Below are positions 1 through 64,000 of a stretch of DNA of 64,000 nt, piece after piece. The notes below the pieces were generated by a model that saw nothing but the letters and a program-made list of their open reading frames with translations, was not told the DNA's origin and did not search any database. The first letter of the stretch is position 1, and the number at the start of each line of letters is the position of its first letter. This DNA is from Halieaceae bacterium (GTDB lineage: Bacteria > Pseudomonadota > Gammaproteobacteria > Pseudomonadales > Halieaceae): positions 1 to 64,000 of the forward strand of contig CACNSR010000010.1 of the NCBI GenBank assembly GCA_902623175.1. Direction: 5' to 3'. The position numbers were made by a program, and so were the translations under genes.

Positions 1-1
1 T

Positions 2-30
2 GCTGGAGCCTGTCGCCCGAGGGCTCCAGC
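2..30. terminator. Perfect 9-bp inverted repeat, possible terminator of an upstream gene
   Basis: GCTGGAGCC is followed after 11 nt by its exact reverse complement GGCTCCAGC. The U-tract after it is weak, so it may be a terminator or attenuator for a gene left of the window. It lies about 90 nt before flaG. Confidence 0.4.
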
Positions 31-118
31 TTCAGTTGGATATGAGGTGCTTTGAGCCTCACTATCACATTTGAGACCCGAAAGGTGGGTCATTAGTTTC
101 GACTGGAGGGTAGAGACC

Positions 119-556
119 ATGTCCTCAACGTCAGTTAGCCCTGACACAGCCAATGTGGCTGCAGCACAAGTTTCAAGGCAAGTGACTCAATCATCGGCCT
201 CGCCACAAAAAGTGGCCGTGGAAAATCCTGTTCCAGAGATTCAAGCGGAAGCTTCGCTTAAGGAGTCGATCCGCTCGGTCGCGGAGACGGCTGACTCTGA
301 ACGCGAGCATACTCTCCGGTCCATTACAAACGTCGCGGATGATATCAAGGAAGCCATCGAAACCCTGAATGACGCACTCGCAAAGGCACCTACCAAAGCC
401 ATCATCTCGCATGACGACCAGCTTAATCGCTACATTGTTAAGATTGCCGATGAACGCTCTGGTGAGGTTATTAGAGAGGTGCCGAGTGAGGCTGTGCTGA
501 AATTTGCGAGGAATCTTCAGGAAATTAAAGGCTTACTTTTTGATAAGGCGCTCTAG
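119..556 (+). CDS. flaG: FlaG family flagellar protein
   Basis: FlaG-family protein of about 145 residues; members are linked to filament length and usually lie next to flagellin and fliD. The family signature is the C-terminal third: a segment of the type 'Y.VKI.D..SGEVIREVPSE', then a helix ending in the 'LKFARNLQEIKGLLFDKAL' tail. The N-terminal half is Ser/Ala/Val-rich and low in complexity, as usual for FlaG. The ORF track starts at 71, but the ATG at 119 has a GGAGGG ribosome site about 10 nt upstream and gives a normal family start, so 119 is chosen. No clear sigma28 or sigma54 site was found in 31-118, so it may be co-transcribed with a gene outside the window. Confidence 0.85.
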   Translation: MSSTSVSPDTANVAAAQVSRQVTQSSASPQKVAVENPVPEIQAEASLKESIRSVAETADSEREHTLRSITNVADDIKEAIETLNDALAKAPTKAIISHDDQLNRYIVKIADERSGEVIREVPSEAVLKFARNLQEIKGLLFDKAL

Positions 557-949
557 TCTGAATGGCGGGGCTAGCACAGGTCGCTCGTACCGAGTATTTA
601 TAAAAAGCACCAGGCTCGTTGCCCTGATCTTGCTCGATGTCGCTGCGGGGACACACAATAGGTTCTGTAAAAATTCGGCGTTGCAGTGTCTCTAAACGCG
701 ACGTCTGTAAACCCCAAAACTGTCGAAAATTACTAATCCTATGCAGCGCTTCAGAGCTGACCTTCGCAAGCTCCGCCGCAGCGTAACTTTGTTGCCGTGA
801 TCAAATTTGCAATGAAGGCAAAGCCGTTTTGCATACCTAAAAGGGCCTTCTTCGATGATTAATGTAGCCTAGAAAACCAGTAAGCCGCCATGGGCAGATT
901 AACAGTTCAGCTCACCTAAACCCATGCAAATTGAAAATAGTGTATTTCT
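557..949. other. Intergenic region without recognisable gene
   Basis: Nearly 400 nt between flaG (+) and the convergent glycosyltransferase (-). The only ORF (504-695) overlaps the end of flaG and has no family features. No tRNA-like fold, clear promoter or strong terminator was seen. Confidence 0.5.
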
Positions 950-2491
950 CTAAACTCCAGGAAACGCTTGCGGGTGATCACTAATAAAACTGTCGCAGAT
1001 AACATTTTTTGAATCGCCCGTATAAAGTTCACCCGCCACGGCGTTCAAAAATGACTTCTGTCTGCCGGTGAGCTGATCATCAAAGCAATCGCCGTTTACC
1101 CTCTTCTCAAATTCAGCGACCGCTCTTCTAATATCCTCTGGGCTATTATTTTCATATCGATAACCATAATCCGCGAGTTGTTTTCCTGAGAAGCATAATT
1201 GAATGGGTGAGGTATTCGCATCCCCCAATTTTCGTCCGTTGCATATGTCTGTAACGCTAATTAATTTATCTCCCTGATAAAGGAGCTTAGGAATATAGTG
1301 GCAGTGCTTTGGATAATTACGTATTGCGGGGGCGGCATTCACTGCGAGCATCGGCGTATCGAATAAAGCTGAAATTCCAAAAGGCCCCGCATAGGTGCAC
1401 AGGAAAAACGCACTAACACTCAATAGAAAAACCTCAACCATGTCGCCGCAATCGGGATCTCTGTTGACGCATAGATCTAGATAGTGCGGGGAGGAAAAAT
1501 CAAGCTCTTGATTAGTATCCGCGCCAATCCTAACTACTTTATAACCCTTTTGAATCAAATCCTCGACACAATCACGGTAAGTGGAAATATCTGCATCCCT
1601 AAAATCGTGATAAGAAAAATCAGTTCCCGAAAACCGGCGCTGCATGTACGCGCTATCTCTCATATGTAAACAAACCACCCGATCATCGGCATGAATACCA
1701 AATGCATGCAGGTAATCCTTCGCAATTTTCTCTGCGTCTTCGTTTATGGCAAGGCACGGCGGATAATTGTTGTAGATTCGGATCAAATTATTGAAACCGA
1801 CCCTCGCAATTTCGTTATTCGACACCCCCCGGACAGTTAATTTTAAATCGTAAGGAAATTCGGCGAACGCGTCATCAGCCAACAATAGAGGGCGGCTCAC
1901 GTAAAGACGGTAGAAAAATTCAGACTCTACAATTACCGACACCTGACCCAATAGTTTATACAAGTAGGAATTAGCAGGCTCGATACTTGGGGTTGAAATA
2001 AATAGATATAGACAACCTTCCTCTTGCTCACTTTTGGCGCGCGCCCAAGGTTCGACTTCCATGCACATATGACCAACTCTGCCGGTCGTCATGACATTTA
2101 GCCTGACATGAGTGTATTTGGGGTCGATCTGACTCAGTAGCGCGCTCTTAAGCGCCTGGCAATCTTTGTTATCTGGCTCTATGCTTAACGCGTAAGTCAA
2201 AGACAACAACGCCTCTAAAACCTGACCACGCTCCGTGTATGCTCTGTGAAGCAAGGTAAAGCCAACCACATTTGTGCTGTTAGCAAGTACAAACCGCTGG
2301 ATTAAATTTAAGTCTTCTGTAGCCCTCCCCAATTTTTCTAGGGTATGCAATAAAAGGAGAAGATAATCACCATTATCAGGATCACGCTCGAGCAATCGCT
2401 GCGCCATGCTGAGCATTTTCACAGCATCTGATTCTTCGACAGCATGATTAAACTCATCGATTAACTGTTGAACCGTCATCCTCATCGTCAT
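950..2491 (-). CDS. TPR-containing TIGR04372-type putative glycosyltransferase
   Basis: A 513-residue protein. The first ~115 residues form TPR-like helical repeats (segments such as 'AQRLLERDPDNGDYLLLLL' and 'LTYALSIEPDNKDCQALKSA'). The rest resembles the TIGR04372 putative glycosyltransferase family, with 'VVCLHMRDSAYMQ', then 'YHDFRDADISTYRDCVEDL' and 'GYKVVRIGAD'. The late segment 'CTYAGPFGISALFDTPMLAVNA' looks like a GT-B style donor-binding region. The start ATG at 2491 has AAGG just upstream. It sits beside flaG at the edge of the sugar island and is the only glycosyltransferase-like protein recognised in the window, so attachment of the island's sugar to flagellin is a plausible role. 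That role, the donor and the acceptor are inference. Confidence 0.65.
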   Translation of the reverse strand: MTMRMTVQQLIDEFNHAVEESDAVKMLSMAQRLLERDPDNGDYLLLLLHTLEKLGRATEDLNLIQRFVLANSTNVVGFTLLHRAYTERGQVLEALLSLTYALSIEPDNKDCQALKSALLSQIDPKYTHVRLNVMTTGRVGHMCMEVEPWARAKSEQEEGCLYLFISTPSIEPANSYLYKLLGQVSVIVESEFFYRLYVSRPLLLADDAFAEFPYDLKLTVRGVSNNEIARVGFNNLIRIYNNYPPCLAINEDAEKIAKDYLHAFGIHADDRVVCLHMRDSAYMQRRFSGTDFSYHDFRDADISTYRDCVEDLIQKGYKVVRIGADTNQELDFSSPHYLDLCVNRDPDCGDMVEVFLLSVSAFFLCTYAGPFGISALFDTPMLAVNAAPAIRNYPKHCHYIPKLLYQGDKLISVTDICNGRKLGDANTSPIQLCFSGKQLADYGYRYENNSPEDIRRAVAEFEKRVNGDCFDDQLTGRQKSFLNAVAGELYTGDSKNVICDSFISDHPQAFPGV

Positions 2492-2981
2492 TCAGCACCT
2501 TGTGTGAAGGTCGTCAGGCCAGGAGCAACCATAGTTTCTATTTGAGCAACGTGCGTCCACGCCTACATAGTCATGTCTTAGTCTTGGCTTTGCAAACGAG
2601 TTCCCCAACTGCAAGCCTCTCCCAATGCTGACAAGCTTCTCAGATTCATTCCAGGATTTTTTGGTGCTGCTACGACACACGCCTCGATGTCACCTGAGAC
2701 ATCATTATCCAATCTATTAAAAAAAGGCAAAAGCAGGGACATACAACGCCTATGAGGGAATCGTAGGCGTAGACTATTTGACGGTGAATATCCGGCATCG
2801 GTATCCCCGAAGCTTACGGATCTAATCGGATGGCAAGCATAGCGCTCGGGCTGCCTCGCAGGCTAAAAGCAACTTTCGACACTCAACACCATAAAGTGAG
2901 TTATGCTGCTTGCGAACTTTGCCTCTGGTAAGTCCACTACGTTGTTGACAATGTAGCGGGCGATGCACCGACGAGCACGTA
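2492..2981. other. Intergenic region between divergent genes
   Basis: 490 nt between the glycosyltransferase (-) and the first PhyH gene (+). It must hold the divergent promoters, but no convincing -35/-10 pair or sigma54 site was found. A TTGACA at 2945-2950 has no matching -10. Small ORFs at 2492-2680 and 2822-3025 show no family features. Confidence 0.45.
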
Positions 2982-3752
2982 ATGGAACCTTTAGACGCCG
3001 CAACACTGGCCGAGTCCTCCATCAAGATAGCGCGACATCAAGATGATGTGCATGCGGCCCTCGCCGGGGTTGTGCACGACTACTTTCCACTACCAGAAAG
3101 CGAATATTTTTCCATGGGGCTGGAAGAATACCGCGCCTTGATGCTGCAGGCTCAGTCGTGTCTAGTAAATAGTAATTTCATGTCGAGGATCGTAGACAGT
3201 ATCAAACCTACTTTAGAGGACTACTTAGGAACCGCTGATTTCTTGGTTCAGAGCAACCTTTACCTTCGAGCATCTAGACCTGATATGCCAAAGCACTATG
3301 AAAATATTGATTGGCATAGAGAGTCGTTTTACGGGCCTAACCTAGAGAAGTCAGTCAACATATGGACGCCGATTTTGGGTGTTAGCTCCAAAAACAGTCT
3401 CAGATATATCCCAAAGAGCCATGTTATTCCCGACGACCAAATCATAACCTACAATGAAGGCACCTCAGTTACGCCTCGTTACTCAACCGGTCATAAGCTG
3501 GGGTTCAATTATGATCCGAAGGTAATACACAGCGGCGTAGATCTCGAAACCGCCCAAACATTGGTTGTGCCTGACAAATCTAGTGCCATATTCAGTGGCA
3601 ACCTCATACATGGCGCGGCTATCAATCTGGATTCGCAGATTAGATTTAGCACTGATTTTCAGGTGATTAGAAAAGCCGACTACTCAGTCAACAATAAGAA
3701 ATTCCACTTTAGTTCGGGCAAGCCATATTTTACTGACATTGAAAGTCACTAA
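2982..3752 (+). CDS. Phytanoyl-CoA dioxygenase (PhyH) family oxygenase 1
   Basis: A 256-residue protein with the pattern of Fe(II)/2-oxoglutarate oxygenases of the PhyH type. It has a proximal metal motif H-x-E in 'DWHRES' (about residue 110), then 'NIWTPILGVSSKNSLRYIPKSH', a distal histidine in 'GNLIHGAA' and a 2-oxoglutarate-binding arginine in 'QIRFSTDFQVI'. The family hydroxylates diverse small molecules; here the neighbours suggest a sugar or its acyl group. It is the first gene of the plus-strand block 2982-7037 and is followed after 57 nt by the SDR. The start at 2982 has only a weak ribosome site. Substrate unknown. Confidence 0.7.
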   Translation: MEPLDAATLAESSIKIARHQDDVHAALAGVVHDYFPLPESEYFSMGLEEYRALMLQAQSCLVNSNFMSRIVDSIKPTLEDYLGTADFLVQSNLYLRASRPDMPKHYENIDWHRESFYGPNLEKSVNIWTPILGVSSKNSLRYIPKSHVIPDDQIITYNEGTSVTPRYSTGHKLGFNYDPKVIHSGVDLETAQTLVVPDKSSAIFSGNLIHGAAINLDSQIRFSTDFQVIRKADYSVNNKKFHFSSGKPYFTDIESH

Positions 3753-3809
3753 CATGAAGTTATCGAAACAGACCTTAAAAAATAGGACGCTGCCTGAGAG
3801 CGTTTATCG

Positions 3810-4550
3810 GTGCTAGAAAGCAAGAAAGACATTAGTCATATCATTTTTGGGGGCACTAGCGGTATCGGAGCGCTTCTGGCTAAGAAGCTATCGGAGCGAG
3901 GTTTAGGAGTGGCCATCACAGGCCGACAGCCTGAAGCCAAGGTTTCGGGTGGGATTTCATACTTGCAAGCAAACTTTGCTGATAGTAGCGACTATGAAAC
4001 AGTAAAATGCTATCTAAGGCGTCAGCCTGCTTTATCCCATTTCATATTCAACGTGGGAGGCTCATTTGGGCGCCACGAGCGATTTCCGTCGGTAGAAAAC
4101 TTTCAGTACCTGGCATACTGTAATCTTCTTTACATAATGGAGATTATTAATTTTTTAATAGAAACAGACACAATAAAAAACAAAAACTTTTCGTTCATGC
4201 TGACAACTGCATCAGAGAACTTAACTGGTAACCCGGCCTATGCCATCCTTAAAAAATCTCTACTGGATCTGACCATTGTTTTAGAAAGACATTTTAGCGA
4301 ATCAGGGGTTGGAATTGCTCGGATATTATTGCCCCTCATTTTGTATGAAGACCGCTATTTGGCGTCGGAATACCTCAAATTAAATTCGGATCAAGCTCGT
4401 AAAACTTTTATAGAAGATAACTTAGATGGGTTTCCACCAGCTCGACCCGACAAGATCTCAGAGGAGATCGTCGAATTAATACTTAGGCTTGATAGGGCGC
4501 AGCCGCTCGAAGCCACATGGGCAATTTCTAAGGGCGGACGTTATGGATAG
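3810..4550 (+). CDS. Short-chain dehydrogenase/reductase (SDR) 1
   Basis: A 246-residue SDR. The nucleotide-binding motif is 'FGGTSGIGALLAKKL' near the N-terminus. The catalytic set is a Ser in 'MLTTASENL' and Y-x-x-x-K in 'NPAYAILKKSL'. Likely an NAD(P)H-dependent oxidation or reduction of a sugar or its side chain. It starts with GTG at 3810, with a GAGAG stretch about 10 nt upstream. The stop overlaps the next start by 8 nt, so it is translationally coupled to PhyH oxygenase 2. Several stretches are AT-rich compared with the flagellar genes, which hints at horizontal origin. Confidence 0.75.
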   Translation: MLESKKDISHIIFGGTSGIGALLAKKLSERGLGVAITGRQPEAKVSGGISYLQANFADSSDYETVKCYLRRQPALSHFIFNVGGSFGRHERFPSVENFQYLAYCNLLYIMEIINFLIETDTIKNKNFSFMLTTASENLTGNPAYAILKKSLLDLTIVLERHFSESGVGIARILLPLILYEDRYLASEYLKLNSDQARKTFIEDNLDGFPPARPDKISEEIVELILRLDRAQPLEATWAISKGGRYG

Positions 4551-5313
4551 GTCCTGTATTAAAGTCGTTGAAGAATTTAACACCCACGGTTTTGCGAAGG
4601 TCCAGCTTCGAAGCCTCGCGCAGCTCCGAGAAGTCAGACGCCAATATGCTGAGCTAATGCGCAAATTAAGCGATCAAAAGAGTATGGAGGATTGTTTACC
4701 GACAGCACTAGAGCGATGTCATGAATTACCTTTGCGTACGGACTTAAATACGTTTCGCTTGAAGCTAATTAGCGAGCTGAACGACATAGCCGGCTTCAAT
4801 TCCCAGTTGTTCCTAGACCCTCTACCCAAAATAGTTGAGCATCTCCTCGGTCCAGACCTGCTTATTCAAAGGCACGTCAACTTGGTCATACAAAGACCTC
4901 ATGATGTCGATAACGCAGAGCTGCACTCAGATTTCCCGACTAACAGCGCTTTCGAGGTTGTTGTTTGGGTTCCTATGGTAGATTGTGACAAAAGCAATGG
5001 CATGTACCTCCAGAACTTAGCCCAAACAAGAGCGATGATAAATGAGCTAGAAGAGTCAGAAGGTAAATCCTGGGCGCGAGTTAAAGCTAAAGTTGAAGAG
5101 GACGCAATTGCTGTCCCAGTTTCTTTTGGGGAATGCTTGATCTTCATGACAACGTTGTTTCATGGATCGAAGATCAACACAAGTAACGTGACGAGGACGT
5201 CCTTCAACTTTAGGCTTAAAGGGATGTTTTCTCCTTGTGGGCAAAAAGACCCCTTTAATTTCTGGGAAATAGCCAAGATTTCAGCCTTCACTAAAACTGC
5301 GCTAAGTTTCTAG
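4543..5313 (+). CDS. PhyH-type oxygenase 2, resembling sporadic carbohydrate cluster 2OG-Fe(II) oxygenases
   Basis: About 256 residues from the ATG at 4543, which overlaps the SDR stop by 8 nt; the ORF track's earlier start at 4489 would run 62 nt into the SDR gene. Metal ligands are visible as H-x-D in 'ELHSDFPTNS', a distal His in 'TTLFHGSKIN' and an Arg in 'VTRTSFNFRLKGMFSP'. The next gene is a LIC12192-type protein. That pairing is typical of the 'sporadic carbohydrate cluster' sets known from Leptospira and scattered other bacteria, so this oxygenase probably acts on the same unusual sugar. Family assignment to PhyH is firm, the subfamily less so. Confidence 0.68.
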   Translation: MDRSCIKVVEEFNTHGFAKVQLRSLAQLREVRRQYAELMRKLSDQKSMEDCLPTALERCHELPLRTDLNTFRLKLISELNDIAGFNSQLFLDPLPKIVEHLLGPDLLIQRHVNLVIQRPHDVDNAELHSDFPTNSAFEVVVWVPMVDCDKSNGMYLQNLAQTRAMINELEESEGKSWARVKAKVEEDAIAVPVSFGECLIFMTTLFHGSKINTSNVTRTSFNFRLKGMFSPCGQKDPFNFWEIAKISAFTKTALSF

Positions 5314-5325
5314 GGCACAAGACTT

Positions 5326-5730
5326 ATGCAGTTGTATGCAATGCTTGATGGGGATTTCAACCCCCCAGCATTTGTGCAGCATCGTCTAATTAAGGAGTTC
5401 GCGGAGCACCGTGGATACACCATGGGATTCTATGGTGTTGAAGACCCCAGATATCGAAACGGTAGCCCTTATCTGTGCGCCAAGCTACCGCATATAATGG
5501 AGCACTACCGCGGAGTTATTTTCTACTCCATATTTCAATTGGATGGAGATGCCCTAGCAATGATAAAAGCCGTACATCAGTCCGGGCTCACTTGCCTTTT
5601 TGCCCTTCAAGGCCTTGAGGTACAGGACCTGCGGCCCGGGAACGAACTCTACATGCTACTCAGCGGGCTCACCTCTTCGCGCAATAGAAAAAGCACGCTT
5701 AATTTTAAAGGGCTGGCAGAGTCGAACTAA
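5326..5730 (+). CDS. LIC12192-family sporadic carbohydrate cluster protein
   Basis: A 134-residue protein of unknown biochemical function. The arrangement 'FVQHRLIKEFAEHRGY', 'LPHIMEHYRGVIFYSIFQL' and 'GLTCLFALQGLEV' matches what I recall of the LIC12192 (TIGR04323) family, which occurs only in sporadic surface-sugar clusters. It follows oxygenase 2 by 12 nt with an AGGGC stretch before the ATG. The last ~25 residues ('SSRNRKSTLNFKGLAESN') are longer and more polar than I expect, perhaps a lineage-specific tail. No catalytic motif is visible. Confidence 0.55.
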   Translation: MQLYAMLDGDFNPPAFVQHRLIKEFAEHRGYTMGFYGVEDPRYRNGSPYLCAKLPHIMEHYRGVIFYSIFQLDGDALAMIKAVHQSGLTCLFALQGLEVQDLRPGNELYMLLSGLTSSRNRKSTLNFKGLAESN

Positions 5731-5852
5731 ATGCAAATGAGCGACAGTCTGCGGTGTGAGATGGGCCCCACTCCCAAATTTATGGACTTGATGGCAGGTT
5801 AGCGGGGAGGCTTGTGCTACTTCAAAAAACCTTGTCCATATAGGATTGCTTA

Positions 5853-6020
5853 ATGACGATCTTTGAAAAAGCCTTGCAGCTTGCTTTCGAGGCAATGCAA
5901 GAAGAAGTTGAGCTTGCCACTGCGATCATCAAAAAAATCGATCTAAAACACATCGGCGCCGATAACGCGGATCGGAAAAGCCGCAATTCGATTGAGAGCC
6001 TAGAGCTTAACCCCACGTAA
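5853..6020 (+). CDS. Small hypothetical protein (55 aa)
   Basis: Too short for the ORF track. ATG at 5853 is preceded by AGGA with a 7-nt spacer, and the stop lies 3 nt before the zinc dehydrogenase start, so the two look translationally coupled. The protein (start 'MTIFEKALQLAFEAMQEEVE') looks helical and charged, with Lys/Glu-rich segments and no Cys, membrane span or known motif. It may be a real small partner protein or a leader for the dehydrogenase. Confidence 0.4.
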   Translation: MTIFEKALQLAFEAMQEEVELATAIIKKIDLKHIGADNADRKSRNSIESLELNPT

Positions 6021-6023
6021 GTT

Positions 6024-7037
6024 ATGAGGGCGCTAGTTCTAAAGAATAAGAACAAACTATCTATTGAAGAGAGGAAATTAGCAGCGCTGTCTGGCTTTGA
6101 CGTTTTGATTAAGGTCGAAGTGGCATGTGTTTGTGGCTCTGACTTCCGGCTCTTCAACCAAGAGAAAATACGCGACATTGTCTTGGGTCATGAATTTTCC
6201 GGGACTGTTTTGAGATCCGGAAAAGATGTCAAAGAAAAACTAATAGGCAAGAGAGTTACCGTATTTCCAATGTTTAGTTGCCTTGACTGTGAGTCATGTA
6301 AGAGCGGGCGACACAGGGACTGTGATAACAAGATCTCTCTTGGTTGGGATCGCGACGGAGCTTTTGCCAATGAGGTGGTAGTCGACTCTCGTTTTGTCAT
6401 TGAGCTGCCTGATGACATTTCATTTGAAGAAGGTGCTTTGGTAGAGCATTTATCGTGTGGCTATAGAGTAGCTCAAGAAATACTCAATACCGGTGTTGCT
6501 AAAAATAGCCCCATTGCAATATTCGGAGACGGCCCTATTGGGTTAAGTAATATTTTGTTTTTAAAACAATTGGATTTTAATAATATCAGTGTCGTTGGTC
6601 GCTATGATTCTCGTTTAAAGCTTGCATGTGAGTTCGGTGCTTCGCTCGTAACTAAAGACATACAGACAATTCGTAATAGTGAAGTGCTGTTAGTTAGTGC
6701 CCCAAATGGAAGCGATCTGCTGGAGCTGATCAGTAGAAATCCTATTCATTATATTGTTCCCCAAACACGCATAAAGGAAGCAGAAGTTTTAAATGAAATC
6801 CTAAGGCGAAATATCAAAATGGGTAGAGGGTTTGCCTACTTTAAAGATGATTTTTATCGGGTGATTAATTTTTTACAGGGAAATAAAGAGCTTTCGAAAA
6901 AAATGCTTTCCAGAGAAATGACTATTTATGAATTCGCGAATGAGGTTAATTTTTCATCATTAAAAAAACCCGAGTATAAAATTTTTCTTAGACCCAACAA
7001 AAATTATGCCAACGGTCTGGAGCTCCACAGATCTTGA
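6024..7037 (+). CDS. Zinc-dependent medium-chain dehydrogenase
   Basis: A 337-residue MDR family dehydrogenase. Catalytic zinc ligands are the Cys in 'VCVCGSD' (about residue 38) and 'LGHE' (about 57). The structural zinc site is the four-Cys cluster 'CLDCESCKSGRHRDC'. The NAD(P)-binding Rossmann motif is 'FGDGPIGL'. The C-terminal third is divergent from ordinary alcohol dehydrogenases. It is the last gene of the plus-strand block. It is strikingly AT-rich (runs such as 'ggattttaataatat') beside ~50% GC neighbours, a sign of recent transfer. Probable substrate: a sugar intermediate; not provable here. Confidence 0.72.
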   Translation: MRALVLKNKNKLSIEERKLAALSGFDVLIKVEVACVCGSDFRLFNQEKIRDIVLGHEFSGTVLRSGKDVKEKLIGKRVTVFPMFSCLDCESCKSGRHRDCDNKISLGWDRDGAFANEVVVDSRFVIELPDDISFEEGALVEHLSCGYRVAQEILNTGVAKNSPIAIFGDGPIGLSNILFLKQLDFNNISVVGRYDSRLKLACEFGASLVTKDIQTIRNSEVLLVSAPNGSDLLELISRNPIHYIVPQTRIKEAEVLNEILRRNIKMGRGFAYFKDDFYRVINFLQGNKELSKKMLSREMTIYEFANEVNFSSLKKPEYKIFLRPNKNYANGLELHRS

Positions 7038-7049
7038 TTTCTTCATCGG

Positions 7050-7477
7050 AGCCTCTTGTGCTCATTTCCTCAGAAAACTTCAATTCACGCATGCTCAGAT
7101 GACAGCGGAATGGACGCTATCGCCTTTGGGCCGAGCGCGATAAGGCCACAGTCTGGCTGTTGCTGTACTTCGATTGCAAATGGCCGACCAGAACCTAAAG
7201 TCCAGCCGACTCAACCCTTTGCTGCGACGACGTCAATAAGCATGGACTTACTCAGCTCAGCGGCGGCAAGTAGCGTCTTGAAGCACGCATTCTCGGTGCC
7301 GACAGCTCGGGGCCGGTTTGCTTCGGACGCCTCCATCTCACTGTGCTTCGACTTCTATCCGTAAAAGCTTCATACCGAAAATCCGCACTGGCGCACAAAA
7401 TCCGCTGCCCTGGCTTCTTACTCATGCACTTACTGAAAGCCAATGGTCCAATTTCCGGTGTATCGCCTGCTCTTCAC
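7050..7477 (-). pseudogene. Decayed IS3-family transposase (orfA remnant plus start of orfB)
   Basis: Reading the minus strand from GTG at 7477 gives a clear IS3-type OrfA with in-frame stops: 'VKSRRYTGNWTIGFQ', then 'EARAADFVRQCGFSV', then 'SFYG', then 'KSKHSEMEASEANRPRAV', then 'GTENACFKTLLAAAEL'. This tracks the family pattern M-K-x-S-R-[FY]-T-E-E-Q-I ... F-Y-x-W-K-[AS]-K ... M-E-x-S-[ED]-A ... E-N-x-x-[LF]-K-x-L-L-A. Four stops and a late one-base frameshift break it; after the shift 'KSMLIDVVAAKG' continues to about 7211. About 7060-7205 then gives 'VGHLQSKYSNSQTVALSRSAQRR', like the start of OrfB with its 'RSTQRR' motif. The rest of orfB is missing and no terminal repeats were recognised. 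Confidence 0.72.
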
Positions 7478-7699
7478 TGTGAGACCTCCCGTGTGTCAGG
7501 GTATCGGGAACTCTCTCACAGACTTTGATTGCCTTTTCCGGGCGGAGGCCAGTGTAGTTATGGTGCGCAAACCAACCAAGCTTTCACTGCAGCTGTGAGC
7601 AATAAAAATACGGGCTCCGTTTTAATCCCTCTCATAAAGCAGTCTGGAGCGAGTGCAAGGTTTGTGTACCTGAATAGCTTCCGGTTACCAATGCGCCTC
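7478..7699. other. Non-coding stretch beside the IS3 remnant
   Basis: About 220 nt between the IS remnant and the SDR 2 stop. No family features in any frame. It probably includes the outer end of the decayed element, but inverted repeats could not be identified by eye. Confidence 0.4.
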
Positions 7700-8485
7700 T
7701 TATGGTGTGAGCAATTGCCGGGCGACCTGCGACCCATCGAGAAACGAAAATCCGTTGTCCAAATCTATAATTTGCCCAGAAACACCTATAGCTGAGGACA
7801 AAATGAAGTTTGCAAAGAACGTACCTACTGACTCGCTAGTCAAAAGCGTCCCGATCGGCGCAGCTTGCTCCAGCCCGTCTAACGTTGCGGGGATTGAATT
7901 CCAGTATGTCATCGCGCGCTCTTTTAAAACTGTGGATCCGATTCTGATCGCATTGATATCGATCCGATCCTTCCCATAAAGTGCCGCGAGATAACGAGTA
8001 AGTGCTTCTTGACCTGCCTTTACCACGTGATAATACAGGTCCTGGTCGAGCAATACCTTTTGTGCAGCCGGAGATGAACTGAGTAGCACCCCCACGTGAT
8101 CGGCAGCCGCTTTTTTAGATTTGACAACTTCTAGTGCTTCTCTGATGCTCCAGAGCTCAACTGCGCAGTGTCGTTCAAAAGACTCAACATCAGGGGGTCG
8201 GTAGCGCTGCAGGAATATAAGTGCATTCAGGTTCACCTGTCGATCTGAGTTGTAAACCTTTTCGAGTAAATTTGAAGTTGCTCCCTCAATCTCGAGGTCC
8301 GCTTCCATCAGCGAAAGATTGGCTTGGCCTTCGACAGACTCCTCTAAGTCATTGTCGATATGTCGGGTAACCAGCATTACCTTTTGACGGAGAGAGATAT
8401 GGCGCGCGCAAGCGATCGCAATGGGGGACCGGCCACCAAAAACGATCGCAACTGGCGCGCCTGATGGCTCTGGGGAATTATCCAT
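7700..8485 (-). CDS. Short-chain dehydrogenase/reductase (SDR) 2
   Basis: A 261-residue SDR. A glycine-poor cofactor loop 'VFGGRSPIAIACARHI' replaces the classical T-G-x3-G-x-G. A Ser-rich strand 'VGVLLSSSPAAQK' and Y-x-x-x-K in 'YYHVVKAGQEAL' supply the catalytic residues, and the C-terminus has the SDR pattern 'GVSGQIIDLDNGF'. Start ATG at 8485 overlaps the stop of the upstream methyltransferase by 8 nt. It is the last intact gene of the long minus-strand series, with the IS3 remnant downstream. Confidence 0.72.
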   Translation of the reverse strand: MDNSPEPSGAPVAIVFGGRSPIAIACARHISLRQKVMLVTRHIDNDLEESVEGQANLSLMEADLEIEGATSNLLEKVYNSDRQVNLNALIFLQRYRPPDVESFERHCAVELWSIREALEVVKSKKAAADHVGVLLSSSPAAQKVLLDQDLYYHVVKAGQEALTRYLAALYGKDRIDINAIRIGSTVLKERAMTYWNSIPATLDGLEQAAPIGTLLTSESVGTFFANFILSSAIGVSGQIIDLDNGFSFLDGSQVARQLLTP

Positions 8486-9734
8486 TAAAAACGTCCTTGG
8501 AATATGAAGGGAAGGGCATTATTACTGAGCCCTGAAAATGCAGACGAATGAGGTTGTCGACGATCTTGGGACCATGTTGCCAGGCAAGAATGATCACTAG
8601 AGCACCTGGATTCTCTGTCAGTATTCTTGGTGAGGCCACCTCACAACCTGTGCCTGGCGCGTAGAGGCCGTGCCTTGTGTCGTTGTCATCAATAATAAAA
8701 TCTAAAGATGATTCGATGCTGAGCGCATAACACAGGGTTGTGGTGCTGTGAGATGCACCGTATCCAATTACCCGATTACCCTTAGAGCGTGCCTCCTCAA
8801 TCGAGGATCGCACCGATTGGCCTGTCTTTGCCAGATGCTCTTGCACTCTTAACCACTGAGCATCCCTCGGAGTGTCGAGCCATATTTCACGTTTCAGCAT
8901 TGTTTCGAAGATAATCGACGTCGAATGGTCGCGAGAGCTCTTTTGCATTTCAAGATAGAGCGAGCCACCTTTCTGCGGGGTTTCTCGACAATGAGTAATC
9001 GTCAGTCCCGCTTTTTCTGCCAGTGCCTGAAGATCTTGACATGAGTAATAACTGAGATGCTCATGATAAACGTAATCGAACATTGACACCGCGAGCTGCG
9101 CCGGATGGTAACCAGTTAACACTGTTGTCACTGTGTTGTCGTCTATAAGCGAGGCTATATCACAAAGTATTTCATGGGGATTAGGCAAATTTGCAAAAAC
9201 ATAGTTCAAAGAAATAACTCGTGGGGTTTGGGTAAGCAGCCCCGAGTGGAGCACGTTCGGTAGGGTGAAATAGTCGTTTATCACTGGTATACCCCGACTT
9301 TTGGAAATAGCCGCGGGTGTTGGTGCTGGCTCAACACCTAAAAGGCTGCATCCGATGTCGCCAAAGTAACTAAGCCAGGAGCCGTCGTTTGCCCCAATGT
9401 CAAGTATCAAGTCGTCAGAACAGATTTGGTGTCGGGCAAGGAGGTCAGAAATGATTTCTGAAAAAATCTCCGCTAGCCCGGGGCTTTTTCCGGAATTAAA
9501 CAAGTAATGTTTGTAGCTATCCTCGGGATCTGTCGAGTAAGGAATGAAGCTATGTCCACAAGATTGGCACCTATCGACCTGTAAAGGATAAATCTTTAAT
9601 GCCTTGGCCTCGCTTGAATCATCACAAAATCTGTCGCCCAATGGTGTATGAGGGAGCGATAAGACTGTTCTCCGGTTGGTAGAGTCACAGATCGGGCAAG
9701 GACGATAAGTAAGTGCTGAAGCATCAATACTCAT
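8478..9734 (-). CDS. SAM-dependent sugar C-methyltransferase (zinc-binding, NovU/TylCIII-like)
   Basis: Three-part architecture of sugar C-methyltransferases. First, an N-terminal zinc-binding domain with two Cys pairs ('CPICDS' and 'CQSCGH'). Second, a central SAM-binding domain with motif I 'LILDIGANDGSWLSYF' and 'GVEPAPTPA'. Third, a C-terminal Methyltransf_14-type domain with 'RVIGYGASHSTTTLCY' and 'FIIDDNDTRHGLYAPGTG'. The family methylates a carbon of NDP-4-keto sugars, giving branched sugars. The ORF track's start is a GTG at 9758; the ATG at 9734, overlapping the upstream stop by 11 nt, is preferred. Directly follows its degenerate paralogue. Confidence 0.8.
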   Translation of the reverse strand: MSIDASALTYRPCPICDSTNRRTVLSLPHTPLGDRFCDDSSEAKALKIYPLQVDRCQSCGHSFIPYSTDPEDSYKHYLFNSGKSPGLAEIFSEIISDLLARHQICSDDLILDIGANDGSWLSYFGDIGCSLLGVEPAPTPAAISKSRGIPVINDYFTLPNVLHSGLLTQTPRVISLNYVFANLPNPHEILCDIASLIDDNTVTTVLTGYHPAQLAVSMFDYVYHEHLSYYSCQDLQALAEKAGLTITHCRETPQKGGSLYLEMQKSSRDHSTSIIFETMLKREIWLDTPRDAQWLRVQEHLAKTGQSVRSSIEEARSKGNRVIGYGASHSTTTLCYALSIESSLDFIIDDNDTRHGLYAPGTGCEVASPRILTENPGALVIILAWQHGPKIVDNLIRLHFQGSVIMPFPSYSKDVFNG

Positions 9735-10863
9735 AAGCATCGCCCCGATGTTCGACACAAAAGTTTGTTAGAGACGTTAGCTGATGCCCGGCCGCTTTGG
9801 GGAACATCGTCCTCAGCCTATCGTAAAGTTCTGGGGCACGACCCTCGCTTACCGCCACCAAAATGCAAGTCGGTTTGGATCGCTCGACGTCGCGAAGCGC
9901 TTTTACCGGGGTTTGTGATAACCCCAAAGTTCGACCATGTTTGCCCGGATCGTCATCTAAAATCGCCTCGATATGCGACGCAGCTTCGCCCAAAACGTCA
10001 ACAAATAGCCCAGCTACGTGATTGGCGCCAAACAACAGTACCGTCGATTGCCTGCTCAAATTGCAGAGCCTTCTCTTGATGAACTGAATCTGACAAGGCA
10101 GTCCGTTTAAAAATCTCTCTGCGGATCTGTCAATCGGCAGAGTGGTATGCCTCGCCTGCCTTGATGAGGAGCGTTTTACAAATGTTAAGCAGACTTGCTC
10201 ACCCTCACTTTCCGTTACCTGACTACTGAGTATCTCGAATCCGCTATTGTGAAGCGCGGCGTGGAGCGTCGTCTCAGTAAAGTACGCGCAATGCTCTTCC
10301 CACAACTGAGTCAAATCGCCTCGATTCAAAAGTTGCCCGCATTCGGGAACCTCGATTAGACAGGTACCCTGTTCGCCAGCGATGGACCATAAGCCTCCTA
10401 AAAAAGAGTCTAGATTGCGCGCATGTTCTAGAAGATGCCTTACTATGAGAATGCTTCCCGTAGCGATCGTAGCTCCAACTCTGCGCTCGCTGACTAATTT
10501 TTGTGCCTCTAAAGGGTGGGCGCCAGGCATTAGGACTTGATTGGCTGCGTCCCAGTCATGACATTCACTGACTAAGTTAACGAGAGACCAATCTTTATCG
10601 GTGAGACCGATGACTTGAGGCATAAGTGGATGACTCTCGGACTCATCGCAGGCCTCCTCAATCATGTTTGCGGCAAGCGCAAGGTGCGCCTCAGGCTCTT
10701 TATGCTGAGCATCACAGACTGCCTCCAATAGCCCGATATCACTTTCGGGCAAAAGTAAAAGACAGCCGGAGTAGGGGTTAATTTTGAACTGAAAATTAAA
10801 ACAAGAGGGTCGTCCTTGGCCCTTGTCAATAAGTTGTGATGATGGTGATAGCTGAAGTTGCAT
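9724..10863 (-). CDS. Degenerate C-methyltransferase paralogue
   Basis: About 379 residues. The layout follows the neighbouring C-methyltransferase: 'RHLLEHARNLDSFLGGLWSI' and 'CLIEVPECGQLL' in the core, and a C-terminal domain with 'VLLFGANHVAGLFVDVLG' and 'AILDDDPGKHGRTLG'. The zinc-binding Cys pairs are missing from the N-terminus, and the SAM motif I glycine loop is not recognisable (the matching stretch reads 'VNLVSECHDWDAANQVLMPG'). It may be a pseudoenzyme partner, or may bind a sugar without methylating it. The TTG at 10881 and the ATG at 10863 are both possible starts; the ATG is used. Confidence 0.55.
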   Translation of the reverse strand: MQLQLSPSSQLIDKGQGRPSCFNFQFKINPYSGCLLLLPESDIGLLEAVCDAQHKEPEAHLALAANMIEEACDESESHPLMPQVIGLTDKDWSLVNLVSECHDWDAANQVLMPGAHPLEAQKLVSERRVGATIATGSILIVRHLLEHARNLDSFLGGLWSIAGEQGTCLIEVPECGQLLNRGDLTQLWEEHCAYFTETTLHAALHNSGFEILSSQVTESEGEQVCLTFVKRSSSRQARHTTLPIDRSAERFLNGLPCQIQFIKRRLCNLSRQSTVLLFGANHVAGLFVDVLGEAASHIEAILDDDPGKHGRTLGLSQTPVKALRDVERSKPTCILVAVSEGRAPELYDRLRTMFPKAAGHQLTSLTNFCVEHRGDAYEY

Positions 10864-10921
10864 TCTTGTGCCGACAATCAATCTTTGGGTAAGCGTGAAA
10901 TATCAGGAGCTAAGTTCTCCT

Positions 10922-11410
10922 TCATATATAAACGGTTGAATTTTTATTGAAGGGGCCTGAAGTGGTTTCAAGGAAAACGGAGTCACAGTGCATAACCACG
11001 TCATGGACCACATTTTTTGCGACAAAACAAAATAAATCTCCTGAATTTTCCCGACTTTCGTCAGATAATCTCAGTGACCGCACGTTCTCTCCACTTTGAT
11101 CGTATATGCGCACTGATAGGCTTCCTTGTATGATCTGTATGTATTCATCTTTTTCAGAATGCGCGTGCTTTCGAACTTCGTGCTCAACCGCGTGATAGAC
11201 CAGCATCACTTGTAAAGGCGAGGAATCATTTTTGTGGAAACAAATTCTCGCCTGAGTCAGGTTGAGGCGATCTGCCTCAGCTTTCAGTAGTCGTACAAAA
11301 AAAAGTTTGTTGACGGAGAAATCTGAATAGTCGCCTATAAACCGGAGCGTCCCAGTGGTAGGGTCTTCACAAGAGACATCATGACTTTTGTAAACAGGTA
11401 AATCGGTCAT
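10922..11410 (-). CDS. WbuC-like cupin-fold metalloprotein
   Basis: A 162-residue protein similar in layout to the WbuC family of O-antigen clusters: 'RICFHKNDSSPLQVMLVYHA', then the cupin core 'VRKHAHSEKDEYIQIIQGSL', 'VRIYDQSGENV' and 'VFLETTSGPF'. His and Glu residues in 'KHAHSEKDE' are the likely metal ligands. WbuC-type proteins occur in sugar clusters and are thought to bind or modify nucleotide sugars; the reaction is not established. It lies 4 nt after PhyH oxygenase 3. Confidence 0.65.
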   Translation of the reverse strand: MTDLPVYKSHDVSCEDPTTGTLRFIGDYSDFSVNKLFFVRLLKAEADRLNLTQARICFHKNDSSPLQVMLVYHAVEHEVRKHAHSEKDEYIQIIQGSLSVRIYDQSGENVRSLRLSDESRENSGDLFCFVAKNVVHDVVMHCDSVFLETTSGPFNKNSTVYI

Positions 11411-11414
11411 ATTT

Positions 11415-12164
11415 TTAGTGAATGGGATTGGTTGGCACTAGAAGTGTGAACTCAATACTACACCGGCACCTGCTAGCGGTATTTACAGCTCCTCCATGTA
11501 ATAGTCTGTCATGAAATATGACGCCGTAACCGGGTGGCGGAGACAACAAAGTAAGAGAAGAGGGATCCAGTTGCGTCTTCAGCATGGGTTTTGTGATACC
11601 CCCAGATACAGTGCCCTCCCACTCAAGATCTTCCCGTAAATGCGAGCCCGGTTGAACTAAAAGCCCATTTAGGCCTGGCGCCGTCTCGACAGCAATCCAA
11701 ACCTTAACTCTCCCTAGCCCGCTCATATCGTGACCAAAGTTGTCATTGAGCTCCCAAAACCAAGCATCGCGATGCATCGGTCCGATATCGTCCTTAGCCC
11801 CTGGTCGAGTTAATCGCCAATAGTAGTTGCCCCTCCCCAGCAGCTCCTCGTCACTGGTTTTTGATGATCCAAACGAGTTGCACAAAGCCATAATACCGGC
11901 GGTGCTTTCTATCCAGGCCGTGTCTGCGTCGCTCAGGATACGGTTGGCTTTGATCCACGTGGATCCATGTGATTCTTTGGGACCAAGCTTGTGATAAACC
12001 GAAAGCGGGTCGTCTTCTTTTTTTAAGAGTCGGTATGCTTCTGAGTCACACTTGGCTAGTACGTCAATGATTTGCGCATTGATGCGATTACGCAAGGAAA
12101 TTACTTCGCTATCGCTAAAGATCCGACATACAGAATATCCAGATTCCAAATGTGGCCAAATCAT
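11415..12164 (-). CDS. PhyH-family oxygenase 3
   Basis: About 249 residues. Fe(II)/2-oxoglutarate oxygenase ligands: H-x-D in 'GPMHRDAWFWELN', a distal His in 'DRLLHGGAVN' and an Arg in 'RCRCSIEFTLLVP'. The middle has the PhyH pattern 'RVKVWIAVETAPGLNGLLVQPGSH', broken here by family-typical substitutions. The ORF track starts at a TTG (12173); the ATG at 12164 is equally placed and preferred. Together with the adjacent cupin it could hydroxylate a sugar or acyl group. Confidence 0.72.
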   Translation of the reverse strand: MIWPHLESGYSVCRIFSDSEVISLRNRINAQIIDVLAKCDSEAYRLLKKEDDPLSVYHKLGPKESHGSTWIKANRILSDADTAWIESTAGIMALCNSFGSSKTSDEELLGRGNYYWRLTRPGAKDDIGPMHRDAWFWELNDNFGHDMSGLGRVKVWIAVETAPGLNGLLVQPGSHLREDLEWEGTVSGGITKPMLKTQLDPSSLTLLSPPPGYGVIFHDRLLHGGAVNTASRCRCSIEFTLLVPTNPIH

Positions 12165-12301
12165 CGCACGCAAGTCTCAAAATCCAGAAACCCGCAAAGA
12201 TATAACATCAGCCAGTTACCGTCTCGGATGCGCTCTACCCCCTGCAATAGAACTAGGGAGCATTTGTGTATTCCTGTTGAAGTGCTGCACTAGTAATAGC
12301 T

Positions 12302-12589
12302 CTAGCAGACCGTTTCCGAGACCGATTGAAACAGTCCTGCTGAGGTCTGTGATTTGCAATAGAGCGAGCAGTTGAACGGAGTCTTGGCGGTAATCAGATT
12401 CAGCTTGAAAAACGCTATCGCTCTTTTTTTGGGGTCAGCGTACTGCAGATCGATCGGTCCTGTGGAGCCGGTTTCCATCCATCTAGCTAAAGGTGCTTGC
12501 CCGCCTATGTCAGCTAAGGTGATTGTGCGTTGAAGCATTAGATTCCTGAAGAAAACGGCATCAGAAGGGGAAACGATTTTTCTATCCAT
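12302..12589 (-). CDS. Short hypothetical protein, possible FkbM-type methyltransferase fragment
   Basis: 95 residues with a good ribosome site (GGAAG, 5 nt before the ATG). The segment 'TITLADIGGQAPLARWMETG' followed by 'LQYADPKKRAIAFF' resembles the first strand and the 'FEPD' region of FkbM-family methyltransferases. The similarity stops and the C-terminus looks unrelated, as if truncated. It could be a gene remnant or a small lineage-specific protein. Confidence 0.35.
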   Translation of the reverse strand: MDRKIVSPSDAVFFRNLMLQRTITLADIGGQAPLARWMETGSTGPIDLQYADPKKRAIAFFKLNLITAKTPFNCSLYCKSQTSAGLFQSVSETVC

Positions 12590-12638
12590 AACTCTTCCGC
12601 CAAACCTCTGTAAACAGCAATCAGAGAATATTTATTTG

Positions 12639-14099
12639 CTACATTGTTCGTTCTAAATTTTCTAGTGCACTAAAAAACTCACTGGCTTGTATCGGCACAT
12701 TCCCCACTCGGGAAACTTGCATTGAAGCTGCTGCACTACCTAAAAGAGCTGCGACCCAATGAGAAGCGCCTGCCGCCAAAGCCATACCTGTGGCAGCAAG
12801 CATAGAATCACCCGCTCCAGCGACGTCTACGGGTTGGGGATTTAAAGCGGCCAAATTGCTGGTGGCTATGATGCCTTTCGGTGACTTGCTATGGACAATT
12901 ATACCGTCCGCACCGAGCTTCAAGATAATGTTGTCGCACTGTGTGGAAGTGCGCAGTTTTTCGGCAATTCTCGCCAAACCACTGTCTTTGTCTCGGAGAC
13001 CGATCCGGGCTTCGCGCTCTGTCGCGCAGACAAGATCAATGCCTTTGAAACGCGTAATGTCGCCGACTTGCGAAGATGACTGACTATCTACAGCTACGAC
13101 AGTGCCCTCGCTCGAAGCTATGGAGATGCACTTTTCCACTAGTTCCTGTGGTAAACATCCGTAGTTAAAATCCGACAGGATGAGTAGATCGCAGTCTGAA
13201 ATCGCGTCTTCGAAGGTCGCAAGCAGCTTCTTTTGAAGATCAAGGGAGATAGAGTTTTGATGAAGCTTACTTACCCTCAGAAGTGTGGTGTCGTCGGCGC
13301 GAAACCTTTGTTTGAGAGTGGTTGGTCTGCCGGCATCAACTACGTGCTGTAATTCGACACCTTGTCGCTTCAACATGCTCGCGGCAAATTCTCCTGTTTC
13401 GTCGGTGCCTAGAACCGTCAGAAGAACTGTTGATGCTCCCAGACTAGCCGCATGCGCTGCGACGATGCCCGAGCCACCAAGAAATTGCTTGCGGTCAACG
13501 GGGGTAACCACAAGCGAAGGGTCCTCCTGAGACATGCCAAGCGCCTCGCAAGTTATGTACTCATCAACAATTACATCGCCGAAGACACAAACTTTGAGTT
13601 GCTGGAATTTTTGAAGCGCTTGCTCAATTTGACCACTGTTTATCTTGTGTCGCCGCAGATACGGCTTCGAAAGGTCTGCAAGCAGTAAGTTGGGCGATGA
13701 AGTATCTGGCCGCATCATATTGATTACCGAGAGTGGTAATTCAGATGAGCCGAAAATTAGTTGGCCGCCGTATTCTGCAAGGACGGCTGCTTCGACATTG
13801 TCCTGGTGCTCAAATTCTCGCCCTTTTACAACAATGTCTGGCCGTAATTCACGAATGAAGGCTTCGAGTGGCGTCTCTATCAGTATTACTTGATCTGCCC
13901 AGCCGCTTGCTCGCAATGCTTCGACCCGAAAGGACTCGTCGATGAACACTCCGCCACCAGCCAATCTGTCGCTATAAACACCAACTATTAACCTTTTGCC
14001 CAGCTCTCTGGCGAGGGCGAATAATCGGATATGTCCGGCATGTATGACATTGAAGTTGCCAGAAATGAGCACTACCGGATGTGATATCTCGGTATTCAT
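12639..14099 (-). CDS. Bifunctional nucleotidyltransferase-PfkB kinase (HldE-like, inverted domain order)
   Basis: 486 residues. Residues ~8-135 form a cytidylyltransferase-type nucleotidyltransferase with 'SGNFNVIHAGHIRLFALA' (HxGH motif) and 'DIVVKGREF'. Residues ~165-486 form a PfkB/ribokinase-type sugar kinase with 'LGGSGIVAAHAASLGA' and the C-terminal signature 'DVAGAGDSMLA'. HldE (RfaE), which makes ADP-heptose, has the same two domains in the opposite order, kinase first. With the GmhA-like isomerase in the same series, a heptose or related sugar phosphate is the likely substrate. The start ATG overlaps the upstream dehydrogenase stop by 1 nt (TGATG). Confidence 0.75.
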   Translation of the reverse strand: MNTEISHPVVLISGNFNVIHAGHIRLFALARELGKRLIVGVYSDRLAGGGVFIDESFRVEALRASGWADQVILIETPLEAFIRELRPDIVVKGREFEHQDNVEAAVLAEYGGQLIFGSSELPLSVINMMRPDTSSPNLLLADLSKPYLRRHKINSGQIEQALQKFQQLKVCVFGDVIVDEYITCEALGMSQEDPSLVVTPVDRKQFLGGSGIVAAHAASLGASTVLLTVLGTDETGEFAASMLKRQGVELQHVVDAGRPTTLKQRFRADDTTLLRVSKLHQNSISLDLQKKLLATFEDAISDCDLLILSDFNYGCLPQELVEKCISIASSEGTVVAVDSQSSSQVGDITRFKGIDLVCATEREARIGLRDKDSGLARIAEKLRTSTQCDNIILKLGADGIIVHSKSPKGIIATSNLAALNPQPVDVAGAGDSMLAATGMALAAGASHWVAALLGSAAASMQVSRVGNVPIQASEFFSALENLERTM

Positions 14100-15148
14100 C
14101 AGGTTATGTTGCTACCGTTTGGCAATAGTATAGGTCTGAGGAGTTTGCCTTCGTAGAATAGATCAATAGCCACGTTGATCTCACCAAGGGAGAATTTATC
14201 CGTCATCAACGCTTCCAAAGGGACCTTCGCCTCTGTGAAAAGTTGTGCGAGCTTGGGAATATCGATATCCGGTGCTATCCCACCGCCCCAGCTACCGTTA
14301 ATTTTTTTTCCGGTGATTAACTGATGCGGATCGATAGAGATATGCTGCCCTGCCGGGGGGTGAGAGGCGAACAGTAACGCACCAGATCTAGCCTTGATGA
14401 GCGAAAAACCTAACTCGATAGTTCTTGTTGATCCCGCGGCTTCAATACAAAAATCTGCGCCATTTGGGAGATGGTCGGTTACTGCTGCAAAAACACTCTC
14501 TTCAGATTTATAGTGAATCGCAGTCGCGCCTAACGACGCCGCCAGCTCAACTTTTTGAGAGTCAGTATCAATGGCTAGAATTCGTTTCACGCCGGTGGCA
14601 AGCAGAGCCAGAACGGCTGACATACCGATACCGCCAAGGCCTAGCACGATCACGGAATCGTGCGCCTTTGGCTCTAACTCATTGAGTACCATTCCTGAGC
14701 CGGTCGCAAGCGCACAACCAAATAGCACTGCAATATCCATATCCAGTTGGTTAGGTTTTGGTACAACGCGATTTTCAGAGACAATAGAGTAGTCACTAAA
14801 GGTGGTGACAGGCCCCGCATTAATTGTCCTACCGCCATGGGAATATTGAGGCGTAGCGGACTCGATGCCAGAAGATTTGATCCAAGTCAGAATGACATCG
14901 TCGCCCGGTGCAACTTTTGACACGCCCGCCCCTACATCAACCACCGTGCCCGATGCTTCATGGCCGAGTAGATGAGGAAGCCATTTGTCAGGCCCCCGGT
15001 GACCGCCAATCTCCATCAGCTGGCTACGGCAGATTGCGCTGTAAGCAACTTTTACCAGTACCTGGCCGCGTTGTAGTGGAGGGATATCGAGCTCCATCAG
15101 CTGAAGCGGTTGTCCACACTGCTCCAAAACAGCCGCGGTCATTTTCAT
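14099..15148 (-). CDS. Medium-chain zinc-type dehydrogenase lacking the structural zinc site
   Basis: 349-residue MDR protein. Catalytic zinc ligands 'AICRSQL' (Cys ~40) and 'LLGHEASG' are present, and the coenzyme motif is 'VLGLGGIGMSAVLALL'. The lobe that normally carries four cysteines reads 'TWIKSSGIESATPQYSHGG' with no Cys, so no structural zinc is expected. This is a subgroup feature rather than damage, since the reading frame is intact. Likely oxidises or reduces a sugar or polyol intermediate. Coupled to the downstream transferase-kinase by a 1-nt overlap; 43 nt separate it from the E1-type gene. Confidence 0.75.
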   Translation of the reverse strand: MKMTAAVLEQCGQPLQLMELDIPPLQRGQVLVKVAYSAICRSQLMEIGGHRGPDKWLPHLLGHEASGTVVDVGAGVSKVAPGDDVILTWIKSSGIESATPQYSHGGRTINAGPVTTFSDYSIVSENRVVPKPNQLDMDIAVLFGCALATGSGMVLNELEPKAHDSVIVLGLGGIGMSAVLALLATGVKRILAIDTDSQKVELAASLGATAIHYKSEESVFAAVTDHLPNGADFCIEAAGSTRTIELGFSLIKARSGALLFASHPPAGQHISIDPHQLITGKKINGSWGGGIAPDIDIPKLAQLFTEAKVPLEALMTDKFSLGEINVAIDLFYEGKLLRPILLPNGSNIT

Positions 15149-15191
15149 AAGGTGGCGCCCAATGCGTTAGCCTCCTAGCATAACGCGATCT

Positions 15192-17237
15192 TCAGAAAGG
15201 GCCAGTAAATGTGGCGTCTGGCTGGTCATGCGCGCTTCTATGCTCTATCGCTTCGGTATTGAGAGTGGGCTTGTTCAGGGCGCCCAGCGCCGCGTTAGCG
15301 ATAGTGTGGGCATTGGGGTAGTAGCCTTTGGCAAACGCATGCGAAGTTGGCGCCGGATAGTCCGGGAGACTCACCCTGACGGGTGCAGCCAGTAACGTGT
15401 CAAAGAGTTTCTCGTTAACCCTCGCCGAGAGCTCACTGGCCACTCCCGCCACGGGAGTTGCATGATCTGCGATCAGCACAAGCCGTGTTTTCTCAACAGA
15501 AGCAAGAAGAGTCGTGTAGTCGATTGGTCGCACACTGCGCAAATCAACTACCTCTGCATTGATGCCGTGCTCCGCCAGCAATTCGGCCGCGCGCAGGCAT
15601 TCGAGTGTCATATAAGAAATACCAATCAGGGTGACGTCTGTGCCCGCGCGCCTGACCATCGCTTTATCTAGCGGTACTATGTAACCCGCCTCCGGCACCC
15701 GATCTTTTACGCCGTAAAGCCAGCGGTGCTCGAGGATTACTACCGGATTCTCATCCCTCACAGCCGCAATCAACATGCCCTTGGCATCGTAAGCGGTTGC
15801 CGGCATCACCACTCTCAGCCCGGGCACATGCGCAAACCAAGCGTGCAACGCCTGACTATGTTGTGGCCCCTGGCCCCAGCCCCGACCGATAATCATCCGG
15901 ATTACCATTGGGGCACTCATATGCCCGCCAAACATGTAATGCCACTTGGCGGCCTGATTCACAATCTGGTCGATGGATACCAGCGCAAAGTCCACTCGCT
16001 GGTGTGTCAGAATAGGCCGTTGCCCCGTCACAGCACTACCCAAGGCTACTCCAGTTAACGCGTTTTCAGAGATCGGTACGTCAAATACTTTCCCTTCGCC
16101 AAATCGCTCCGGCAACCCCAGGGTGGAGCCAAAGATTCCCTTAGGGTCGGGCACACCTAGTCCCATCAAATACACGCCATCAATGTGCTCCAGCGCATAT
16201 GCTTGAGCTTCGTTCAATGCTTCGGCATAGGTAACAAAGCGGTCTGAGGTGGTGTCTGGGGTGTGCAAGTTCGCGGATCTATCACTTGCATAAACATATT
16301 GGCCCAAATCATCAGTATTTGGAAACGGGCTGCTTTTAGCAAAGTCAAAAGCGGCATCAATTTCTGCAGTAATAGTCTTTTCAAGCGCGTTCCTGATCTC
16401 GGGGGCAATCGCTTCCTCAAGCTGCTTCAGGGCATCGCGGGTCCGCCAGGCGTCGATTTCAGCCTGTGGCCGGTAACCGAGGTTATCATCTTCGTCGGGG
16501 CCGCAGTGCTCTACCCAACGGTATACTGGCACTTCTAAAAAGCTGGGTTGCGATGTTTTACGGGTCAGCGAAATTAATTCCGCCGCTTGGTAGAAAACGG
16601 ATAATGCGTCGTCGCCCATTACCGATTCGGCGGTTAATCCGTGACTTTTGGCCAGCTCACATAACCCGCGGCCCGCAGGCTGCCTAATGGATAAAGGGGA
16701 ATACACCGAATACAGATTATTTTCACATACAAATAAAATGGGGAGCTGATGCACCGCTGCAAAGTTCATGCTCTCGTGTGCCGCGCCGGTCTCCATGGCG
16801 CCATCACCCAAAAAGACAACCACAATTTTGTCTAAATTTCGTTGCTTTATCGTGAGAGCGGCACCTACCGCGATGGGTATTGAACTGCCCACGATGGGAG
16901 TCGCACCAATAAATCCGGCCCCGATATCGGTAAGGTGCATAGATCCACCAAAGCCCTGTGAGCATCCCGTGGCTTTGCCGTACAACTCTGCGATCATTTT
17001 TTTAAGGTCACCCCCTTTGGCTAGATAGTGGGCGTGGCTACGGTGACCTGAAAAAACGTGATCGTGACGAGTCAGTGATTCACACACGGCCGCCGCCGCT
17101 ACCTCTTGGCCAATGCTCAAATGCACGGGGCAGCGCATTTCTTGGTTTTTATATTCCCGCGCAATAGCTTGCTCAATCAGGCGTATTCTGCGCATGGAGC
17201 GGTAAAGTGCTTGCTGCAAATGAGCGCCATCACTCAT
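15192..17237 (-). CDS. Fused E1 alpha-beta thiamine-diphosphate enzyme (2-oxo acid dehydrogenase/AviB-like)
   Basis: About 681 residues from the ATG at 17237, whose ATGA overlaps the methyltransferase stop; the ORF track's longer start is not needed. The N-terminal half is E1-alpha type, with 'GHRSHAHYLAKGGD', 'GFGGSMH' and the ThDP motif 'GDGAMETGAAHESMNFAAV' ending in 'ENN' (about residues 144-174). The C-terminal half is E1-beta type, with 'FDVPISENALTGVALGSA', 'GPQHSQALHAWFAHVPGL' and 'ILEHRWLYG'. No E2 or E3 genes are nearby and all neighbours are sugar genes. The E1-like AviB1/AviB2 pair adds a two-carbon branch to a sugar in avilamycin biosynthesis, so carboligation to a keto-sugar is a reasonable hypothesis. 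An ordinary oxo-acid decarboxylase supplying an acyl group is the alternative. Confidence 0.8.
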   Translation of the reverse strand: MSDGAHLQQALYRSMRRIRLIEQAIAREYKNQEMRCPVHLSIGQEVAAAAVCESLTRHDHVFSGHRSHAHYLAKGGDLKKMIAELYGKATGCSQGFGGSMHLTDIGAGFIGATPIVGSSIPIAVGAALTIKQRNLDKIVVVFLGDGAMETGAAHESMNFAAVHQLPILFVCENNLYSVYSPLSIRQPAGRGLCELAKSHGLTAESVMGDDALSVFYQAAELISLTRKTSQPSFLEVPVYRWVEHCGPDEDDNLGYRPQAEIDAWRTRDALKQLEEAIAPEIRNALEKTITAEIDAAFDFAKSSPFPNTDDLGQYVYASDRSANLHTPDTTSDRFVTYAEALNEAQAYALEHIDGVYLMGLGVPDPKGIFGSTLGLPERFGEGKVFDVPISENALTGVALGSAVTGQRPILTHQRVDFALVSIDQIVNQAAKWHYMFGGHMSAPMVIRMIIGRGWGQGPQHSQALHAWFAHVPGLRVVMPATAYDAKGMLIAAVRDENPVVILEHRWLYGVKDRVPEAGYIVPLDKAMVRRAGTDVTLIGISYMTLECLRAAELLAEHGINAEVVDLRSVRPIDYTTLLASVEKTRLVLIADHATPVAGVASELSARVNEKLFDTLLAAPVRVSLPDYPAPTSHAFAKGYYPNAHTIANAALGALNKPTLNTEAIEHRSAHDQPDATFTGPF

Positions 17238-17929
17238 GGCATAAACCAATAAAAATCGCCTGCGTAGCCAACTTCGGTAAAGTACGCCCTCCAATCATCA
17301 ATGCTTTTGATGGTTTTGGCGGTTAAGTTCCACGCTAGCATGGCCTCTTGCTCCTCGGGATTACGAAAGGCGTCCACAGTGATAAATGTGTGTTTTCGCG
17401 AGACCCTGGTCACCTCGGAAAATGCTTGGGCGAGGGCAGCACCCTCGAGGTTATGGAGCGTGTTAATGGAAATCACAAGGTCAAAAGCATCGTCTTCGTA
17501 GGGAAGATCGGTGGCATTGCCCTCGGTCAGGTAGGGTTTCATTTCGGGCATGGCCTGCTCGATGGCATAGGCGCTAATATCCAATCCGCGAACGTAGATA
17601 TCGGGTATCAAGCGCAATATATCGAAGAGCATAAACCCCTTTGCGCACCCCACGTCTAAAACGCGAGACCCCGCTTTAAGATCGTAGAACTCCTGCAGGG
17701 TGGGTATTACCGGCTCCCAAAAACGTGGATGGTAGTGAAAGCCACCGTAACCGTGTCGTCGATCGCCATCAAAAAAAGCTTTGCCAAATTGGCGGGCAAT
17801 TTCACGATCGCTCTCTGTCTTTTGATCGCTCCTCGCGGCGATGTCACGTTTGCTTTTTGGATAATGCTCGAGCAAATCGACCTCTCGGCCGAGCTGAAAC
17901 CTCTCTGTTACTTGGTGATTGTTATCCAT
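17234..17929 (-). CDS. Class I SAM-dependent methyltransferase
   Basis: 231 residues. SAM motif I is 'VLDVGCAKGFMLFDI' (about residue 94), followed by 'VRGLDISAYAIEQA', 'ATDLPYEDDAFDLVISINTL' and 'HNL', the usual Methyltransf_11/25 order. The N-terminal part 'YGGFHYHPRFWEPVIPTL' is shared with sugar-cluster methyltransferases. Overlaps the upstream epimerase gene by 8 nt and the downstream E1-type gene by 4 nt, so the three are translationally coupled. Target unknown; an O- or C-methylation of the same sugar is likely. Confidence 0.75.
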   Translation of the reverse strand: MDNNHQVTERFQLGREVDLLEHYPKSKRDIAARSDQKTESDREIARQFGKAFFDGDRRHGYGGFHYHPRFWEPVIPTLQEFYDLKAGSRVLDVGCAKGFMLFDILRLIPDIYVRGLDISAYAIEQAMPEMKPYLTEGNATDLPYEDDAFDLVISINTLHNLEGAALAQAFSEVTRVSRKHTFITVDAFRNPEEQEAMLAWNLTAKTIKSIDDWRAYFTEVGYAGDFYWFMP

Positions 17930-18869
17930 TGGCCAAGCCGAGAGAGGCCATCCACTTCACCGTATGATTCTGCTCAGAGTCGACCAGCTCTCCCTTGGCG
18001 AATGCATTACTGAGCTCATCGACAGCGTGACCAATTGAAAACAACGGCTTGAAGCCCGTATTCAGAAGCTTGTCTGAGTTTTGTCTGTAGGATCTTGGAT
18101 CATTCGAAGGGGTCGTGGTGATCGGTGCGCCCGTTTTGCTGGCAATCATTTTGGCCAACTGCTTGATGCTGATGTTTTCGAAACCCGCATTGTAGTTTCC
18201 CGAGGGGAGGTCGGGATGAGTCAAGAAATGCTCGTAAACCCTGGCCATATCCTGAATATGAATGTTGGGCCGCACTTGATCGCCGCCGAATACCGTAATC
18301 TTTTGATTCGCCAGCGCTTGAAAACTGAGCATATTGACCGATACATCTAACCGCATACGTGGAGACAATCCGCAGACTGTGGCGGGCCTGATGTTATGTA
18401 TAGCCATCTCTCCCGCGTAGCTCAACAATACGCGCTCCGCCACCATTTTCGTTTTGTTGTAGGTTGATATGGGGAGCAGCTCGAGATCTTCGGTCACCTG
18501 TTCTTCTCGTTTTATGCCGTACACACTACCCGAGCTGGCATAGATAAACTGCGAGACTCCCGCACGTACTGCCAGGGTGGCCAGTTGTTGAGAAGCCAGC
18601 ACATTCACCTCCCAAGAGAGCATTGGATTCAGATCAACGCTTGGATCGTTTGCAATATTGGCGAGGTGGATAATTGCGTCTACCCCGATGAAATCTGTTG
18701 CGCTTATATCTCTGATGTCGCCCTTTACTGAGGTTAGCCGAGGGTGCGTTGGAAGATGGTTACCAAACCACTGTGTATCAATCACTCGCACCTGATGATC
18801 TTGAGCCAACAGATGCGGTACCAGCACACTACCCACATAACCGCACCCCCCTGTGATCAGTAACTGCAT
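17922..18869 (-). CDS. NAD-dependent epimerase/dehydratase 1
   Basis: 315-residue extended SDR of the nucleotide-sugar type: 'LLITGGCGYVGSVLVPHLL' for NAD binding, 'IIHLANIANDPS', a catalytic Ser/Thr region 'YASSGSVYGIK' and Y-x-x-x-K in 'STYNKTKMVAERV', followed by 'RPATVCGLSPRMRLD'. Probably a 4-epimerase, reductase or dehydratase acting on the nucleotide sugar of this cluster. It follows the next epimerase by 3 nt. Confidence 0.78.
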   Translation of the reverse strand: MQLLITGGCGYVGSVLVPHLLAQDHQVRVIDTQWFGNHLPTHPRLTSVKGDIRDISATDFIGVDAIIHLANIANDPSVDLNPMLSWEVNVLASQQLATLAVRAGVSQFIYASSGSVYGIKREEQVTEDLELLPISTYNKTKMVAERVLLSYAGEMAIHNIRPATVCGLSPRMRLDVSVNMLSFQALANQKITVFGGDQVRPNIHIQDMARVYEHFLTHPDLPSGNYNAGFENISIKQLAKMIASKTGAPITTTPSNDPRSYRQNSDKLLNTGFKPLFSIGHAVDELSNAFAKGELVDSEQNHTVKWMASLGLANG

Positions 18870-18872
18870 GAG

Positions 18873-19862
18873 TCATTTCCTGTGTTGGTAGGCCAGCGGT
18901 TCGGTTATCAAAAAGGGCAAACGTGCTTCGGCCCACTGTTTCACACCGTCAATACCGCTGTCGAGGTTGGTTTGTGGTGTCCAGCCCAATTCGCGCTGTA
19001 TCTTGCTGCTATCGAGTAGGTAAGAGTCGTCCTTGCCCAGCCGTTCCTCCGATTGCTGCGCCACTTCATCGAGTGAGAGGTCAAAGGTCGCGGCAACGCG
19101 TTCTACTAACTCTCTGATAGCGATCGGCTCGGTGTTTGAGAGGTGGTACGCCTCTCCCGGCACGCCATTGAGCGCTATTTGCTCCGTACCGCTGCAAACA
19201 TCGTCTATGTGAATAAAGCATCGCTGCGAATGACCACCACCGTGCAGATCGAGTTTTGTGCCAGTCAGCGCGGCCATTAACGCTCTTGGAATAATGCGGT
19301 ATAGCTGCTGGCCGGCGCCGTAAACATTGGCAGCGCGAGTAAATATGGCGGGGAAGCCATAGGCCTTAAAAAAACTCAGCAAGTGCAAGTCGCAGGCGGC
19401 TCTTGATACCGCATAGGGGGAGCTAGGTGCAAACTGGAAGTGCTCGCTCGTCCAGCCCTCGGTGTGGCCATACACCTCGGGAGTAGAAATATGCAGATAT
19501 CGCTTTATAAACGGCATTCGCCTGAGCTGATCATGCAGCGCGACCTGTGCAACCACATTGGTTTGATACCAATCCTCTGGAGACAGCCAGCTTTCACCCA
19601 CCATGCCCTGAGCCGCAAAATTGACGACGCATTCTGGTCGAGTGTCTGACACGAGCGCGCAGATTTGAGCCAGGTCCCGATTGAGGTCCAACTGCTGAAA
19701 TTGAAATCGCGACGCGTCGCAACTAGACCAACGATACGGTAGATAGGCCTCATGAGGTTCTGCTGAGCGGCTGATACCGATCACTTCATTGCCACGATCC
19801 AGCAGATGCCTGACAAAACTGGCACCGCTGAAGGAATTGCTGCCAACGATTAGATATTTCAT
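18873..19862 (-). CDS. NAD-dependent epimerase/dehydratase 2 (4,6-dehydratase-like)
   Basis: 329-residue extended SDR: 'YLIVGSNSFSGASFVRHLL', 'VVNFAAQGMVGESWLSP', 'HISTPEVYGHTEGW' and 'RAANVYGAGQQLYRIIPR', similar to dTDP-glucose and GDP-mannose 4,6-dehydratases. The catalytic tyrosine motif reads 'SPYAVSRAACD', that is Y-x-x-x-R where Lys is usual. The rest of the fold looks intact, so either Arg replaces Lys in this subgroup or activity is altered. Overlaps the nucleotidyltransferase gene by 4 nt. Confidence 0.75.
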   Translation of the reverse strand: MKYLIVGSNSFSGASFVRHLLDRGNEVIGISRSAEPHEAYLPYRWSSCDASRFQFQQLDLNRDLAQICALVSDTRPECVVNFAAQGMVGESWLSPEDWYQTNVVAQVALHDQLRRMPFIKRYLHISTPEVYGHTEGWTSEHFQFAPSSPYAVSRAACDLHLLSFFKAYGFPAIFTRAANVYGAGQQLYRIIPRALMAALTGTKLDLHGGGHSQRCFIHIDDVCSGTEQIALNGVPGEAYHLSNTEPIAIRELVERVAATFDLSLDEVAQQSEERLGKDDSYLLDSSKIQRELGWTPQTNLDSGIDGVKQWAEARLPFLITEPLAYQHRK

Positions 19863-20722
19863 GTGGGCTGCTCAATACGGACGCTGTGTCTGGCCAGCCG
19901 CTCCAGCTCGCGATGTATTTCATGTTGGTTAAATCGGTGTTGCCAATCATCGCTAAGTTGAGGCGTGAATGGGTGCGGCGGGTCGGATTGTGCAGCAAGC
20001 AGAGAGGGAATGGTCCCGATGTCTCGATGAATGCCCGCGTGATGCCAACAGGCAATGCGACCCATGAACGCGGGAATTAGTTGTGTGCTGATGTCGTTAA
20101 CGGTTGGGTTTTGATTCAGCCAATTGATGAGCTCGGGCTCGATTGCATACACAGCAGCATTAGCACGATTCCCGGGTGGTTCAGTTTGCTTCTCATGAAA
20201 ACCGATTAACGTGTTGTTCGAATCGGTTTCAACGATGCCGCACTGTGTCGGCGCATCGGTGTCAAAAGTCATCATGGTCATTAATATGCCACGGCCAGTC
20301 GCACTGCGGTGATAATCAACGAAAGCCTCAAGATCACAGTCTGACCAGTTGTCTGCATGAATTACCAAGAGCGTTTTGCCTGACGCGCGGCCCTGATTCG
20401 CAATGGCTCTTAGAGACCCCGCGGTTCCAAGAAGATCATGTTCCTCAAAGGTTTGCACTCGGGCCGCATAACAAGGACGGCGAACGTATTCACCCACTTC
20501 GCGCTTAAGGTAATGAAGGTTAACGATGGTGTTTAAAGTGCCCATTTGCTGGATGCTCGCAAGCCAGTAATCGAGGAGCGGTCTGCCATGAACCGGCATC
20601 AAACACTTTGGCCATTTATCAGAAAGCGGTTTGAGCCGGGTGCCCAGCCCGGCCGCAAGGAGGATCACGACTGCTGAGAGCTCTACCGGGTTATTGATCT
20701 GCGTGTTCCGCAATGAAGTCAA
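19859..20722 (-). CDS. Sugar-phosphate nucleotidyltransferase (HddC/RmlA-like)
   Basis: NTP-transferase fold: 'VVILLAAGLGTRLKPLSDKW' with the G-x-G-T-R-x6-K nucleotide-binding signature, then 'KCLMPVHGRPLLDYW', 'LLGTAGSLRAI' and 'LLVIHADN'. Order and size fit D-glycero-alpha-D-manno-heptose-1-phosphate guanylyltransferase (HddC) or glucose-1-phosphate transferases. The ORF start at 20722 is TTG and overlaps the isomerase gene by 32 nt. A GTG at 20668, with GGTAGAG about 13 nt upstream, would give the more usual short N-terminus. Lies directly downstream of the GmhA-like isomerase. Confidence 0.75.
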   Translation of the reverse strand: MTSLRNTQINNPVELSAVVILLAAGLGTRLKPLSDKWPKCLMPVHGRPLLDYWLASIQQMGTLNTIVNLHYLKREVGEYVRRPCYAARVQTFEEHDLLGTAGSLRAIANQGRASGKTLLVIHADNWSDCDLEAFVDYHRSATGRGILMTMMTFDTDAPTQCGIVETDSNNTLIGFHEKQTEPPGNRANAAVYAIEPELINWLNQNPTVNDISTQLIPAFMGRIACWHHAGIHRDIGTIPSLLAAQSDPPHPFTPQLSDDWQHRFNQHEIHRELERLARHSVRIEQPT

Positions 20723-21239
20723 CCATCGACAGTAGCCAAATATGGTGCGTCATCTCTACCGTGTTGTAGTGTGATGAGTCCACCCATAAATTGATGTCAC
20801 CCATCTTCCGAAGCGGATTGGTGGCATCGAAGCCCGTGAGCGTCATAATTTTCATGCGCTGCCGTCGCGCTTCTTTTGCTGCGTTAAGTAAATTGAGCGA
20901 CTGACCACTGCTACTAATGAGCACAGCAAGATCTGCCGACTCGCCATAGGCCTTGAGCGCCTCCTCCAGCCAGCGCTCATAGCCGTAGTCGTTAGCGAAA
21001 CAAGTTATTAGGTCAGCTTCGTTAAAGTTAATCGCTCTGATCTTCGCCGCTTTCAACAGGTCTACTGTTACATGGCTAGCCATGGCAGCACTGCCGCCAT
21101 TACCTGCCAGAATAATGCGGCCACCCGCCCTACTCGTATCCCCAAATAATTTGGCTCCCTCAGCCAATATTTGCGTCTCGCTACTGCGTATGTGAGTCGC
21201 AATGCGTCCAAAATATTGATCAAAATAGGAATTGGTCAT
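20691..21239 (-). CDS. SIS-domain phosphoheptose isomerase-like protein
   Basis: 182 residues, close to GmhA in length and motif order: 'LAGNGGSAAMASHVTVDL', 'AVLISSSGQSLNLLNAAKEA' and 'VEMTHHIWLLSMVDF', where Glu and His of 'VEMTHH' match the metal and catalytic site of GmhA. It would convert sedoheptulose 7-phosphate to a heptose 7-phosphate. First gene of the minus-strand sugar series; with the nucleotidyltransferase and the kinase fusion it points to an activated heptose or 6-deoxyheptose precursor. Confidence 0.75.
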   Translation of the reverse strand: MTNSYFDQYFGRIATHIRSSETQILAEGAKLFGDTSRAGGRIILAGNGGSAAMASHVTVDLLKAAKIRAINFNEADLITCFANDYGYERWLEEALKAYGESADLAVLISSSGQSLNLLNAAKEARRQRMKIMTLTGFDATNPLRKMGDINLWVDSSHYNTVEMTHHIWLLSMVDFIAEHADQ

Positions 21240-21457
21240 AAAGTTCCTTCATTCGGACCGGGACCATGGGCAAGCAACAGACTATCGGATAGCAATATTG
21301 TGCATCTGTATTAGCGATCCAGATAATGCCTCACTGACTCATCTCTGCTCAAATTAACGTCATTGACTATCACTACAATTCATTCAAGGCGTAACTCATT
21401 GTGGCGCGAAAATTTTTTTGTTTCCGACCACCGCCGGGAGGCGAGACGGAGGAGTGA

Positions 21458-22321
21458 TTATTGCAACAACTGCAATACCGTCCCCGGCAATTCATTTGCC
21501 TGCGCAAGCATTGCCGTTCCCGCCTGCTGGATGATTTGCGTTCTGGCGAGTTCCGAGGTCGCCTCAGCGTAATCAGTATCCATAATGCGGCTGCGGGTCA
21601 CCTCTGCATTAGTCACAACGTTAGTGAGGTTATCAACCGCATGAATCAGTCGATTTTGCGTGGCGCCAAATTTTGCCCTCTGAGTCGATACCGCTGTCAT
21701 GGCCAGGTCCAATTTGCCAATGGCGCCGCTGGCCACCGTGATCGCGGAGGCAATAGTCGCCGCAGACAGTGTCTTGGAGGCCAATCCAGAGAGGCTTCCA
21801 GTAGAGTCGGTGAAGTTTCCAAAAGTTACAGCGACGGTTTGAGCAGCGTTCATACCCACCTGATAAGACACAGATGATAGGCCTGCGGTAGAAGCCCCTG
21901 CATTGCCGTTCAAAATTGGTCGCCCGTTCCACTCAGTATTAGTAGCAATTCTGTCAACTTCTGCGCGAAGCGCAGTAAACTCTGCATTGAGATAAGAGCG
22001 ATCAGAGGAGTCAGTGGTACCAGTGCCAGACTGCAGCGCAAGCTCCCGCATTCTTTGCAGCATCGCTGTAATTTCGTCGAGTGCGCCCTCTGCAGTTTGC
22101 ACCATGCTAACCGCGTCATGAGCATTGCGAATGGCTTGATCAAGGCCCCGTATCTGAGACGTCATCCTTGTAGATATCGCCAATCCCGCCGCGTTATCAG
22201 ATGCCGAATTGATCTTTTTGCCTGTAGAAAGTTGCTCCATTGCGTTGCCAAGCGCCCGCTCATTTTTTGCAAGCGCGGCCTGCGCAATAGAGGCTGCGAT
22301 GTTGGTATTTACAACAGCCAT
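21458..22321 (-). CDS. fliC: Flagellin
   Basis: 287-residue flagellin, the filament subunit. The N-terminal D0/D1 region has 'NTNIAASIAQAALAKN', 'STGKKINSASDNAAGLAI' and 'DAVSMVQTAEGALDEI'. The C-terminal D1/D0 region has 'RAKFGATQNRLIHAVDNL', 'RSRIMDTDYAEATSELA' and the 'QQAGTAMLAQANELPGTV' end. The central variable part is only about 60-70 residues and is rich in Ser/Thr, giving possible O-glycosylation sites for the nonulosonic acid made next door. A sigma54 promoter lies about 110 nt upstream and GGG about 10 nt before the ATG. Flanked by the legionaminic acid operon and the sugar island. Confidence 0.95.
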   Translation of the reverse strand: MAVVNTNIAASIAQAALAKNERALGNAMEQLSTGKKINSASDNAAGLAISTRMTSQIRGLDQAIRNAHDAVSMVQTAEGALDEITAMLQRMRELALQSGTGTTDSSDRSYLNAEFTALRAEVDRIATNTEWNGRPILNGNAGASTAGLSSVSYQVGMNAAQTVAVTFGNFTDSTGSLSGLASKTLSAATIASAITVASGAIGKLDLAMTAVSTQRAKFGATQNRLIHAVDNLTNVVTNAEVTRSRIMDTDYAEATSELARTQIIQQAGTAMLAQANELPGTVLQLLQ

Positions 22322-22428
22322 AATCTAGGACCCTATTTCTCGTAGTTCTGACGCGTTTTAAGGCACCGCGTCCTTCAGTTGTTCTCGGCGCAGCTATGGA
22401 AAGCCAAAACCGACTTCTCATACTAAGA

Positions 22429-22444
22429 AGCATGAAACGTGCCA
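22429..22444 (-). promoter_or_regulatory. Sigma54 promoter of flagellin
   Basis: Minus strand TGGCACGTTTCATGCT matches TGGCACG-N4-TTGCT with one mismatch, and the GG and GC pairs are exactly 10 nt apart. It predicts a 5' leader of about 95 nt before fliC. Confidence 0.85.
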
Positions 22445-22727
22445 TAAATGAGTGCAAAAAGCGTAAAGCCGTGAAGACAAGCAAATTCGCAAAAAATCGG
22501 GAATGCTGTAATTTCGTTACAAATGACGGCAATTAGGCGCAATTCCGCAAGATTTACTATCTTTTTAATTGCGCGAGAATTATCGGAAGATCGCCTTCAT
22601 TAACAATTGCAGCACTGGGCCAATCGATGCGGCATCAGATTGCCGGTTATGGCAGCTGGAAAACGCTGGTAAAGTAGGGATTGGAAACCGGGGGTCTTTT
22701 AGGCGCCACCTCACACCGACTATGACG
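22445..22727. other. Intergenic region upstream of the flagellin promoter
   Basis: Lies between the sigma54 site and the end of legF. It probably holds binding sites for an enhancer-binding protein of the FlrC/FleQ type, but no site could be assigned by eye. The ORFs at 22569-22838 and 22580-22858 overlap legF and show no family features. Confidence 0.4.
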
Positions 22728-23426
22728 TTAAGCATTGCGGCGATCAGACAGGTAAATCCGGGCTCGCTCAAGGTCGCTTGGCTCATCGATATCAACCGAT
22801 GCCTCCCGAGACATAAGGTATCCCAAAGTTTCCGGTGAGACGAAAGATCTCGCAGCAATTAGCCAATCAATTTCAGCAATGTAAATAGCCCCGTTTAGTG
22901 AATAGGCAGCTGGCAGATCCTGCCGCCGCATCGATACGCTTGAGTCGATTTTCAGGAAAGCGTCGAGACGAGAATCTGCCGCCATTGAATAGACGAGGAA
23001 AGGATGATCCCTCGCCTCGGATACCGACACTGCAGTAGCGGCACCCTTAGCGATCAACAGCTCTAGGCAGTTATCTATGTCGGATGCCTCTCTCAGAGGT
23101 GAGGTCGGCTGCAGTACAACCACGAGGTCAAACCCCGAAGTTCTGTCGATGACATCTAGCACGACATCAATTGTCTTGGCGTCATCGGTCGCAAGTTCGG
23201 CTGGACGCAAAAAAGGCACGTTGCAACCTGCGGCCTTTGCCATCGAACAAATACGCTCATTATCCGAAGAAAGAATAACGTGATCGATATATCGAGACGA
23301 ACTCGCCGCTTCAATGGTCCAGTTAATCAGTGGTTTGCCCATCAAGGACACAGTATTTTTGTTTGGAATGCCTTTAGATCCACCCCTGGCGGGGATCACT
23401 GCCAGCACTTTCTTGTTTTCTATCAC
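22728..23426 (-). CDS. legF: CMP-nonulosonate (legionaminic acid) cytidylyltransferase
   Basis: 232 residues; activates the nine-carbon sugar with CTP before transfer. Signature 'VIPARGGSKGIPNKNT', then 'LINWTIEAASSSRYID', 'ILSSDNERI' and 'VVLQPTSPLREASDID', as in NeuA/PseF/LegF. Assigned to LegF because the genes upstream encode the GDP-linked legionaminic acid pathway. Last gene of the operon, 32 nt after ptmE. Confidence 0.88.
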   Translation of the reverse strand: MIENKKVLAVIPARGGSKGIPNKNTVSLMGKPLINWTIEAASSSRYIDHVILSSDNERICSMAKAAGCNVPFLRPAELATDDAKTIDVVLDVIDRTSGFDLVVVLQPTSPLREASDIDNCLELLIAKGAATAVSVSEARDHPFLVYSMAADSRLDAFLKIDSSVSMRRQDLPAAYSLNGAIYIAEIDWLIAARSFVSPETLGYLMSREASVDIDEPSDLERARIYLSDRRNA

Positions 23427-23458
23427 CGCGCGTCGCTTTCTGATTAAAGGCGGACAAT

Positions 23459-24520
23459 TCAGCCGCTGGAAATCTTTAGCGGCGTCGAACGAGCGGTTTT
23501 CAAATCATCGGGCCGCCCTACATCCAGCCAGGGTTCATACATGGGATATGCAACCACCCGCGCGCCTTGATCAGAAAGCATCTCAAATACCGTGGGCATG
23601 TCGCAGTAACCGCCTTTAGGCAGCATTTGCAGCACTGCAGGAGATAGTGCGTAAACCCCGGCGTTAACATGGCTTCTCAAAACCGGTTTCTCAGAGAATC
23701 CCTTAATTTCCAAGCCTTCCATCTCCACAACACCAAATGGATTAGTCCACTCGTGCAGCTTCACCGCCATAACCGCCTGTGCATCGTGCTGATTCAAAAA
23801 GCTCAAAAGCTCTGTGTAATCAATGTCCGTGAGCACATCACCATTGGATACAACAAAATCTCTCTGTGGCGCTTGCTCAATCAAACTGAGTGCCCCAGCC
23901 GTGCCCAATGGCTCATGCTCTTCAATGTATTCAACCTTGATGCCAAATTGCCGGCCATCACCAAAAAAGTCTCTGATCATTTCACCGTAATAGTTGATGC
24001 AGAAGATGAAATGCCTGAAACCCTGGCCGCGGGCGCGCTCCACAATGTGCTGTAGCATTGGCTTACCGGCGATTTCCAACATCGGTTTGGGGCAGGTTTC
24101 GGTAAAGGGCCGCAAGCGCTTACCCAAGCCCCCGACCATGAGCACCATGACATGGTCATGATCTTCGGCGGGGCCCAACTCATCCCAGAGGTATAAGCCA
24201 ACCACGCGCCCCTCATCGTCTACACTGGGAACCTGCGCCACTTTGTTGGCACGCATCAGCGCACGGACTGTGGTCCAGTCCGTGTTCTCAGGGACCACCA
24301 GGGGGTTGCGGTTAATGACCTCGGCCACACAGTCATCCATCGACAACCCCCGGAGCAAGCCCCGTCTAAGGTCCCCGTCTGTAATCAAGCCAATTAAGCC
24401 GCCCTCTTCGTCGACGCAAATGCATAACTTGATCGCAACATCGTTCAAGTTTTGAAACGCCTGTTGAAACGTTGCATGTTGAGAAATTACGGCTTTTCGC
24501 CAGTTCACCGCTTCAATCAC
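23459..24520 (-). CDS. ptmE: Glucosamine-1-phosphate guanylyltransferase with CBS domains
   Basis: 353 residues. Two CBS motifs occupy about residues 5-120 ('GLITDGDLRRGLLRG', 'VAQVPSVDDEGRVVGL'), followed by an NTP-transferase domain with 'MVGGLGKRLRPFTETCPKPM', 'EHEPLGTAGALSLI' and 'VSNGDVLTDIDY'. This CBS-plus-transferase build is that of PtmE, which makes GDP-glucosamine, the entry point of the Campylobacter legionaminic acid pathway. It overlaps legG by 4 nt. Confidence 0.88.
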   Translation of the reverse strand: MIEAVNWRKAVISQHATFQQAFQNLNDVAIKLCICVDEEGGLIGLITDGDLRRGLLRGLSMDDCVAEVINRNPLVVPENTDWTTVRALMRANKVAQVPSVDDEGRVVGLYLWDELGPAEDHDHVMVLMVGGLGKRLRPFTETCPKPMLEIAGKPMLQHIVERARGQGFRHFIFCINYYGEMIRDFFGDGRQFGIKVEYIEEHEPLGTAGALSLIEQAPQRDFVVSNGDVLTDIDYTELLSFLNQHDAQAVMAVKLHEWTNPFGVVEMEGLEIKGFSEKPVLRSHVNAGVYALSPAVLQMLPKGGYCDMPTVFEMLSDQGARVVAYPMYEPWLDVGRPDDLKTARSTPLKISSG

Positions 24521-25707
24521 ACTGCTACCCTCCCAACCTCGTCTGAGGTGGTATTGAGGTCATGAAAGCGTTTGTTGCCACACCGCGGCTCCCACGCGTC
24601 AATCACAGCCACCGTGAGCTTGGCCGCACCGCCCTGACCGTAGGGATTTTGGATCCCTTTACCGTTTCGCGAGCGCGTCTCTGGCCGAAGCAGCACACCT
24701 AACGCATTAAGAATCGCGGTCCGGTTAGGTGCGCAATCGATGACGCTCGCGGCTTTAAGACGGCCATCCTGGCGGGCCCCGATATTTACGGTCCCCACTC
24801 CGAAAGCCGGCGCCTCGATGAGTCCTGAGGATGAATTACCCACAACGCCCGCAGACAGCGAAAGCACGGACAAATAAAGCGTCTGTCCCAGAGAGGTATG
24901 TTGACAAGCTCGCGGTGAGTGCTGCCTCACAAATTCCTGAACGAGGTCAAACAAACCGCGACCACCCACATCGGCATTGGGCATAGTGAAGACGAGAGAC
25001 GCGTCCACCTGCTCCAACGCAGCCAGCAACTCTGTCATTTGTGACTGCGCGCTGGTGCCGACGCGTCCCGTCTCTGGGTGGAAGGTAATCAGCAAAGTAG
25101 TATCGCCTAGCGCAAAGCCAAGCCGCTCCTCTACCTCGGTACGCCCCAACAAAGGGGTATTAAGCGCCGTGTCGACGCCAAAGCCGCCCACGTTCCAGAC
25201 CGTTTCGGGCGCCTCACCGAGCTGAATCACGCGCTGCCGATAATCTTCCGCCGCGGTAAAGTGCAAACTCGACATCTTGGTGATGGCATGACGAATTGTG
25301 TCATCCAATGACCCCACCGTAATCTCCCCACCATGCAAATGGGCTATCGGGATGCCAGCAAATGTGGCGCTGGATGCAGCCGCAAAAATCTCGAAGCGGT
25401 CGCCGAGTAGCAACACGAGATCGGGCTTCAACACCGCAAATGCGTCCGCGAACCCGGTCATCGCCAAGCCAACCGATTTGGTGACAGCGACCTCGGTATC
25501 GGCGCCGACCAGCATTTCAACTTTCCAGTCGATATCGAATCCATCGGCTTCGATGTGTCGCCAGGTGTAACCAAACTCGCTCGCGAGATGCATGCCAGTG
25601 GCAATCACCTGTAGCACGCAATGTTGAGAGTCTCGTAGCCCCGCCATCACGCACCGCAGTAAGCCGTAATCCGCGCGAGAACCCGTCACCACGCAGACCT
25701 TTTTCAT
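24517..25707 (-). CDS. legG: NeuC-type hydrolysing 2-epimerase (GDP-N,N'-diacetylbacillosamine)
   Basis: 396 residues; the family removes the nucleotide and inverts C2 to give the 6-carbon precursor for LegI. Motifs: 'CVVTGSRADYGLLRCVM', 'LLLGDRFEIFAAA', 'IAHLHGGEITVGSLDDTIRH' and 'VVGNSSSGLIEAPAFGVGTV'. Placed between legI and ptmE with 4-nt ATGA overlaps at both ends. Substrate specificity (GDP-linked rather than UDP-linked) is inferred from ptmE. Confidence 0.88.
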   Translation of the reverse strand: MKKVCVVTGSRADYGLLRCVMAGLRDSQHCVLQVIATGMHLASEFGYTWRHIEADGFDIDWKVEMLVGADTEVAVTKSVGLAMTGFADAFAVLKPDLVLLLGDRFEIFAAASSATFAGIPIAHLHGGEITVGSLDDTIRHAITKMSSLHFTAAEDYRQRVIQLGEAPETVWNVGGFGVDTALNTPLLGRTEVEERLGFALGDTTLLITFHPETGRVGTSAQSQMTELLAALEQVDASLVFTMPNADVGGRGLFDLVQEFVRQHSPRACQHTSLGQTLYLSVLSLSAGVVGNSSSGLIEAPAFGVGTVNIGARQDGRLKAASVIDCAPNRTAILNALGVLLRPETRSRNGKGIQNPYGQGGAAKLTVAVIDAWEPRCGNKRFHDLNTTSDEVGRVAV

Positions 25708-26735
25708 AGCTCGATCACCTCGTCGGGCTTAAAAGGCCGAGAGGCTCGCTTACCAATCACGCCGTCCCATAACATGGGCGAGAGGCCGGTAGCGGGGCGC
25801 TTAACCGTCAAGTTTTCTTCAGAGAAAACCTCGTCAGCGCTAATGGCCCTAGCAGCAACAATTGATTTGCGAACCAATTGAATATTATTGCGCTCGCTGG
25901 CGGTGCATTGTTTTTGCGCACTTCCCAACGCACACTCAATCCGCCGTATCCCCCGTATCATTGCCTTAAGTGCGTCTGGCTCGAGGCTGGCACTGTGATC
26001 CGGGCCGGGAAGATTTTTGTCTAGCGTAAAGTGCTTTTCAACCACCGAAGCGCCCATGGCAACCGCGGCGATGGCCACATCGATGCCATCGGTGTGATCA
26101 GAGTAACCAACCGCCACACCAAAGGTATCTGCCATGGCATGCATAGCCCGGAGATTCACCTCTTCGATGGGGGCGGGATACTCCGTTGTGCAGTGTAATA
26201 AGGTGATCTTGTCTTTCGGTAGGCCTGCCGCCTCCAAGCATGCGATTGCTTCGCTTATCTCGTCCAAGTCAGCCATCCCCGTGGACATAATCACGTCTTT
26301 CTGAAACGAAGCGATACGCCTGAGGTAGGGGAGATTTGTGATCTCGCCGGAAGGCACTTTGAACCGCTTAGCACCGATGCGAGCGAGGAAGTCGAGGCTT
26401 TCTAAATCGAACGCCGTTGAGAAGAACCCAATGTCGCGGGCCTCGCAATGCGCGATTAAGGTCATGTGGTCTTGCTCGCTGAGCTGCAACCGCTGCAACA
26501 TCGCCAATTGCCCGGAACAAAATGAGTTTTCGCAATCTGACGCTTCCGCCTGATATGCCGCCAACTCAGCATTGGCGGTAGCCAGGGCATTGGCGTCAAA
26601 CGTCTGAAATTTCACGAGATCCGCGCCCGCATCTGCCGCCACATCGATAAGTCGAAACGCCTGTTCGATGTTGCCGTCGTGGTTAACACCCGCCTCGGCA
26701 ATAATCAGCACGCGATTGGTTCTGGAGTCAGCCAT
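25704..26735 (-). CDS. legI: N,N'-diacetyllegionaminic acid synthase (NeuB family)
   Basis: About 343 residues. Condenses phosphoenolpyruvate with the 6-carbon sugar to form the nine-carbon acid. NeuB barrel motifs: 'IIAEAGVNHDGNIEQAFRLI', 'FFSTAFDLESLDFL', 'KVPSGEITNLPYLR' and 'VVEKHFTLDKNLPGPDHSAS'. A C-terminal SAF antifreeze-like domain follows ('VRKSIVAARAISADEVFSEE', 'LTVKRPATGLSP'). The ORF track's start is a GTG at 26744; the ATG at 26735, overlapping the legH stop by 8 nt, is preferred. Confidence 0.9.
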   Translation of the reverse strand: MADSRTNRVLIIAEAGVNHDGNIEQAFRLIDVAADAGADLVKFQTFDANALATANAELAAYQAEASDCENSFCSGQLAMLQRLQLSEQDHMTLIAHCEARDIGFFSTAFDLESLDFLARIGAKRFKVPSGEITNLPYLRRIASFQKDVIMSTGMADLDEISEAIACLEAAGLPKDKITLLHCTTEYPAPIEEVNLRAMHAMADTFGVAVGYSDHTDGIDVAIAAVAMGASVVEKHFTLDKNLPGPDHSASLEPDALKAMIRGIRRIECALGSAQKQCTASERNNIQLVRKSIVAARAISADEVFSEENLTVKRPATGLSPMLWDGVIGKRASRPFKPDEVIEL

Positions 26736-27363
26736 GGGCGACACCCCGGTGCCCGCTTGAGGGTGAGCAAGTTGTTGACATACCGGATCGCACTACTGTG
26801 CCGGCGGGGATAATCGCTCCCTCATCAATTTCGATATCGTTGTGTAAGACCGCACCCGACCCGATGAAGCACCTTGGGCCAATCTTGACGCCGCCATTTA
26901 CTCGGGCACCCGTGGCGATGTGGGTGTGATCTCCTATCGCTACGTCGTGCTCCAGAAGCGCCATGGAATTCACTATGCAATTTTCTCCGACCCGGCAGGC
27001 CGAATTGACCACTGCACCGTGCATGACCATAGTTCCCGCGCCGATATCGGCTTGGCGAGAACAGTAGGCATTGGGAGAGACAATCACAGGTAGGGAGGCG
27101 CCCACTTTTTTCGCCGCAGCAAAGGCGCGCTCCCTGATCGCTGACGTCTTAATTTGCCCTATAGTGACGAGCACACCAACACCTTTACCCATCAGATCCG
27201 CTAATGCATCGTCAGTTCCCAGTATTGGATAGCCCATCACGTCGCTACCTTCAAAAGCAGGATCCTCAAGCACGCCAATAATTTGGTGACTTCCCTCCGA
27301 CTCGATCACATCGATGGCGGATCGACAATGGCCCCCACCACCCATCAGAATCAAATCACTCAT
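26728..27363 (-). CDS. legH: Sugar N-acetyltransferase of the NeuD/PglD type
   Basis: 211 residues. The N-terminal Rossmann-like half is 'LILMGGGGHCRSAIDVI'. A left-handed beta-helix of hexapeptide repeats follows ('GAGTMVMHGAVVNSACRVGE', 'IGDHTHIATGARVNG'). Acetylates the 4-amino group of the bacillosamine-type intermediate. Overlaps legC by 4 nt and legI by 8 nt, which supports the pathway role. Confidence 0.85.
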   Translation of the reverse strand: MSDLILMGGGGHCRSAIDVIESEGSHQIIGVLEDPAFEGSDVMGYPILGTDDALADLMGKGVGVLVTIGQIKTSAIRERAFAAAKKVGASLPVIVSPNAYCSRQADIGAGTMVMHGAVVNSACRVGENCIVNSMALLEHDVAIGDHTHIATGARVNGGVKIGPRCFIGSGAVLHNDIEIDEGAIIPAGTVVRSGMSTTCSPSSGHRGVAHG

Positions 27364-28571
27364 GGCAACAACTCCGCCAGCTTGGCCGAGGAGGGCAGAT
27401 TAATAATCCGCTCAGCCAGAGACTCGGTATTGGGGAGTAGGGCACGAGGAGCATCTGCATAAATGTCGAGGGTATGCATCGGTTCCCACACAGGCCTGGC
27501 CATGAACCCCGCATCATTGAGTGCCTGAACTATCACGTCACGGCTAGCGGCAGCGTGAGGCTCGAGCAACAATGTGTTCAACCAGTAATTGGAAACCGTA
27601 TGCTCGGGCTCTCGCACGATTCGCAGATCAGGGTGCCCGGCAAACCCGTCGATATAAGCCATGGCGAGCACTCGTTTCCTAGCGATGCGATCAGAGAGTT
27701 CCTGTAGCTGTGATACGCCAAGGGCCGCATTGATATTGGGCATTCGGTAGTTATACCCAACCCTGTCATGCTCAAAAGCCCAGGGATGAGGGCGCTTGGC
27801 AGTGGTAGACAAATGCCGCGCCATGTCAGCGAGGTCGGCATTGTTTGTAAGGACCGCGCCACCCCCACCGGTTGTAATAATCTTATTACCGTTGAAGCTC
27901 ATTGCCCCTAGCAATCCCATGGCGGCGCACTGTCGCCCTTTGTATTGGCTACCCAACGCCTCAGCGGCATCTTCGATCACAGCGATGCCAAAAGAATCTG
28001 CCACTTCGATGAGTTCATCCATCGCCACGGGATGTCCAAAAACATGCACGGGCACGATCGCCGAGATAAGACGACCAGTTTCACGATTGAAAAATTGGCC
28101 CGCTTTGCTCTCGCCCACTTGATTCAAGTGCTGCCGAAGTGCCGCAGAGTCGATGCCCAACGTTTCCTCGTTGATATCTACAAAATGCGGTACTGCGTTC
28201 AAGTGACTCACCGCATTGGGTGTGGCGACAAACGTGAGGCTGGGCAGCAACACCTCCGTGTTGGCCTCGACACCGGCTACCCGCAGCGCCACCTCCAAAG
28301 CGGCGGTGCCGTTAACCATGGCAACAGCGTGGGCCACGTCACATTGCTCGGCGAGCCTCACCTCGAATTCACTAACAAAAGCACCCACAGAAGAAACAAA
28401 CGTCGAGCGAATGCACTCAAGCACCGTCGCCTCCGCTCGCTCCGAGAACTCGGGCTCGTGGAGCGCTATAGCACCGTCTCTAGCAGGAAAAAGTCCCTCC
28501 AGAATATCTGCGACTTCACTGGCAAGTTGCTCGGCATTGACCTGCGCATTCAGTTCGATGCGCGGCATCAT
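27360..28571 (-). CDS. legC: PLP-dependent sugar aminotransferase (DegT/LegC family)
   Basis: About 403 residues. Converts the 4-keto sugar to the 4-amino sugar. DegT motifs: 'AIALHEPEFSERAEATVLEC', 'TFVSSVGAFVSEFEVRLAEQ', 'VEDAAEALGSQYKGRQCAA' and the PLP lysine in 'SFNGNKIITTGGGGA'. The ORF begins at 28625 but would overlap legB by 58 nt; the ATG at 28571 overlaps the legB stop as ATGA and fits the family start. Confidence 0.9.
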   Translation of the reverse strand: MMPRIELNAQVNAEQLASEVADILEGLFPARDGAIALHEPEFSERAEATVLECIRSTFVSSVGAFVSEFEVRLAEQCDVAHAVAMVNGTAALEVALRVAGVEANTEVLLPSLTFVATPNAVSHLNAVPHFVDINEETLGIDSAALRQHLNQVGESKAGQFFNRETGRLISAIVPVHVFGHPVAMDELIEVADSFGIAVIEDAAEALGSQYKGRQCAAMGLLGAMSFNGNKIITTGGGGAVLTNNADLADMARHLSTTAKRPHPWAFEHDRVGYNYRMPNINAALGVSQLQELSDRIARKRVLAMAYIDGFAGHPDLRIVREPEHTVSNYWLNTLLLEPHAAASRDVIVQALNDAGFMARPVWEPMHTLDIYADAPRALLPNTESLAERIINLPSSAKLAELLP

Positions 28572-29569
28572 AAGTTGTAAACGCTCGTCTTGTAGCGAGA
28601 CAGGTTGCTCGGGTTCTGAAACCATTCTGCGGTCCGTTGCAGGCCGCGCTTCAGCCCCTCGTGGCCCTCAAATTCGGGGCTCCAACCGATCGAGTCACGC
28701 GCTTTCTTAGTGCAGGCAACTAGGCGCTCTACCTCCGAATTGGCGGGTCGTTCTCGCTCTTCTTGTTGCAGCACTTCTACCGAGGTGCCCATGACCTCGG
28801 CAATCAGCTTTACGATGTCTCGGATCGATATCTCGTATCCCGTTCCGATGTTGGTAACCTCACCAATACCCGAAGCGTGGCTCATGACCTGTATAAAACC
28901 GTTTGCCGTATCGGAAACAAACGTGAAGTCGCGGGTGGGATGTAGGGAGCCCAACTTGATCTGATTTTCACCCGCCGCGATTTGTCCAATCACAGTTGGA
29001 ATCACTGCCCGAGCCGACTGTCGCGGACCAAATGTATTGAAGGGCCGCAAGACGGAGACAGGTAGATCAAAAGATTTGTGAAATGACAGCGCTAACTGAT
29101 CCGCCGCGACCTTGGTGGCGGCGTAGGGTGATTGAGCATTGAGAGGATGATCCTCGGCTATTGGCACGCGCTGGGCTGTGCCATAGGTCTCCGACGTAGA
29201 AGTACACACCAAATGCTCAATGTTGTGTCGCCGCGCGGCCTGCAACACGTTGAGTGTGCCCGATACGTTGGTCTGCAAGTACGCGTCGGGGCTGTTGTAG
29301 CTAAAGGGGATGGCGATGAGCGCTGCCAGGTGCAAAACATGGCTACAGTCACTCGTAGCAGAATCAACCCCACTGGCATCACGGATATCACCAGATACGA
29401 CCTCCATCTGACTCAGTACTGTCTCGTCAATGCTGTCTAGCCAGCCCCAAGAGTTAAAGGCGTTGTAGTAAACAAACGCACGCACGTCATGGCCTGCTCT
29501 CACCAGCTGTTCGGTGAGATGCGAGCCAATAAATCCATCTGCGCCTGTTACCAATACCTTGTTTGCCAT
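28568..29569 (-). CDS. legB: NAD-dependent 4,6-dehydratase
   Basis: 333 residues, the first step after GDP-GlcNAc. Extended SDR motifs: 'VLVTGADGFIGSHLTEQLV', 'HLAALIAIPFSYNSPDAYLQ', 'CTSTSETYGTAQRVPI', Y-x-x-x-K in 'SPYAATKVAAD', and 'RPFNTFGPRQSARAVIPTVI'. It closely follows the LegB pattern. First gene of the leg operon; the gap to fliD is 126 nt, where no clear promoter or terminator was seen, so read-through from the flg operon is possible. Confidence 0.9.
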   Translation of the reverse strand: MANKVLVTGADGFIGSHLTEQLVRAGHDVRAFVYYNAFNSWGWLDSIDETVLSQMEVVSGDIRDASGVDSATSDCSHVLHLAALIAIPFSYNSPDAYLQTNVSGTLNVLQAARRHNIEHLVCTSTSETYGTAQRVPIAEDHPLNAQSPYAATKVAADQLALSFHKSFDLPVSVLRPFNTFGPRQSARAVIPTVIGQIAAGENQIKLGSLHPTRDFTFVSDTANGFIQVMSHASGIGEVTNIGTGYEISIRDIVKLIAEVMGTSVEVLQQEERERPANSEVERLVACTKKARDSIGWSPEFEGHEGLKRGLQRTAEWFQNPSNLSRYKTSVYNL

Positions 29570-29695
29570 GATTTGATTGCCGTAAACCGCGTCCGCTTTT
29601 TGTCCTGCTCATGCGGTCTTTCTCGTAATTAGTCTCGAGGCTCGCACGGAGCATCGAAGCCACTTATTGGGGGGGCTCGCTACGACGAAACCGCA

Positions 29696-31162
29696 TTATT
29701 TGTTGAAGTTGCCCATATTGCTCCATGTGTCAGCAAGCGATTCCCGGGTACTGTTCAGTTGCTTCACCAGCGTCTCCATGACAGTAAACTGCGCCAGATA
29801 TCGCTCGTAGAGCGCTTCCATTCGAGTTTCAAGCTCAAGCAACTCCTTGCTGTAACTCGACAACTCTTTTCTGGTCGATTCGGTTCGTTGCGCAAAAATG
29901 CCATCGATGGAGTCCGTCAGTACTTCCATTTTCACAATCGCGTCTACAGCCAAGCCCTGTGACTGGCCGTCGTAACGAGACTGGTTGTTTGTTCCCGCTG
30001 ATAACATGATGGATATGTCGTCAAAACTGGTTGCGGCAACCGCGTCATAGGTTGTCTCGCTGAACTTCAGCTCCCCGTACTCAGTCAGCGTCACACCAAT
30101 GTCCCGAAGACCAGTGAACCCCCCAGAAGGCGTCGAAGAATCCTGAGTCACAGCGTTATAAATGGTGTCTCGAACTGTCCTAATTACAGAGAGATCTCTA
30201 GCAAGCGCGCCACCAACCTCCTCATCTTCCGAGTCAGGATCAGAAATCTCGGTTAGCGCAAACTGCACATCGTTATAGGTAGCCACTAGGGCCTTCAAGC
30301 TGTCCTTTAGTGTGGTTCGGTCGCTAACGACGTTAATAGCAGTGGTTGCACCACCTGTATGAGTCGCATTGAGCGATAGGGTGACCCCATTGATCACATC
30401 ACTAATCCTATTGGTGCTGCGAGTTACTGCGATGCCGTTGTAGGTAAGTGAGGCGTCAGCGGGATTCTGCAGTGACAAAGTGCCGCTATTGTCGGTGCTA
30501 TTACCGTTGCCACTGTCGTGAAAGCCCAGATCAGCATCCGAATGGGTAGAGCTCACCACGAAGGTGTTTGATGCGCCAGTCGCGCCGGTCAATATAATTC
30601 TGTAATTAGATCCACTGGAGTCCTCGGCGAGCAAGGTGGCATTAACGCCCGCGTCTGCCGCATTAATTGCGCTTACCAAACCCTGGGGCGTGTCGTTGCC
30701 GGCGGCAATGGACACTGTAGTAGCGCTGCCAGTGCCGGGCGTAATAGTCACCGTAAACGCGCTGCCTCCATTCAGAGCCTGCGTCTTGGAGCTGTACTGA
30801 TTAGATTTGTTTCTCTGTGCAGCAGCCAAGCTGGTGACACTGATGTCAGAGATGCCGCTCAGCGCCGAACCATCTGTTGCCGTAACCGACACCTTAGTTG
30901 TGTCAGAGCTCGTTGCAGTAGGTGTGGCTAGCTCACTGGCGTCGTTCAGTTTTTCAAACCGCTCAATCAGCGACTGCACGTTGAATTTAAGAACAGCCAG
31001 CCCGGAAATCTTCGCTTCAGCCGCCTCCTGCGAGGCAGAAATTTTTTCTTCGGCGGGCAATTTTTCAACGTCGGTCAGATCACGTGCGAGTTTGACAATA
31101 TCTATGCCGGAGCCGCCTCCCAGCGTCTGCATAACCGAAGATGCGATGTTGTCAGTGGCCAT
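29696..31162 (-). CDS. fliD: Flagellar filament cap protein
   Basis: 488 residues. FliD forms the cap under which flagellin polymerises. The N-terminus 'GSGIDIVKLARDLTDVEKLP' and the C-terminal helices ('ALYERYLAQFTVMETLVKQL', 'NMGNF') are typical. Residues ~130-205 contain a flagellin hook IN motif ('SATTVSIAAGNDTPQGLVSA') that is nearly repeated in FlgK. Located 32 nt after flgL, so it is co-transcribed with the rod/hook operon. Confidence 0.92.
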   Translation of the reverse strand: MATDNIASSVMQTLGGGSGIDIVKLARDLTDVEKLPAEEKISASQEAAEAKISGLAVLKFNVQSLIERFEKLNDASELATPTATSSDTTKVSVTATDGSALSGISDISVTSLAAAQRNKSNQYSSKTQALNGGSAFTVTITPGTGSATTVSIAAGNDTPQGLVSAINAADAGVNATLLAEDSSGSNYRIILTGATGASNTFVVSSTHSDADLGFHDSGNGNSTDNSGTLSLQNPADASLTYNGIAVTRSTNRISDVINGVTLSLNATHTGGATTAINVVSDRTTLKDSLKALVATYNDVQFALTEISDPDSEDEEVGGALARDLSVIRTVRDTIYNAVTQDSSTPSGGFTGLRDIGVTLTEYGELKFSETTYDAVAATSFDDISIMLSAGTNNQSRYDGQSQGLAVDAIVKMEVLTDSIDGIFAQRTESTRKELSSYSKELLELETRMEALYERYLAQFTVMETLVKQLNSTRESLADTWSNMGNFNK

Positions 31163-31194
31163 TTAATATCTCACTCTTGCCCTAATAACTGCTC

Positions 31195-32079
31195 TTAACG
31201 AATGTAATTAAACAAAGTGAGCTGGCTCAATTTCGCAAAGCTAGCCTGCAGTGCCTGGAGGGCTACCGACTCCTGGGTGAGTTCTGTAACAGCGGTTGCA
31301 TAGTCCAGATCCTCCTCACGCATCAGCAGTTCGTCTAAGCGAAACGTCGTGTCCTCAACAATTGAGCGCTGAGAGTCGACTTCTGCGATTCGCCCCGCCA
31401 TGGTGCCGTAGCTGACAGTAAGCTTGTCGTTGATTCCATTTACTGTGGTTAAGGCTGCCCTGACGCCAGCACCATTATCAGCATTGAGTTTCGTGACTAG
31501 ATCATCAAGGGCGGCGAAATCTGCTGTCGAAAATAGTTCTGGTCCGAGGGTATTTATCGTCATCTGTCGAACATCAGAGATGTTGACCTCAAATCTGCCG
31601 TAATCTCCGTTGTAGCTAACCGTGCCCGAGGAGCTCTCCACAAAAGCGGGGCTTGAAAACTTATTTCCAGAAAACAAGTAATTCCCGTTCAGGTCGCGCG
31701 TGTTAGTCAGGTTCAACAGCTCATCTCTCAGGCTCTTTACTTCCGCAGCAATAACCATCCGATCTGGCCCGCTCAGTGTGTCGTTACCGGCCTGAACGGT
31801 CAGCTCAGTGACGCGCTGCATAATTTGAGTCATTGACGTGAGGACGGTTTCCTCAGACGTTAAGCGTGTCTCCACAGCGTCAAGGTTTTTGCCGTAGACC
31901 GCTTGTCTCTCCTTCGCACTCTCCAAACGATTTATCAAATCCGATTTAGACGGATTATCACTGGGACTGAGTATCTGCTTACCGGAGCCCAACTTCGCTT
32001 GCATCTCAGCTACTTCATTTTGCCGAGTTTGCATCTGTTCGGCGTTAACTCTGTAGTACTGTGCTGTAGAAATTCTCAT
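31195..32079 (-). CDS. flgL: Hook-filament junction protein FlgL
   Basis: 294 residues; HAP3, joins FlgK to the filament. N-terminus 'RISTAQYYRVNAEQMQTRQN' and 'LGSGKQILSPSDNPSKSDLI'; C-terminus 'DLDYATAVTELTQESVALQA' and 'FAKLSQLTLFNYI', both flagellin-like D0/D1 helices. Follows flgK by 7 nt. Confidence 0.93.
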   Translation of the reverse strand: MRISTAQYYRVNAEQMQTRQNEVAEMQAKLGSGKQILSPSDNPSKSDLINRLESAKERQAVYGKNLDAVETRLTSEETVLTSMTQIMQRVTELTVQAGNDTLSGPDRMVIAAEVKSLRDELLNLTNTRDLNGNYLFSGNKFSSPAFVESSSGTVSYNGDYGRFEVNISDVRQMTINTLGPELFSTADFAALDDLVTKLNADNGAGVRAALTTVNGINDKLTVSYGTMAGRIAEVDSQRSIVEDTTFRLDELLMREEDLDYATAVTELTQESVALQALQASFAKLSQLTLFNYIR

Positions 32080-32086
32080 GACTCAA

Positions 32087-35000
32087 TCAACCTACTTGGA
32101 GCAACGTATCGAACAATCGCTGTGACATCTGAATAACCTGAGCCGAAGCTTGGTATGCCTGTTGGAAACGAATAAGGTTCGCGGCCTCCTCGTCCAAGTT
32201 GACGCCCACTTTGGAATCTCTGCTTTCCATGGCTTGATCCCTTATTACTGCCATGGCCTCCTTCCCCAGCTCTGCCATTTGCGCCCTAGAGCCAGCGCCC
32301 GCAACCAAGTCCCTGTAAGCCTCAGAAAAGGTCTGCCCAGCAATTACGGGCGATTTCCCGAGCTCTATGAGCCTAAGCACGTTCTCGTTGCTACCCAATC
32401 CGTCCGTATTATTTTCAACAGTAAAGGTGTCACCAGCTTTCGGAATTCCATCGAACTGGACTCTAATACCTTGGTAATCGATATCAGCCCCTGGCACGTA
32501 AAGTCTGTTTGCAACCACTGTGCTAGTAGCGGTGTCAGTGATGGTATAGACCGTATCTGAACTAAAAGTGACAACAAACTGGGACGCAGGATAGGTAGCC
32601 ACTCTCTCCGTTTGCGCGTCAGCGCGCGCTGTCGCCTGCACGCTGCCAGAACCTGTGATGAATATGGCCAAGTCGTCAGGCACTGGTCCGTCAACAATGA
32701 CCCCAGTGTCTAGGGCCATTCGGCCCAGATTAGCTGGGGTACCGGTGCCAGAGAGGGTCAGCTTGATCTCTGAAGGCGAATTTAGGCCTAAGTTGCGATT
32801 ATTTAAGTCGTTGAATCCAAAATCTATGTCTGGAGCAGAACTGGAGCCGGAAAGAGGGTTGCCATTGGCATCAACAGGCTTGTAGTTCGCCACTGTCGAG
32901 GACACCGAAATATCCCTACCAGCGGTAGTGGTATCGCGCAACGATATCCGATAGTTGGAGCCGTCAGCCAGCAAAACAGCGCTGACACCAGAAATGCCGT
33001 TTATCGCGTTTACTATGCCCTGCGGTGTATCACTGCCAGACGCCACTGAAACTGTTGTGGCACTGCCGCCGGTCGGCGTCACGGTAATGTTGAACCCTGT
33101 GCCTGAGTTCAGCGACTGGGACGGGGAAGTAAAGGTGTTCGAGAGAATTTCCTCTCCAACCGCTTTAATTTCGTAGTTGCCCTCATAAACGCCGGTTACC
33201 AAACCAAGAGCCGTCATCCCTGTGCTTCCACCAGAGAGGCCTAACTCGATATTTGCACCCTCATAACCTGAAACGTTGGAGAGTGTAATACCGTGCTCTG
33301 CCAGCCAGGCAGCCTGGACATTCGTTTGAGCCGACTTGTCGTTGATGGCCTGAATCATGCCGCCGATGGATGTGCTGTTCGTGTATGTAATGGCAACATT
33401 GTTAATCATCAGTCCAGCTTTGGCAGTATCTAAACTCTGCGTTTGAAGCTGGTTAAAAGCACTCGCTCGCACATTAACCGAGCCTAGTTTCTTAAACTCG
33501 TTGTTAAAGTAAGTGGCCATCTTGGCGGCAGACATGGTGCCACTTTCTGTTAGCGCGCCGAGCGCTATCGTTTGAGTAACGTTGCCATCCGCGTCCGCGG
33601 CTGCGTTGCTAGGATCATAGTATTTGGCGCTGAAATTCAGGGCGTTAGCCGCGATCAATGTCCCAGAGCCAGAAGCGGACACTTTTTTTGAGGTAATCAG
33701 AGCTGGCGCTACTACGCTCGCGGTCGTTCGAAGCCCTGTATCAGGGTCAACAATCGGAACTGAATTGCTTACAGTCTTGCCAGATACGCCAAATTGCACA
33801 GTGGTATCAAGGTACGCCGATGTTCCAGCTTTATTTAAATAAGTACTGCTGTATGAGCCTGCGCCAAACCCTGTGTCAAGAGACATAAGGGCATTAGCCT
33901 CGGAAGTGGTTAGAGCAGAGGTGCCTGCAACATGAACACCCTCCTTGGTGAGCACTTGAATTTGCTGGTCACCGTCTTTAGGAATATCGAAAAAAACTTC
34001 CGCCCCAACGGTTCCCTTTCCTATCTGAACAGCGGGTCTGAGACTATCAGCCTTCACAGTAAAATCGTTTCGTAATTCTGTTTTCGTGAAGTTGCCTAAT
34101 TTGTACCCAAACTGAAAACCGGTGGCCCGGTCCTTTTCTGGTATGACATTTAGGGAGGCTTCCGCCGATGAAGGATTGCTCGCTCCAGGCTTCTGCCGCA
34201 TCATTGAAGCGGCAGCAACCCTATTAACGTCACTCACTAACAACTCAAAAGTTTTGGCTGGGCGGTCCTTGGGATAAAAAATAACAACATCGCCATTTGC
34301 TGGATCGCCGACGAGCGAAAAGGTCATCCCCAAGGCGCTTTGATTCTCTCCTGAAGCTACTTGGCCAAGGCGCTCCCTAGTGAGCAGGTTAAGGATATCC
34401 CACGTATCTGTAGCCTCACGGTAGATAAGCTCTAGAGCTTCCGTAGGCGCTGCTAGGGGATTTGTCACACTGGCTGCAACAGATAGCGCTCCATTTACAG
34501 TTTCCAAAGAAGCTTCAAATGTTGTGTTAGCTCTAAAAAGATCTCCACCGAAGTCGCCATTTGCGTCAAGTCCGACCCGATGAACCGTATTTACTTCCTC
34601 GGAAACTGTCCGCGCCAAGAAGTCCAACCCAATTCGGACAGGTCGAAGTACCTCTGTCCTAAATGCTAGCGCGCCTCCGATTGAACCGCTTGGCGATCTG
34701 GGAAGGGGCCGCTTTGCGCCATAAGGATCCAAAACAAGGCGAAGATCAGAACCGTCAGATTTATCGTTGGAAAAGATTTCGACCTGTTTCGAATCGTTCG
34801 CTGTCACTATCTCGTAACCACGACCCGTACCACCAAAGTTGACTTGAACTTGCCCGTTCGGTAGTTCCAGAACACCCAGTTTTGCCAAAGCTGACATTTG
34901 CCTTAGCAACGCATCTCTCTCATCGAGGACACCGGGAGGCTGATCCGAAACTCGGGATTTTCTATTCAACTGGTTATTAACTTTCTCGAGCTGGGTAGAC

Positions 35001-35515
35001 AGGGCATTTAACTCGTCCACAGACTGTCGGAAAGCCAGCTCGGACTCAGCAGCTATGTTGTCTATTTGGGCTGAGACGTCATTAAATCTCGCAGCTAAAA
35101 CACCTCCTGTGTTCAGAAAATCTGTCCTCAGGGGTTTTGAGCCGGGATCAGTGCTCAGTTGCTCAGCAGCATTGAAGAAATCATCTAGCGCAGAACTAAT
35201 GCTGACGGTGCCAGACCCCATGATGTCTATTATTCGGTTGGTATACTCGATAACAGGGTCATTGACCTCTAAGTCACTAGTAGCATCGCGAAGAGCTCGC
35301 TCTGTAAATTCATCGTAGGCTCTGGCGACAGCCTCAGCTTGCGCCCCAGATCCAAAGCTAAAAACGCCCTCTTCGACCGGAAAACTCTCGCCAATCTTGA
35401 GTTCCCGCCGAGAATAGCCCGGAGTATTGACGTTAGCGATATTGTTACTGGTGGTGGCCAGCGCCTGCCGATAGGCATTCACCGCCCCGCTACCAATTGC
35501 GAGGATATCAACCAT
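32087..35515 (-). CDS. flgK: Hook-associated protein FlgK, unusually large
   Basis: 1142 residues, about twice the enterobacterial FlgK. The N-terminal D0/D1 is normal ('GSGAVNAYRQALATTSNNIA', 'NVNTPGYSRRE'), and so is the C-terminus ('VGVNLDEEAANLIRFQQAYQ', 'MSQRLFDTLLQVG'). The extra ~550 residues lie in the surface-exposed middle. They include a flagellin hook IN motif at ~800-880 ('SATTVSVASGSDTPQGIVNA') very close to that in FliD. The reading frame is intact and both ends are conserved, so this is a real expansion, not a fusion artefact. Sits 16 nt after flgJ. Confidence 0.93.
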   Translation of the reverse strand: MVDILAIGSGAVNAYRQALATTSNNIANVNTPGYSRRELKIGESFPVEEGVFSFGSGAQAEAVARAYDEFTERALRDATSDLEVNDPVIEYTNRIIDIMGSGTVSISSALDDFFNAAEQLSTDPGSKPLRTDFLNTGGVLAARFNDVSAQIDNIAAESELAFRQSVDELNALSTQLEKVNNQLNRKSRVSDQPPGVLDERDALLRQMSALAKLGVLELPNGQVQVNFGGTGRGYEIVTANDSKQVEIFSNDKSDGSDLRLVLDPYGAKRPLPRSPSGSIGGALAFRTEVLRPVRIGLDFLARTVSEEVNTVHRVGLDANGDFGGDLFRANTTFEASLETVNGALSVAASVTNPLAAPTEALELIYREATDTWDILNLLTRERLGQVASGENQSALGMTFSLVGDPANGDVVIFYPKDRPAKTFELLVSDVNRVAAASMMRQKPGASNPSSAEASLNVIPEKDRATGFQFGYKLGNFTKTELRNDFTVKADSLRPAVQIGKGTVGAEVFFDIPKDGDQQIQVLTKEGVHVAGTSALTTSEANALMSLDTGFGAGSYSSTYLNKAGTSAYLDTTVQFGVSGKTVSNSVPIVDPDTGLRTTASVVAPALITSKKVSASGSGTLIAANALNFSAKYYDPSNAAADADGNVTQTIALGALTESGTMSAAKMATYFNNEFKKLGSVNVRASAFNQLQTQSLDTAKAGLMINNVAITYTNSTSIGGMIQAINDKSAQTNVQAAWLAEHGITLSNVSGYEGANIELGLSGGSTGMTALGLVTGVYEGNYEIKAVGEEILSNTFTSPSQSLNSGTGFNITVTPTGGSATTVSVASGSDTPQGIVNAINGISGVSAVLLADGSNYRISLRDTTTAGRDISVSSTVANYKPVDANGNPLSGSSSAPDIDFGFNDLNNRNLGLNSPSEIKLTLSGTGTPANLGRMALDTGVIVDGPVPDDLAIFITGSGSVQATARADAQTERVATYPASQFVVTFSSDTVYTITDTATSTVVANRLYVPGADIDYQGIRVQFDGIPKAGDTFTVENNTDGLGSNENVLRLIELGKSPVIAGQTFSEAYRDLVAGAGSRAQMAELGKEAMAVIRDQAMESRDSKVGVNLDEEAANLIRFQQAYQASAQVIQMSQRLFDTLLQVG

Positions 35516-35531
35516 CTATCGAGGCCTCGCT

Positions 35532-35900
35532 TTAGCGCACAGAGGCGAGCGATTGGTATGCACTCACCCCCATGCCTTTGCGTGCTGTTGCGACTCCACC
35601 AGGGTTCTCTAGTTGCTGAACTAACCAGTCGGTAATCCCAATTCCCTGAGATTTAGCCAGTGAAGACGAGAGTTCAGCATCAAACATCTCCTCATAGCTA
35701 TCGCCAGCACTTGACTCCCATAGCCCACTTTTTAAGCCCTCGCTTGCATCGCGCATGGACTTCAGCATCATTTGAATGAAGAAAGCTTCAAACTGCTGAC
35801 CAGCTTCTCGCGCTGCCGAAATTTGGTCTTTCTCCGCTCTCGCTCGCAACTTTGCGAGGCCTTGAAAGTCGCTGTAGCTTGAAACCACATTGTCCATCAA
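35532..35900 (-). CDS. flgJ: Rod-binding protein, FlgJ N-terminal domain only
   Basis: 122 residues with the rod-binding core 'AAREAGQQFEAFFIQMMLKS', 'GDSYEEMFDAELSSSLAKSQ' and 'GIGITDWLVQQL'. The peptidoglycan hydrolase domain found at the C-terminus of enterobacterial and many other gammaproteobacterial FlgJ proteins is absent, so a separate lytic enzyme must open the wall. None is seen in the window. Overlaps flgI by 4 nt. Confidence 0.9.
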   Translation of the reverse strand: MMDNVVSSYSDFQGLAKLRARAEKDQISAAREAGQQFEAFFIQMMLKSMRDASEGLKSGLWESSAGDSYEEMFDAELSSSLAKSQGIGITDWLVQQLENPGGVATARKGMGVSAYQSLASVR

Positions 35901-37057
35901 ATCACCACCAACTCAGCCTTCAGGCTACCGGCACTCTTGAGTGCCTCTAAAATAGCAATGAGTGATGTTGTCGAGGCGCCGCTTTGATTAATGGCATCGA
36001 CTATATCCCTGAGATCAACAGTCTCGTTAATTAGACCGGCGCCCAAAGTATCTTCAGACACCTCTATTGAAGAATTAGCGACATCACTAGTCTCGGCACC
36101 TTCGCCGCTGAATGGGCCTGGCTGCGATACCTCATTCAACGTGGAAACGCTGACGTTCACAGTACCGTGGGACACCGCGGCTGCGGAAATCTTTACTTGT
36201 TGATTAATGACTACCGTCCCGGTCCTTGAGTTGATCACCACCTTGGCCGCGGGAATACCAGGTTCCACGTCCAGATTCTCGATCATGCCGACAAAACTTA
36301 CCCTCTCCGAGAGCCCAACAGGCGCGCGGACCGCGAGGGAAACTCCGTCCATCGCAAAAGCAGTGCCTGCACCAAAAACCTCATTTATCTTCTCGGTGAT
36401 GGCTGCCGTGGTGGAGAAATCGTTGCTATTGACGTTAAAAATTAGACGATCACTCTTATCAAAGGAGTTATCCACCTGGCGCTCAACTGTAGCGCCGTCG
36501 GGAATGCGCCCCGAGGTCGGAATACCAATCTGTATGCTGGTGCCATTTTGCTCTTCCATGACACCAGTCACAGTCAATGGGCCCTGAGCCACCGCATAGG
36601 TCTGACCGTCAATGCCACGCAGCTCTGTCATCACCAGATTACCGCCGCGCAGACTGGTAGCCGTACCCAGCGCCGCCACATTCACATCTACTACCTGACC
36701 TGGCTTGGCGAAGGGCGGCAAAGTGGCTGTGACCATGACAGCTGCGACGTTATCAACCTGAATCGGTCGGCCTCGGGATTGCTGCAAATCATAATCATCG
36801 TAGGGGTTGGTTGTAACGCCTAGACTCTCAAGAATCGCTTTCAGGCTCTGCCCTGTGAAGGTCGGGTCCTTGCCATCACCGGTGCCGGCGAGACCCACGA
36901 CCAAGCCGTAGCCCACCAACTGGTTACCGCGCACGCCGCCGACATTGGTCAGATCCTTAACCCTGTCTGCCTGAGCCGTGTTCGCCACCAGCGACATGAT
37001 GAAGGCGCTGACCCAGAGAATAATGTGGTTGTGCATTTTCATACGCAGGCGCCCCAT
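35897..37057 (-). CDS. flgI: Flagellar P-ring protein
   Basis: About 386 residues; forms the periplasmic P-ring. A signal peptide ('HNHIILWVSAFIMSLVANTA') is followed by 'DRVKDLTNVGGVRGNQLVGY', 'GLVVGLAGTGD', 'SLKAILESLGV' and the C-terminal 'TSLIAILEALKSAGSLKAEL'. The ATG at 37057 directly follows the flgH stop; an ATG at 37042 is an equally good start. Confidence 0.93.
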   Translation of the reverse strand: MGRLRMKMHNHIILWVSAFIMSLVANTAQADRVKDLTNVGGVRGNQLVGYGLVVGLAGTGDGKDPTFTGQSLKAILESLGVTTNPYDDYDLQQSRGRPIQVDNVAAVMVTATLPPFAKPGQVVDVNVAALGTATSLRGGNLVMTELRGIDGQTYAVAQGPLTVTGVMEEQNGTSIQIGIPTSGRIPDGATVERQVDNSFDKSDRLIFNVNSNDFSTTAAITEKINEVFGAGTAFAMDGVSLAVRAPVGLSERVSFVGMIENLDVEPGIPAAKVVINSRTGTVVINQQVKISAAAVSHGTVNVSVSTLNEVSQPGPFSGEGAETSDVANSSIEVSEDTLGAGLINETVDLRDIVDAINQSGASTTSLIAILEALKSAGSLKAELVVI

Positions 37058-37741
37058 TTACAGTGGCCAGTACTTAAACAGCAACTGGGTAATCCATCCC
37101 GGCTGAGTTGATTCAGCTAAGTTGCCGGTTCCCCGGTATGAGATTTGTGCCTGAGCCATACGCATTGACGACACCGTGTTGTCTGGCTGAACATCCCGCG
37201 CACGAACAACTCCTCGTATCTGTATAAATTCTGCACCCTCGGTGAGCGAAAGCTGCTTTCGACCCTCAACAATAAGATTTCCGTTGGGTAATACCTCAGA
37301 AACCATGGCGGTAATAACGCCAGAAAGCGCATTCGCTTGAGCAGCCGAACCGATACCCTCTGAACCAATCTCTGCTTCGTTCAGGTCAATATCACCGCGG
37401 ACATCTCCCCAGAAACCGTTGGGAGACAACAAAGAGTTGGTCCAGCTGCTAGATAGCGCGTCATTCGTTGCAACACGCTCAGTAATCAGCGAAGTGTTTC
37501 TCGATGCTTGTGTGGATTCATTTAGGACAACTGTGATGATGTCGCCCACACGCCACTGCCGTTGTCCCTGAAATAGAGACATATGCATGCTGTTACCCAA
37601 GATCGAGCCAGTGGGTAACGCATCAGCGGCAGGCTCAAGCGGCCTGATCGGCGCAAAGTCACTGTTAACCTCCAACGGTGGCTTTGAGGCGCAGGCTGCG
37701 AGACCAAAAACCGCAAGCAAAAAAGCAATTGTGCGCATCAT
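37058..37741 (-). CDS. flgH: Flagellar L-ring lipoprotein
   Basis: 227 residues. Lipoprotein signal with lipobox L-A-A-C in 'AVFGLAACASKPP'. Family core: 'WRVGDIITVVLNESTQASRN', 'NGNLIVEGRKQLSLTEG' and 'IRGVVRARDVQPDNTV'. Forms the outer-membrane ring together with the P-ring. Confidence 0.93.
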   Translation of the reverse strand: MMRTIAFLLAVFGLAACASKPPLEVNSDFAPIRPLEPAADALPTGSILGNSMHMSLFQGQRQWRVGDIITVVLNESTQASRNTSLITERVATNDALSSSWTNSLLSPNGFWGDVRGDIDLNEAEIGSEGIGSAAQANALSGVITAMVSEVLPNGNLIVEGRKQLSLTEGAEFIQIRGVVRARDVQPDNTVSSMRMAQAQISYRGTGNLAESTQPGWITQLLFKYWPL

Positions 37742-37753
37742 CGAATCAGCTCA

Positions 37754-38539
37754 TTAAAGATTTTGGTTCAGGAACCGCAACATGCCATCCGCCGCGGAAA
37801 TCGCTTTCGAGTTCACTTCATAGGCCCGCTGGGTTTCAATCATGCTGACCATCTCTGCCACCACATTGACATTCGAAGCCTCTAGCGAGCCCTGCGCCAA
37901 TTCTCCAAAACCAGCCAACCCTGGCGTACCGACCTCTACAGGGCCACTAGCAGTGGTCTCACGGTAGAGATTGCGACCAATTGGTTGTAAGCCGGCTTCG
38001 TTAATAAAGCGTGAAACCTGAATTGTGCCGATCTGACTGCTACCCCCACCACCGGCTAGCTCGACGCTTACTGTGCCGTCGCGACCGATAGTTATGGCCG
38101 CGGCATTGTTAGGAATGTTCACAGCAGGGACTAGTTGTTGACCATTAGCTGTCACTAGCTGACCTTGATCGTTGAGTTTGAAAGAACCATCACGGGTGTA
38201 GGCAAAGGTGCCGTCTGCCTGAAGGATCTGAAACAAACCCCGGCCAAGAATCGCCACATCAAGTGCATTCTCCGTGGACATCATATTGCCCTGCTCGTGC
38301 AATTTTTCAGTAGCGATGATTCTGGAGCCGGTGCCCATCATTAACCCAGTGGGCGCGATAGTCTGAGCATCCGCAGAAGCACCAGGCTGTCTAATGTTTT
38401 GATATAGGAGATCCTCAAACACTGCTCGATCGCGTTTAAAGGCAACGGTGTTGACATTTGCCAAATTGTTGGCAATGACCGTCATGCGCTTTTGCATTGC
38501 GGTCAAACCTGTTTTCGCTACCCAAACTGATGCATCCAT
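37754..38539 (-). CDS. flgG: Distal rod protein
   Basis: 261 residues, the usual length. 'VAKTGLTAMQKRMTVIANNL' and 'ANVNTVAFKRDRAVF' at the N-terminus; 'QGSLEASNVNVVAEMVSMIE' and 'TQRAYEVNSKAISAADGML' at the C-terminus. Forms the distal rod; 18 nt after flgF. Confidence 0.95.
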   Translation of the reverse strand: MDASVWVAKTGLTAMQKRMTVIANNLANVNTVAFKRDRAVFEDLLYQNIRQPGASADAQTIAPTGLMMGTGSRIIATEKLHEQGNMMSTENALDVAILGRGLFQILQADGTFAYTRDGSFKLNDQGQLVTANGQQLVPAVNIPNNAAAITIGRDGTVSVELAGGGGSSQIGTIQVSRFINEAGLQPIGRNLYRETTASGPVEVGTPGLAGFGELAQGSLEASNVNVVAEMVSMIETQRAYEVNSKAISAADGMLRFLNQNL

Positions 38540-38557
38540 CTGTCTTTCTCCTTACGA

Positions 38558-39322
38558 CTACGCGTACCGCATCATGGTGGTACCGGAGTCATCTAATTCC
38601 TTCATTTCACTGATCATTTTGATCTTGATTTCAAACGACCGAGACATGTCCATGAATCCCACAAGCTGCTCAGCCACATTTATGGACGATCCCTCAAGCG
38701 ACCCAGGCTGCACCTCGGGAACCGAGGGCCCACCCTGAAAGTCGCCTCCCTTACCACGTTGGGCAAGTGGTTCGTAAAGACCATCTGTGCGACGCACCAT
38801 GCGAATTCCTGTCGCATCACGCAGGAAAAGGTTCCCAACAATAGTCGGTGGCGCATCCGGCTGAACAGGATCTGTAGCGGTGACCGTGCCATCGTTAGTG
38901 ATCGCCAGCTCGACGCCAACCGGCACGGTAATTGGCCCTCCACCATCGCCGAGCACAGTGTGACCGTTAGCCGTTGACAGCAAGCCCGACTGATCGACCA
39001 AGAGGTCACCTCTGCGGGTAAAAGCCACCTGCCCATTGGGAGCCTGTGCGCCAAGCAGCGTTCCACCTTTTAAGTAGATGTCTAGTTTGCGTCCCGTAGT
39101 AATTAACGGGCCTTGGTCAATGACCAGCTCATCATTGGATCGATTCATTGGCACGAATCGCGTGTTTAAGCCCGGACCCGCCACTTGCGACGTTTCCGTT
39201 GCAAACTGAATCGACTGCTTGAACCCCACCGTAGAGGCATTCGCCAAGGCATTCGCGTATTTCAGCTTCATATGATCGAGCTGCTTCAGGGACGCCATCG
39301 CGGTAAAAACTAAACGATCCAT
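38558..39322 (-). CDS. flgF: Proximal rod protein FlgF
   Basis: 254 residues. Rod protein family ends 'MKLKYANALANASTVGFKQS' and 'LEGSSINVAEQLVGFMDMSR'. Identified as FlgF by its position between flgE and flgG and by its more divergent sequence. Confidence 0.92.
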   Translation of the reverse strand: MDRLVFTAMASLKQLDHMKLKYANALANASTVGFKQSIQFATETSQVAGPGLNTRFVPMNRSNDELVIDQGPLITTGRKLDIYLKGGTLLGAQAPNGQVAFTRRGDLLVDQSGLLSTANGHTVLGDGGGPITVPVGVELAITNDGTVTATDPVQPDAPPTIVGNLFLRDATGIRMVRRTDGLYEPLAQRGKGGDFQGGPSVPEVQPGSLEGSSINVAEQLVGFMDMSRSFEIKIKMISEMKELDDSGTTMMRYA

Positions 39323-39342
39323 TTTTATTCAGTCCTTAAGAA

Positions 39343-42300
39343 TTAACCGCGCATCTGGATGATGGTTTGCGTCAAGGTCGAACTAGTTTCAATCGCTTTC
39401 GCGTTGGCTTGGAAGTTTCGCTGGGCGGTGATCAGTGCCACCAGCTCGGCTGTCAGATCAACGTTAGAGCGTTCCGTAGCGCCAGCACGGATGGTTCCAA
39501 AACCAGCGGCGCCTGGTTCACCAAGCTTCGCATCGCCTGATTGAGATGTGGCAGTAAAACCGCTATTTCCAACCTGCCTCAACCCCTTGGGAGTCGCGAA
39601 GTTCGCGAGAATGATCTTCCCGAGTGACTTCTGAGAGCCGTTTGAGTAACTCGCTACCACCAGTCCGTCCTCTCCAATATTCACACCAACCAGATCGCCT
39701 TCCGGCGCACCGTTTTGTGACTGGTTAAGTACTGCAAAGGGGCTGTTAAACTGAGTGCTGCCCTCATATGCAACGTTAATATCGTTACCGATAATGGTTG
39801 CAGACTCGAGTACCGATACTCCGATTGGTGACACCAACGTACCACTGGTGTCAAAAGTCAGTTCTCCACGATCCAGAAAGATAGGGCTCCAGTTCGGAAT
39901 ATCGTTTTCATCGAAGGTTGCCTTATCCGTTGTTTCTAGGTATTTGCCGTTTCTGTCCTGGTAGACATACAGTGGTGTGGACGCACCCTGAGTATCAGGC
40001 TTCAGCGTAATGTAGGTAGAAGTGGTACCAAACGCTGGGTCGACGTCCTCAAGACCAAAGTCAGCGGAGCCAGCAACCTGAAGAAATGAATCATCCGTTG
40101 CCGTCGATCCTGTAAATCTCAGAGAACTGGTTGTCGCATCAAATTCAACTTTTACACCAGACACCTGATTGCCTAACTTATCCGCCATGAGGTTAATTTT
40201 GGTTTGGAGCTCTTTTACGAAATCGCCGATTGAGTACTGCTGCGGGGTCAACGAAATTTGAGCAGAAATATTGTCCACGATTACAGTGATTGACTGATTG
40301 GCGGCCGTCACCTCGAACGGTTTTGTTGCATCAATACCCATCTGGTTACCAACAACAACGGCTGGGGTGGAACTCTGTCCACGAACCGCCGGTCGGTTTG
40401 CAACCGCGGAAAGTGCCTGTGCAACTTGCCGAGTATTTTCAGATTCAGGTGTGCCAGCGGTGACGTCCAACCCGAAAAGTCTTTTACCGACGGCGTTAGA
40501 TGTCGCGGCATTTCCATTTGTATCCGTAGTCGCAACGTTCCGTATCGCGATACTGGATCCGTCACCTGTAGTGCCGGATGACATAACAAAAGAACCGTCA
40601 ACAAAGGAGACTGTAACCCCGTAACGCTGGTTTCGTGTCTCCTGCATCAAGTCACCAGCCGGCAACATGGACTTGGTCAGTACCACAGCATTATCGCCGT
40701 CAGCAGACACAAGCTGAGCTTGAGTGCTTACTGCCGTTATTGCCGTGGCCCTGGCTTGCCTATCTGAAAATGCTGAGCTTGCGGCAAGGTTGTGGGCGCC
40801 AAACAGCTCACCTGTAATAGCCGTATCTGAAGTCAAGTGAATAGAATCGTCACCCGTCTGCGTTATACGCATCGCTTGACGGGCAAAGTCATACTCAAAC
40901 TTGAGGTCGTCGAAGGTTCTCGTAGTATCAGCGCCACTGATAACGTTCCCTGCGTCGCCGGCACCGACTGGATGATCCGAAGCCCCAACTCCGCCGCCAT
41001 CCATGTCATAGTTTCCAGCGAAATATTTGTTCATGGCGAACGCAAGCTCCTCAGGGGAGATCATGGTGCCGTTGGTTAATACAACGTCCCCAGCCTTTTG
41101 AGCAGCGATCAGAACGTCGGCTATCGGAACCCGCAGCTCACTTTGATTCGCTTCTCCGAGGTCTCGAGTGATATCAAGAGTGACAGCGGGTGATTTGGCT
41201 GCACCGTAGAGTTGCGCATCACTAGTACCGCCACCAGTGGCCGCGGTTAGATAGCCGGAAACGTCAAACTTTTTCCCGTCACCGAAGCGCTCCTGAATAA
41301 CTTTCGTCAACTCTGTCGCTATTTCTTGACCAGACAACTGATTAGTGCCGGCTTTATCAACCAGGTGCTCTAAGCCTATTGATGTAAACGCTGATCCATC
41401 CACGCTTATCTGAAATAGATTGCGTAAATTTGTTCGTGTGAAACTTGACAAATCCAAGCCATTAGATCCGCCAGCCAAAGAGAGTGCAGAAACATCGGTC
41501 GCATCTCCAGCTCTCAGTGTAAGGGCAGCTGGAGTTGACTTGACAGGATCTGACAGCATGTCAAAAGAGAATTTGCGGTAGTACGTACCCTGGGTTACCA
41601 AGAACTCCGAACTATTTGCTGCTGTCTTCTGCAGAAATTCTAATTCGGATTTTGTTTTTATCTCTCCGTACTTGTTAACGAAGAAAACGTCGCCACCGGT
41701 ATCCGACGCCTGAATTAATCCCGGAGTGATGAGTTCCCCATCAATATATACATGGGTCTGCCATTTGTTCAGCGGATCTTCCGAAGTTGCCGCCTGTGTT
41801 TTTACGTAGTAAACGGTTGCGAGATGCTGAGAACCAGAAGCCCCGAATACCGTCAGAGACGTCGTTCTGTGGTAGGTCTCTGGTTTATTTGGGTTGAACT
41901 CAAGAAGGATCGGTTCGACGTTAGACGGCAAGTTAAGGCCCAGCTCCACCTCGGTTGTAGCTCTGAATTCCGAAACTGTTTGGCGCGGAATAGCCAGAGC
42001 GCTCGGGGGTTGGCTGAAGTCTGCCTTATTTGTCGAATCGACTGGCAGTGACAACAATGCCTGCCCGGCCGAATTCACCATCTGATTCTGCTCATTGAGC
42101 ATAAATTGACCGTTGCGTGTAAAGGTCCGGCTGCCATCCGATGATTGCAGGGGGAAGAAACCGTCGCCCGTGATCGCCAAGTCGAGAGAATTAGCAGAGA
42201 ACTGAACGAATCCCTGGCTGAATTCCTGGGCGACCTCCTTGAGTGCGACACCCTGACCAACCACGGCCGCTGCTCGTTGCAATGGCGACGTTGCAAATAT

Positions 42301-42423
42301 GTCACCAAAACTTGCGGTAGACCGTTTAAAGCCGGCAGTAGCCGCGTTAGCGATGTTGTTGGACGTGACTGCCAGCTCGGTAGTGGCTGCGTTTAGTCCT
42401 GTGAGAGAAGTGTAAAACGACAT
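39343..42423 (-). CDS. flgE: Flagellar hook protein, very large
   Basis: 1026 residues against ~400 in E. coli. Normal ends: 'SLTGLNAATTELAVTSNNIA', 'NAATAGFKRSTASFGDIF' and 'RSNVDLTAELVALITAQRNF', 'QANAKAIETSSTLTQTII'. The middle is expanded by roughly 600 residues, Ser/Thr/Ala/Asp-rich, probably as outer domains of the hook. No internal stop. Lies 18 nt after flgD in the operon. Confidence 0.93.
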   Translation of the reverse strand: MSFYTSLTGLNAATTELAVTSNNIANAATAGFKRSTASFGDIFATSPLQRAAAVVGQGVALKEVAQEFSQGFVQFSANSLDLAITGDGFFPLQSSDGSRTFTRNGQFMLNEQNQMVNSAGQALLSLPVDSTNKADFSQPPSALAIPRQTVSEFRATTEVELGLNLPSNVEPILLEFNPNKPETYHRTTSLTVFGASGSQHLATVYYVKTQAATSEDPLNKWQTHVYIDGELITPGLIQASDTGGDVFFVNKYGEIKTKSELEFLQKTAANSSEFLVTQGTYYRKFSFDMLSDPVKSTPAALTLRAGDATDVSALSLAGGSNGLDLSSFTRTNLRNLFQISVDGSAFTSIGLEHLVDKAGTNQLSGQEIATELTKVIQERFGDGKKFDVSGYLTAATGGGTSDAQLYGAAKSPAVTLDITRDLGEANQSELRVPIADVLIAAQKAGDVVLTNGTMISPEELAFAMNKYFAGNYDMDGGGVGASDHPVGAGDAGNVISGADTTRTFDDLKFEYDFARQAMRITQTGDDSIHLTSDTAITGELFGAHNLAASSAFSDRQARATAITAVSTQAQLVSADGDNAVVLTKSMLPAGDLMQETRNQRYGVTVSFVDGSFVMSSGTTGDGSSIAIRNVATTDTNGNAATSNAVGKRLFGLDVTAGTPESENTRQVAQALSAVANRPAVRGQSSTPAVVVGNQMGIDATKPFEVTAANQSITVIVDNISAQISLTPQQYSIGDFVKELQTKINLMADKLGNQVSGVKVEFDATTSSLRFTGSTATDDSFLQVAGSADFGLEDVDPAFGTTSTYITLKPDTQGASTPLYVYQDRNGKYLETTDKATFDENDIPNWSPIFLDRGELTFDTSGTLVSPIGVSVLESATIIGNDINVAYEGSTQFNSPFAVLNQSQNGAPEGDLVGVNIGEDGLVVASYSNGSQKSLGKIILANFATPKGLRQVGNSGFTATSQSGDAKLGEPGAAGFGTIRAGATERSNVDLTAELVALITAQRNFQANAKAIETSSTLTQTIIQMRG

Positions 42424-42441
42424 GTTTCAGCTCCTGCTAGT

Positions 42442-43128
42442 TTATTCTGCGATTGTTTGAATTTCGGCTAAGGACACCGTGTCACCACCCAGGAGTTGAA
42501 GGTCAAGTTGTTGACCTGCTGGGTTCCAAGAGACGCTACTTACAGTCTCTAAAATCGACACGGGGGCTATTTGCATTCGGCCATCTTTGATGGCGCTTGC
42601 AGTAATTTGGTATGTATCAACGGGTAGTTGATTGCCGTCCGAGTCCTGACCGGACCAAGCGAAGCGATGTTCGCCAGGTTCCAGCTCTCCGACGTTCTGC
42701 CTGAACACCAACTCACTGTTTTGGTTATAGACACTCATTGTTAGCATGTCCGCACCATCCTGCACGCTGACAAGCGTTTCAGTAGGTCGGCTACCACCTC
42801 CCTGACCGAATCCACCAGCTACGGCGACGCGCTTTCCGACGAGAGTTGATCCAGTGAGCAATGACTGCTCACGAAGATTCCCTACCAGCCGCTCTAAAGA
42901 CGCCTGCATGCCTTTAATGCCCTCAACTGACGAGAACTGTGCCAGCTGAGCAACAAACGCCTCATTCTCCATCGGATCTAAGGGGTTCTGATTTTTGAGT
43001 TGCGCGGTAAACAACTGCAAAAACGCGTCGCGCCCCAGCATGTCGCCGTCCTCTCCATCCTTATAGATGGCATTGGCTTGCTGAGTCTGGTACTGCTCAG
43101 TGGTCAAGATAGAATCAATGGCTGACAA
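42442..43128 (-). CDS. flgD: Hook assembly scaffold protein
   Basis: 228 residues. Caps the growing hook. Signature 'DAFLQLFTAQLKNQNPLDPM' and 'ENEAFVAQLAQFSSVEGI' in the first third. The C-terminal FlgD Ig-like/tudor part carries 'LEPGEHRFAWSGQDSDGNQL'. In the flgBCDEFG operon. Confidence 0.93.
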   Translation of the reverse strand: MSAIDSILTTEQYQTQQANAIYKDGEDGDMLGRDAFLQLFTAQLKNQNPLDPMENEAFVAQLAQFSSVEGIKGMQASLERLVGNLREQSLLTGSTLVGKRVAVAGGFGQGGGSRPTETLVSVQDGADMLTMSVYNQNSELVFRQNVGELEPGEHRFAWSGQDSDGNQLPVDTYQITASAIKDGRMQIAPVSILETVSSVSWNPAGQQLDLQLLGGDTVSLAEIQTIAE

Positions 43129-43159
43129 GACTTTCTCTCCTAGTGCTCAGTTTCAGAAG

Positions 43160-43585
43160 TCACGACTTCATTACTTCCAGCGTGCGCATCATCATTTGCT
43201 TCGCTGCGTTTATGACTTCGATATTGTTTCGATAGGATCTAGCAGCGGCGGTCATCTCGACCATCTCTGACACCTCGTTGACGTTGCTCTGATAAATGTA
43301 TCCGTTAGCATCCGCGGAGGGGTTGCCTGGATCGTATGACCTGGGGGGAGGGGTAGGGTCGTCCGCTATGTTTACAACCTGCAGGGAGCCAGCGTAGCGA
43401 GTCTGGTCTCCGACAGTCTGATCTTCTAGTAAAGTTCTAAACACGGCTCGCTTGGCCTTATACGCAGCCTCCTCGGTCGCTGCAGTGTTCGCCGCGTTAG
43501 CGAGGTTCGACGCCGTTGTGTTCATGCGTACTAGTTGCGCTGCCAGAGCGCTCCCCGCAATTCCAAAAACTTTATCCATAGACAT
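43160..43585 (-). CDS. flgC: Proximal rod protein FlgC
   Basis: 141 residues. 'MDKVFGIAGSALAAQLVRMN' and 'TTASNLANAANTAATEEAAY' at the N-terminus; 'GYIYQSNVNEVSEMVEMTAA' and 'ARSYRNNIEVINAAKQMMM' at the C-terminus. Lies 3 nt after flgB. Confidence 0.94.
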   Translation of the reverse strand: MSMDKVFGIAGSALAAQLVRMNTTASNLANAANTAATEEAAYKAKRAVFRTLLEDQTVGDQTRYAGSLQVVNIADDPTPPPRSYDPGNPSADANGYIYQSNVNEVSEMVEMTAAARSYRNNIEVINAAKQMMMRTLEVMKS

Positions 43586-43588
43586 CGC

Positions 43589-43966
43589 TTACTCTCCTTT
43601 CAATGCGCGCTTGTAGCTGGACACGCGGCCCTGAAGAAAATCAAGAGTTGCCTGGTACTCCACAGAGGCTTTACCGAATTTGGCTTGCTCAAGCCCTATC
43701 TCGACAGTGTTGCCATCTACGGCCGTGTTATAAGGGACGGAGAACACCTCTCCGTTGTCCGAGTGGCCAGGTCCATTACGGTGAGACGCGTGTGTTGTGA
43801 GAAGACCGGCCGTCTCTAATCTCCAGCCGAGCACGGTACGAAAATCTATATCTTTGGCTTTGAACCCAGGGGTATCGGCGTTTGCAATATTGGTGGATAG
43901 CACTTCCATTCTGCGCGCCTTGAGCTGCAGAGCCTCACTGTGAATGCCATATAGTTTGTCCAACAT
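43589..43966 (-). CDS. flgB: Proximal rod protein FlgB
   Basis: 125 residues. 'EALQLKARRMEVLSTNIANA' and 'DTPGFKAKDIDF' are diagnostic; the C-terminus 'YQATLDFLQGRVSSYKRALK' is also typical. First gene of the rod-hook operon, with a sigma54 promoter about 40 nt upstream. Confidence 0.94.
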   Translation of the reverse strand: MLDKLYGIHSEALQLKARRMEVLSTNIANADTPGFKAKDIDFRTVLGWRLETAGLLTTHASHRNGPGHSDNGEVFSVPYNTAVDGNTVEIGLEQAKFGKASVEYQATLDFLQGRVSSYKRALKGE

Positions 43967-44005
43967 GTCTGCTTACCGAGAGTTGTGACTATTCACTTTG
44001 TGACT

Positions 44006-44021
44006 TGCAGAATCTGTGCCA
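44006..44021 (-). promoter_or_regulatory. Sigma54 promoter of the flgB operon
   Basis: Minus strand TGGCACAGATTCTGCA: a full -24 TGGCAC, -12 TGC, and exactly 10 nt between GG and GC. Distance to the flgB start is about 40 nt. Confidence 0.82.
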
Positions 44022-44087
44022 AAAACTTTATGTATCTGTTTTTGCTGATTTTTATGTAATTTTAGTCGTGTGAGAGAGGGTTTTCTG

Positions 44088-45140
44088 ATGAAAAGCGGCA
44101 AAAGCATGCCGGTGGTTGAGTCCGAGCTTATTAGTCATACTCGCCCAGTGAACTGGAGTCGCAACATATCAACTAATGCCTCTGCATCTGCCCCGGCAAT
44201 CGAATGGTGCCGATGGTATTGGCGCGACCGAAGCCGCGGGTGGTTAGCATTAGCTGCGCTCGGTAGCTTCCTCATGATCCCTCTCGGATACGCCAGCACA
44301 GATCAGACCATAATTAAGGAAAATGCCACTAGGCAGATACAGGAAGCCGCTGCGCAAGCTTTTCATACCGATCCTGGCAACGTAGAGGTCAGACTGGCCG
44401 ACAAGCGCCTAGTGCTCCCAAATTGTGGCCAACCATTTGACGTACGCTTTCCCTTCAGCGACCGTGCCACCGTGCAGCTTGATTGCGTAAATCCCAAGTG
44501 GCGGGGATTCATTCAAATCCGGCTGAAAGAGGGCGTAACCGCCTTTCGCTACAACCTACCGTTAAATAAGGGGGCAATGCTCAAGCGTAGCCATGTAACT
44601 CGCCATCCGGTGGCGCCCGACGACAGCATTTCCAATCGCATCGTAGTTCTGGAAGACGTACTCGATCTCACCTTGCGAGAGGGGGTACAGGCCGGAGACA
44701 TTTTATTGGAGAGTCATTTCATAGCATCGCCACTCTCTGGCTATAAGGCTCCTGCGGCGAAAGATGTGGGCGCTTGGGTGGCAACGCAAATTATCCCTAG
44801 AGGGAATAGGTTAGATGAAAATACATTCTCCTGGGAAATTATTGAGGGCAGAGCGCCCACGGATCTCATTCATTCCGGGGTAGATTTCGCTATGTTGGAG
44901 GCGCTTCGTGACATTATGCCGGGTGACAAATTGCGGCGATCTGCGGTTAAAATGGCGCCAGCAGTTCATAAAAACGAGGAAGTTCAAGTATTTATCATCC
45001 GTGGCGCACTGAGGGTGACTAATCTGGTACGCATCAGTCGTGACGCCACTATTGGAGAATCGATTGACGTGGTCAATGTTGAATCAGGCAGGCCTCTAAA
45101 GGCCAGAGTGACGGGAATTGGCCAAGTAGAAATTTTATGA
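44088..45140 (+). CDS. flgA: Flagellar P-ring assembly chaperone with long N-terminal extension
   Basis: About 350 residues (usual 220-240). Helps build the FlgI ring in the periplasm. The hydrophobic signal segment 'GWLALAALGSFLMIPLGYA' starts only about 50 residues in; the earlier part is polar and unlike a signal peptide. SAF-type region 'QAGDILLESHFIASPLSGYK' and the C-terminal 'IMPGDKLRRSAVKMAP', 'ATIGESIDVVNVESGRPLKA' and 'RVTGIGQVEIL' are typical of FlgA. The ORF's GTG at 44070 is less likely than the ATG at 44088, which has GAGAGGG upstream. Divergent from flgB. Confidence 0.85.
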   Translation: MKSGKSMPVVESELISHTRPVNWSRNISTNASASAPAIEWCRWYWRDRSRGWLALAALGSFLMIPLGYASTDQTIIKENATRQIQEAAAQAFHTDPGNVEVRLADKRLVLPNCGQPFDVRFPFSDRATVQLDCVNPKWRGFIQIRLKEGVTAFRYNLPLNKGAMLKRSHVTRHPVAPDDSISNRIVVLEDVLDLTLREGVQAGDILLESHFIASPLSGYKAPAAKDVGAWVATQIIPRGNRLDENTFSWEIIEGRAPTDLIHSGVDFAMLEALRDIMPGDKLRRSAVKMAPAVHKNEEVQVFIIRGALRVTNLVRISRDATIGESIDVVNVESGRPLKARVTGIGQVEIL

Positions 45141-45149
45141 ATCGAATGT

Positions 45150-45176
45150 TAAAGTTCCGGGGTCAGACGCCGATAT
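45150..45176 (+). promoter_or_regulatory. FliA (sigma28) promoter of flgM
   Basis: TAAAGTTC-N11-GCCGATAT, which matches TAAAGTTT-N11-GCCGATAA with one change in each box. Lies in the flgA-flgM gap, about 67 nt before the flgM start, so flgM has its own late promoter as in other flagellates. Confidence 0.88.
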
Positions 45177-45243
45177 TTTGATTGAAAAAGGACAATTCTG
45201 CTGCCGGGTCGTCTGGGTGGCAGGGTTAATAGGAGGTTGAGCG

Positions 45244-45549
45244 ATGCCCAGCATCACTGAAACTATGCGAAGCACGGTGCCGGAAGCAACCGGTAAAAAA
45301 GACCTGCGCGCAGAAAAAGCCTCGACCCCAACACCAGAATTGCAGAACCCTGAGGCCGATGCTGCATCGGGCGCGCCAGTTGATCAGGTTGAGCTAAGCG
45401 AGTCTGTTGAGCGCGCCATAGATGATGCTAAATTCGATGCTGCAAAAGTAGAAGCGTTACGGCTCGCCATTATGGAAGGCAATTACCCTCTCGACGCAAA
45501 ACGCATCGCAGAGAACATGCTCGATCTGGAGCGAATGATCGGTTCCTGA
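45244..45549 (+). CDS. flgM: Anti-sigma28 factor
   Basis: 101 residues. Binds FliA until the hook is complete and is then exported. Conserved C-terminal half: 'VDQVELSESVERAIDDAKFD', 'AAKVEALRLAIMEGNYPLDA' and 'RIAENMLDLERMI'. Strong AGGAGG ribosome site. Followed after 24 nt by flgN. Confidence 0.92.
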   Translation: MPSITETMRSTVPEATGKKDLRAEKASTPTPELQNPEADAASGAPVDQVELSESVERAIDDAKFDAAKVEALRLAIMEGNYPLDAKRIAENMLDLERMIGS

Positions 45550-45573
45550 AGCAGCCCGCGTCTCCCCGCTTAC

Positions 45574-46017
45574 ATGACTCCAACTCAGCAGAATCCTAGC
45601 GCGGATATGCTTCGTGATGGGATGCACAAGGCCAACGCACTTGCCGCTTTATTGCAGGAAGAACTGGCACTTCTAACAGCGGGAGACATAGACAGCTTCG
45701 AGGCGCTTCAGAGCCGGAAAGCCGAGATCCTGGAATCATTGTCAGCTCTAGTGCCCACCCTGTCTGGCGAGGTCCCGATAGAAGAAGGGCCCGATGCCGG
45801 CACGAGCACCGCACTGATAGACGATATCAAGGAGGTTCTTGCGACCTGCCGCGATGTTCACCTAAAGAACGCTATTTTGATTGATCGAAAAATAGAGGCA
45901 ACGCGTTCCGCACTAGAGGTCTTAAGGTCAAGCCGATCGGCGGACACAGGTGAGACTTACGACAAGCTCGGCAGAATCAAACGGGGTTATAGCCGAGACA
46001 GACAGACCGACGTCTAA
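45574..46017 (+). CDS. flgN: Export chaperone for FlgK/FlgL
   Basis: 147 residues, helical. Family pattern 'ALAALLQEELALLTAGDIDS' and 'FEALQSRKAEILESLSALV', plus 'DVHLKNAILIDRKIEATRSA' and the C-terminal 'YDKLGRIKRGYSRDR'. Position directly after flgM supports the call. Confidence 0.85.
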   Translation: MTPTQQNPSADMLRDGMHKANALAALLQEELALLTAGDIDSFEALQSRKAEILESLSALVPTLSGEVPIEEGPDAGTSTALIDDIKEVLATCRDVHLKNAILIDRKIEATRSALEVLRSSRSADTGETYDKLGRIKRGYSRDRQTDV

Positions 46018-46037
46018 CTCCCCCCGCAATCTCTGCT

Positions 46038-46061
46038 GGGCTAACTAGCCCCTTCCGGGCT
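46038..46061. terminator. Overlapping hairpins between convergent flgN and flhX
   Basis: GGGCT-AACT-AGCCC and AGCCC-CTTCC-GGGCT overlap, so two alternative 5-bp hairpins can form. No T-run follows on either strand, so the termination role is uncertain. The flhX stop lies inside. Confidence 0.35.
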
Positions 46062-46317
46062 CATCACCTCTCAGCCAGAAAACCCAAGACAGAACCACTG
46101 CAACAGCGCGATATAGAGACTCAGGCACTTCTTCACCGATGTCTACGCCGCTAAGCAAACGTTGCAGGGTTTCGTCTTCGATAACAGGTAGCCCCAATTC
46201 AAACGCGGCATCAATGATCGACATCGCCTCTTCACCCTCGCCTTTCGCAAGAATGCTAGGTGCCTCTCGCTTTCCGTACTCAAGCGCGATGGCCTTGATT
46301 TCATCGAGTTCTCTCAT
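46045..46317 (-). CDS. FlhB C-terminal-domain-like protein (FlhX/YlqH type)
   Basis: 90 residues that match the cytoplasmic FlhB domain only: 'ALEYGKREAPSILAKGEGEE', 'FELGLPVIEDETLQRLLSGV', 'IGEEVPESLYRAVAVVLSWV'. It lacks the N-P-x-H cleavage motif and membrane spans, as in Helicobacter FlhX and Bacillus YlqH. It overlaps the adjacent FliK-like gene by 4 nt, a pairing also seen as ylqG-ylqH. Confidence 0.82.
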   Translation of the reverse strand: MRELDEIKAIALEYGKREAPSILAKGEGEEAMSIIDAAFELGLPVIEDETLQRLLSGVDIGEEVPESLYRAVAVVLSWVFWLRGDEPGRG

Positions 46318-47384
46318 ACCGACGAGTCCAACCGGTCGCCCAATCCCGAGACAGGGGATACGCTGAGGGGCTCCCTAAGGGTATCTCGAGCCTGGTTGAA
46401 GACAGCAAAGTGCTCGAGCTGTAGGCCAAAGTCCGCCACCTCTGCAAACAGCTCTGCACGGGAATCTCGCGCACGGGCAAATACGGTCGGGTCCGTTAAC
46501 CAGGCATCAAGGGTCACCCTGTTGGCAGGCGCGTGCTCTACTCGCAACCACACATCAGAGTTCTCAGCGAACTGGGTATAAAAATTAATGATCCACGTTG
46601 GGCTGCCTGGCGGATTGCCCCTGGGCCCTCGCTGCAGATTAAGCTCTACAGGCGCGCCATTTAGCCAGGCCAGAATATCGGCATTGATGACATCGGAGCG
46701 CAATGCTGCAACCAAGCGATCTTGGCGGTTATCAATCTCGGTCAGAAGCCCTCTGGCACGCTCCTTGGTGGCCTGATCTGTGCCAAAGCCCAACAAGCGC
46801 ATGAGTAATGAGGGCAGCGCCGCCTCACGAGCACCGCCCTCGCTCAGAGGCGGCAATTGCAGCACACCACCCCGAACCAAAAGCTCCCTAGCGCGAGCAA
46901 TTTGCGCCTCAATCGACATCGCCGGGCTCAATATCAGCCCTATTCCAGCGAAAGCGGCGGCGAGCGAAGCAGGCATAGCCCGAATTGAATCGGGATTCAT
47001 TAATTGCTGGAGTACAGAAGCTGGCGTACCTGAAAATTGCGTCGTAGCCGGCGTGGCGGTGGCGGTGGTTGGCGGAGTAGGCGTGGCAGCAGCGGCTGGC
47101 ACCGGGCGCAAAACCGTCGCGCCATCAGGCGTCAACTGCACCCTGAAGAAGATACTTTGGCCTGCGTAACGTCTGAAAAAATCGGGGGCCAGCAGCGGTT
47201 GCGCTACACCGGCTAAATTAATGAACAGCTGTCCTCGATCAATCGATACCAGCCCTTTCACAATCTGAAAGTTGGCAAGCCCTAATTCCCGTGGCCCTGG
47301 CTGATCGATGCGCAAGCTCGCCGTGCCCTCCAGAAAAATGGGGGTCGGGCGTACCGTCATATTAAGGAGCTCTGGCCCAAGCAT
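46314..47384 (-). CDS. Second FliK-like hook-length control protein
   Basis: 356 residues. N-terminal beta-rich domain ('LGLANFQIVKGLVSIDRGQL'), a Pro/Ala/Thr linker at ~95-125, and a C-terminal FliK-like domain ('LNLQRGPRGNPPGSPTWIIN', 'VWLRVEHAPANRVTLDAWLT'). Identified partly by its coupling to the FlhX-type gene. It is distinct from the main fliK at the right end of the window. The order suggests it belongs to the flgP operon, 32 nt after the LysM gene. Confidence 0.65.
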   Translation of the reverse strand: MLGPELLNMTVRPTPIFLEGTASLRIDQPGPRELGLANFQIVKGLVSIDRGQLFINLAGVAQPLLAPDFFRRYAGQSIFFRVQLTPDGATVLRPVPAAAATPTPPTTATATPATTQFSGTPASVLQQLMNPDSIRAMPASLAAAFAGIGLILSPAMSIEAQIARARELLVRGGVLQLPPLSEGGAREAALPSLLMRLLGFGTDQATKERARGLLTEIDNRQDRLVAALRSDVINADILAWLNGAPVELNLQRGPRGNPPGSPTWIINFYTQFAENSDVWLRVEHAPANRVTLDAWLTDPTVFARARDSRAELFAEVADFGLQLEHFAVFNQARDTLREPLSVSPVSGLGDRLDSSV

Positions 47385-47416
47385 CGCGCGGTTACTCGAG
47401 GGTTAATCGGTGCTCA

Positions 47417-47890
47417 CTATGGAAAGCGAATCCAGTCCTCATCGCTTGAACGATGTTGTTGGCGATCTTTCTTACCCGGCACGACATAGGCCATAACGTC
47501 TGCCACCGTAGGCATACGTAAGTTGGCGCCTGCCATCATCCAATGGGCATTTCCCCGACGAAACGCCGCCTTATTATTCTTCACAATTACTTTTTTCATG
47601 ACATCATGGTTTACGCCCGTATCGCCCAGATGCACTGCCATGATTTCACTGAGTGTGTCCCCGGGCTGAACTTTGTACACGCCGTTGACGACCGAGCCGG
47701 CCGATGACGAGTACACTGAAGCACTCACTCCAGAAGGCGTTTTTGCTTCAAAGTCGTTCTCGCCGATAAACGCTCGCAGACGAGCGACATCGTTATCTGA
47801 AATAACGGATTGAGCCCACGTAATCTGTGCGACCGTAAGGGTTATCAGAGTAACGCAAGCAGTTAACCATGTGCGAACAATTATTTTCAT
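47417..47890 (-). CDS. Periplasmic LysM/FimV-core domain protein
   Basis: 157 residues. A signal peptide ('TACVTLITLTVAQITWAQS') is followed after ~45 residues by a LysM of the FimV type: 'YKVQPGDTLSEIMAVHLGDT' and 'KAAFRRGNAHWMMAGANLRM'. No membrane anchor and no long acidic region, so it is much shorter than FimV/HubP. LysM binds peptidoglycan. Located between flgT and the FliK-like gene, so a role in the outer part of the basal body is likely; exact function unknown. Confidence 0.7.
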   Translation of the reverse strand: MKIIVRTWLTACVTLITLTVAQITWAQSVISDNDVARLRAFIGENDFEAKTPSGVSASVYSSSAGSVVNGVYKVQPGDTLSEIMAVHLGDTGVNHDVMKKVIVKNNKAAFRRGNAHWMMAGANLRMPTVADVMAYVVPGKKDRQQHRSSDEDWIRFP

Positions 47891-47904
47891 GTTTGCTTTC
47901 CTTT

Positions 47905-49068
47905 TTAAGGCAAAGTACCCAACAGTTCTCCCTGAGATACGAGCGCGCCCTCCCCGGCAGGCAGGGGCTCAGCCTGTGCCCGATTGTCGTCTGCTCGAAC
48001 CACCTTCAACATCAGCAGAGTATCCAGCGTCATATCACTCACAACGTTATTCACCATGAGTTCGCGGTCACCCACCAGTAACCAGGTGCCCTCTGTGACT
48101 CCACGCATTCGTCCGGCGTCAACACTGAAGCGATCTGGCCCGTCTCGGCTGACCATAAACAAACGAGGCAAACACTTGGTCGCATCGGTAAACTCCCCGG
48201 TAGCGTCTGATACCCAATCTGCGAGATCTTCCTGGTCTTGCTCCATCACCCACTCACCTGACTGAAAGGCGCGGTATGCCCCGGTATTAACCAAGGCTTG
48301 AAAATCACCCAGCGGGCTTCTCGCCGCTGGCTGCGCGAATGAGAGCGTAATCGCGAACTTTACGGGCTTGGACTTGGACGAAATGACATAGATCATCGAC
48401 GACAGACCGGGATGATTGATGTAGAAATCATTCTCTTCCCGATCGTCTACAAGCATTCGCACAGACACCGATACGGCAAAGTCCGGCGCAGGACCGTCTG
48501 ACCAGTCTCCGACCAGCGCCCGCGCATAAGTTGTGTTCTGATAGCTGTCGGGCTTTGGACCTACGGGCGCGAGCACACGGAAGCCTTCAGCACTAAGGCT
48601 CCGCTCCAGAGCTGAAACCAGTAGTACCTCTTGTTGTTGCTGTAGCGTGCCCTCGGAGGCTTGCCTAATCGGGGGAGACACCAACCGAATCGCCACTACG
48701 CCAGAATTGCGGCCTTGGTCCGTCCAAAGTTGGCAACGCGCTGCGTCGGACACCTGCGCAGCCTCCAGAGACTGCTCACCGCCCATGGCGTCCAGATAGC
48801 TCTCAACCTGCACACCCCGCACATCCGCCTCGCTGGAGAACATGGCGCGCTCATGTAATCGGCCCTGGTCATCAATGTAGGCAACCCCCTTCACACGCGC
48901 CCCTGATTCCAATGCCGCATCCAGAGCGCGCTGCTTGAAGGCAGAAAGATACGCAGAAGCCTCCGCATCATTGAACAATGCCTGGGAGCCATCCTGTGAC
49001 CAAACAGTAGGGGTCTTCAGGATACAGCTGCCGATCAACCAGATCGCTAAAAACTTCCCACTTTCCAC
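47905..49068 (-). CDS. flgT: FlgT-like H-ring assembly protein
   Basis: 387 residues with a signal peptide ('AIWLIGSCILKTPTVWSQ'). The N-terminal domain resembles FlgT ('ALDAALESGARVKGVAYIDD'), the middle has 'ALVGDWSDGPAPDFAVSVSV' and the C-terminal domain 'RFSVDAGRMRGVTEGTWLLV'. FlgT builds the H-ring around the LP ring of Vibrio-type polar motors. Sits 18 nt after flgP, matching the flgOPT arrangement; flgO was not found. Confidence 0.72.
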   Translation of the reverse strand: MESGKFLAIWLIGSCILKTPTVWSQDGSQALFNDAEASAYLSAFKQRALDAALESGARVKGVAYIDDQGRLHERAMFSSEADVRGVQVESYLDAMGGEQSLEAAQVSDAARCQLWTDQGRNSGVVAIRLVSPPIRQASEGTLQQQQEVLLVSALERSLSAEGFRVLAPVGPKPDSYQNTTYARALVGDWSDGPAPDFAVSVSVRMLVDDREENDFYINHPGLSSMIYVISSKSKPVKFAITLSFAQPAARSPLGDFQALVNTGAYRAFQSGEWVMEQDQEDLADWVSDATGEFTDATKCLPRLFMVSRDGPDRFSVDAGRMRGVTEGTWLLVGDRELMVNNVVSDMTLDTLLMLKVVRADDNRAQAEPLPAGEGALVSQGELLGTLP

Positions 49069-49086
49069 GTGAAATGCTCCGCCCTA

Positions 49087-49572
49087 TCAGGACCTCGATG
49101 CCATTACGGCGCGCTCGAGGTACAGCACTCTCAGGTCATTAACGATACTCTTATCAAGCGACATTGTGACCTCATAAGTATCGGTGCCGCGCGGCTCAAT
49201 TTGCACCAAATTGGCACCGTAAACAACGCCCTCTACCCGTGCGCGAAAACTATCGCTGCGAACGACCATGTCAGCCACGGTTGTCGTGGAATCGAGGTAC
49301 TGACCATAAACCTGCTCTGTCAAGCCTCTGTACGCATCGAGTTTGGCCGCGCGGATCGCCAGCAATCTCCGCTGGGCGGGGATATCGCTAGGCTGCACAT
49401 CGATCACCGCATACCCGGTAGCCGTCAGCGTATCTCGTCGCTCAACCATGGGCTCGACAAACGATGCGTCTGGCTCAAAATTCAAATAAGCCAGCGTTTC
49501 GAGCGTTTCGCAGCCGTTAAGTAAAGCAAAAACCAGAAGTGCCGACCATCCAATAAAAAATTTGCGCATCAC
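49087..49572 (-). CDS. flgP: FlgP/LPP20-family outer-membrane lipoprotein
   Basis: 161 residues. Lipobox L-N-G-C in 'VFALLNGCETLE'. Family core: 'ATGYAVIDVQPSDIPAQRRL', 'AIRAAKLDAYRGLTEQVYGQ' and 'VVYGANLVQIEPRGTDTYEV'. FlgP forms disk or H-ring material around polar flagellar motors. First gene of its operon, with a sigma28 promoter about 100 nt upstream. Confidence 0.82.
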   Translation of the reverse strand: MMRKFFIGWSALLVFALLNGCETLETLAYLNFEPDASFVEPMVERRDTLTATGYAVIDVQPSDIPAQRRLLAIRAAKLDAYRGLTEQVYGQYLDSTTTVADMVVRSDSFRARVEGVVYGANLVQIEPRGTDTYEVTMSLDKSIVNDLRVLYLERAVMASRS

Positions 49573-49672
49573 GTTCCTCCAGGCTGCCGCCTACCTTCTC
49601 TTGACAGTGACAGACTGGGTACAACCAGCTACTGCTGGGTGCGTCCTTTTTTCGGTCACGCTCTGAAGTGAA

Positions 49673-49699
49673 TTATCGGCCAATTCAGGCCGTGCTTTA
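49673..49699 (-). promoter_or_regulatory. FliA (sigma28) promoter of the flgP operon
   Basis: Minus strand TAAAGCAC-N11-GCCGATAA: the -35 core TAAA, exact spacing and a perfect -10. The next gene on this strand is flgP, with its start about 100 nt downstream. Confidence 0.88.
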
Positions 49700-49784
49700 C
49701 CCTTGTCAAACGGATTAGATAAGCCGAACCCACCGCTGCGGATAATCAATTTTCAGGGAAAGAACCATTTCGTCTCGCCAAACT

Positions 49785-49800
49785 TGGTACGGAACTTGCA
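49785..49800 (+). promoter_or_regulatory. Sigma54 promoter of flhA
   Basis: TGGTACGGAACTTGCA matches TGGCACG-N4-TTGCA with one mismatch (T for C) and correct 10-nt GG-GC spacing. Lies 54 nt before the flhA start. Confidence 0.85.
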
Positions 49801-49854
49801 GCCACTGTAGCTACCAGTGGCCAAATTGGCTGAAATTAAGGGAGGTAGCGGACT

Positions 49855-51975
49855 GTGGAAGCCATGCTGTCAAATTTCCGACAGTTTTCCGACCGCTTAA
49901 CGTGGTTCAGCGCGAAAAGTGTCGGTGCGCCGACACTGGTGCTGCTCATTCTGGCGCTATTGGTTGTGCCATTACCCGCTTTTGTACTCGACGTTCTGTT
50001 CACATTCAACATTATGGTCGGTCTGTTAATGGTGATGATCACCCTTAACACGCGGAAGCCGCTCGAATTCTCATCCTTCCCATCTGTCCTGCTGATCGCC
50101 ACCTTGCTGCGGCTAGGGCTGAACGTGGCCTCGACACGGGTCGTGCTCGTGGAAGGGCACACTGGCACCGACGCGGCGGGTAAAGTCATTGAGTCTTTCG
50201 GTGAGTTTGTAATTGCGGGTAACTATGTTGTCGGTTTCATCATTTTCTTGATCTTGATGATCATCAACTTCATCGTGGTGACCAAAGGTGCTGGCAGAGT
50301 ATCCGAGGTTATCGCGCGCTTCACTCTGGATTCTATGCCGGGCAAGCAGATGGCGATTGACGCGGATCTTAATGCGGGCATTATCGATCAGGAAGCGGCC
50401 AAGCAACGCCGAAACGAGCTCACTCAGGAGTCCGACTTTTACGGTTCGATGGACGGTGCATCGAAGTTCGTTCGCGGTGATGCCATCGCCGGCATCCTCA
50501 TTCTGATTATCAATATCGTTGGCGGTTTGATCGTCGGCACGACACAGCATGATCTGAACCTGAGCGAAGCAGGGCGGATATACGTATTGCTGACCATTGG
50601 TGATGGTCTGGTCGCCCAGATCCCCTCTCTTCTTTTGTCACTCTCGACCGCCATTCTGGTCACACGGGTGACTACCGATGAAAGTATGACAGAGCAGGCG
50701 TCCAAGCAGGTCGCAGATGCTAATGGTGTATTCATTGCCTCTGGAATTGTGACGCTCCTGGGGCTCGTCCCAGGTATGCCCCACTTTGTCTTCTTGCCCC
50801 TGGGTGCTGCTGGCATTGGTCTGGGCTACTACATCAGGCAGCAGGCAGCTGAGCAACAAAAAAAGGCCGTGAACGCCGAGGCAGCCGCCGAGGTCGAACC
50901 CGCCAATCGTGAGTTAGATTGGGAGGATATTGATCAGGTAGAAGTCATTGCACTGGACATTGGCTACGGATTGGTGCCGCTTGCCAATACGCAATCAGGT
51001 GGGCAACTGTTGACGCGGATCCGTGGCATTCGCAAGAAGCTCTCTGCCGAATTAGGTTTTCTGATTCAGCCGATTCGAATCAGGGATAATCTCGACCTCA
51101 AGCCCGAGGTCTATCAAATCTCCCTTCACGGGGTCGTCCGCGGCTCCGGTGACGTGCGTGTCGGCAAGCTGCTTGCGATCAACGGCTCAGACACGCCCGC
51201 GCCCATTGAAGGGGAGCCGACAACCGAGCCCGCTTTTGGACTGGATGCGCTGTGGATTGAGTCATCCCAAGCTGAATTGGCCCGAGGGCTAGGCTACACA
51301 GTAGTCGACGCACCCACGGCTATAGCTACCCACATAAATGCCGTCATTCGAGAGAGCGCCAGCGAGCTACTGGGCCAGGACGAAACTCAGCAACTTCTTG
51401 ACAAGGTCGCTATTCGCTATCCAAAGCTGGTGAGCAGTTTGGTGCCAGATTTGCTGCCGCTTTCGACAGTGACACAGGTGCTGCAGAATCTTTTGGCTGA
51501 ATCCGTGCCGGTTAAAGATATGCGAAATATCATCGATACACTGACAGCGCACGCCAAAGAGAACCAAGACGCTAGCCACCTCACCTCGCTGGTGAGACCT
51601 AAGCTGGGCAGGTTAATTTGTCAGCCGCTTGTGGATGAGACCGGCACGCTGACCGTGATCACGCTTGCGCCTGACCTGGAAAAACTGCTCGAGAGCAGTC
51701 ACGCCGGGACAGAAACCGATCACATTACGCTGGATCCGACGCTTGCCAACTCGATGATTGAGAGCTTGAGGGCAGAAGCAGAGAAGATACAGGATACCGG
51801 GACAGTCGCGACACTGGTGGTTTCTCCGGGATTAAGGAGCTGGATGTCTCGCTTCGTTCGCGTTCGCGTGCCAGATCTGACGGTGCTCTCCTACACCGAG
51901 ATACCTGATGATCAACGCATCCAAGTACAGTCTAGCATCGGTGGAGAGACGGCCATCGAAGGGGAAACGGAGTAA
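49855..51975 (+). CDS. flhA: Flagellar export gate protein FlhA
   Basis: 706 residues. Membrane half with 'VGAPTLVLLILALLVVPLPA' and the FHIPEP-family stretch 'SFPSVLLIATLLRLGLNVAS'; cytoplasmic half with 'EVIALDIGYGLVPLANTQSG'. Starts at GTG 49855, which has GGAGGT at the right distance; an ATG follows 9 nt later. Sigma54 promoter upstream. Confidence 0.96.
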   Translation: MEAMLSNFRQFSDRLTWFSAKSVGAPTLVLLILALLVVPLPAFVLDVLFTFNIMVGLLMVMITLNTRKPLEFSSFPSVLLIATLLRLGLNVASTRVVLVEGHTGTDAAGKVIESFGEFVIAGNYVVGFIIFLILMIINFIVVTKGAGRVSEVIARFTLDSMPGKQMAIDADLNAGIIDQEAAKQRRNELTQESDFYGSMDGASKFVRGDAIAGILILIINIVGGLIVGTTQHDLNLSEAGRIYVLLTIGDGLVAQIPSLLLSLSTAILVTRVTTDESMTEQASKQVADANGVFIASGIVTLLGLVPGMPHFVFLPLGAAGIGLGYYIRQQAAEQQKKAVNAEAAAEVEPANRELDWEDIDQVEVIALDIGYGLVPLANTQSGGQLLTRIRGIRKKLSAELGFLIQPIRIRDNLDLKPEVYQISLHGVVRGSGDVRVGKLLAINGSDTPAPIEGEPTTEPAFGLDALWIESSQAELARGLGYTVVDAPTAIATHINAVIRESASELLGQDETQQLLDKVAIRYPKLVSSLVPDLLPLSTVTQVLQNLLAESVPVKDMRNIIDTLTAHAKENQDASHLTSLVRPKLGRLICQPLVDETGTLTVITLAPDLEKLLESSHAGTETDHITLDPTLANSMIESLRAEAEKIQDTGTVATLVVSPGLRSWMSRFVRVRVPDLTVLSYTEIPDDQRIQVQSSIGGETAIEGETE

Positions 51976-51981
51976 TAGATC

Positions 51982-52767
51982 ATGCGACTTGAAGTATTAG
52001 AAGCGCCAGACCACAGCGCGTGTATGGAGCAACTGAGTAACCGCCACGGGGCTGATTGCTTGGTCGTGCACAGCTTTAGGGTCGACAGGCGTTACCGCGT
52101 TGTGGTGGCACTGGAAACTGAATCTCCTCAAAATGCTGATCTAGTGGAAACCGCAGTGAAAAACGTTGTTTCAGGCTCACGCCTTCGTTGGGATACCCTC
52201 GTCGATGGAGCGCCCACCTCCTCTGATGAGCAAATCGATAACAGGCCAGTTATTACAAATCTACCGAACCACGAAATAGCAGCACCAAACCCCGCACCCG
52301 AAATCAGCTCCGGTCTGTTGGAGCTTGCTGCCCGTGTGAAGGCGTTGGAGGCCGCTCACCAGCCTGCTGTCCTTGAACCCGAGTCCGAGGAGTTTCGAGC
52401 GGCAGTTTTTTCCGACGTACTCGCGGATGCCGTTGCACAGCGAGCGAGGGAGCCGGCACCAGGAGGTGAGGTGACCACGGCGGACAACTTGGCGCTTGGG
52501 AATACTTCCCCGGCACAAACCTCGATGGCGATATCCCGCTTCCCGTCACCGGTTAATGCACTAGTTGATCGAGTAGAGCCCTCTCTCTCGGTTACACTAG
52601 ATGACGCGGACTGGGCAGAGGAGGCTCCGATACCCAGAGTGTTTACCTCAGCGGGTGCAGAGGGCTTTGCAAGCCTGCTGATGGAATGTGTTGCCGATTC
52701 TCGGAAAAGCCTACCCCTTTCTGGCCAGACTCAGCTTAAAATGGCCGCAGGGCATAGTATCCTCTAG
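51982..52767 (+). CDS. FlhF-like protein lacking the GTPase (NG) domain
   Basis: 261 residues in the exact flhF position between flhA and flhG. The first ~45 residues follow the FlhF N-terminal domain: 'MRLEVLEAPDHSACMEQLSN', then 'GADCLVVHSFRVDRRYRVVV' (compare the usual M-K-[IV]-K-R-F ... L-G-x-D-A-[VI]-[IL]). The rest is a Pro/Ala/Glu-rich linker and a short helical tail. No P-loop (G-x4-G-K-T), no D-T-A-G and no T-K-x-D motif is present, and the next gene starts 50 nt later, so the SRP-type GTPase domain is absent rather than frameshifted. FlhF normally marks the pole for flagellar assembly. Confidence 0.65.
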   Translation: MRLEVLEAPDHSACMEQLSNRHGADCLVVHSFRVDRRYRVVVALETESPQNADLVETAVKNVVSGSRLRWDTLVDGAPTSSDEQIDNRPVITNLPNHEIAAPNPAPEISSGLLELAARVKALEAAHQPAVLEPESEEFRAAVFSDVLADAVAQRAREPAPGGEVTTADNLALGNTSPAQTSMAISRFPSPVNALVDRVEPSLSVTLDDADWAEEAPIPRVFTSAGAEGFASLLMECVADSRKSLPLSGQTQLKMAAGHSIL

Positions 52768-52817
52768 GTGACTGACCGACCCAGCGGGCGACACTCACAG
52801 AGACGAGAGACATTATC

Positions 52818-53603
52818 ATGCGTGTAATTGGTGTTACCAGCGGTAAGGGAGGTGTTGGCAAGACAACGGTCTCGGTGAACCTCGCTGCCGAGCTCGCCAA
52901 ACGCGGCAAGAAAGTGGTTTTACTCGATGGTGATCTGGGTCTAAGCAATGCTCAGATCCTTCTAAACGCCAGAGTAGAGTACAGCTACGGACACGTCCTG
53001 TCGGGTCAGAAGACCCTCGAAGAAATCATGGTGCAATCTGAATATGGCGTCACTTTGGTGCCAGGTTCCAGTGGGTCATCTGCGCTCGCAAGGCTGACAC
53101 GCCTGCAACTACTGGGTTTAATTCATGCGCTGTCAGCGCTAGATGACTGCGATTACCTCGTGGTGGATACCGCCGCGGGCATCAGTGACAATGTCACTGT
53201 CTTGTTTGGTGCCTGTGACATTAAACTGCTATTAATACAAAATGAGCCCTCGTCGATCGCTGATGCTTATGCGACGGTCAAAGTGTTACAGCAGGAGTTC
53301 AACCTCTCAGACATCATGCTGACGCCGGTTCAGGTGACCAACGAGAGAGAGTCTGAGAATATTCACAAGCGTATTAACAAAGTGACTGCGCAATTCCTCG
53401 GGCTATCTCTCGAGTATGCAACCGGGATTCGCAAAGACCCTGTCGTCCTCAACTCGGCAAGGCTTGGGCAACCGGCGATCCTTCACGCGCCAGAGAGCGA
53501 CATTGCCAAAGACATTAGACGACTGGTCGACGTGATCACCGAGGCAGCAAGCAAACCCGCCGGCTCCAGCGATATCAGGATATCGGTAGGCGCAAAGGGC
53601 TAG
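52818..53603 (+). CDS. flhG: MinD-like ATPase FlhG/FleN without the FlhF-activating N-terminus
   Basis: 261 residues. Deviant Walker A '[20 protein letters not shown]' begins at residue 8; '[20 protein letters not shown]' and '[20 protein letters not shown]' follow. FlhG limits flagellar number in polar flagellates. Typical FlhG starts with a D-Q-A-x-x-L-R helix that stimulates the FlhF GTPase; here the protein starts directly at the first beta-strand ('[12 protein letters not shown]'), and an in-frame TGA at 52773-52775 rules out an upstream start. Confidence 0.88.
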
Positions 53604-53606
53604 ACC

Positions 53607-54326
53607 ATGTCAAAGGGCTATCAGGCATATGCTGACGCGTTATCGCAAGCCGAGCCAAGCGGCAAAAACGCCGCGGTGCTCCAGCATATCGGCCTGGTGC
53701 ACAAAACTGCATTACATATCAAAGCCCGTTTACCTGAACACGTAGAACTCGAAGAACTTGTTCAAATCGGCATGGTCGGGTTACTCGAGGCCGCCAAATC
53801 TTATGACGCCTCACAGGGCGCAGACCTCGGCACATTTGCCAGCAAACGCATCCGCGGCGCCATTTTGGACGAGGTAAGAAAGCGGTCACCTTTGTCACGG
53901 ACTGACAGCTCGAACATGAAAGCCGAAGAGCAGGTGGTCGAGCAGTTTATGGCCAAGCACGGCAGGCCGCCCACAGCGAGTGAAGTCGCCACAGAATTGG
54001 ATACCTCATTAGAGGATTATCAGAAGCAGCGAGACCGATCGCAGAAATTCAGAACCACTTCACTTGCTGAGCTAGAGGACAACGGACAGGCGCCACTTTC
54101 TGAATCGGCCAGCCCTGAACAAGAAGTCGAAGCGGCAGACACCAGTGAATGGCTTGCCAGCGAGATCCGTGAACTCCCCGAGCGAGAGCAGATTGTGCTT
54201 TCTCTATACTACAACGAAGAGATGAATTTAAAAGAAATTGGCGCGATTATTGGGGTTACCGAATCACGGGTGAGTCAGATTCTCACCAAGGTAGTGGGCA
54301 AATTGCGCGACCGGGTCGCGTTTTAA
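53607..54326 (+). CDS. fliA: Flagellar sigma factor sigma28
   Basis: 239 residues. Region 2: 'HVELEELVQIGMVGLLEAAK' and 'GTFASKRIRGAILDEVRKRS'. Region 4: 'LPEREQIVLSLYYNEEMNLK' and 'EIGAIIGVTESRVSQILTKV'. Starts 3 nt after flhG. Likely reads the sigma28 promoters found here before flgM, flgP and the unknown gene at 55538. Confidence 0.95.
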   Translation: MSKGYQAYADALSQAEPSGKNAAVLQHIGLVHKTALHIKARLPEHVELEELVQIGMVGLLEAAKSYDASQGADLGTFASKRIRGAILDEVRKRSPLSRTDSSNMKAEEQVVEQFMAKHGRPPTASEVATELDTSLEDYQKQRDRSQKFRTTSLAELEDNGQAPLSESASPEQEVEAADTSEWLASEIRELPEREQIVLSLYYNEEMNLKEIGAIIGVTESRVSQILTKVVGKLRDRVAF

Positions 54327-54341
54327 GGTATTGGCTAGATC

Positions 54342-54824
54342 ATGTTTGGAAAAAAATCAAAACTTGAACGTGTCAAAGCAGATGCGAGAGCTGATTACCT
54401 AAAATGTGCCGTATTGGATCCTGATGATCGATTGCATCGCGTGTTCTCAGCGAGAATTGCCCAGCGGGCCCGGCTCAACTTGGACAAAATTTTTGTGCAG
54501 GGCGCCAAAGCTGAGGAGAAGCGTCAACTCGAGCTCGCAGAGGCAATCAAGGCAGGCGCTGATCTGCCGCCGAGGATTGTTCACGAAGGTTATAACCAAT
54601 TACAGGGGGTCTCAGGCACTGTGATCTCCTGGGTGCCTGAGGAGCTGGCCAACAAAATGTTCAATCTCGGCGCTGATTATCAGATTACAGAAATCAGCGC
54701 TCACGAGGCTATGCAGCACGCAGATACGATTGCCGAGACTCTGGTTGAGGACTTGCAGACAAATCAGGTTATTCAGCTGCTAAACCTACTGCGAGAGGAC
54801 GACGTTGATGAGGCTGAAGAATAG
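54342..54824 (+). CDS. Unknown protein downstream of fliA
   Basis: 160 residues, soluble, mostly helical, acidic C-terminus ('LNLLREDDVDEAEE'). Stretches such as 'VKADARADYLKCAVLDPDDR' and 'QGVSGTVISWVPEELANKMF' match no family I recognise. In polar flagellates the genes after fliA are usually chemotaxis genes, but this shows no CheY or CheZ features. Starts 15 nt after fliA, so it is co-transcribed. Confidence 0.6.
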   Translation: MFGKKSKLERVKADARADYLKCAVLDPDDRLHRVFSARIAQRARLNLDKIFVQGAKAEEKRQLELAEAIKAGADLPPRIVHEGYNQLQGVSGTVISWVPEELANKMFNLGADYQITEISAHEAMQHADTIAETLVEDLQTNQVIQLLNLLREDDVDEAEE

Positions 54825-54861
54825 GGCCCTGAGACTGATAAAAAAAGCAGGAACCTGAACC

Positions 54862-55500
54862 ATGTCTCTAGAGAACATTGTCATTGCCGTCTCACTCCTG
54901 CTGGGGATAGTACTCCTAATACTGATCATCTATCTCATTAGCCGGGTAAACGATCTCGAGGCCAAGGCTTTTTCCAGTCAAGGAACGATAAACCCGGCAG
55001 AAAAAAAAACCGAGAATGAGTCACAAAAGGTGTTTGGAGGTCTCAGCGGCCGCCAGCTTTGGGATGAATGGGTATCGATAGCGAATGGTGGCGATGATCA
55101 GTATGGCATCAAAGGAGACCGCGACCGCTTTCTAGCCCTACTTGAACTCCATGTCCGCTCGCTCATTAAAGCCGGAATGGAACATGGCGCCACGGGTACT
55201 AATGAACAACCCTCAAACCCCCTCAAGATCAAGATGCTACGAGGAGAATTCGAGTCTTACCTGCCGTCCTCTCAGGCAAGCCGCCTCTACGAGCTTGGTC
55301 AGGAATTCGGTTCTAGCGAGGATGCCCAACAGCGCGCGGCCTTGGGGGCAGCGTTGACCGAGACCGTTGATGCAGTCTCGATGGGTATTGATGCCGGCTC
55401 CTCTTTTGTCGAGGGCGCCATGCGCGATGTATTAATCAACCCTTCGGAGTCCGAGTCGAAGCAGGAGTTAGTCCCCTCGGATAATCCTGACAACGTCTAA
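54862..55500 (+). CDS. Unknown single-pass membrane protein
   Basis: 212 residues. One N-terminal membrane segment ('IVIAVSLLLGIVLLILIIYL') and a cytoplasmic remainder with 'FGGLSGRQLWDEWVSIANGG' and 'RDRFLALLELHVRSLIKAGM'. No known domain recognised. 37 nt after the previous unknown gene, and convergent with the unknown gene at 55538. Confidence 0.6.
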   Translation: MSLENIVIAVSLLLGIVLLILIIYLISRVNDLEAKAFSSQGTINPAEKKTENESQKVFGGLSGRQLWDEWVSIANGGDDQYGIKGDRDRFLALLELHVRSLIKAGMEHGATGTNEQPSNPLKIKMLRGEFESYLPSSQASRLYELGQEFGSSEDAQQRAALGAALTETVDAVSMGIDAGSSFVEGAMRDVLINPSESESKQELVPSDNPDNV

Positions 55501-55537
55501 CTTTTTTCATTTTGCAATAGCCCGGCCGCCGAGCAGT

Positions 55538-56356
55538 CTATTCCCGCACAGCACTGGGGGGAAAGACGATCGCCCCCTCTGGGTAAACTTTCTCGGATAC
55601 CTGCGCTGGCTCTTCGATGCCATCGCTGCGCATCTGGGCTTGCTGCAGGGCTAGCTGCGCCTCAAACAGATCGGTGAGCTTATCTCGCTCAATCTCAATG
55701 AGTGTGGACACTTCGCGCTTTAGTGCGGCGACGTCTCCAAAACCTGACTCCAATTGCCTCACCCGTCTCGCCAACTCCGACAACTGCTCAGACTGCTTTT
55801 GCAATTGAGCCACCATCGCGCGGCTTGACTCTACGCCACTTCGAGTCACCTCACTGGTATCGATCACAGTTGAATTCACTCCGGCCATGGAAGCTTCCAT
55901 TTGCTCAGCCAAAATCCTACCATCCTGTTCTACCTGACCAATTGCTTCAGCCAGCTGCGCTTGCCCCTCGTCCAGCATGGTTAGCTTCTGATCAAGCACA
56001 ACCATCCGGTCAAGTGCAGAGTTCATGTTCACGACACGCTTGGTAATAGACAAGGTTGCGGCCTGCAGCGCCTCCACCTGACCCGACAACCGACCGCCCG
56101 CCACCATCAGTAGCACAGCACAAAGGAATACCACCACGGCAGCGCCCCCGGCGAGTCGTTTGGCGTAAAACTCCATCTTCCTGTTGGCCTGGCCAGCTGA
56201 GTCAAGCGCTCTATCCAGTCGCGTGTGAGTGTCAGCGTTAAGCTGTGCCATCGCATCGCTTACCGGGTTGGGTTGAGTCGACACGCCGTTATTCACGCTC
56301 TTCTGGCGGGGCAAAGTCAGTTCGTCGTCCGCTCCCGGGTTTTCTTCATCTACCAT
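55538..56356 (-). CDS. Unknown coiled-coil membrane protein
   Basis: About 272 residues from the ATG at 56356, which has GGAG 9 nt upstream; the ORF track's start (56365) is less well placed. One membrane segment around residues 67-90 ('AAVVVFLCAVLLMVAGGRLS') is followed by ~130 residues of heptad-like coiled coil ('LQKQSEQLSELARRVRQLES'). The N-terminus is probably cytoplasmic. No known family recognised. It has its own sigma28-like promoter, so a late flagellar or motility role is likely. Confidence 0.6.
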   Translation of the reverse strand: MVDEENPGADDELTLPRQKSVNNGVSTQPNPVSDAMAQLNADTHTRLDRALDSAGQANRKMEFYAKRLAGGAAVVVFLCAVLLMVAGGRLSGQVEALQAATLSITKRVVNMNSALDRMVVLDQKLTMLDEGQAQLAEAIGQVEQDGRILAEQMEASMAGVNSTVIDTSEVTRSGVESSRAMVAQLQKQSEQLSELARRVRQLESGFGDVAALKREVSTLIEIERDKLTDLFEAQLALQQAQMRSDGIEEPAQVSEKVYPEGAIVFPPSAVRE

Positions 56357-56381
56357 GTCAAGCATCTCCGTCTTGGGGGAA

Positions 56382-56408
56382 TTATCGGTCTTTTCCCCGA
56401 TATTTTTA
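56382..56408 (-). promoter_or_regulatory. Candidate FliA (sigma28) promoter of the 55538 gene
   Basis: Minus strand TAAAAATA-N11-ACCGATAA: the TAAA core, exact spacing and a single change (A for G) in the -10. It overlaps the stop codon of the upstream gene and ends about 25 nt before the ATG. Confidence 0.6.
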
Positions 56409-57371
56409 GCGCGGAATCTTTGCCAGAAGCTGCTCCAGCCAGACCATCAGTTGGTCCCACAAAGGTGTCGCAATGGCCTGGCCTGCTTCCCAAATCGGCG
56501 GGTGCAAAGCACCAGCAACCGCCAGAAATAGCGCGACTGAGAGCACCACAATCAGGCTCGCGGATATCAGCGACCCCACTCGGGGGAGCAAGGCAGCCCA
56601 GTTAACCCTGATTTTGAGACCTTTTTTCCGCTCCTCCTCAGGCTGATCACCGCACGCTGTGATCTCCGGCGAATCGGGAGATTGTAAAGGGACGGTCGCG
56701 ACAGACTTGGACTCGTCGTAATCCAATACGCTGTGCCTGGGGGCATCATCAACCGACAAACCCGCTGTTTCTGAGGCCAAGCTGTACCACTGTGAATACG
56801 TTAGAGAGGGCAGCATTTCGAGGAGAGCACCCCTCTCGTGGCACTCATTGAGATACCGCTCCATTGCCGCTCTATCCAATGGCGTGAGTCGGATGAGTTT
56901 ATTACGCGACTTGAGCGACAACTGCTGGAGCGCCGAAGCGTCATGATTGTCGATCGTTGAAAAAGCCAACATCCCGACATTGGAACCCGGAAAGGTATTG
57001 ACCAGAGACTCACAAGCCATCCACTCCTCGCCCGCATTTGGTCCAAAATCCGGCATCACGATGATATGGCGCTCGTTAGCTTGCTGGTTGCGGGCCTCCT
57101 CAATGCTAAAATCCGCCAAAACAGTATTAAACAAGGCCACAATGTCATCCACCTTCGGAGACATCATGCGATGCAACTGCAGTCCCGGCTCGAGTTTCAG
57201 CTGGTGGTAAAGGGCAAGGAAACAGGCGTCAATGTGGAATTCTTCCTCGCCCACAATGAAAACGTTGGACATATCCGTTAACAGGGCATCGCGCGCTGAA
57301 GCCAGAATACTTTCATCATCCGGGTGAGGCAGCGAGTTCAGTATCGGGGCATCTGTCGGGTCTGATGTCAT
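56406..57371 (-). CDS. Degenerate AAA-like (ExeA/DamX-type) membrane protein
   Basis: 321 residues. The first ~190 follow the order of ExeA/DamX-type AAA domains, especially 'KLIRLTPLDRAAMERYLNEC' and 'LTYSQWYSLASETAGL'. However the Walker A position reads 'FIVGEEEFHIDACFLALYHQ' with no G-K-[ST], and the Walker B region reads 'HIIVMPDFGPN', so ATP hydrolysis is unlikely. One membrane segment near residues 275-297 ('SLISASLIVVLSVALFLAVA') and a short C-terminal tail. Starts 41 nt after the flhB stop, so it belongs to the fli operon. Confidence 0.55.
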   Translation of the reverse strand: MTSDPTDAPILNSLPHPDDESILASARDALLTDMSNVFIVGEEEFHIDACFLALYHQLKLEPGLQLHRMMSPKVDDIVALFNTVLADFSIEEARNQQANERHIIVMPDFGPNAGEEWMACESLVNTFPGSNVGMLAFSTIDNHDASALQQLSLKSRNKLIRLTPLDRAAMERYLNECHERGALLEMLPSLTYSQWYSLASETAGLSVDDAPRHSVLDYDESKSVATVPLQSPDSPEITACGDQPEEERKKGLKIRVNWAALLPRVGSLISASLIVVLSVALFLAVAGALHPPIWEAGQAIATPLWDQLMVWLEQLLAKIPR

Positions 57372-57412
57372 CTAATGAAACACTCGGCTCAATGGTGAAC
57401 TATCAACAAGGC

Positions 57413-58576
57413 TTACTGGTCATACACTTCAGAGCGCCGCCCCTCGGAGTCAAATACCATGCTGTCTGGCACTCTGGGGACCGGCTTGTCGCGCAGGCTG
57501 CTCGAACGGTTGATACTATTGATATTAAATATGTAGGCAATGACCTGAGCAACTGCCTCGAAGAGCGGCTCCGGAATGAAAGCCTCAATCTCCGTAGTGA
57601 AAAAGAGCGCCCTCGCCAAAACCGGAGACTGAAACAGCGGCACGCCTTCTTCGCTGGCTCTTTCACGAATGCGCTCTGCCATGACATCCGTGCCTTTTGC
57701 CACCACTTTCGGTGGATCCTCAGAGGAGGGGTCGTAAGTCAGAGCGACTGCAAAATGCTCCGGGTTGGTAATTACTACATCGGCCTCTGCGATCGCCTCG
57801 AGCATCCTAGCAGCCGACACCTCCCGCTGCTTCTGACGAATCCGCTGTTTAACCTCAGGCGAGCCTTCGGTGTCCTTGCGCTCGTCTTTGACCTCCCTCA
57901 AGGACATCTTCATCTTTTGATTATGCTGGTAGACCTGATACGGGGCATCGATCAGAGCAATGATGATCAGCGTGCTCGAAGCGACGAGAAAAGCCGTCGT
58001 GAGAATCGAGGCAGATACTGTGAGACCGGGCTCCAGTGCCATTAGCGAGATCTCCGCAAATTCCGTGATCGACGCGTCGATCAAGAGATAGGTCACACCA
58101 CCGACCAAGAGAAACTTCGCAATGGATTTTCCGAGGTTTACCAACGCCTGTATCCCAAACATGCGTTTAAAACCCGCAATGGGGTTGAACTTGGAAGCCT
58201 TGGGTTGCAGTGACTTCCAGCTGAAGTTGTAACCCCCGATCAAACCGGAGCAAGCCAGCACCACCACGCCCGTCAGGATCAGTATCGGTAAAATCGAAAA
58301 CAACGCCTCGACCATGGCATCAGCCAGGCGGGCGGCAGCGACCTGCGGCTCCAGTACAGCGAGGGAGTCAAATACAAGGCCCTGAGCAAAAATGTTGGCC
58401 ACGTTCCCCAGCAGAGAACTACCAAACAAATAGATATAAATCGCCACACTGATCACCGAAGCTGCGATCGTGATTTCAGTCGAGCGAGCAATCTGCCCTT
58501 CTTCTCTCGCTTTACTGAGACGTCGGGCGGTGGGCTCCTCTGTTTTTTCTTGGCTCTCGTCCTGCTGATCTGCCAT
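57413..58576 (-). CDS. flhB: Flagellar export switch protein FlhB
   Basis: About 387 residues from the ATG at 58576; the ORF's extra N-terminus lies inside fliR. Start region 'SQEKTEEPTARRLSKAREEG' is diagnostic. Four membrane segments, then the cytoplasmic switch domain with the autocleavage motif as N-P-E-H in 'VITNPEHFAVALTY', where N-P-T-H is canonical. 'GVPLFQSPVLARALFF' follows. Overlaps fliR by 1 nt (TGATG). Confidence 0.94.
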   Translation of the reverse strand: MADQQDESQEKTEEPTARRLSKAREEGQIARSTEITIAASVISVAIYIYLFGSSLLGNVANIFAQGLVFDSLAVLEPQVAAARLADAMVEALFSILPILILTGVVVLACSGLIGGYNFSWKSLQPKASKFNPIAGFKRMFGIQALVNLGKSIAKFLLVGGVTYLLIDASITEFAEISLMALEPGLTVSASILTTAFLVASSTLIIIALIDAPYQVYQHNQKMKMSLREVKDERKDTEGSPEVKQRIRQKQREVSAARMLEAIAEADVVITNPEHFAVALTYDPSSEDPPKVVAKGTDVMAERIRERASEEGVPLFQSPVLARALFFTTEIEAFIPEPLFEAVAQVIAYIFNINSINRSSSLRDKPVPRVPDSMVFDSEGRRSEVYDQ

Positions 58577-59346
58577 CAGGTTACCGCCCAGATGTTCTGT
58601 GCCCTCTGGAAGGCCTCCAGCCACAACCATTCAATACGATGGCCAATATTCACCAAATACACCAAAAAAAGAACCATGCCCGCCAGCACCATCGCCGGAA
58701 ATCCGACGGCAAAAATATTGAGCGCAGGTGCCGCCCGCGTCACGATCCCGATACAGAGGTTGACCAACATCATAGTCAACATAATGGGCAGCGCTATCAG
58801 CACCCCCCCGAGGAAGACCATCGCTGTCCATTCGGTGAAGTTAACAATGGTCTCGACAAAGTTAATTTGGCCGCCTATGGGCATCACCTGAAAACTCATC
58901 AGTATCAGCTCTATCAAGATCAGATGACCGCCAATGGAGAGGAATATTAGGGTCGACAACACCACCAGAAACGAGGCAAGAACTGGTACACGACCGATAT
59001 TGGGATCCACCGTTTGCGCCATACCAAGACCCATACTCATCGACAATGTCTGGCCCGCTACAACCAAGGCGGCATTCACGACTTGTAGCACGGCCGCAAA
59101 AAGTAGCCCTACCAGAAGCTCGCGGATGATCAACATCAAGCCCGCCGCACTGACGGGATCTATCACCGGCAAGTCTAGGGTAGGGTAGATAAAGATCGTA
59201 AGCACCACGGCGAGAGCAACACGAATGCGAATTGAAACGACCTTTAGAGACACCAGCGGCGCCGCGAGGAGCAGCGCCGAGATGCGCAATAGTGGAATTA
59301 AGCCCGTGGTAAGAATCAGGACGACATCATCAAGAATTAGATTCAT
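58576..59346 (-). CDS. fliR: Flagellar export protein FliR
   Basis: About 256 residues from the ATG at 59346 (ATGA overlap with the fliQ stop). Hydrophobic with 'LIPLLRISALLLAAPLVSLK', 'LLFAAVLQVVNAALVVAGQT' and 'LVNLCIGIVTRAAPALNIFA', the last being the family signature. Part of the export gate with FliP and FliQ. Confidence 0.93.
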   Translation of the reverse strand: MNLILDDVVLILTTGLIPLLRISALLLAAPLVSLKVVSIRIRVALAVVLTIFIYPTLDLPVIDPVSAAGLMLIIRELLVGLLFAAVLQVVNAALVVAGQTLSMSMGLGMAQTVDPNIGRVPVLASFLVVLSTLIFLSIGGHLILIELILMSFQVMPIGGQINFVETIVNFTEWTAMVFLGGVLIALPIMLTMMLVNLCIGIVTRAAPALNIFAVGFPAMVLAGMVLFLVYLVNIGHRIEWLWLEAFQRAQNIWAVT

Positions 59347-59615
59347 CGAGTGAAAATTTGCGGGATCATGTCGAAGATCGAGATAAACATCTCGGACAGA
59401 ATTGTGAGTTGCCAATCGCCGAATATTAGTAGCGCCGCAACCAAAGCCGCCAATTTGGGGATAAAACTCAGCGTCATTTCCTGAATAGATGTGGCCGCTT
59501 GAAATACGCCGATAATCAGACCCACCGACAGTGCAATGATCAACACCGGCCCCGCTACGTATATGACGGTCCAGATCGCTTCTCTACCAATACCGATGAC
59601 TTCTGTCGTCTCCAT
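59343..59615 (-). CDS. fliQ: Flagellar export protein FliQ
   Basis: 90 residues, two membrane helices: 'IYVAGPVLIIALSVGLIIGV' and 'FIPKLAALVAALLIFGDWQL'; 'FQAATSIQEMTLSFIPKL' is the family signature. 11 nt after fliP. Confidence 0.94.
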   Translation of the reverse strand: METTEVIGIGREAIWTVIYVAGPVLIIALSVGLIIGVFQAATSIQEMTLSFIPKLAALVAALLIFGDWQLTILSEMFISIFDMIPQIFTR

Positions 59616-59626
59616 ATCAACCGGTC

Positions 59627-60361
59627 CTATACATAACTGCCAGTCAGCGAAGTCATCAGCAGCATCCAGCCATCGACCATCACAAACAACAGAAGTTTGA
59701 AAGGCAATGAGATGATCATGGGAGACAGCATCATCATACCCATGGACATCAGTACGCTGGCGACAACCATATCAATAATGATGAAAGGGATATAAAGCAT
59801 GAATCCAATGGTGAACGCGCTCTTTAGTTCTGAAGTAATAAAAGCCGGCACAAGGACAGTCAGCGGTGTCTCGATCGGCGAGGTGATATCCGGGTTATCT
59901 GCGATACTGACAAAGGTCTGCAGATCCTTTTCTCGGGTTTGGCGCAACATAAAATCCTTCATAGGGATCTGCGCCGCCTCGATCGCCGGCTCCAGTTCCA
60001 TCTCGTCATTACTGTAGGGCGCGATTGCGTCGTCATAAACCTGCGTGAACACAGGTGCCATGATAAAGATAGTGAGGAAGAGTGCGATGCCTAACAGAAT
60101 TTGGTTAGGTGGGGTCTGAGCGGTACCCAGTGCCTGCCTGAGCAGTGATAAAACGATAATGATCCGCGTAAAGCTGGTCATCATCAGCAGAATTGACGGT
60201 AGCAGAGTGAGTACCGTCATCAGGCCAAGTAGCTGCAACGTGACTGAATATTCGGTCTCGCCCGCCTGGCCTTGCACCGCGCTCAAAATAGGGATGGTGC
60301 CCTGTGCCGAAGCGTCAGTCGCTGACAAGAACATCAGCAAGAGCAGCAAGAATCTGAACAT
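59627..60361 (-). CDS. fliP: Flagellar export protein FliP
   Basis: 244 residues. Signal peptide 'FLLLLLMFLSATDASA', then 'LLPSILLMMTSFTRIIIVLS', 'LLRQALGTAQTPPNQILLGI' and 'FITSELKSAFTIGFMLYIPF', all diagnostic. Core of the export gate. Confidence 0.95.
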   Translation of the reverse strand: MFRFLLLLLMFLSATDASAQGTIPILSAVQGQAGETEYSVTLQLLGLMTVLTLLPSILLMMTSFTRIIIVLSLLRQALGTAQTPPNQILLGIALFLTIFIMAPVFTQVYDDAIAPYSNDEMELEPAIEAAQIPMKDFMLRQTREKDLQTFVSIADNPDITSPIETPLTVLVPAFITSELKSAFTIGFMLYIPFIIIDMVVASVLMSMGMMMLSPMIISLPFKLLLFVMVDGWMLLMTSLTGSYV

Positions 60362-60426
60362 TAGCCCCCCAAGTCGATGGGCCCGGTTCTGCTCCCGCCC
60401 CCGCGGCGGAATTGAGTCAGCCTGGC

Positions 60427-60732
60427 CTACTCAGCACCGCAACTTGCCGATTCTGGGGGCCCAAGTGCGTCGTTCCCATTAACATCAGCAGGCCACTTTG
60501 CAATGGTGTTGATATTAGCTGGAGTTGCACCAATTAAGAACCGTTCATTGTCGACTTCTACCAATACTAACTCGGCAGAGCGGTTCAGACGAACACGCCC
60601 AGTAATGCGGATGGGTAGCCAACTCCGACTCGAGCCTTGCACACGACGCAGTGTCCAAAAGCTAACCGCCATTGCGACCGCCACCACAAAAAGGGCAGTC
60701 ACCCACCTGACCCAACTTAGCTCCTCAGCCAC
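60427..60732 (-). CDS. fliO: Flagellar export assembly protein FliO
   Basis: 101 residues. One membrane segment ('VTALFVVAVAMAVSFWTL'), then a short domain with 'GRVRLNRSAELVLVEVDNER' and 'FLIGATPANI'. Poorly conserved family; identity rests on this pattern and on position between fliN and fliP. Confidence 0.85.
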   Translation of the reverse strand: MAEELSWVRWVTALFVVAVAMAVSFWTLRRVQGSSRSWLPIRITGRVRLNRSAELVLVEVDNERFLIGATPANINTIAKWPADVNGNDALGPPESASCGAE

Positions 60733-60748
60733 AAGTTGTTACCGGAAC

Positions 60749-61084
60749 TCAGAGTTTTTCGACGCGGTCTTCTGAAGGCAGGATGCGAGTGAGCCTCACA
60801 CCGTAACGATCGTTAACTAGGACTACCTCCCCCTGCGCGACCACTGTATTGTTCACAAGAAGATCCAGAGGCTCGCCAGCGTTTCGCTCCAGCTCGATAA
60901 CGCTACCCTGCTTGAGTCGCAGCAAATCGCGAATCTTTAGGCGCGTTCGTCCCACCTCTACAGAGAGCGTAACGGGAACACTCTGGAGTACATCAGCGCT
61001 AACCATGGCGTCAAAACCCGGGCTCTCAGCATCCTCACTGAGCTGATCCAGCGACACGTCGGCAGTTTCCTCTTCTTCACTCAT
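60749..61084 (-). CDS. fliN: Motor switch protein FliN
   Basis: 111 residues, SpoA domain: 'VPVTLSVEVGRTRLKIRDLL', 'LKQGSVIELERNAGEPLDLL' and 'VNNTVVAQGEVVLVNDRYGV'. C-ring component; 34 nt after fliM. Confidence 0.95.
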   Translation of the reverse strand: MSEEEETADVSLDQLSEDAESPGFDAMVSADVLQSVPVTLSVEVGRTRLKIRDLLRLKQGSVIELERNAGEPLDLLVNNTVVAQGEVVLVNDRYGVRLTRILPSEDRVEKL

Positions 61085-61118
61085 GAATATCTCCTAACGG
61101 TGTTCGAGCAAATGTTGA

Positions 61119-62123
61119 CTAGCTCTCCGCCAGCTCAACGGCCTGAAGCAATCGTGCCGCCGTATAGCCATTTGCAGTACCTACCTCAGCCTCAAACAAC
61201 GGAATGTCGTCCACCAATACGCGCGCTAAATCAAACTTGCGCAGATCTAATAAATCGCCCACCTGCATTTTATTGAAGTCGCCAAGCGTCATTTCGACCT
61301 CACCCAAAATAACGCGATGTTCGAGCTCGGCGTCAGAGGCCGCACCGGCCAGCTCTCGAGCCCACACATCATGATCTACGGACGGATCTTCGGAATCCTG
61401 GACTCGACCCCTGAGCACGTCACGAATAGGCTTTAGAGTTGCAAAGGGATAAACCACATCAATTGTGCCGCGCTCCTTATTAGACAGCTCCACCTCGAGG
61501 TGGCACACAATAACGAGATCGTTCTCATCGACAATTTGCACAAACTGCGGATTAATTTCGGAGCCGATGTGCTCGCACTGAATCTCCATGATGGGAGACC
61601 AGGCTTCATGTATGGAGGCGAAGACCACCTCGAGCATAATGTTGATAATACGGGTCTCGGTCGGGGTGAACATCCGGCCCGGGGGTAGCCCCTCAATACC
61701 GCGCCCAAACCCGCCAAAAAAGTTATCGAGCGAGGCAAAGATCACGTTGGGGTCAATGACCACCATCGACGTGCCGCGCAGCCCGGACAAGCGAACCGTA
61801 TTTACGGATAGCGGTGCCTTCAAGTCCTGCAAATATTCAGAGAATGGGAGCGTCTTGACCCGGTCGGCAGTAATTCGCGGGCTGGTCCGCAGTACCTCGA
61901 GCAACCCCATCCGCAAGTGACGTGTGAACCGTTCGGTGATCATATCCACCGCAGCCAAATTGATACCAATAGTGGTATCTTCCGTCACCAAATTGTGAGG
62001 GCGAATCTCTGCACTGAGGGCAGCCTCAGGGTCAATCAGAGAGGCTGAATCATCATCAAACCCCTCGTCAGAGGCCAATGCATTGAGCTCCTCTTCGGAA
62101 AGTCTGCTGCTATCTTCGGCCAT
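61119..62123 (-). CDS. fliM: Motor switch protein FliM
   Basis: 334 residues. N-terminal CheY-binding region is 'LSEEELNALASDEG', followed by 'DMITERFTRHLRMGLLEVLR', 'FFGGFGRGIEGLPPGRMFTP' with 'TETRIINIML', and a C-terminal SpoA domain 'MTLGDFNKMQVGDLLDLRKF'. Recruits FliN and binds CheY-P. Confidence 0.95.
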   Translation of the reverse strand: MAEDSSRLSEEELNALASDEGFDDDSASLIDPEAALSAEIRPHNLVTEDTTIGINLAAVDMITERFTRHLRMGLLEVLRTSPRITADRVKTLPFSEYLQDLKAPLSVNTVRLSGLRGTSMVVIDPNVIFASLDNFFGGFGRGIEGLPPGRMFTPTETRIINIMLEVVFASIHEAWSPIMEIQCEHIGSEINPQFVQIVDENDLVIVCHLEVELSNKERGTIDVVYPFATLKPIRDVLRGRVQDSEDPSVDHDVWARELAGAASDAELEHRVILGEVEMTLGDFNKMQVGDLLDLRKFDLARVLVDDIPLFEAEVGTANGYTAARLLQAVELAES

Positions 62124-62150
62124 AACGCTTATTTCACCTGCTTATCTGGC

Positions 62151-62738
62151 TCACTGAACCACGAACTCAGTGAACATGACCTCTTCCACGCCGCCAAAAT
62201 CCTCATATCTCTCAAGCACTGAGTTCACCGCTATCTTGAGTTGCTCGGCGAGATCAGATCGAAAATTGGGTTCGGAAATCCGGGTTTCATCAATCTTGCG
62301 CATCACGTCCAACATTTCGGACCGGATGGCAAACTCGTGTTTCTCCATATTCGCGACAACCCGATCATCATAATGGGTCATAATTGCGACTTTAACCTGC
62401 ATCACCTTTCTGGAATTCACGATGTTCGCGACCAGCGGGCGCTCAATTTCCATATAGGTATTCTCGAAACGGGTCAGTTCTGGAGAATCGAGTGTCTCCT
62501 TGTCCGGGCCCTTGGCCAGCTCTTCCGCGCGGGCTCGCGCTTCTTCTGCGTCTAGTTCGAGCTGCTGCACAGTCGCTTCGATCCGCTCGGCAGAGTCGGG
62601 ATCGAAATATCCCACGAAATACATAGTCGCCAATATCGTAATGGCCAAGGCGACAATCACACCTACGCCAATCAGGATATAAGTCAGTATTGGCGATTTT
62701 TTTCCGCCTTCACCCGCTTCTAATTCTTCGTCAGCCAT
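62151..62738 (-). CDS. fliL: Flagellar basal body protein FliL
   Basis: 195 residues. Single membrane helix near residues 17-40 ('TYILIGVGVIVALAITILAT'), a charged helical stretch at ~50-80, and the FliL domain 'RKVMQVKVAIMTHYDDRVVA', ending 'GGVEEVMFTEFVVQ'. Surrounds the stator. Confidence 0.93.
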   Translation of the reverse strand: MADEELEAGEGGKKSPILTYILIGVGVIVALAITILATMYFVGYFDPDSAERIEATVQQLELDAEEARARAEELAKGPDKETLDSPELTRFENTYMEIERPLVANIVNSRKVMQVKVAIMTHYDDRVVANMEKHEFAIRSEMLDVMRKIDETRISEPNFRSDLAEQLKIAVNSVLERYEDFGGVEEVMFTEFVVQ

Positions 62739-62774
62739 GATGCTTATCCATCCTTATACGGGGCACGGTTCCCA

Positions 62775-64000
62775 TTATGCCCAAAAATCAATCGAATCCA
62801 GATCCAGTCCCAACTCTAGGTCCTCGGATACGGTATCCGATGCGTGCGCCAAGAGCATTTTGTCGTGATCCTGGGCGCCGGCATTATTAGTGCTCGCCTC
62901 GCGGCCCTGCGATTGACCCTGCTGCGCGTCTGACCCTACATGCAAGTTCGCCAAATTAACGCCACTTTGCTGCAGCGCATCGCGAAGGCGCGGGAGGGAG
63001 TCACCCAGAAGCTCTCTCGTCACCGCGTTCATGGTATTAATTTGTGCGTCTAGGCGACCGTCACGCATTTCCATGACAACATCGATCGCACCAAGCTCCC
63101 TCGGGTGAACGTTGAAAGTCAGCCGATAGTGGCCCGCCGCGATATTGGCCGCCAGACGTTGACCTAGCGCCTCAGAAAGCTGCCGTCCAGCAAGCTCTCG
63201 GGCTGCAAGGTTCTGGTTTGGCGTAAATTGATTTAACCGAGCAGCATCGGAGAGAGCTGATCGATCTGATCCAGTCAGAGCCTGTCTGAAAGATAGATCG
63301 CCCTGGCCTGCAACACGCGCCGCGGCTGCGTCAAACACATCGCCCTGCACCAAACCCGCAAAAGGCGTCGGTTGGGTGGCCAGGGTTACTGCTGGTTTAT
63401 CCGAAGCAGCAGCCAATCGTGCAAGGTCAAGGCTGCGAGCGCTCACAAGGTCACGCAGTGCCACAAGGGGTTCAGCCTTGGCGCCCTTCACTACCTCAGC
63501 GGCCACTGTGGCGTCTGTCTTCATGATCTCCGCCTTGCCATCGGTCGTCACGTTTACGCCACGCAGCGCGAATCGATCTAAGGTTGCGGCTTGTGGCAGC
63601 ACAGCCGCCTCACTCATGGGCTGAGGATTGGGCGCCATCACCTGAGCCAGCGCACTCGCTAGGTTCTGGGACGCCGGTTGTACGGTGTCAGATTGAGCGC
63701 CTGCAATGGCCAAAGCGATGGGTTGTGGTTGCGAAACTACACTGGCGCGCAACGCGTTGATTTCTGCCTCAGAAGCGCCCCCTAACATGGCGGGGATAGT
63801 CGCCAAGGGAGTTGTCGTGCTGGCCGGCACCTGCTGTGCAACTGCGAACGCCGGAGATCTCAGCGGATTCTCTGTAAATGCCCGTATGGCCTTGATGAGT
63901 TCAGGTGCTATCTGGGCTGACAGCTGTCGTACGGACCGATCCACACTTTCTGTATCTGCACGCCATTGAGCCAACTCGGGCGCCACGCGTTGAACGATGT
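62775..64000 (-). CDS. fliK: Hook-length control protein FliK (partial, N-terminus outside window)
   Basis: At least 408 residues; the frame stays open to the window edge, and the GTG at 63986 given by the ORF track need not be the start. The low-complexity Ala/Gln/Val-rich N-terminal part is typical. C-terminal FliK domain: 'HYRLTFNVHPRELGAIDVVM', 'EMRDGRLDAQINTMNAVTRE' and 'LLGDSLPRLRDALQQSGVNL'. Measures hook length and triggers the FlhB switch. Confidence 0.92.
   Translation of the reverse strand, partial: IVQRVAPELAQWRADTESVDRSVRQLSAQIAPELIKAIRAFTENPLRSPAFAVAQQVPASTTTPLATIPAMLGGASEAEINALRASVVSQPQPIALAIAGAQSDTVQPASQNLASALAQVMAPNPQPMSEAAVLPQAATLDRFALRGVNVTTDGKAEIMKTDATVAAEVVKGAKAEPLVALRDLVSARSLDLARLAAASDKPAVTLATQPTPFAGLVQGDVFDAAAARVAGQGDLSFRQALTGSDRSALSDAARLNQFTPNQNLAARELAGRQLSEALGQRLAANIAAGHYRLTFNVHPRELGAIDVVMEMRDGRLDAQINTMNAVTRELLGDSLPRLRDALQQSGVNLANLHVGSDAQQGQSQGREASTNNAGAQDHDKMLLAHASDTVSEDLELGLDLDSIDFWA

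Follow-up and report, generated by a model that had tools for sequence, protein, structure and literature searches.

The 64,000-nucleotide stretch of DNA analyzed here (the window) encodes, within a flagellar gene cluster, a natural FlhF protein without the GTPase (NG) domain, which is a new form of the known FlhF. Descriptions of FlhF make it a GTP switch with two jobs, starting the flagellum and placing it. The protein in the window consists of the N-terminal FliG-interaction domain (FID) of FlhF followed by a mainly disordered tail; we put the probability at about 70% that this inherited protein binds FliG and helps to nucleate the MS-ring/C-ring in a GTP-independent manner. The starting points for this reading, all obtained by computation, are the homology and predicted fold of the FID, the absence of NG, the conservation of the gene, at least two losses of NG and the graded erosion of the GTPase in relatives.

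The gene for NG-less FlhF extends from an ATG at 51982 to a stop codon at 52765–52767, encodes 261 residues as read from the window, and is the single open frame between flhA, which ends at 51975, and flhG, which starts at 52818, 50 nt past the flhF stop (Table 1). The first-pass annotation had assigned it to the flhF position, and the profile matches of flhA on its 5′ side and flhG on its 3′ side agree with that assignment.

Table 1. NG-less flhF, its parts and flagellar genes near it in the window.
Feature	Position	Strand	Basis and remarks
flhA, upstream neighbor	49855..51975	+	TIGR01398, 846 bits, over NCBIfam cut-off
NG-less flhF, 261 aa	51982..52767	+	FID profile, TIGR03499, six-frame NG search
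FID, residues 1–48	51982..52125	+	beta 2–8, alpha 11–22, beta 26–34, beta 37–44; pLDDT 87–98 per 10-residue block; best PDB match 9en1
Tail, residues 49–261	52126..52764	+	mostly low-confidence, probably disordered; no detectable likeness to FlhF linkers/NG
First conserved tail helix, residues 110–125 (SGLLELAARVKALEAA)	52309..52356	+	helix in both AlphaFold models
Second conserved tail helix, residues 136–156, FSDVL at 143–147	52387..52449	+	AlphaFold and alignment
flhG	52818..53603	+	MinD-like, ATPase motifs intact, start directly before P-loop, without DQAxxLR activation helix
fliA (sigma 28)	53607..54326	+	NF005413, over cut-off
fliM	61119..62123	-	TIGR01397, over cut-off

Residues 1–47 of the 261-residue protein are the FID of FlhF. 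A Pfam search with the protein returned nothing over cut-off, and the FlhF model TIGR03499 aligned residues 1–63 to profile positions 1–70 with a weak score of 18.9 bits (E = 0.0012), far below its whole-protein cut-off of 174 bits. An HMM of the N-terminal 48 residues was built from 63 named FlhFs that are full-length, carry a P-loop and were located via their flhG neighbors; it ranked the gene first among the 770 stop-to-stop window frames of at least 40 codons (E = 0.0007; next frame, E = 1.5), with a score of about 14.6 bits against a maximum of 4.7 bits over 2000 shuffles of the protein. When eight NG-less proteins were compared with 18 full-length FIDs, profile to profile, the two aligned at a probability of 95.9%, gapless from M1 to M1 over 47 columns. 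AlphaFold run with an alignment folds residues 2–44 as beta-alpha-beta-beta (pLDDT 87–98 per block), and from the single sequence it gives the same elements at lower confidence. For both models the top Foldseek matches are chains of 9en1, with target TM scores of 0.78–0.87 (with alignment) and 0.68–0.73 (single sequence) and best E-values of 0.0016 and 0.045, which are modest, the domain having only ~45 residues; a sequence profile made from the NG-less set alone did not find 9en1 in the PDB at E up to 10. The 9en1 entry is the crystallized FliG-interaction domain of Shewanella putrefaciens FlhF. The likeness of the first ~45 residues to FlhF, proposed at first pass with structure prediction as a check, is therefore upheld by the FID HMM, the profile–profile comparison and the structural match to 9en1.

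No P-loop occurs in the 261-residue protein, and when all six frames of the flhA–flhG interval were searched, here and in 11 relatives, with an NG profile built from 74 FlhFs, no NG remnant was detected, positive scores falling only on FlhG's own P-loop; on five control loci, one of them a P-loop-less relative, the same profile scored 105–253 bits. This search rules out a frameshift or a hidden NG domain. The window's own genome, which is 85% complete, holds two GTPases of the SRP54 type, encoded by frames of 462 and 385 aa, which we take from their lengths to be Ffh and FtsY, and no FlhF was found elsewhere in it; a third SRP-type GTPase was absent from all 13 NG-less genomes among the 39 genomes searched. 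Because of the 85% completeness, a remote second FlhF keeps a small probability in this genome, and a far smaller one in the NG-less genome G001, a single contig of 98% completeness with exactly two SRP GTPases; by these counts the candidate second FlhF was rejected for both genomes. A broken gene or an assembly error can be discounted, since an NG-less gene recurs in 13 of the 40 family intervals read, one of them in the one-contig G001. The first-pass annotation had described 261 residues without a P-loop, flhG 50 nt on and an NG domain that was not merely frameshifted, and had asked whether a full-length FlhF lay elsewhere in the genome; coordinates, motif search, the empty six-frame search and the two SRP-type GTPases all accord with its description.

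Work on other bacteria indicates what the retained part may do. In S. putrefaciens, residues 1–60 of FlhF suffice for FliG binding, NG binds HubP, and FliG in complex with FlhF accepts FliF but excludes FliM/FliN (PMC11236974). Pseudomonas aeruginosa FlhF without the G domain (FlhF-BN) is spread in the cytoplasm and gives a flagellum, non-polar, in about 65% of cells; this construct, which includes the N domain, allows flagella to be made but does not restore motility (PMC12713375). In the systems studied, polar positioning thus lies with NG or G, as HubP binding in S. putrefaciens (PMC11236974) and polar localization in P. aeruginosa (PMC12713375) indicate. A GTP-independent FliG adaptor is the most likely role of the natural protein because it matches the FlhF-BN truncation in the parts lost, and by the same analogy the engineered G-less state, with mislocalized flagella, is the state predicted for NG-less FlhF. 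The FID would still bind FliG, and the protein would help to nucleate the MS-ring/C-ring, possibly holding off FliM/FliN; it can neither bind GTP nor enter the NG homodimer that depends on GTP, and both switching by FlhG and docking through NG on HubP are closed to it, so that its help in assembly would be detached from the polar switch, which relies on GTP and HubP. Release of FliG would have to proceed via competition, or via FlhG acting on FliM/FliN, and flagellar placement would be either non-polar or set by the tail helices, FlhG, FimV or another neighbor. The window's FID has diverged, sharing 19% identity when the profiles are aligned, and FliG binding may for this reason be altered or lost. 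The first-pass annotation had suggested a GTP-independent landmark or adaptor. The adaptor is favored by the structure, the six-frame search, the SRP-GTPase counts and the 13 of 40 family intervals with an NG-less gene; the landmark is unsupported, since polar positioning maps to the lost NG/G part and what has been kept is the FliG-binding arm.

The retention of FliG, FliF, FliM, FlhG and FimV was also computed. FliG (314 bits) and FliM are over cut-off, and FliG is adjoined by what we presume, from their sequences, to be FliF and a FleQ-type regulator; G001 and another genome, G087, also keep FliG, FliF, FliM, FlhB, FliP and FliI. The FliM N-terminal stretch LSEEELNAL resembles, in our judgment, the EIDAL-type motif that binds FlhG/CheY. 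FlhG is of the MinD-like type, and its KGGVGKT and DTAAGISD motifs are intact. The FimV core protein is kept in the window's own genome as a 636-aa frame; HubP/FimV, a mark of the polar FlhF system, is accordingly present in an NG-less genome, and its loss alongside NG is ruled out.

The tail bears on a different possibility, a doubtful one in our estimate, in which it has taken over the polar job: its two helices would bind FimV, FlhG or a neighbor and tether FliG to the pole without GTP. Both helices appear in both AlphaFold models and carry residues invariant in the alignment of eight NG-less proteins (L115, A116, A121, L122, F143, S144, and L147), and this conservation is what makes a new tether, or a tail-based polar anchor, possible. 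The motif F-x-[DENQ]-[VILA]-L, which was picked after inspection of the tails, is found in 11 of 12 NG-less tails (the twelfth, in G066, has an ambiguous residue at the site), compared with 3 of 74 named full-length proteins searched from residue 46 to the P-loop and a chance per tail of 0.013–0.048 estimated by shuffling; FimV, moreover, is kept. However, 11 of the 12 tails come from one clade and are not independent, the motif was chosen post hoc, the tail evolves faster than the FID, and the partner is only putative. A still more specific version is tentative to a similar degree: placement would be GTP-free, the FID delivering FliG and the tail helices or another partner giving the address, such that a linear-motif tether would have replaced an SRP-type GTPase at least twice after decay of the GTPase. 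The tail was also considered as a decayed NG domain or linker and rejected, there being no similarity (hhalign probability ≤0.3% in three comparisons).

The distribution of the NG-less gene in the family was surveyed in 140 genomes, 55 of which have FlhG at 1e-25. Forty flhA–flhG intervals were read, the window's included, and the other 15 genomes all have FlhF over the TIGR03499 cut-off, a score reached in 27 of the 140; flhG was present in 39 of the 40 fetched loci, G108 being dropped because it had none. In these intervals, whose inspection the first-pass annotation had recommended in search of the same short gene, an NG-less gene of 171–290 aa occurs in 13 of 40, a full-length FlhF without a P-loop in 7 and one with a P-loop in 20. 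One NG-less gene (G002) is cut by a contig edge, only its tail being visible; the 12 genomes with a visible start all have an unbroken frame, a count that is not one of independent cases because 11 of these 12 proteins form one clade.

Two flagellar lineages are separated within the family by a tree of FlhG, for which the program warned of long branches. In the one that includes the window, the named records L067 and L068 and the genomes G006, G007, and G003 retain NG with a P-loop and altered G2–G4 motifs; G005 has lost NG and its sister G003 has kept it (support 99/96), and G005 stands apart from a larger clade (G001, G002, G064, G093 and eight more; support 100/97) in which all members are without NG. 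Unless there was a regain of NG, this branching requires that it was lost at least twice. FlhF of the other lineage shows stepwise decay of the G motifs, up to a subclade of seven with P-loop, G3 and G4 all altered (L043, L046, L047, L048, L049, L053, and L055, the loci of G072, G063, G098, G070, G075, G060, and G058, respectively; frames of 365–373 aa); in G058, the sole P-loop-less member tested, the NG fold is still detectable at 105 bits. These seven full-length FlhFs are apparent pseudo-GTPases. Along this series the G domain of FlhF loses its match to PF00448: of the 26 full-length genomes searched, 7 score 135–99 bits, 8 score 66–30 bits and 11 are below threshold.

A further reading makes NG-less FlhF a relic: small genomes with relaxed polarity could dispense with the GTPase, and the FID left behind would be disappearing in its turn, having no function of importance. 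The 261-aa gene does diverge fast, with 40–78% identity in six close relatives whose FlhG is 93–99% identical, and FID scores drift down. We nevertheless regard this as improbable, given that none of the 12 visible-start genomes has a broken frame, that the FlhG tree has the NG-less gene kept since before the split from G001, and that dN/dS is well under 1 in both pairs with small dS. For G000/G091 and G081/G066, respectively, dN/dS is about 0.23 and 0.11 in the FID, 0.40 and 0.23 in the tail, which thus evolves faster than the FID, and 0.01 and 0 in FlhG; the other three of the five pairs were unused, their dS being near or above 1 or saturated. NG-less FlhF is under purifying selection.

Outside the family, a P-loop pattern is seen in a frame next to flhG at 74 of 80 named flhG loci in a broad collection, and six have no FlhF-type frame by the filter applied. 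FlhF matches at 1e-25 were obtained in 196 of 369 genomes of a class-wide sample (182 over cut-off), and the FID in 181 of 329 genomes of a phylum sample and 262 of 390 in an order survey; the window's own scores in the last two surveys are not independent evidence because it is one row of the FID profile used. Among the matches listed, five short FID frames besides the window's were picked from the phylum sample and rejected, one being cut by a contig end and four having a downstream NG in another frame; the order survey adds only one more, in G385, where the contig ends ~0.6 kb beyond the FID. Distant NG-less FlhFs outside the family could be missed, as the surveys cover the stronger matches listed. 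That the gene of the window is likewise an artefact of frameshift or mis-assembly, or has a complete second FlhF elsewhere, is very improbable and already contradicted: the genome is a draft (85% complete) and the five short frames of the phylum survey were such artefacts, but no frame here contains NG, many genomes share the arrangement, and G001, in one contig, has two SRP GTPases only.

Two other features were considered as marks that co-evolve with NG. The DQAxxLR activation helix of FlhG stimulates FlhF. It is absent from FlhG of the window and of all NG-less relatives read, but its loss, true here, is not specific, because a loose DQAxxLR pattern likewise fails to match at 32 of the 74 named loci that have a P-loop FlhF and occurs in only 3 of 39 family loci, full-length genomes included, and because Pseudomonas FleN is also without the helix (PMC12713375). 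The model for DUF2802 (PF10975) matched 1 of 140 family genomes, below cut-off, and no control genome; the loss of FipA, presumably the DUF2802 protein, is uninformative as a mark because this model finds almost nothing family-wide.

Compared with S. putrefaciens FlhF, the protein of the window shares the gene place between flhA and flhG and the N-terminal FID fold (9en1), but lacks the N and G domains and, with them, the GTP site, the NG dimer and the NG–HubP contact. It resembles engineered P. aeruginosa FlhF-BN in having the B domain and no GTPase domain (PMC12713375); FlhF-BN, however, is a laboratory construct that has the N domain, whereas the present protein has none and is natural and inherited. 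The P-loop-less full-length FlhFs of relatives, from the same bacterial family, have likewise kept the FID and lost the GTP-binding motifs; they differ in their separate flagellar lineage and in a still detectable NG fold (105 bits in G058). No report of a natural FlhF without NG was found in the titles and displayed abstracts of the open-licence PubMed Central papers listed, and the consulted part of a December 2025 review of FlhF/FlhG evolution mentions none (PMC12826062).

Laboratory truncations separate the starting from the placing of the flagellum (PMC11236974 and PMC12713375). Evolution appears to have run the domain-deletion experiment otherwise made by hand, keeping the piece that grips FliG, and one bacterial family contains the intermediates too, from the complete GTPase, by way of an NG fold lacking the P-loop, to the protein that has no NG. 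Because the two jobs have been separated in this way, with intermediates, which FlhF functions need GTP becomes testable, as do the release of FliG by FlhF without hydrolysis and the role of FlhG where there is no GTPase to stimulate.

Several observations concern the wider cluster. Within one genus, FlhG is 92–99% identical to that of the window in eight genomes, 68–75% in two and 32–38% in the other matched genomes, and these two flagellar lineages within a single genus suggest that the flagellar cluster was replaced by transfer. The proteins at 47905–49068 (-) and 49087–49572 (-), neither of which has an NCBIfam match, we take from their place and likeness to resemble FlgT and FlgP of Vibrio-type motors. 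At 47417–47890 (-), a 157-aa protein, possibly a small polar or cell-wall factor, matches FimV_core weakly, at 26 bits against a cut-off of 43; in 11 genomes of the window's flagellar lineage, with NG present or absent, it is encoded close to the flagellar genes on their contig. Beside flhG–fliA, four proteins without an NCBIfam family match (54342–54824, 54862–55500, 55538–56365, and 56406–57371) are kept in G087 and in one-contig G001 and are candidates for flagellar placement in the lineage.
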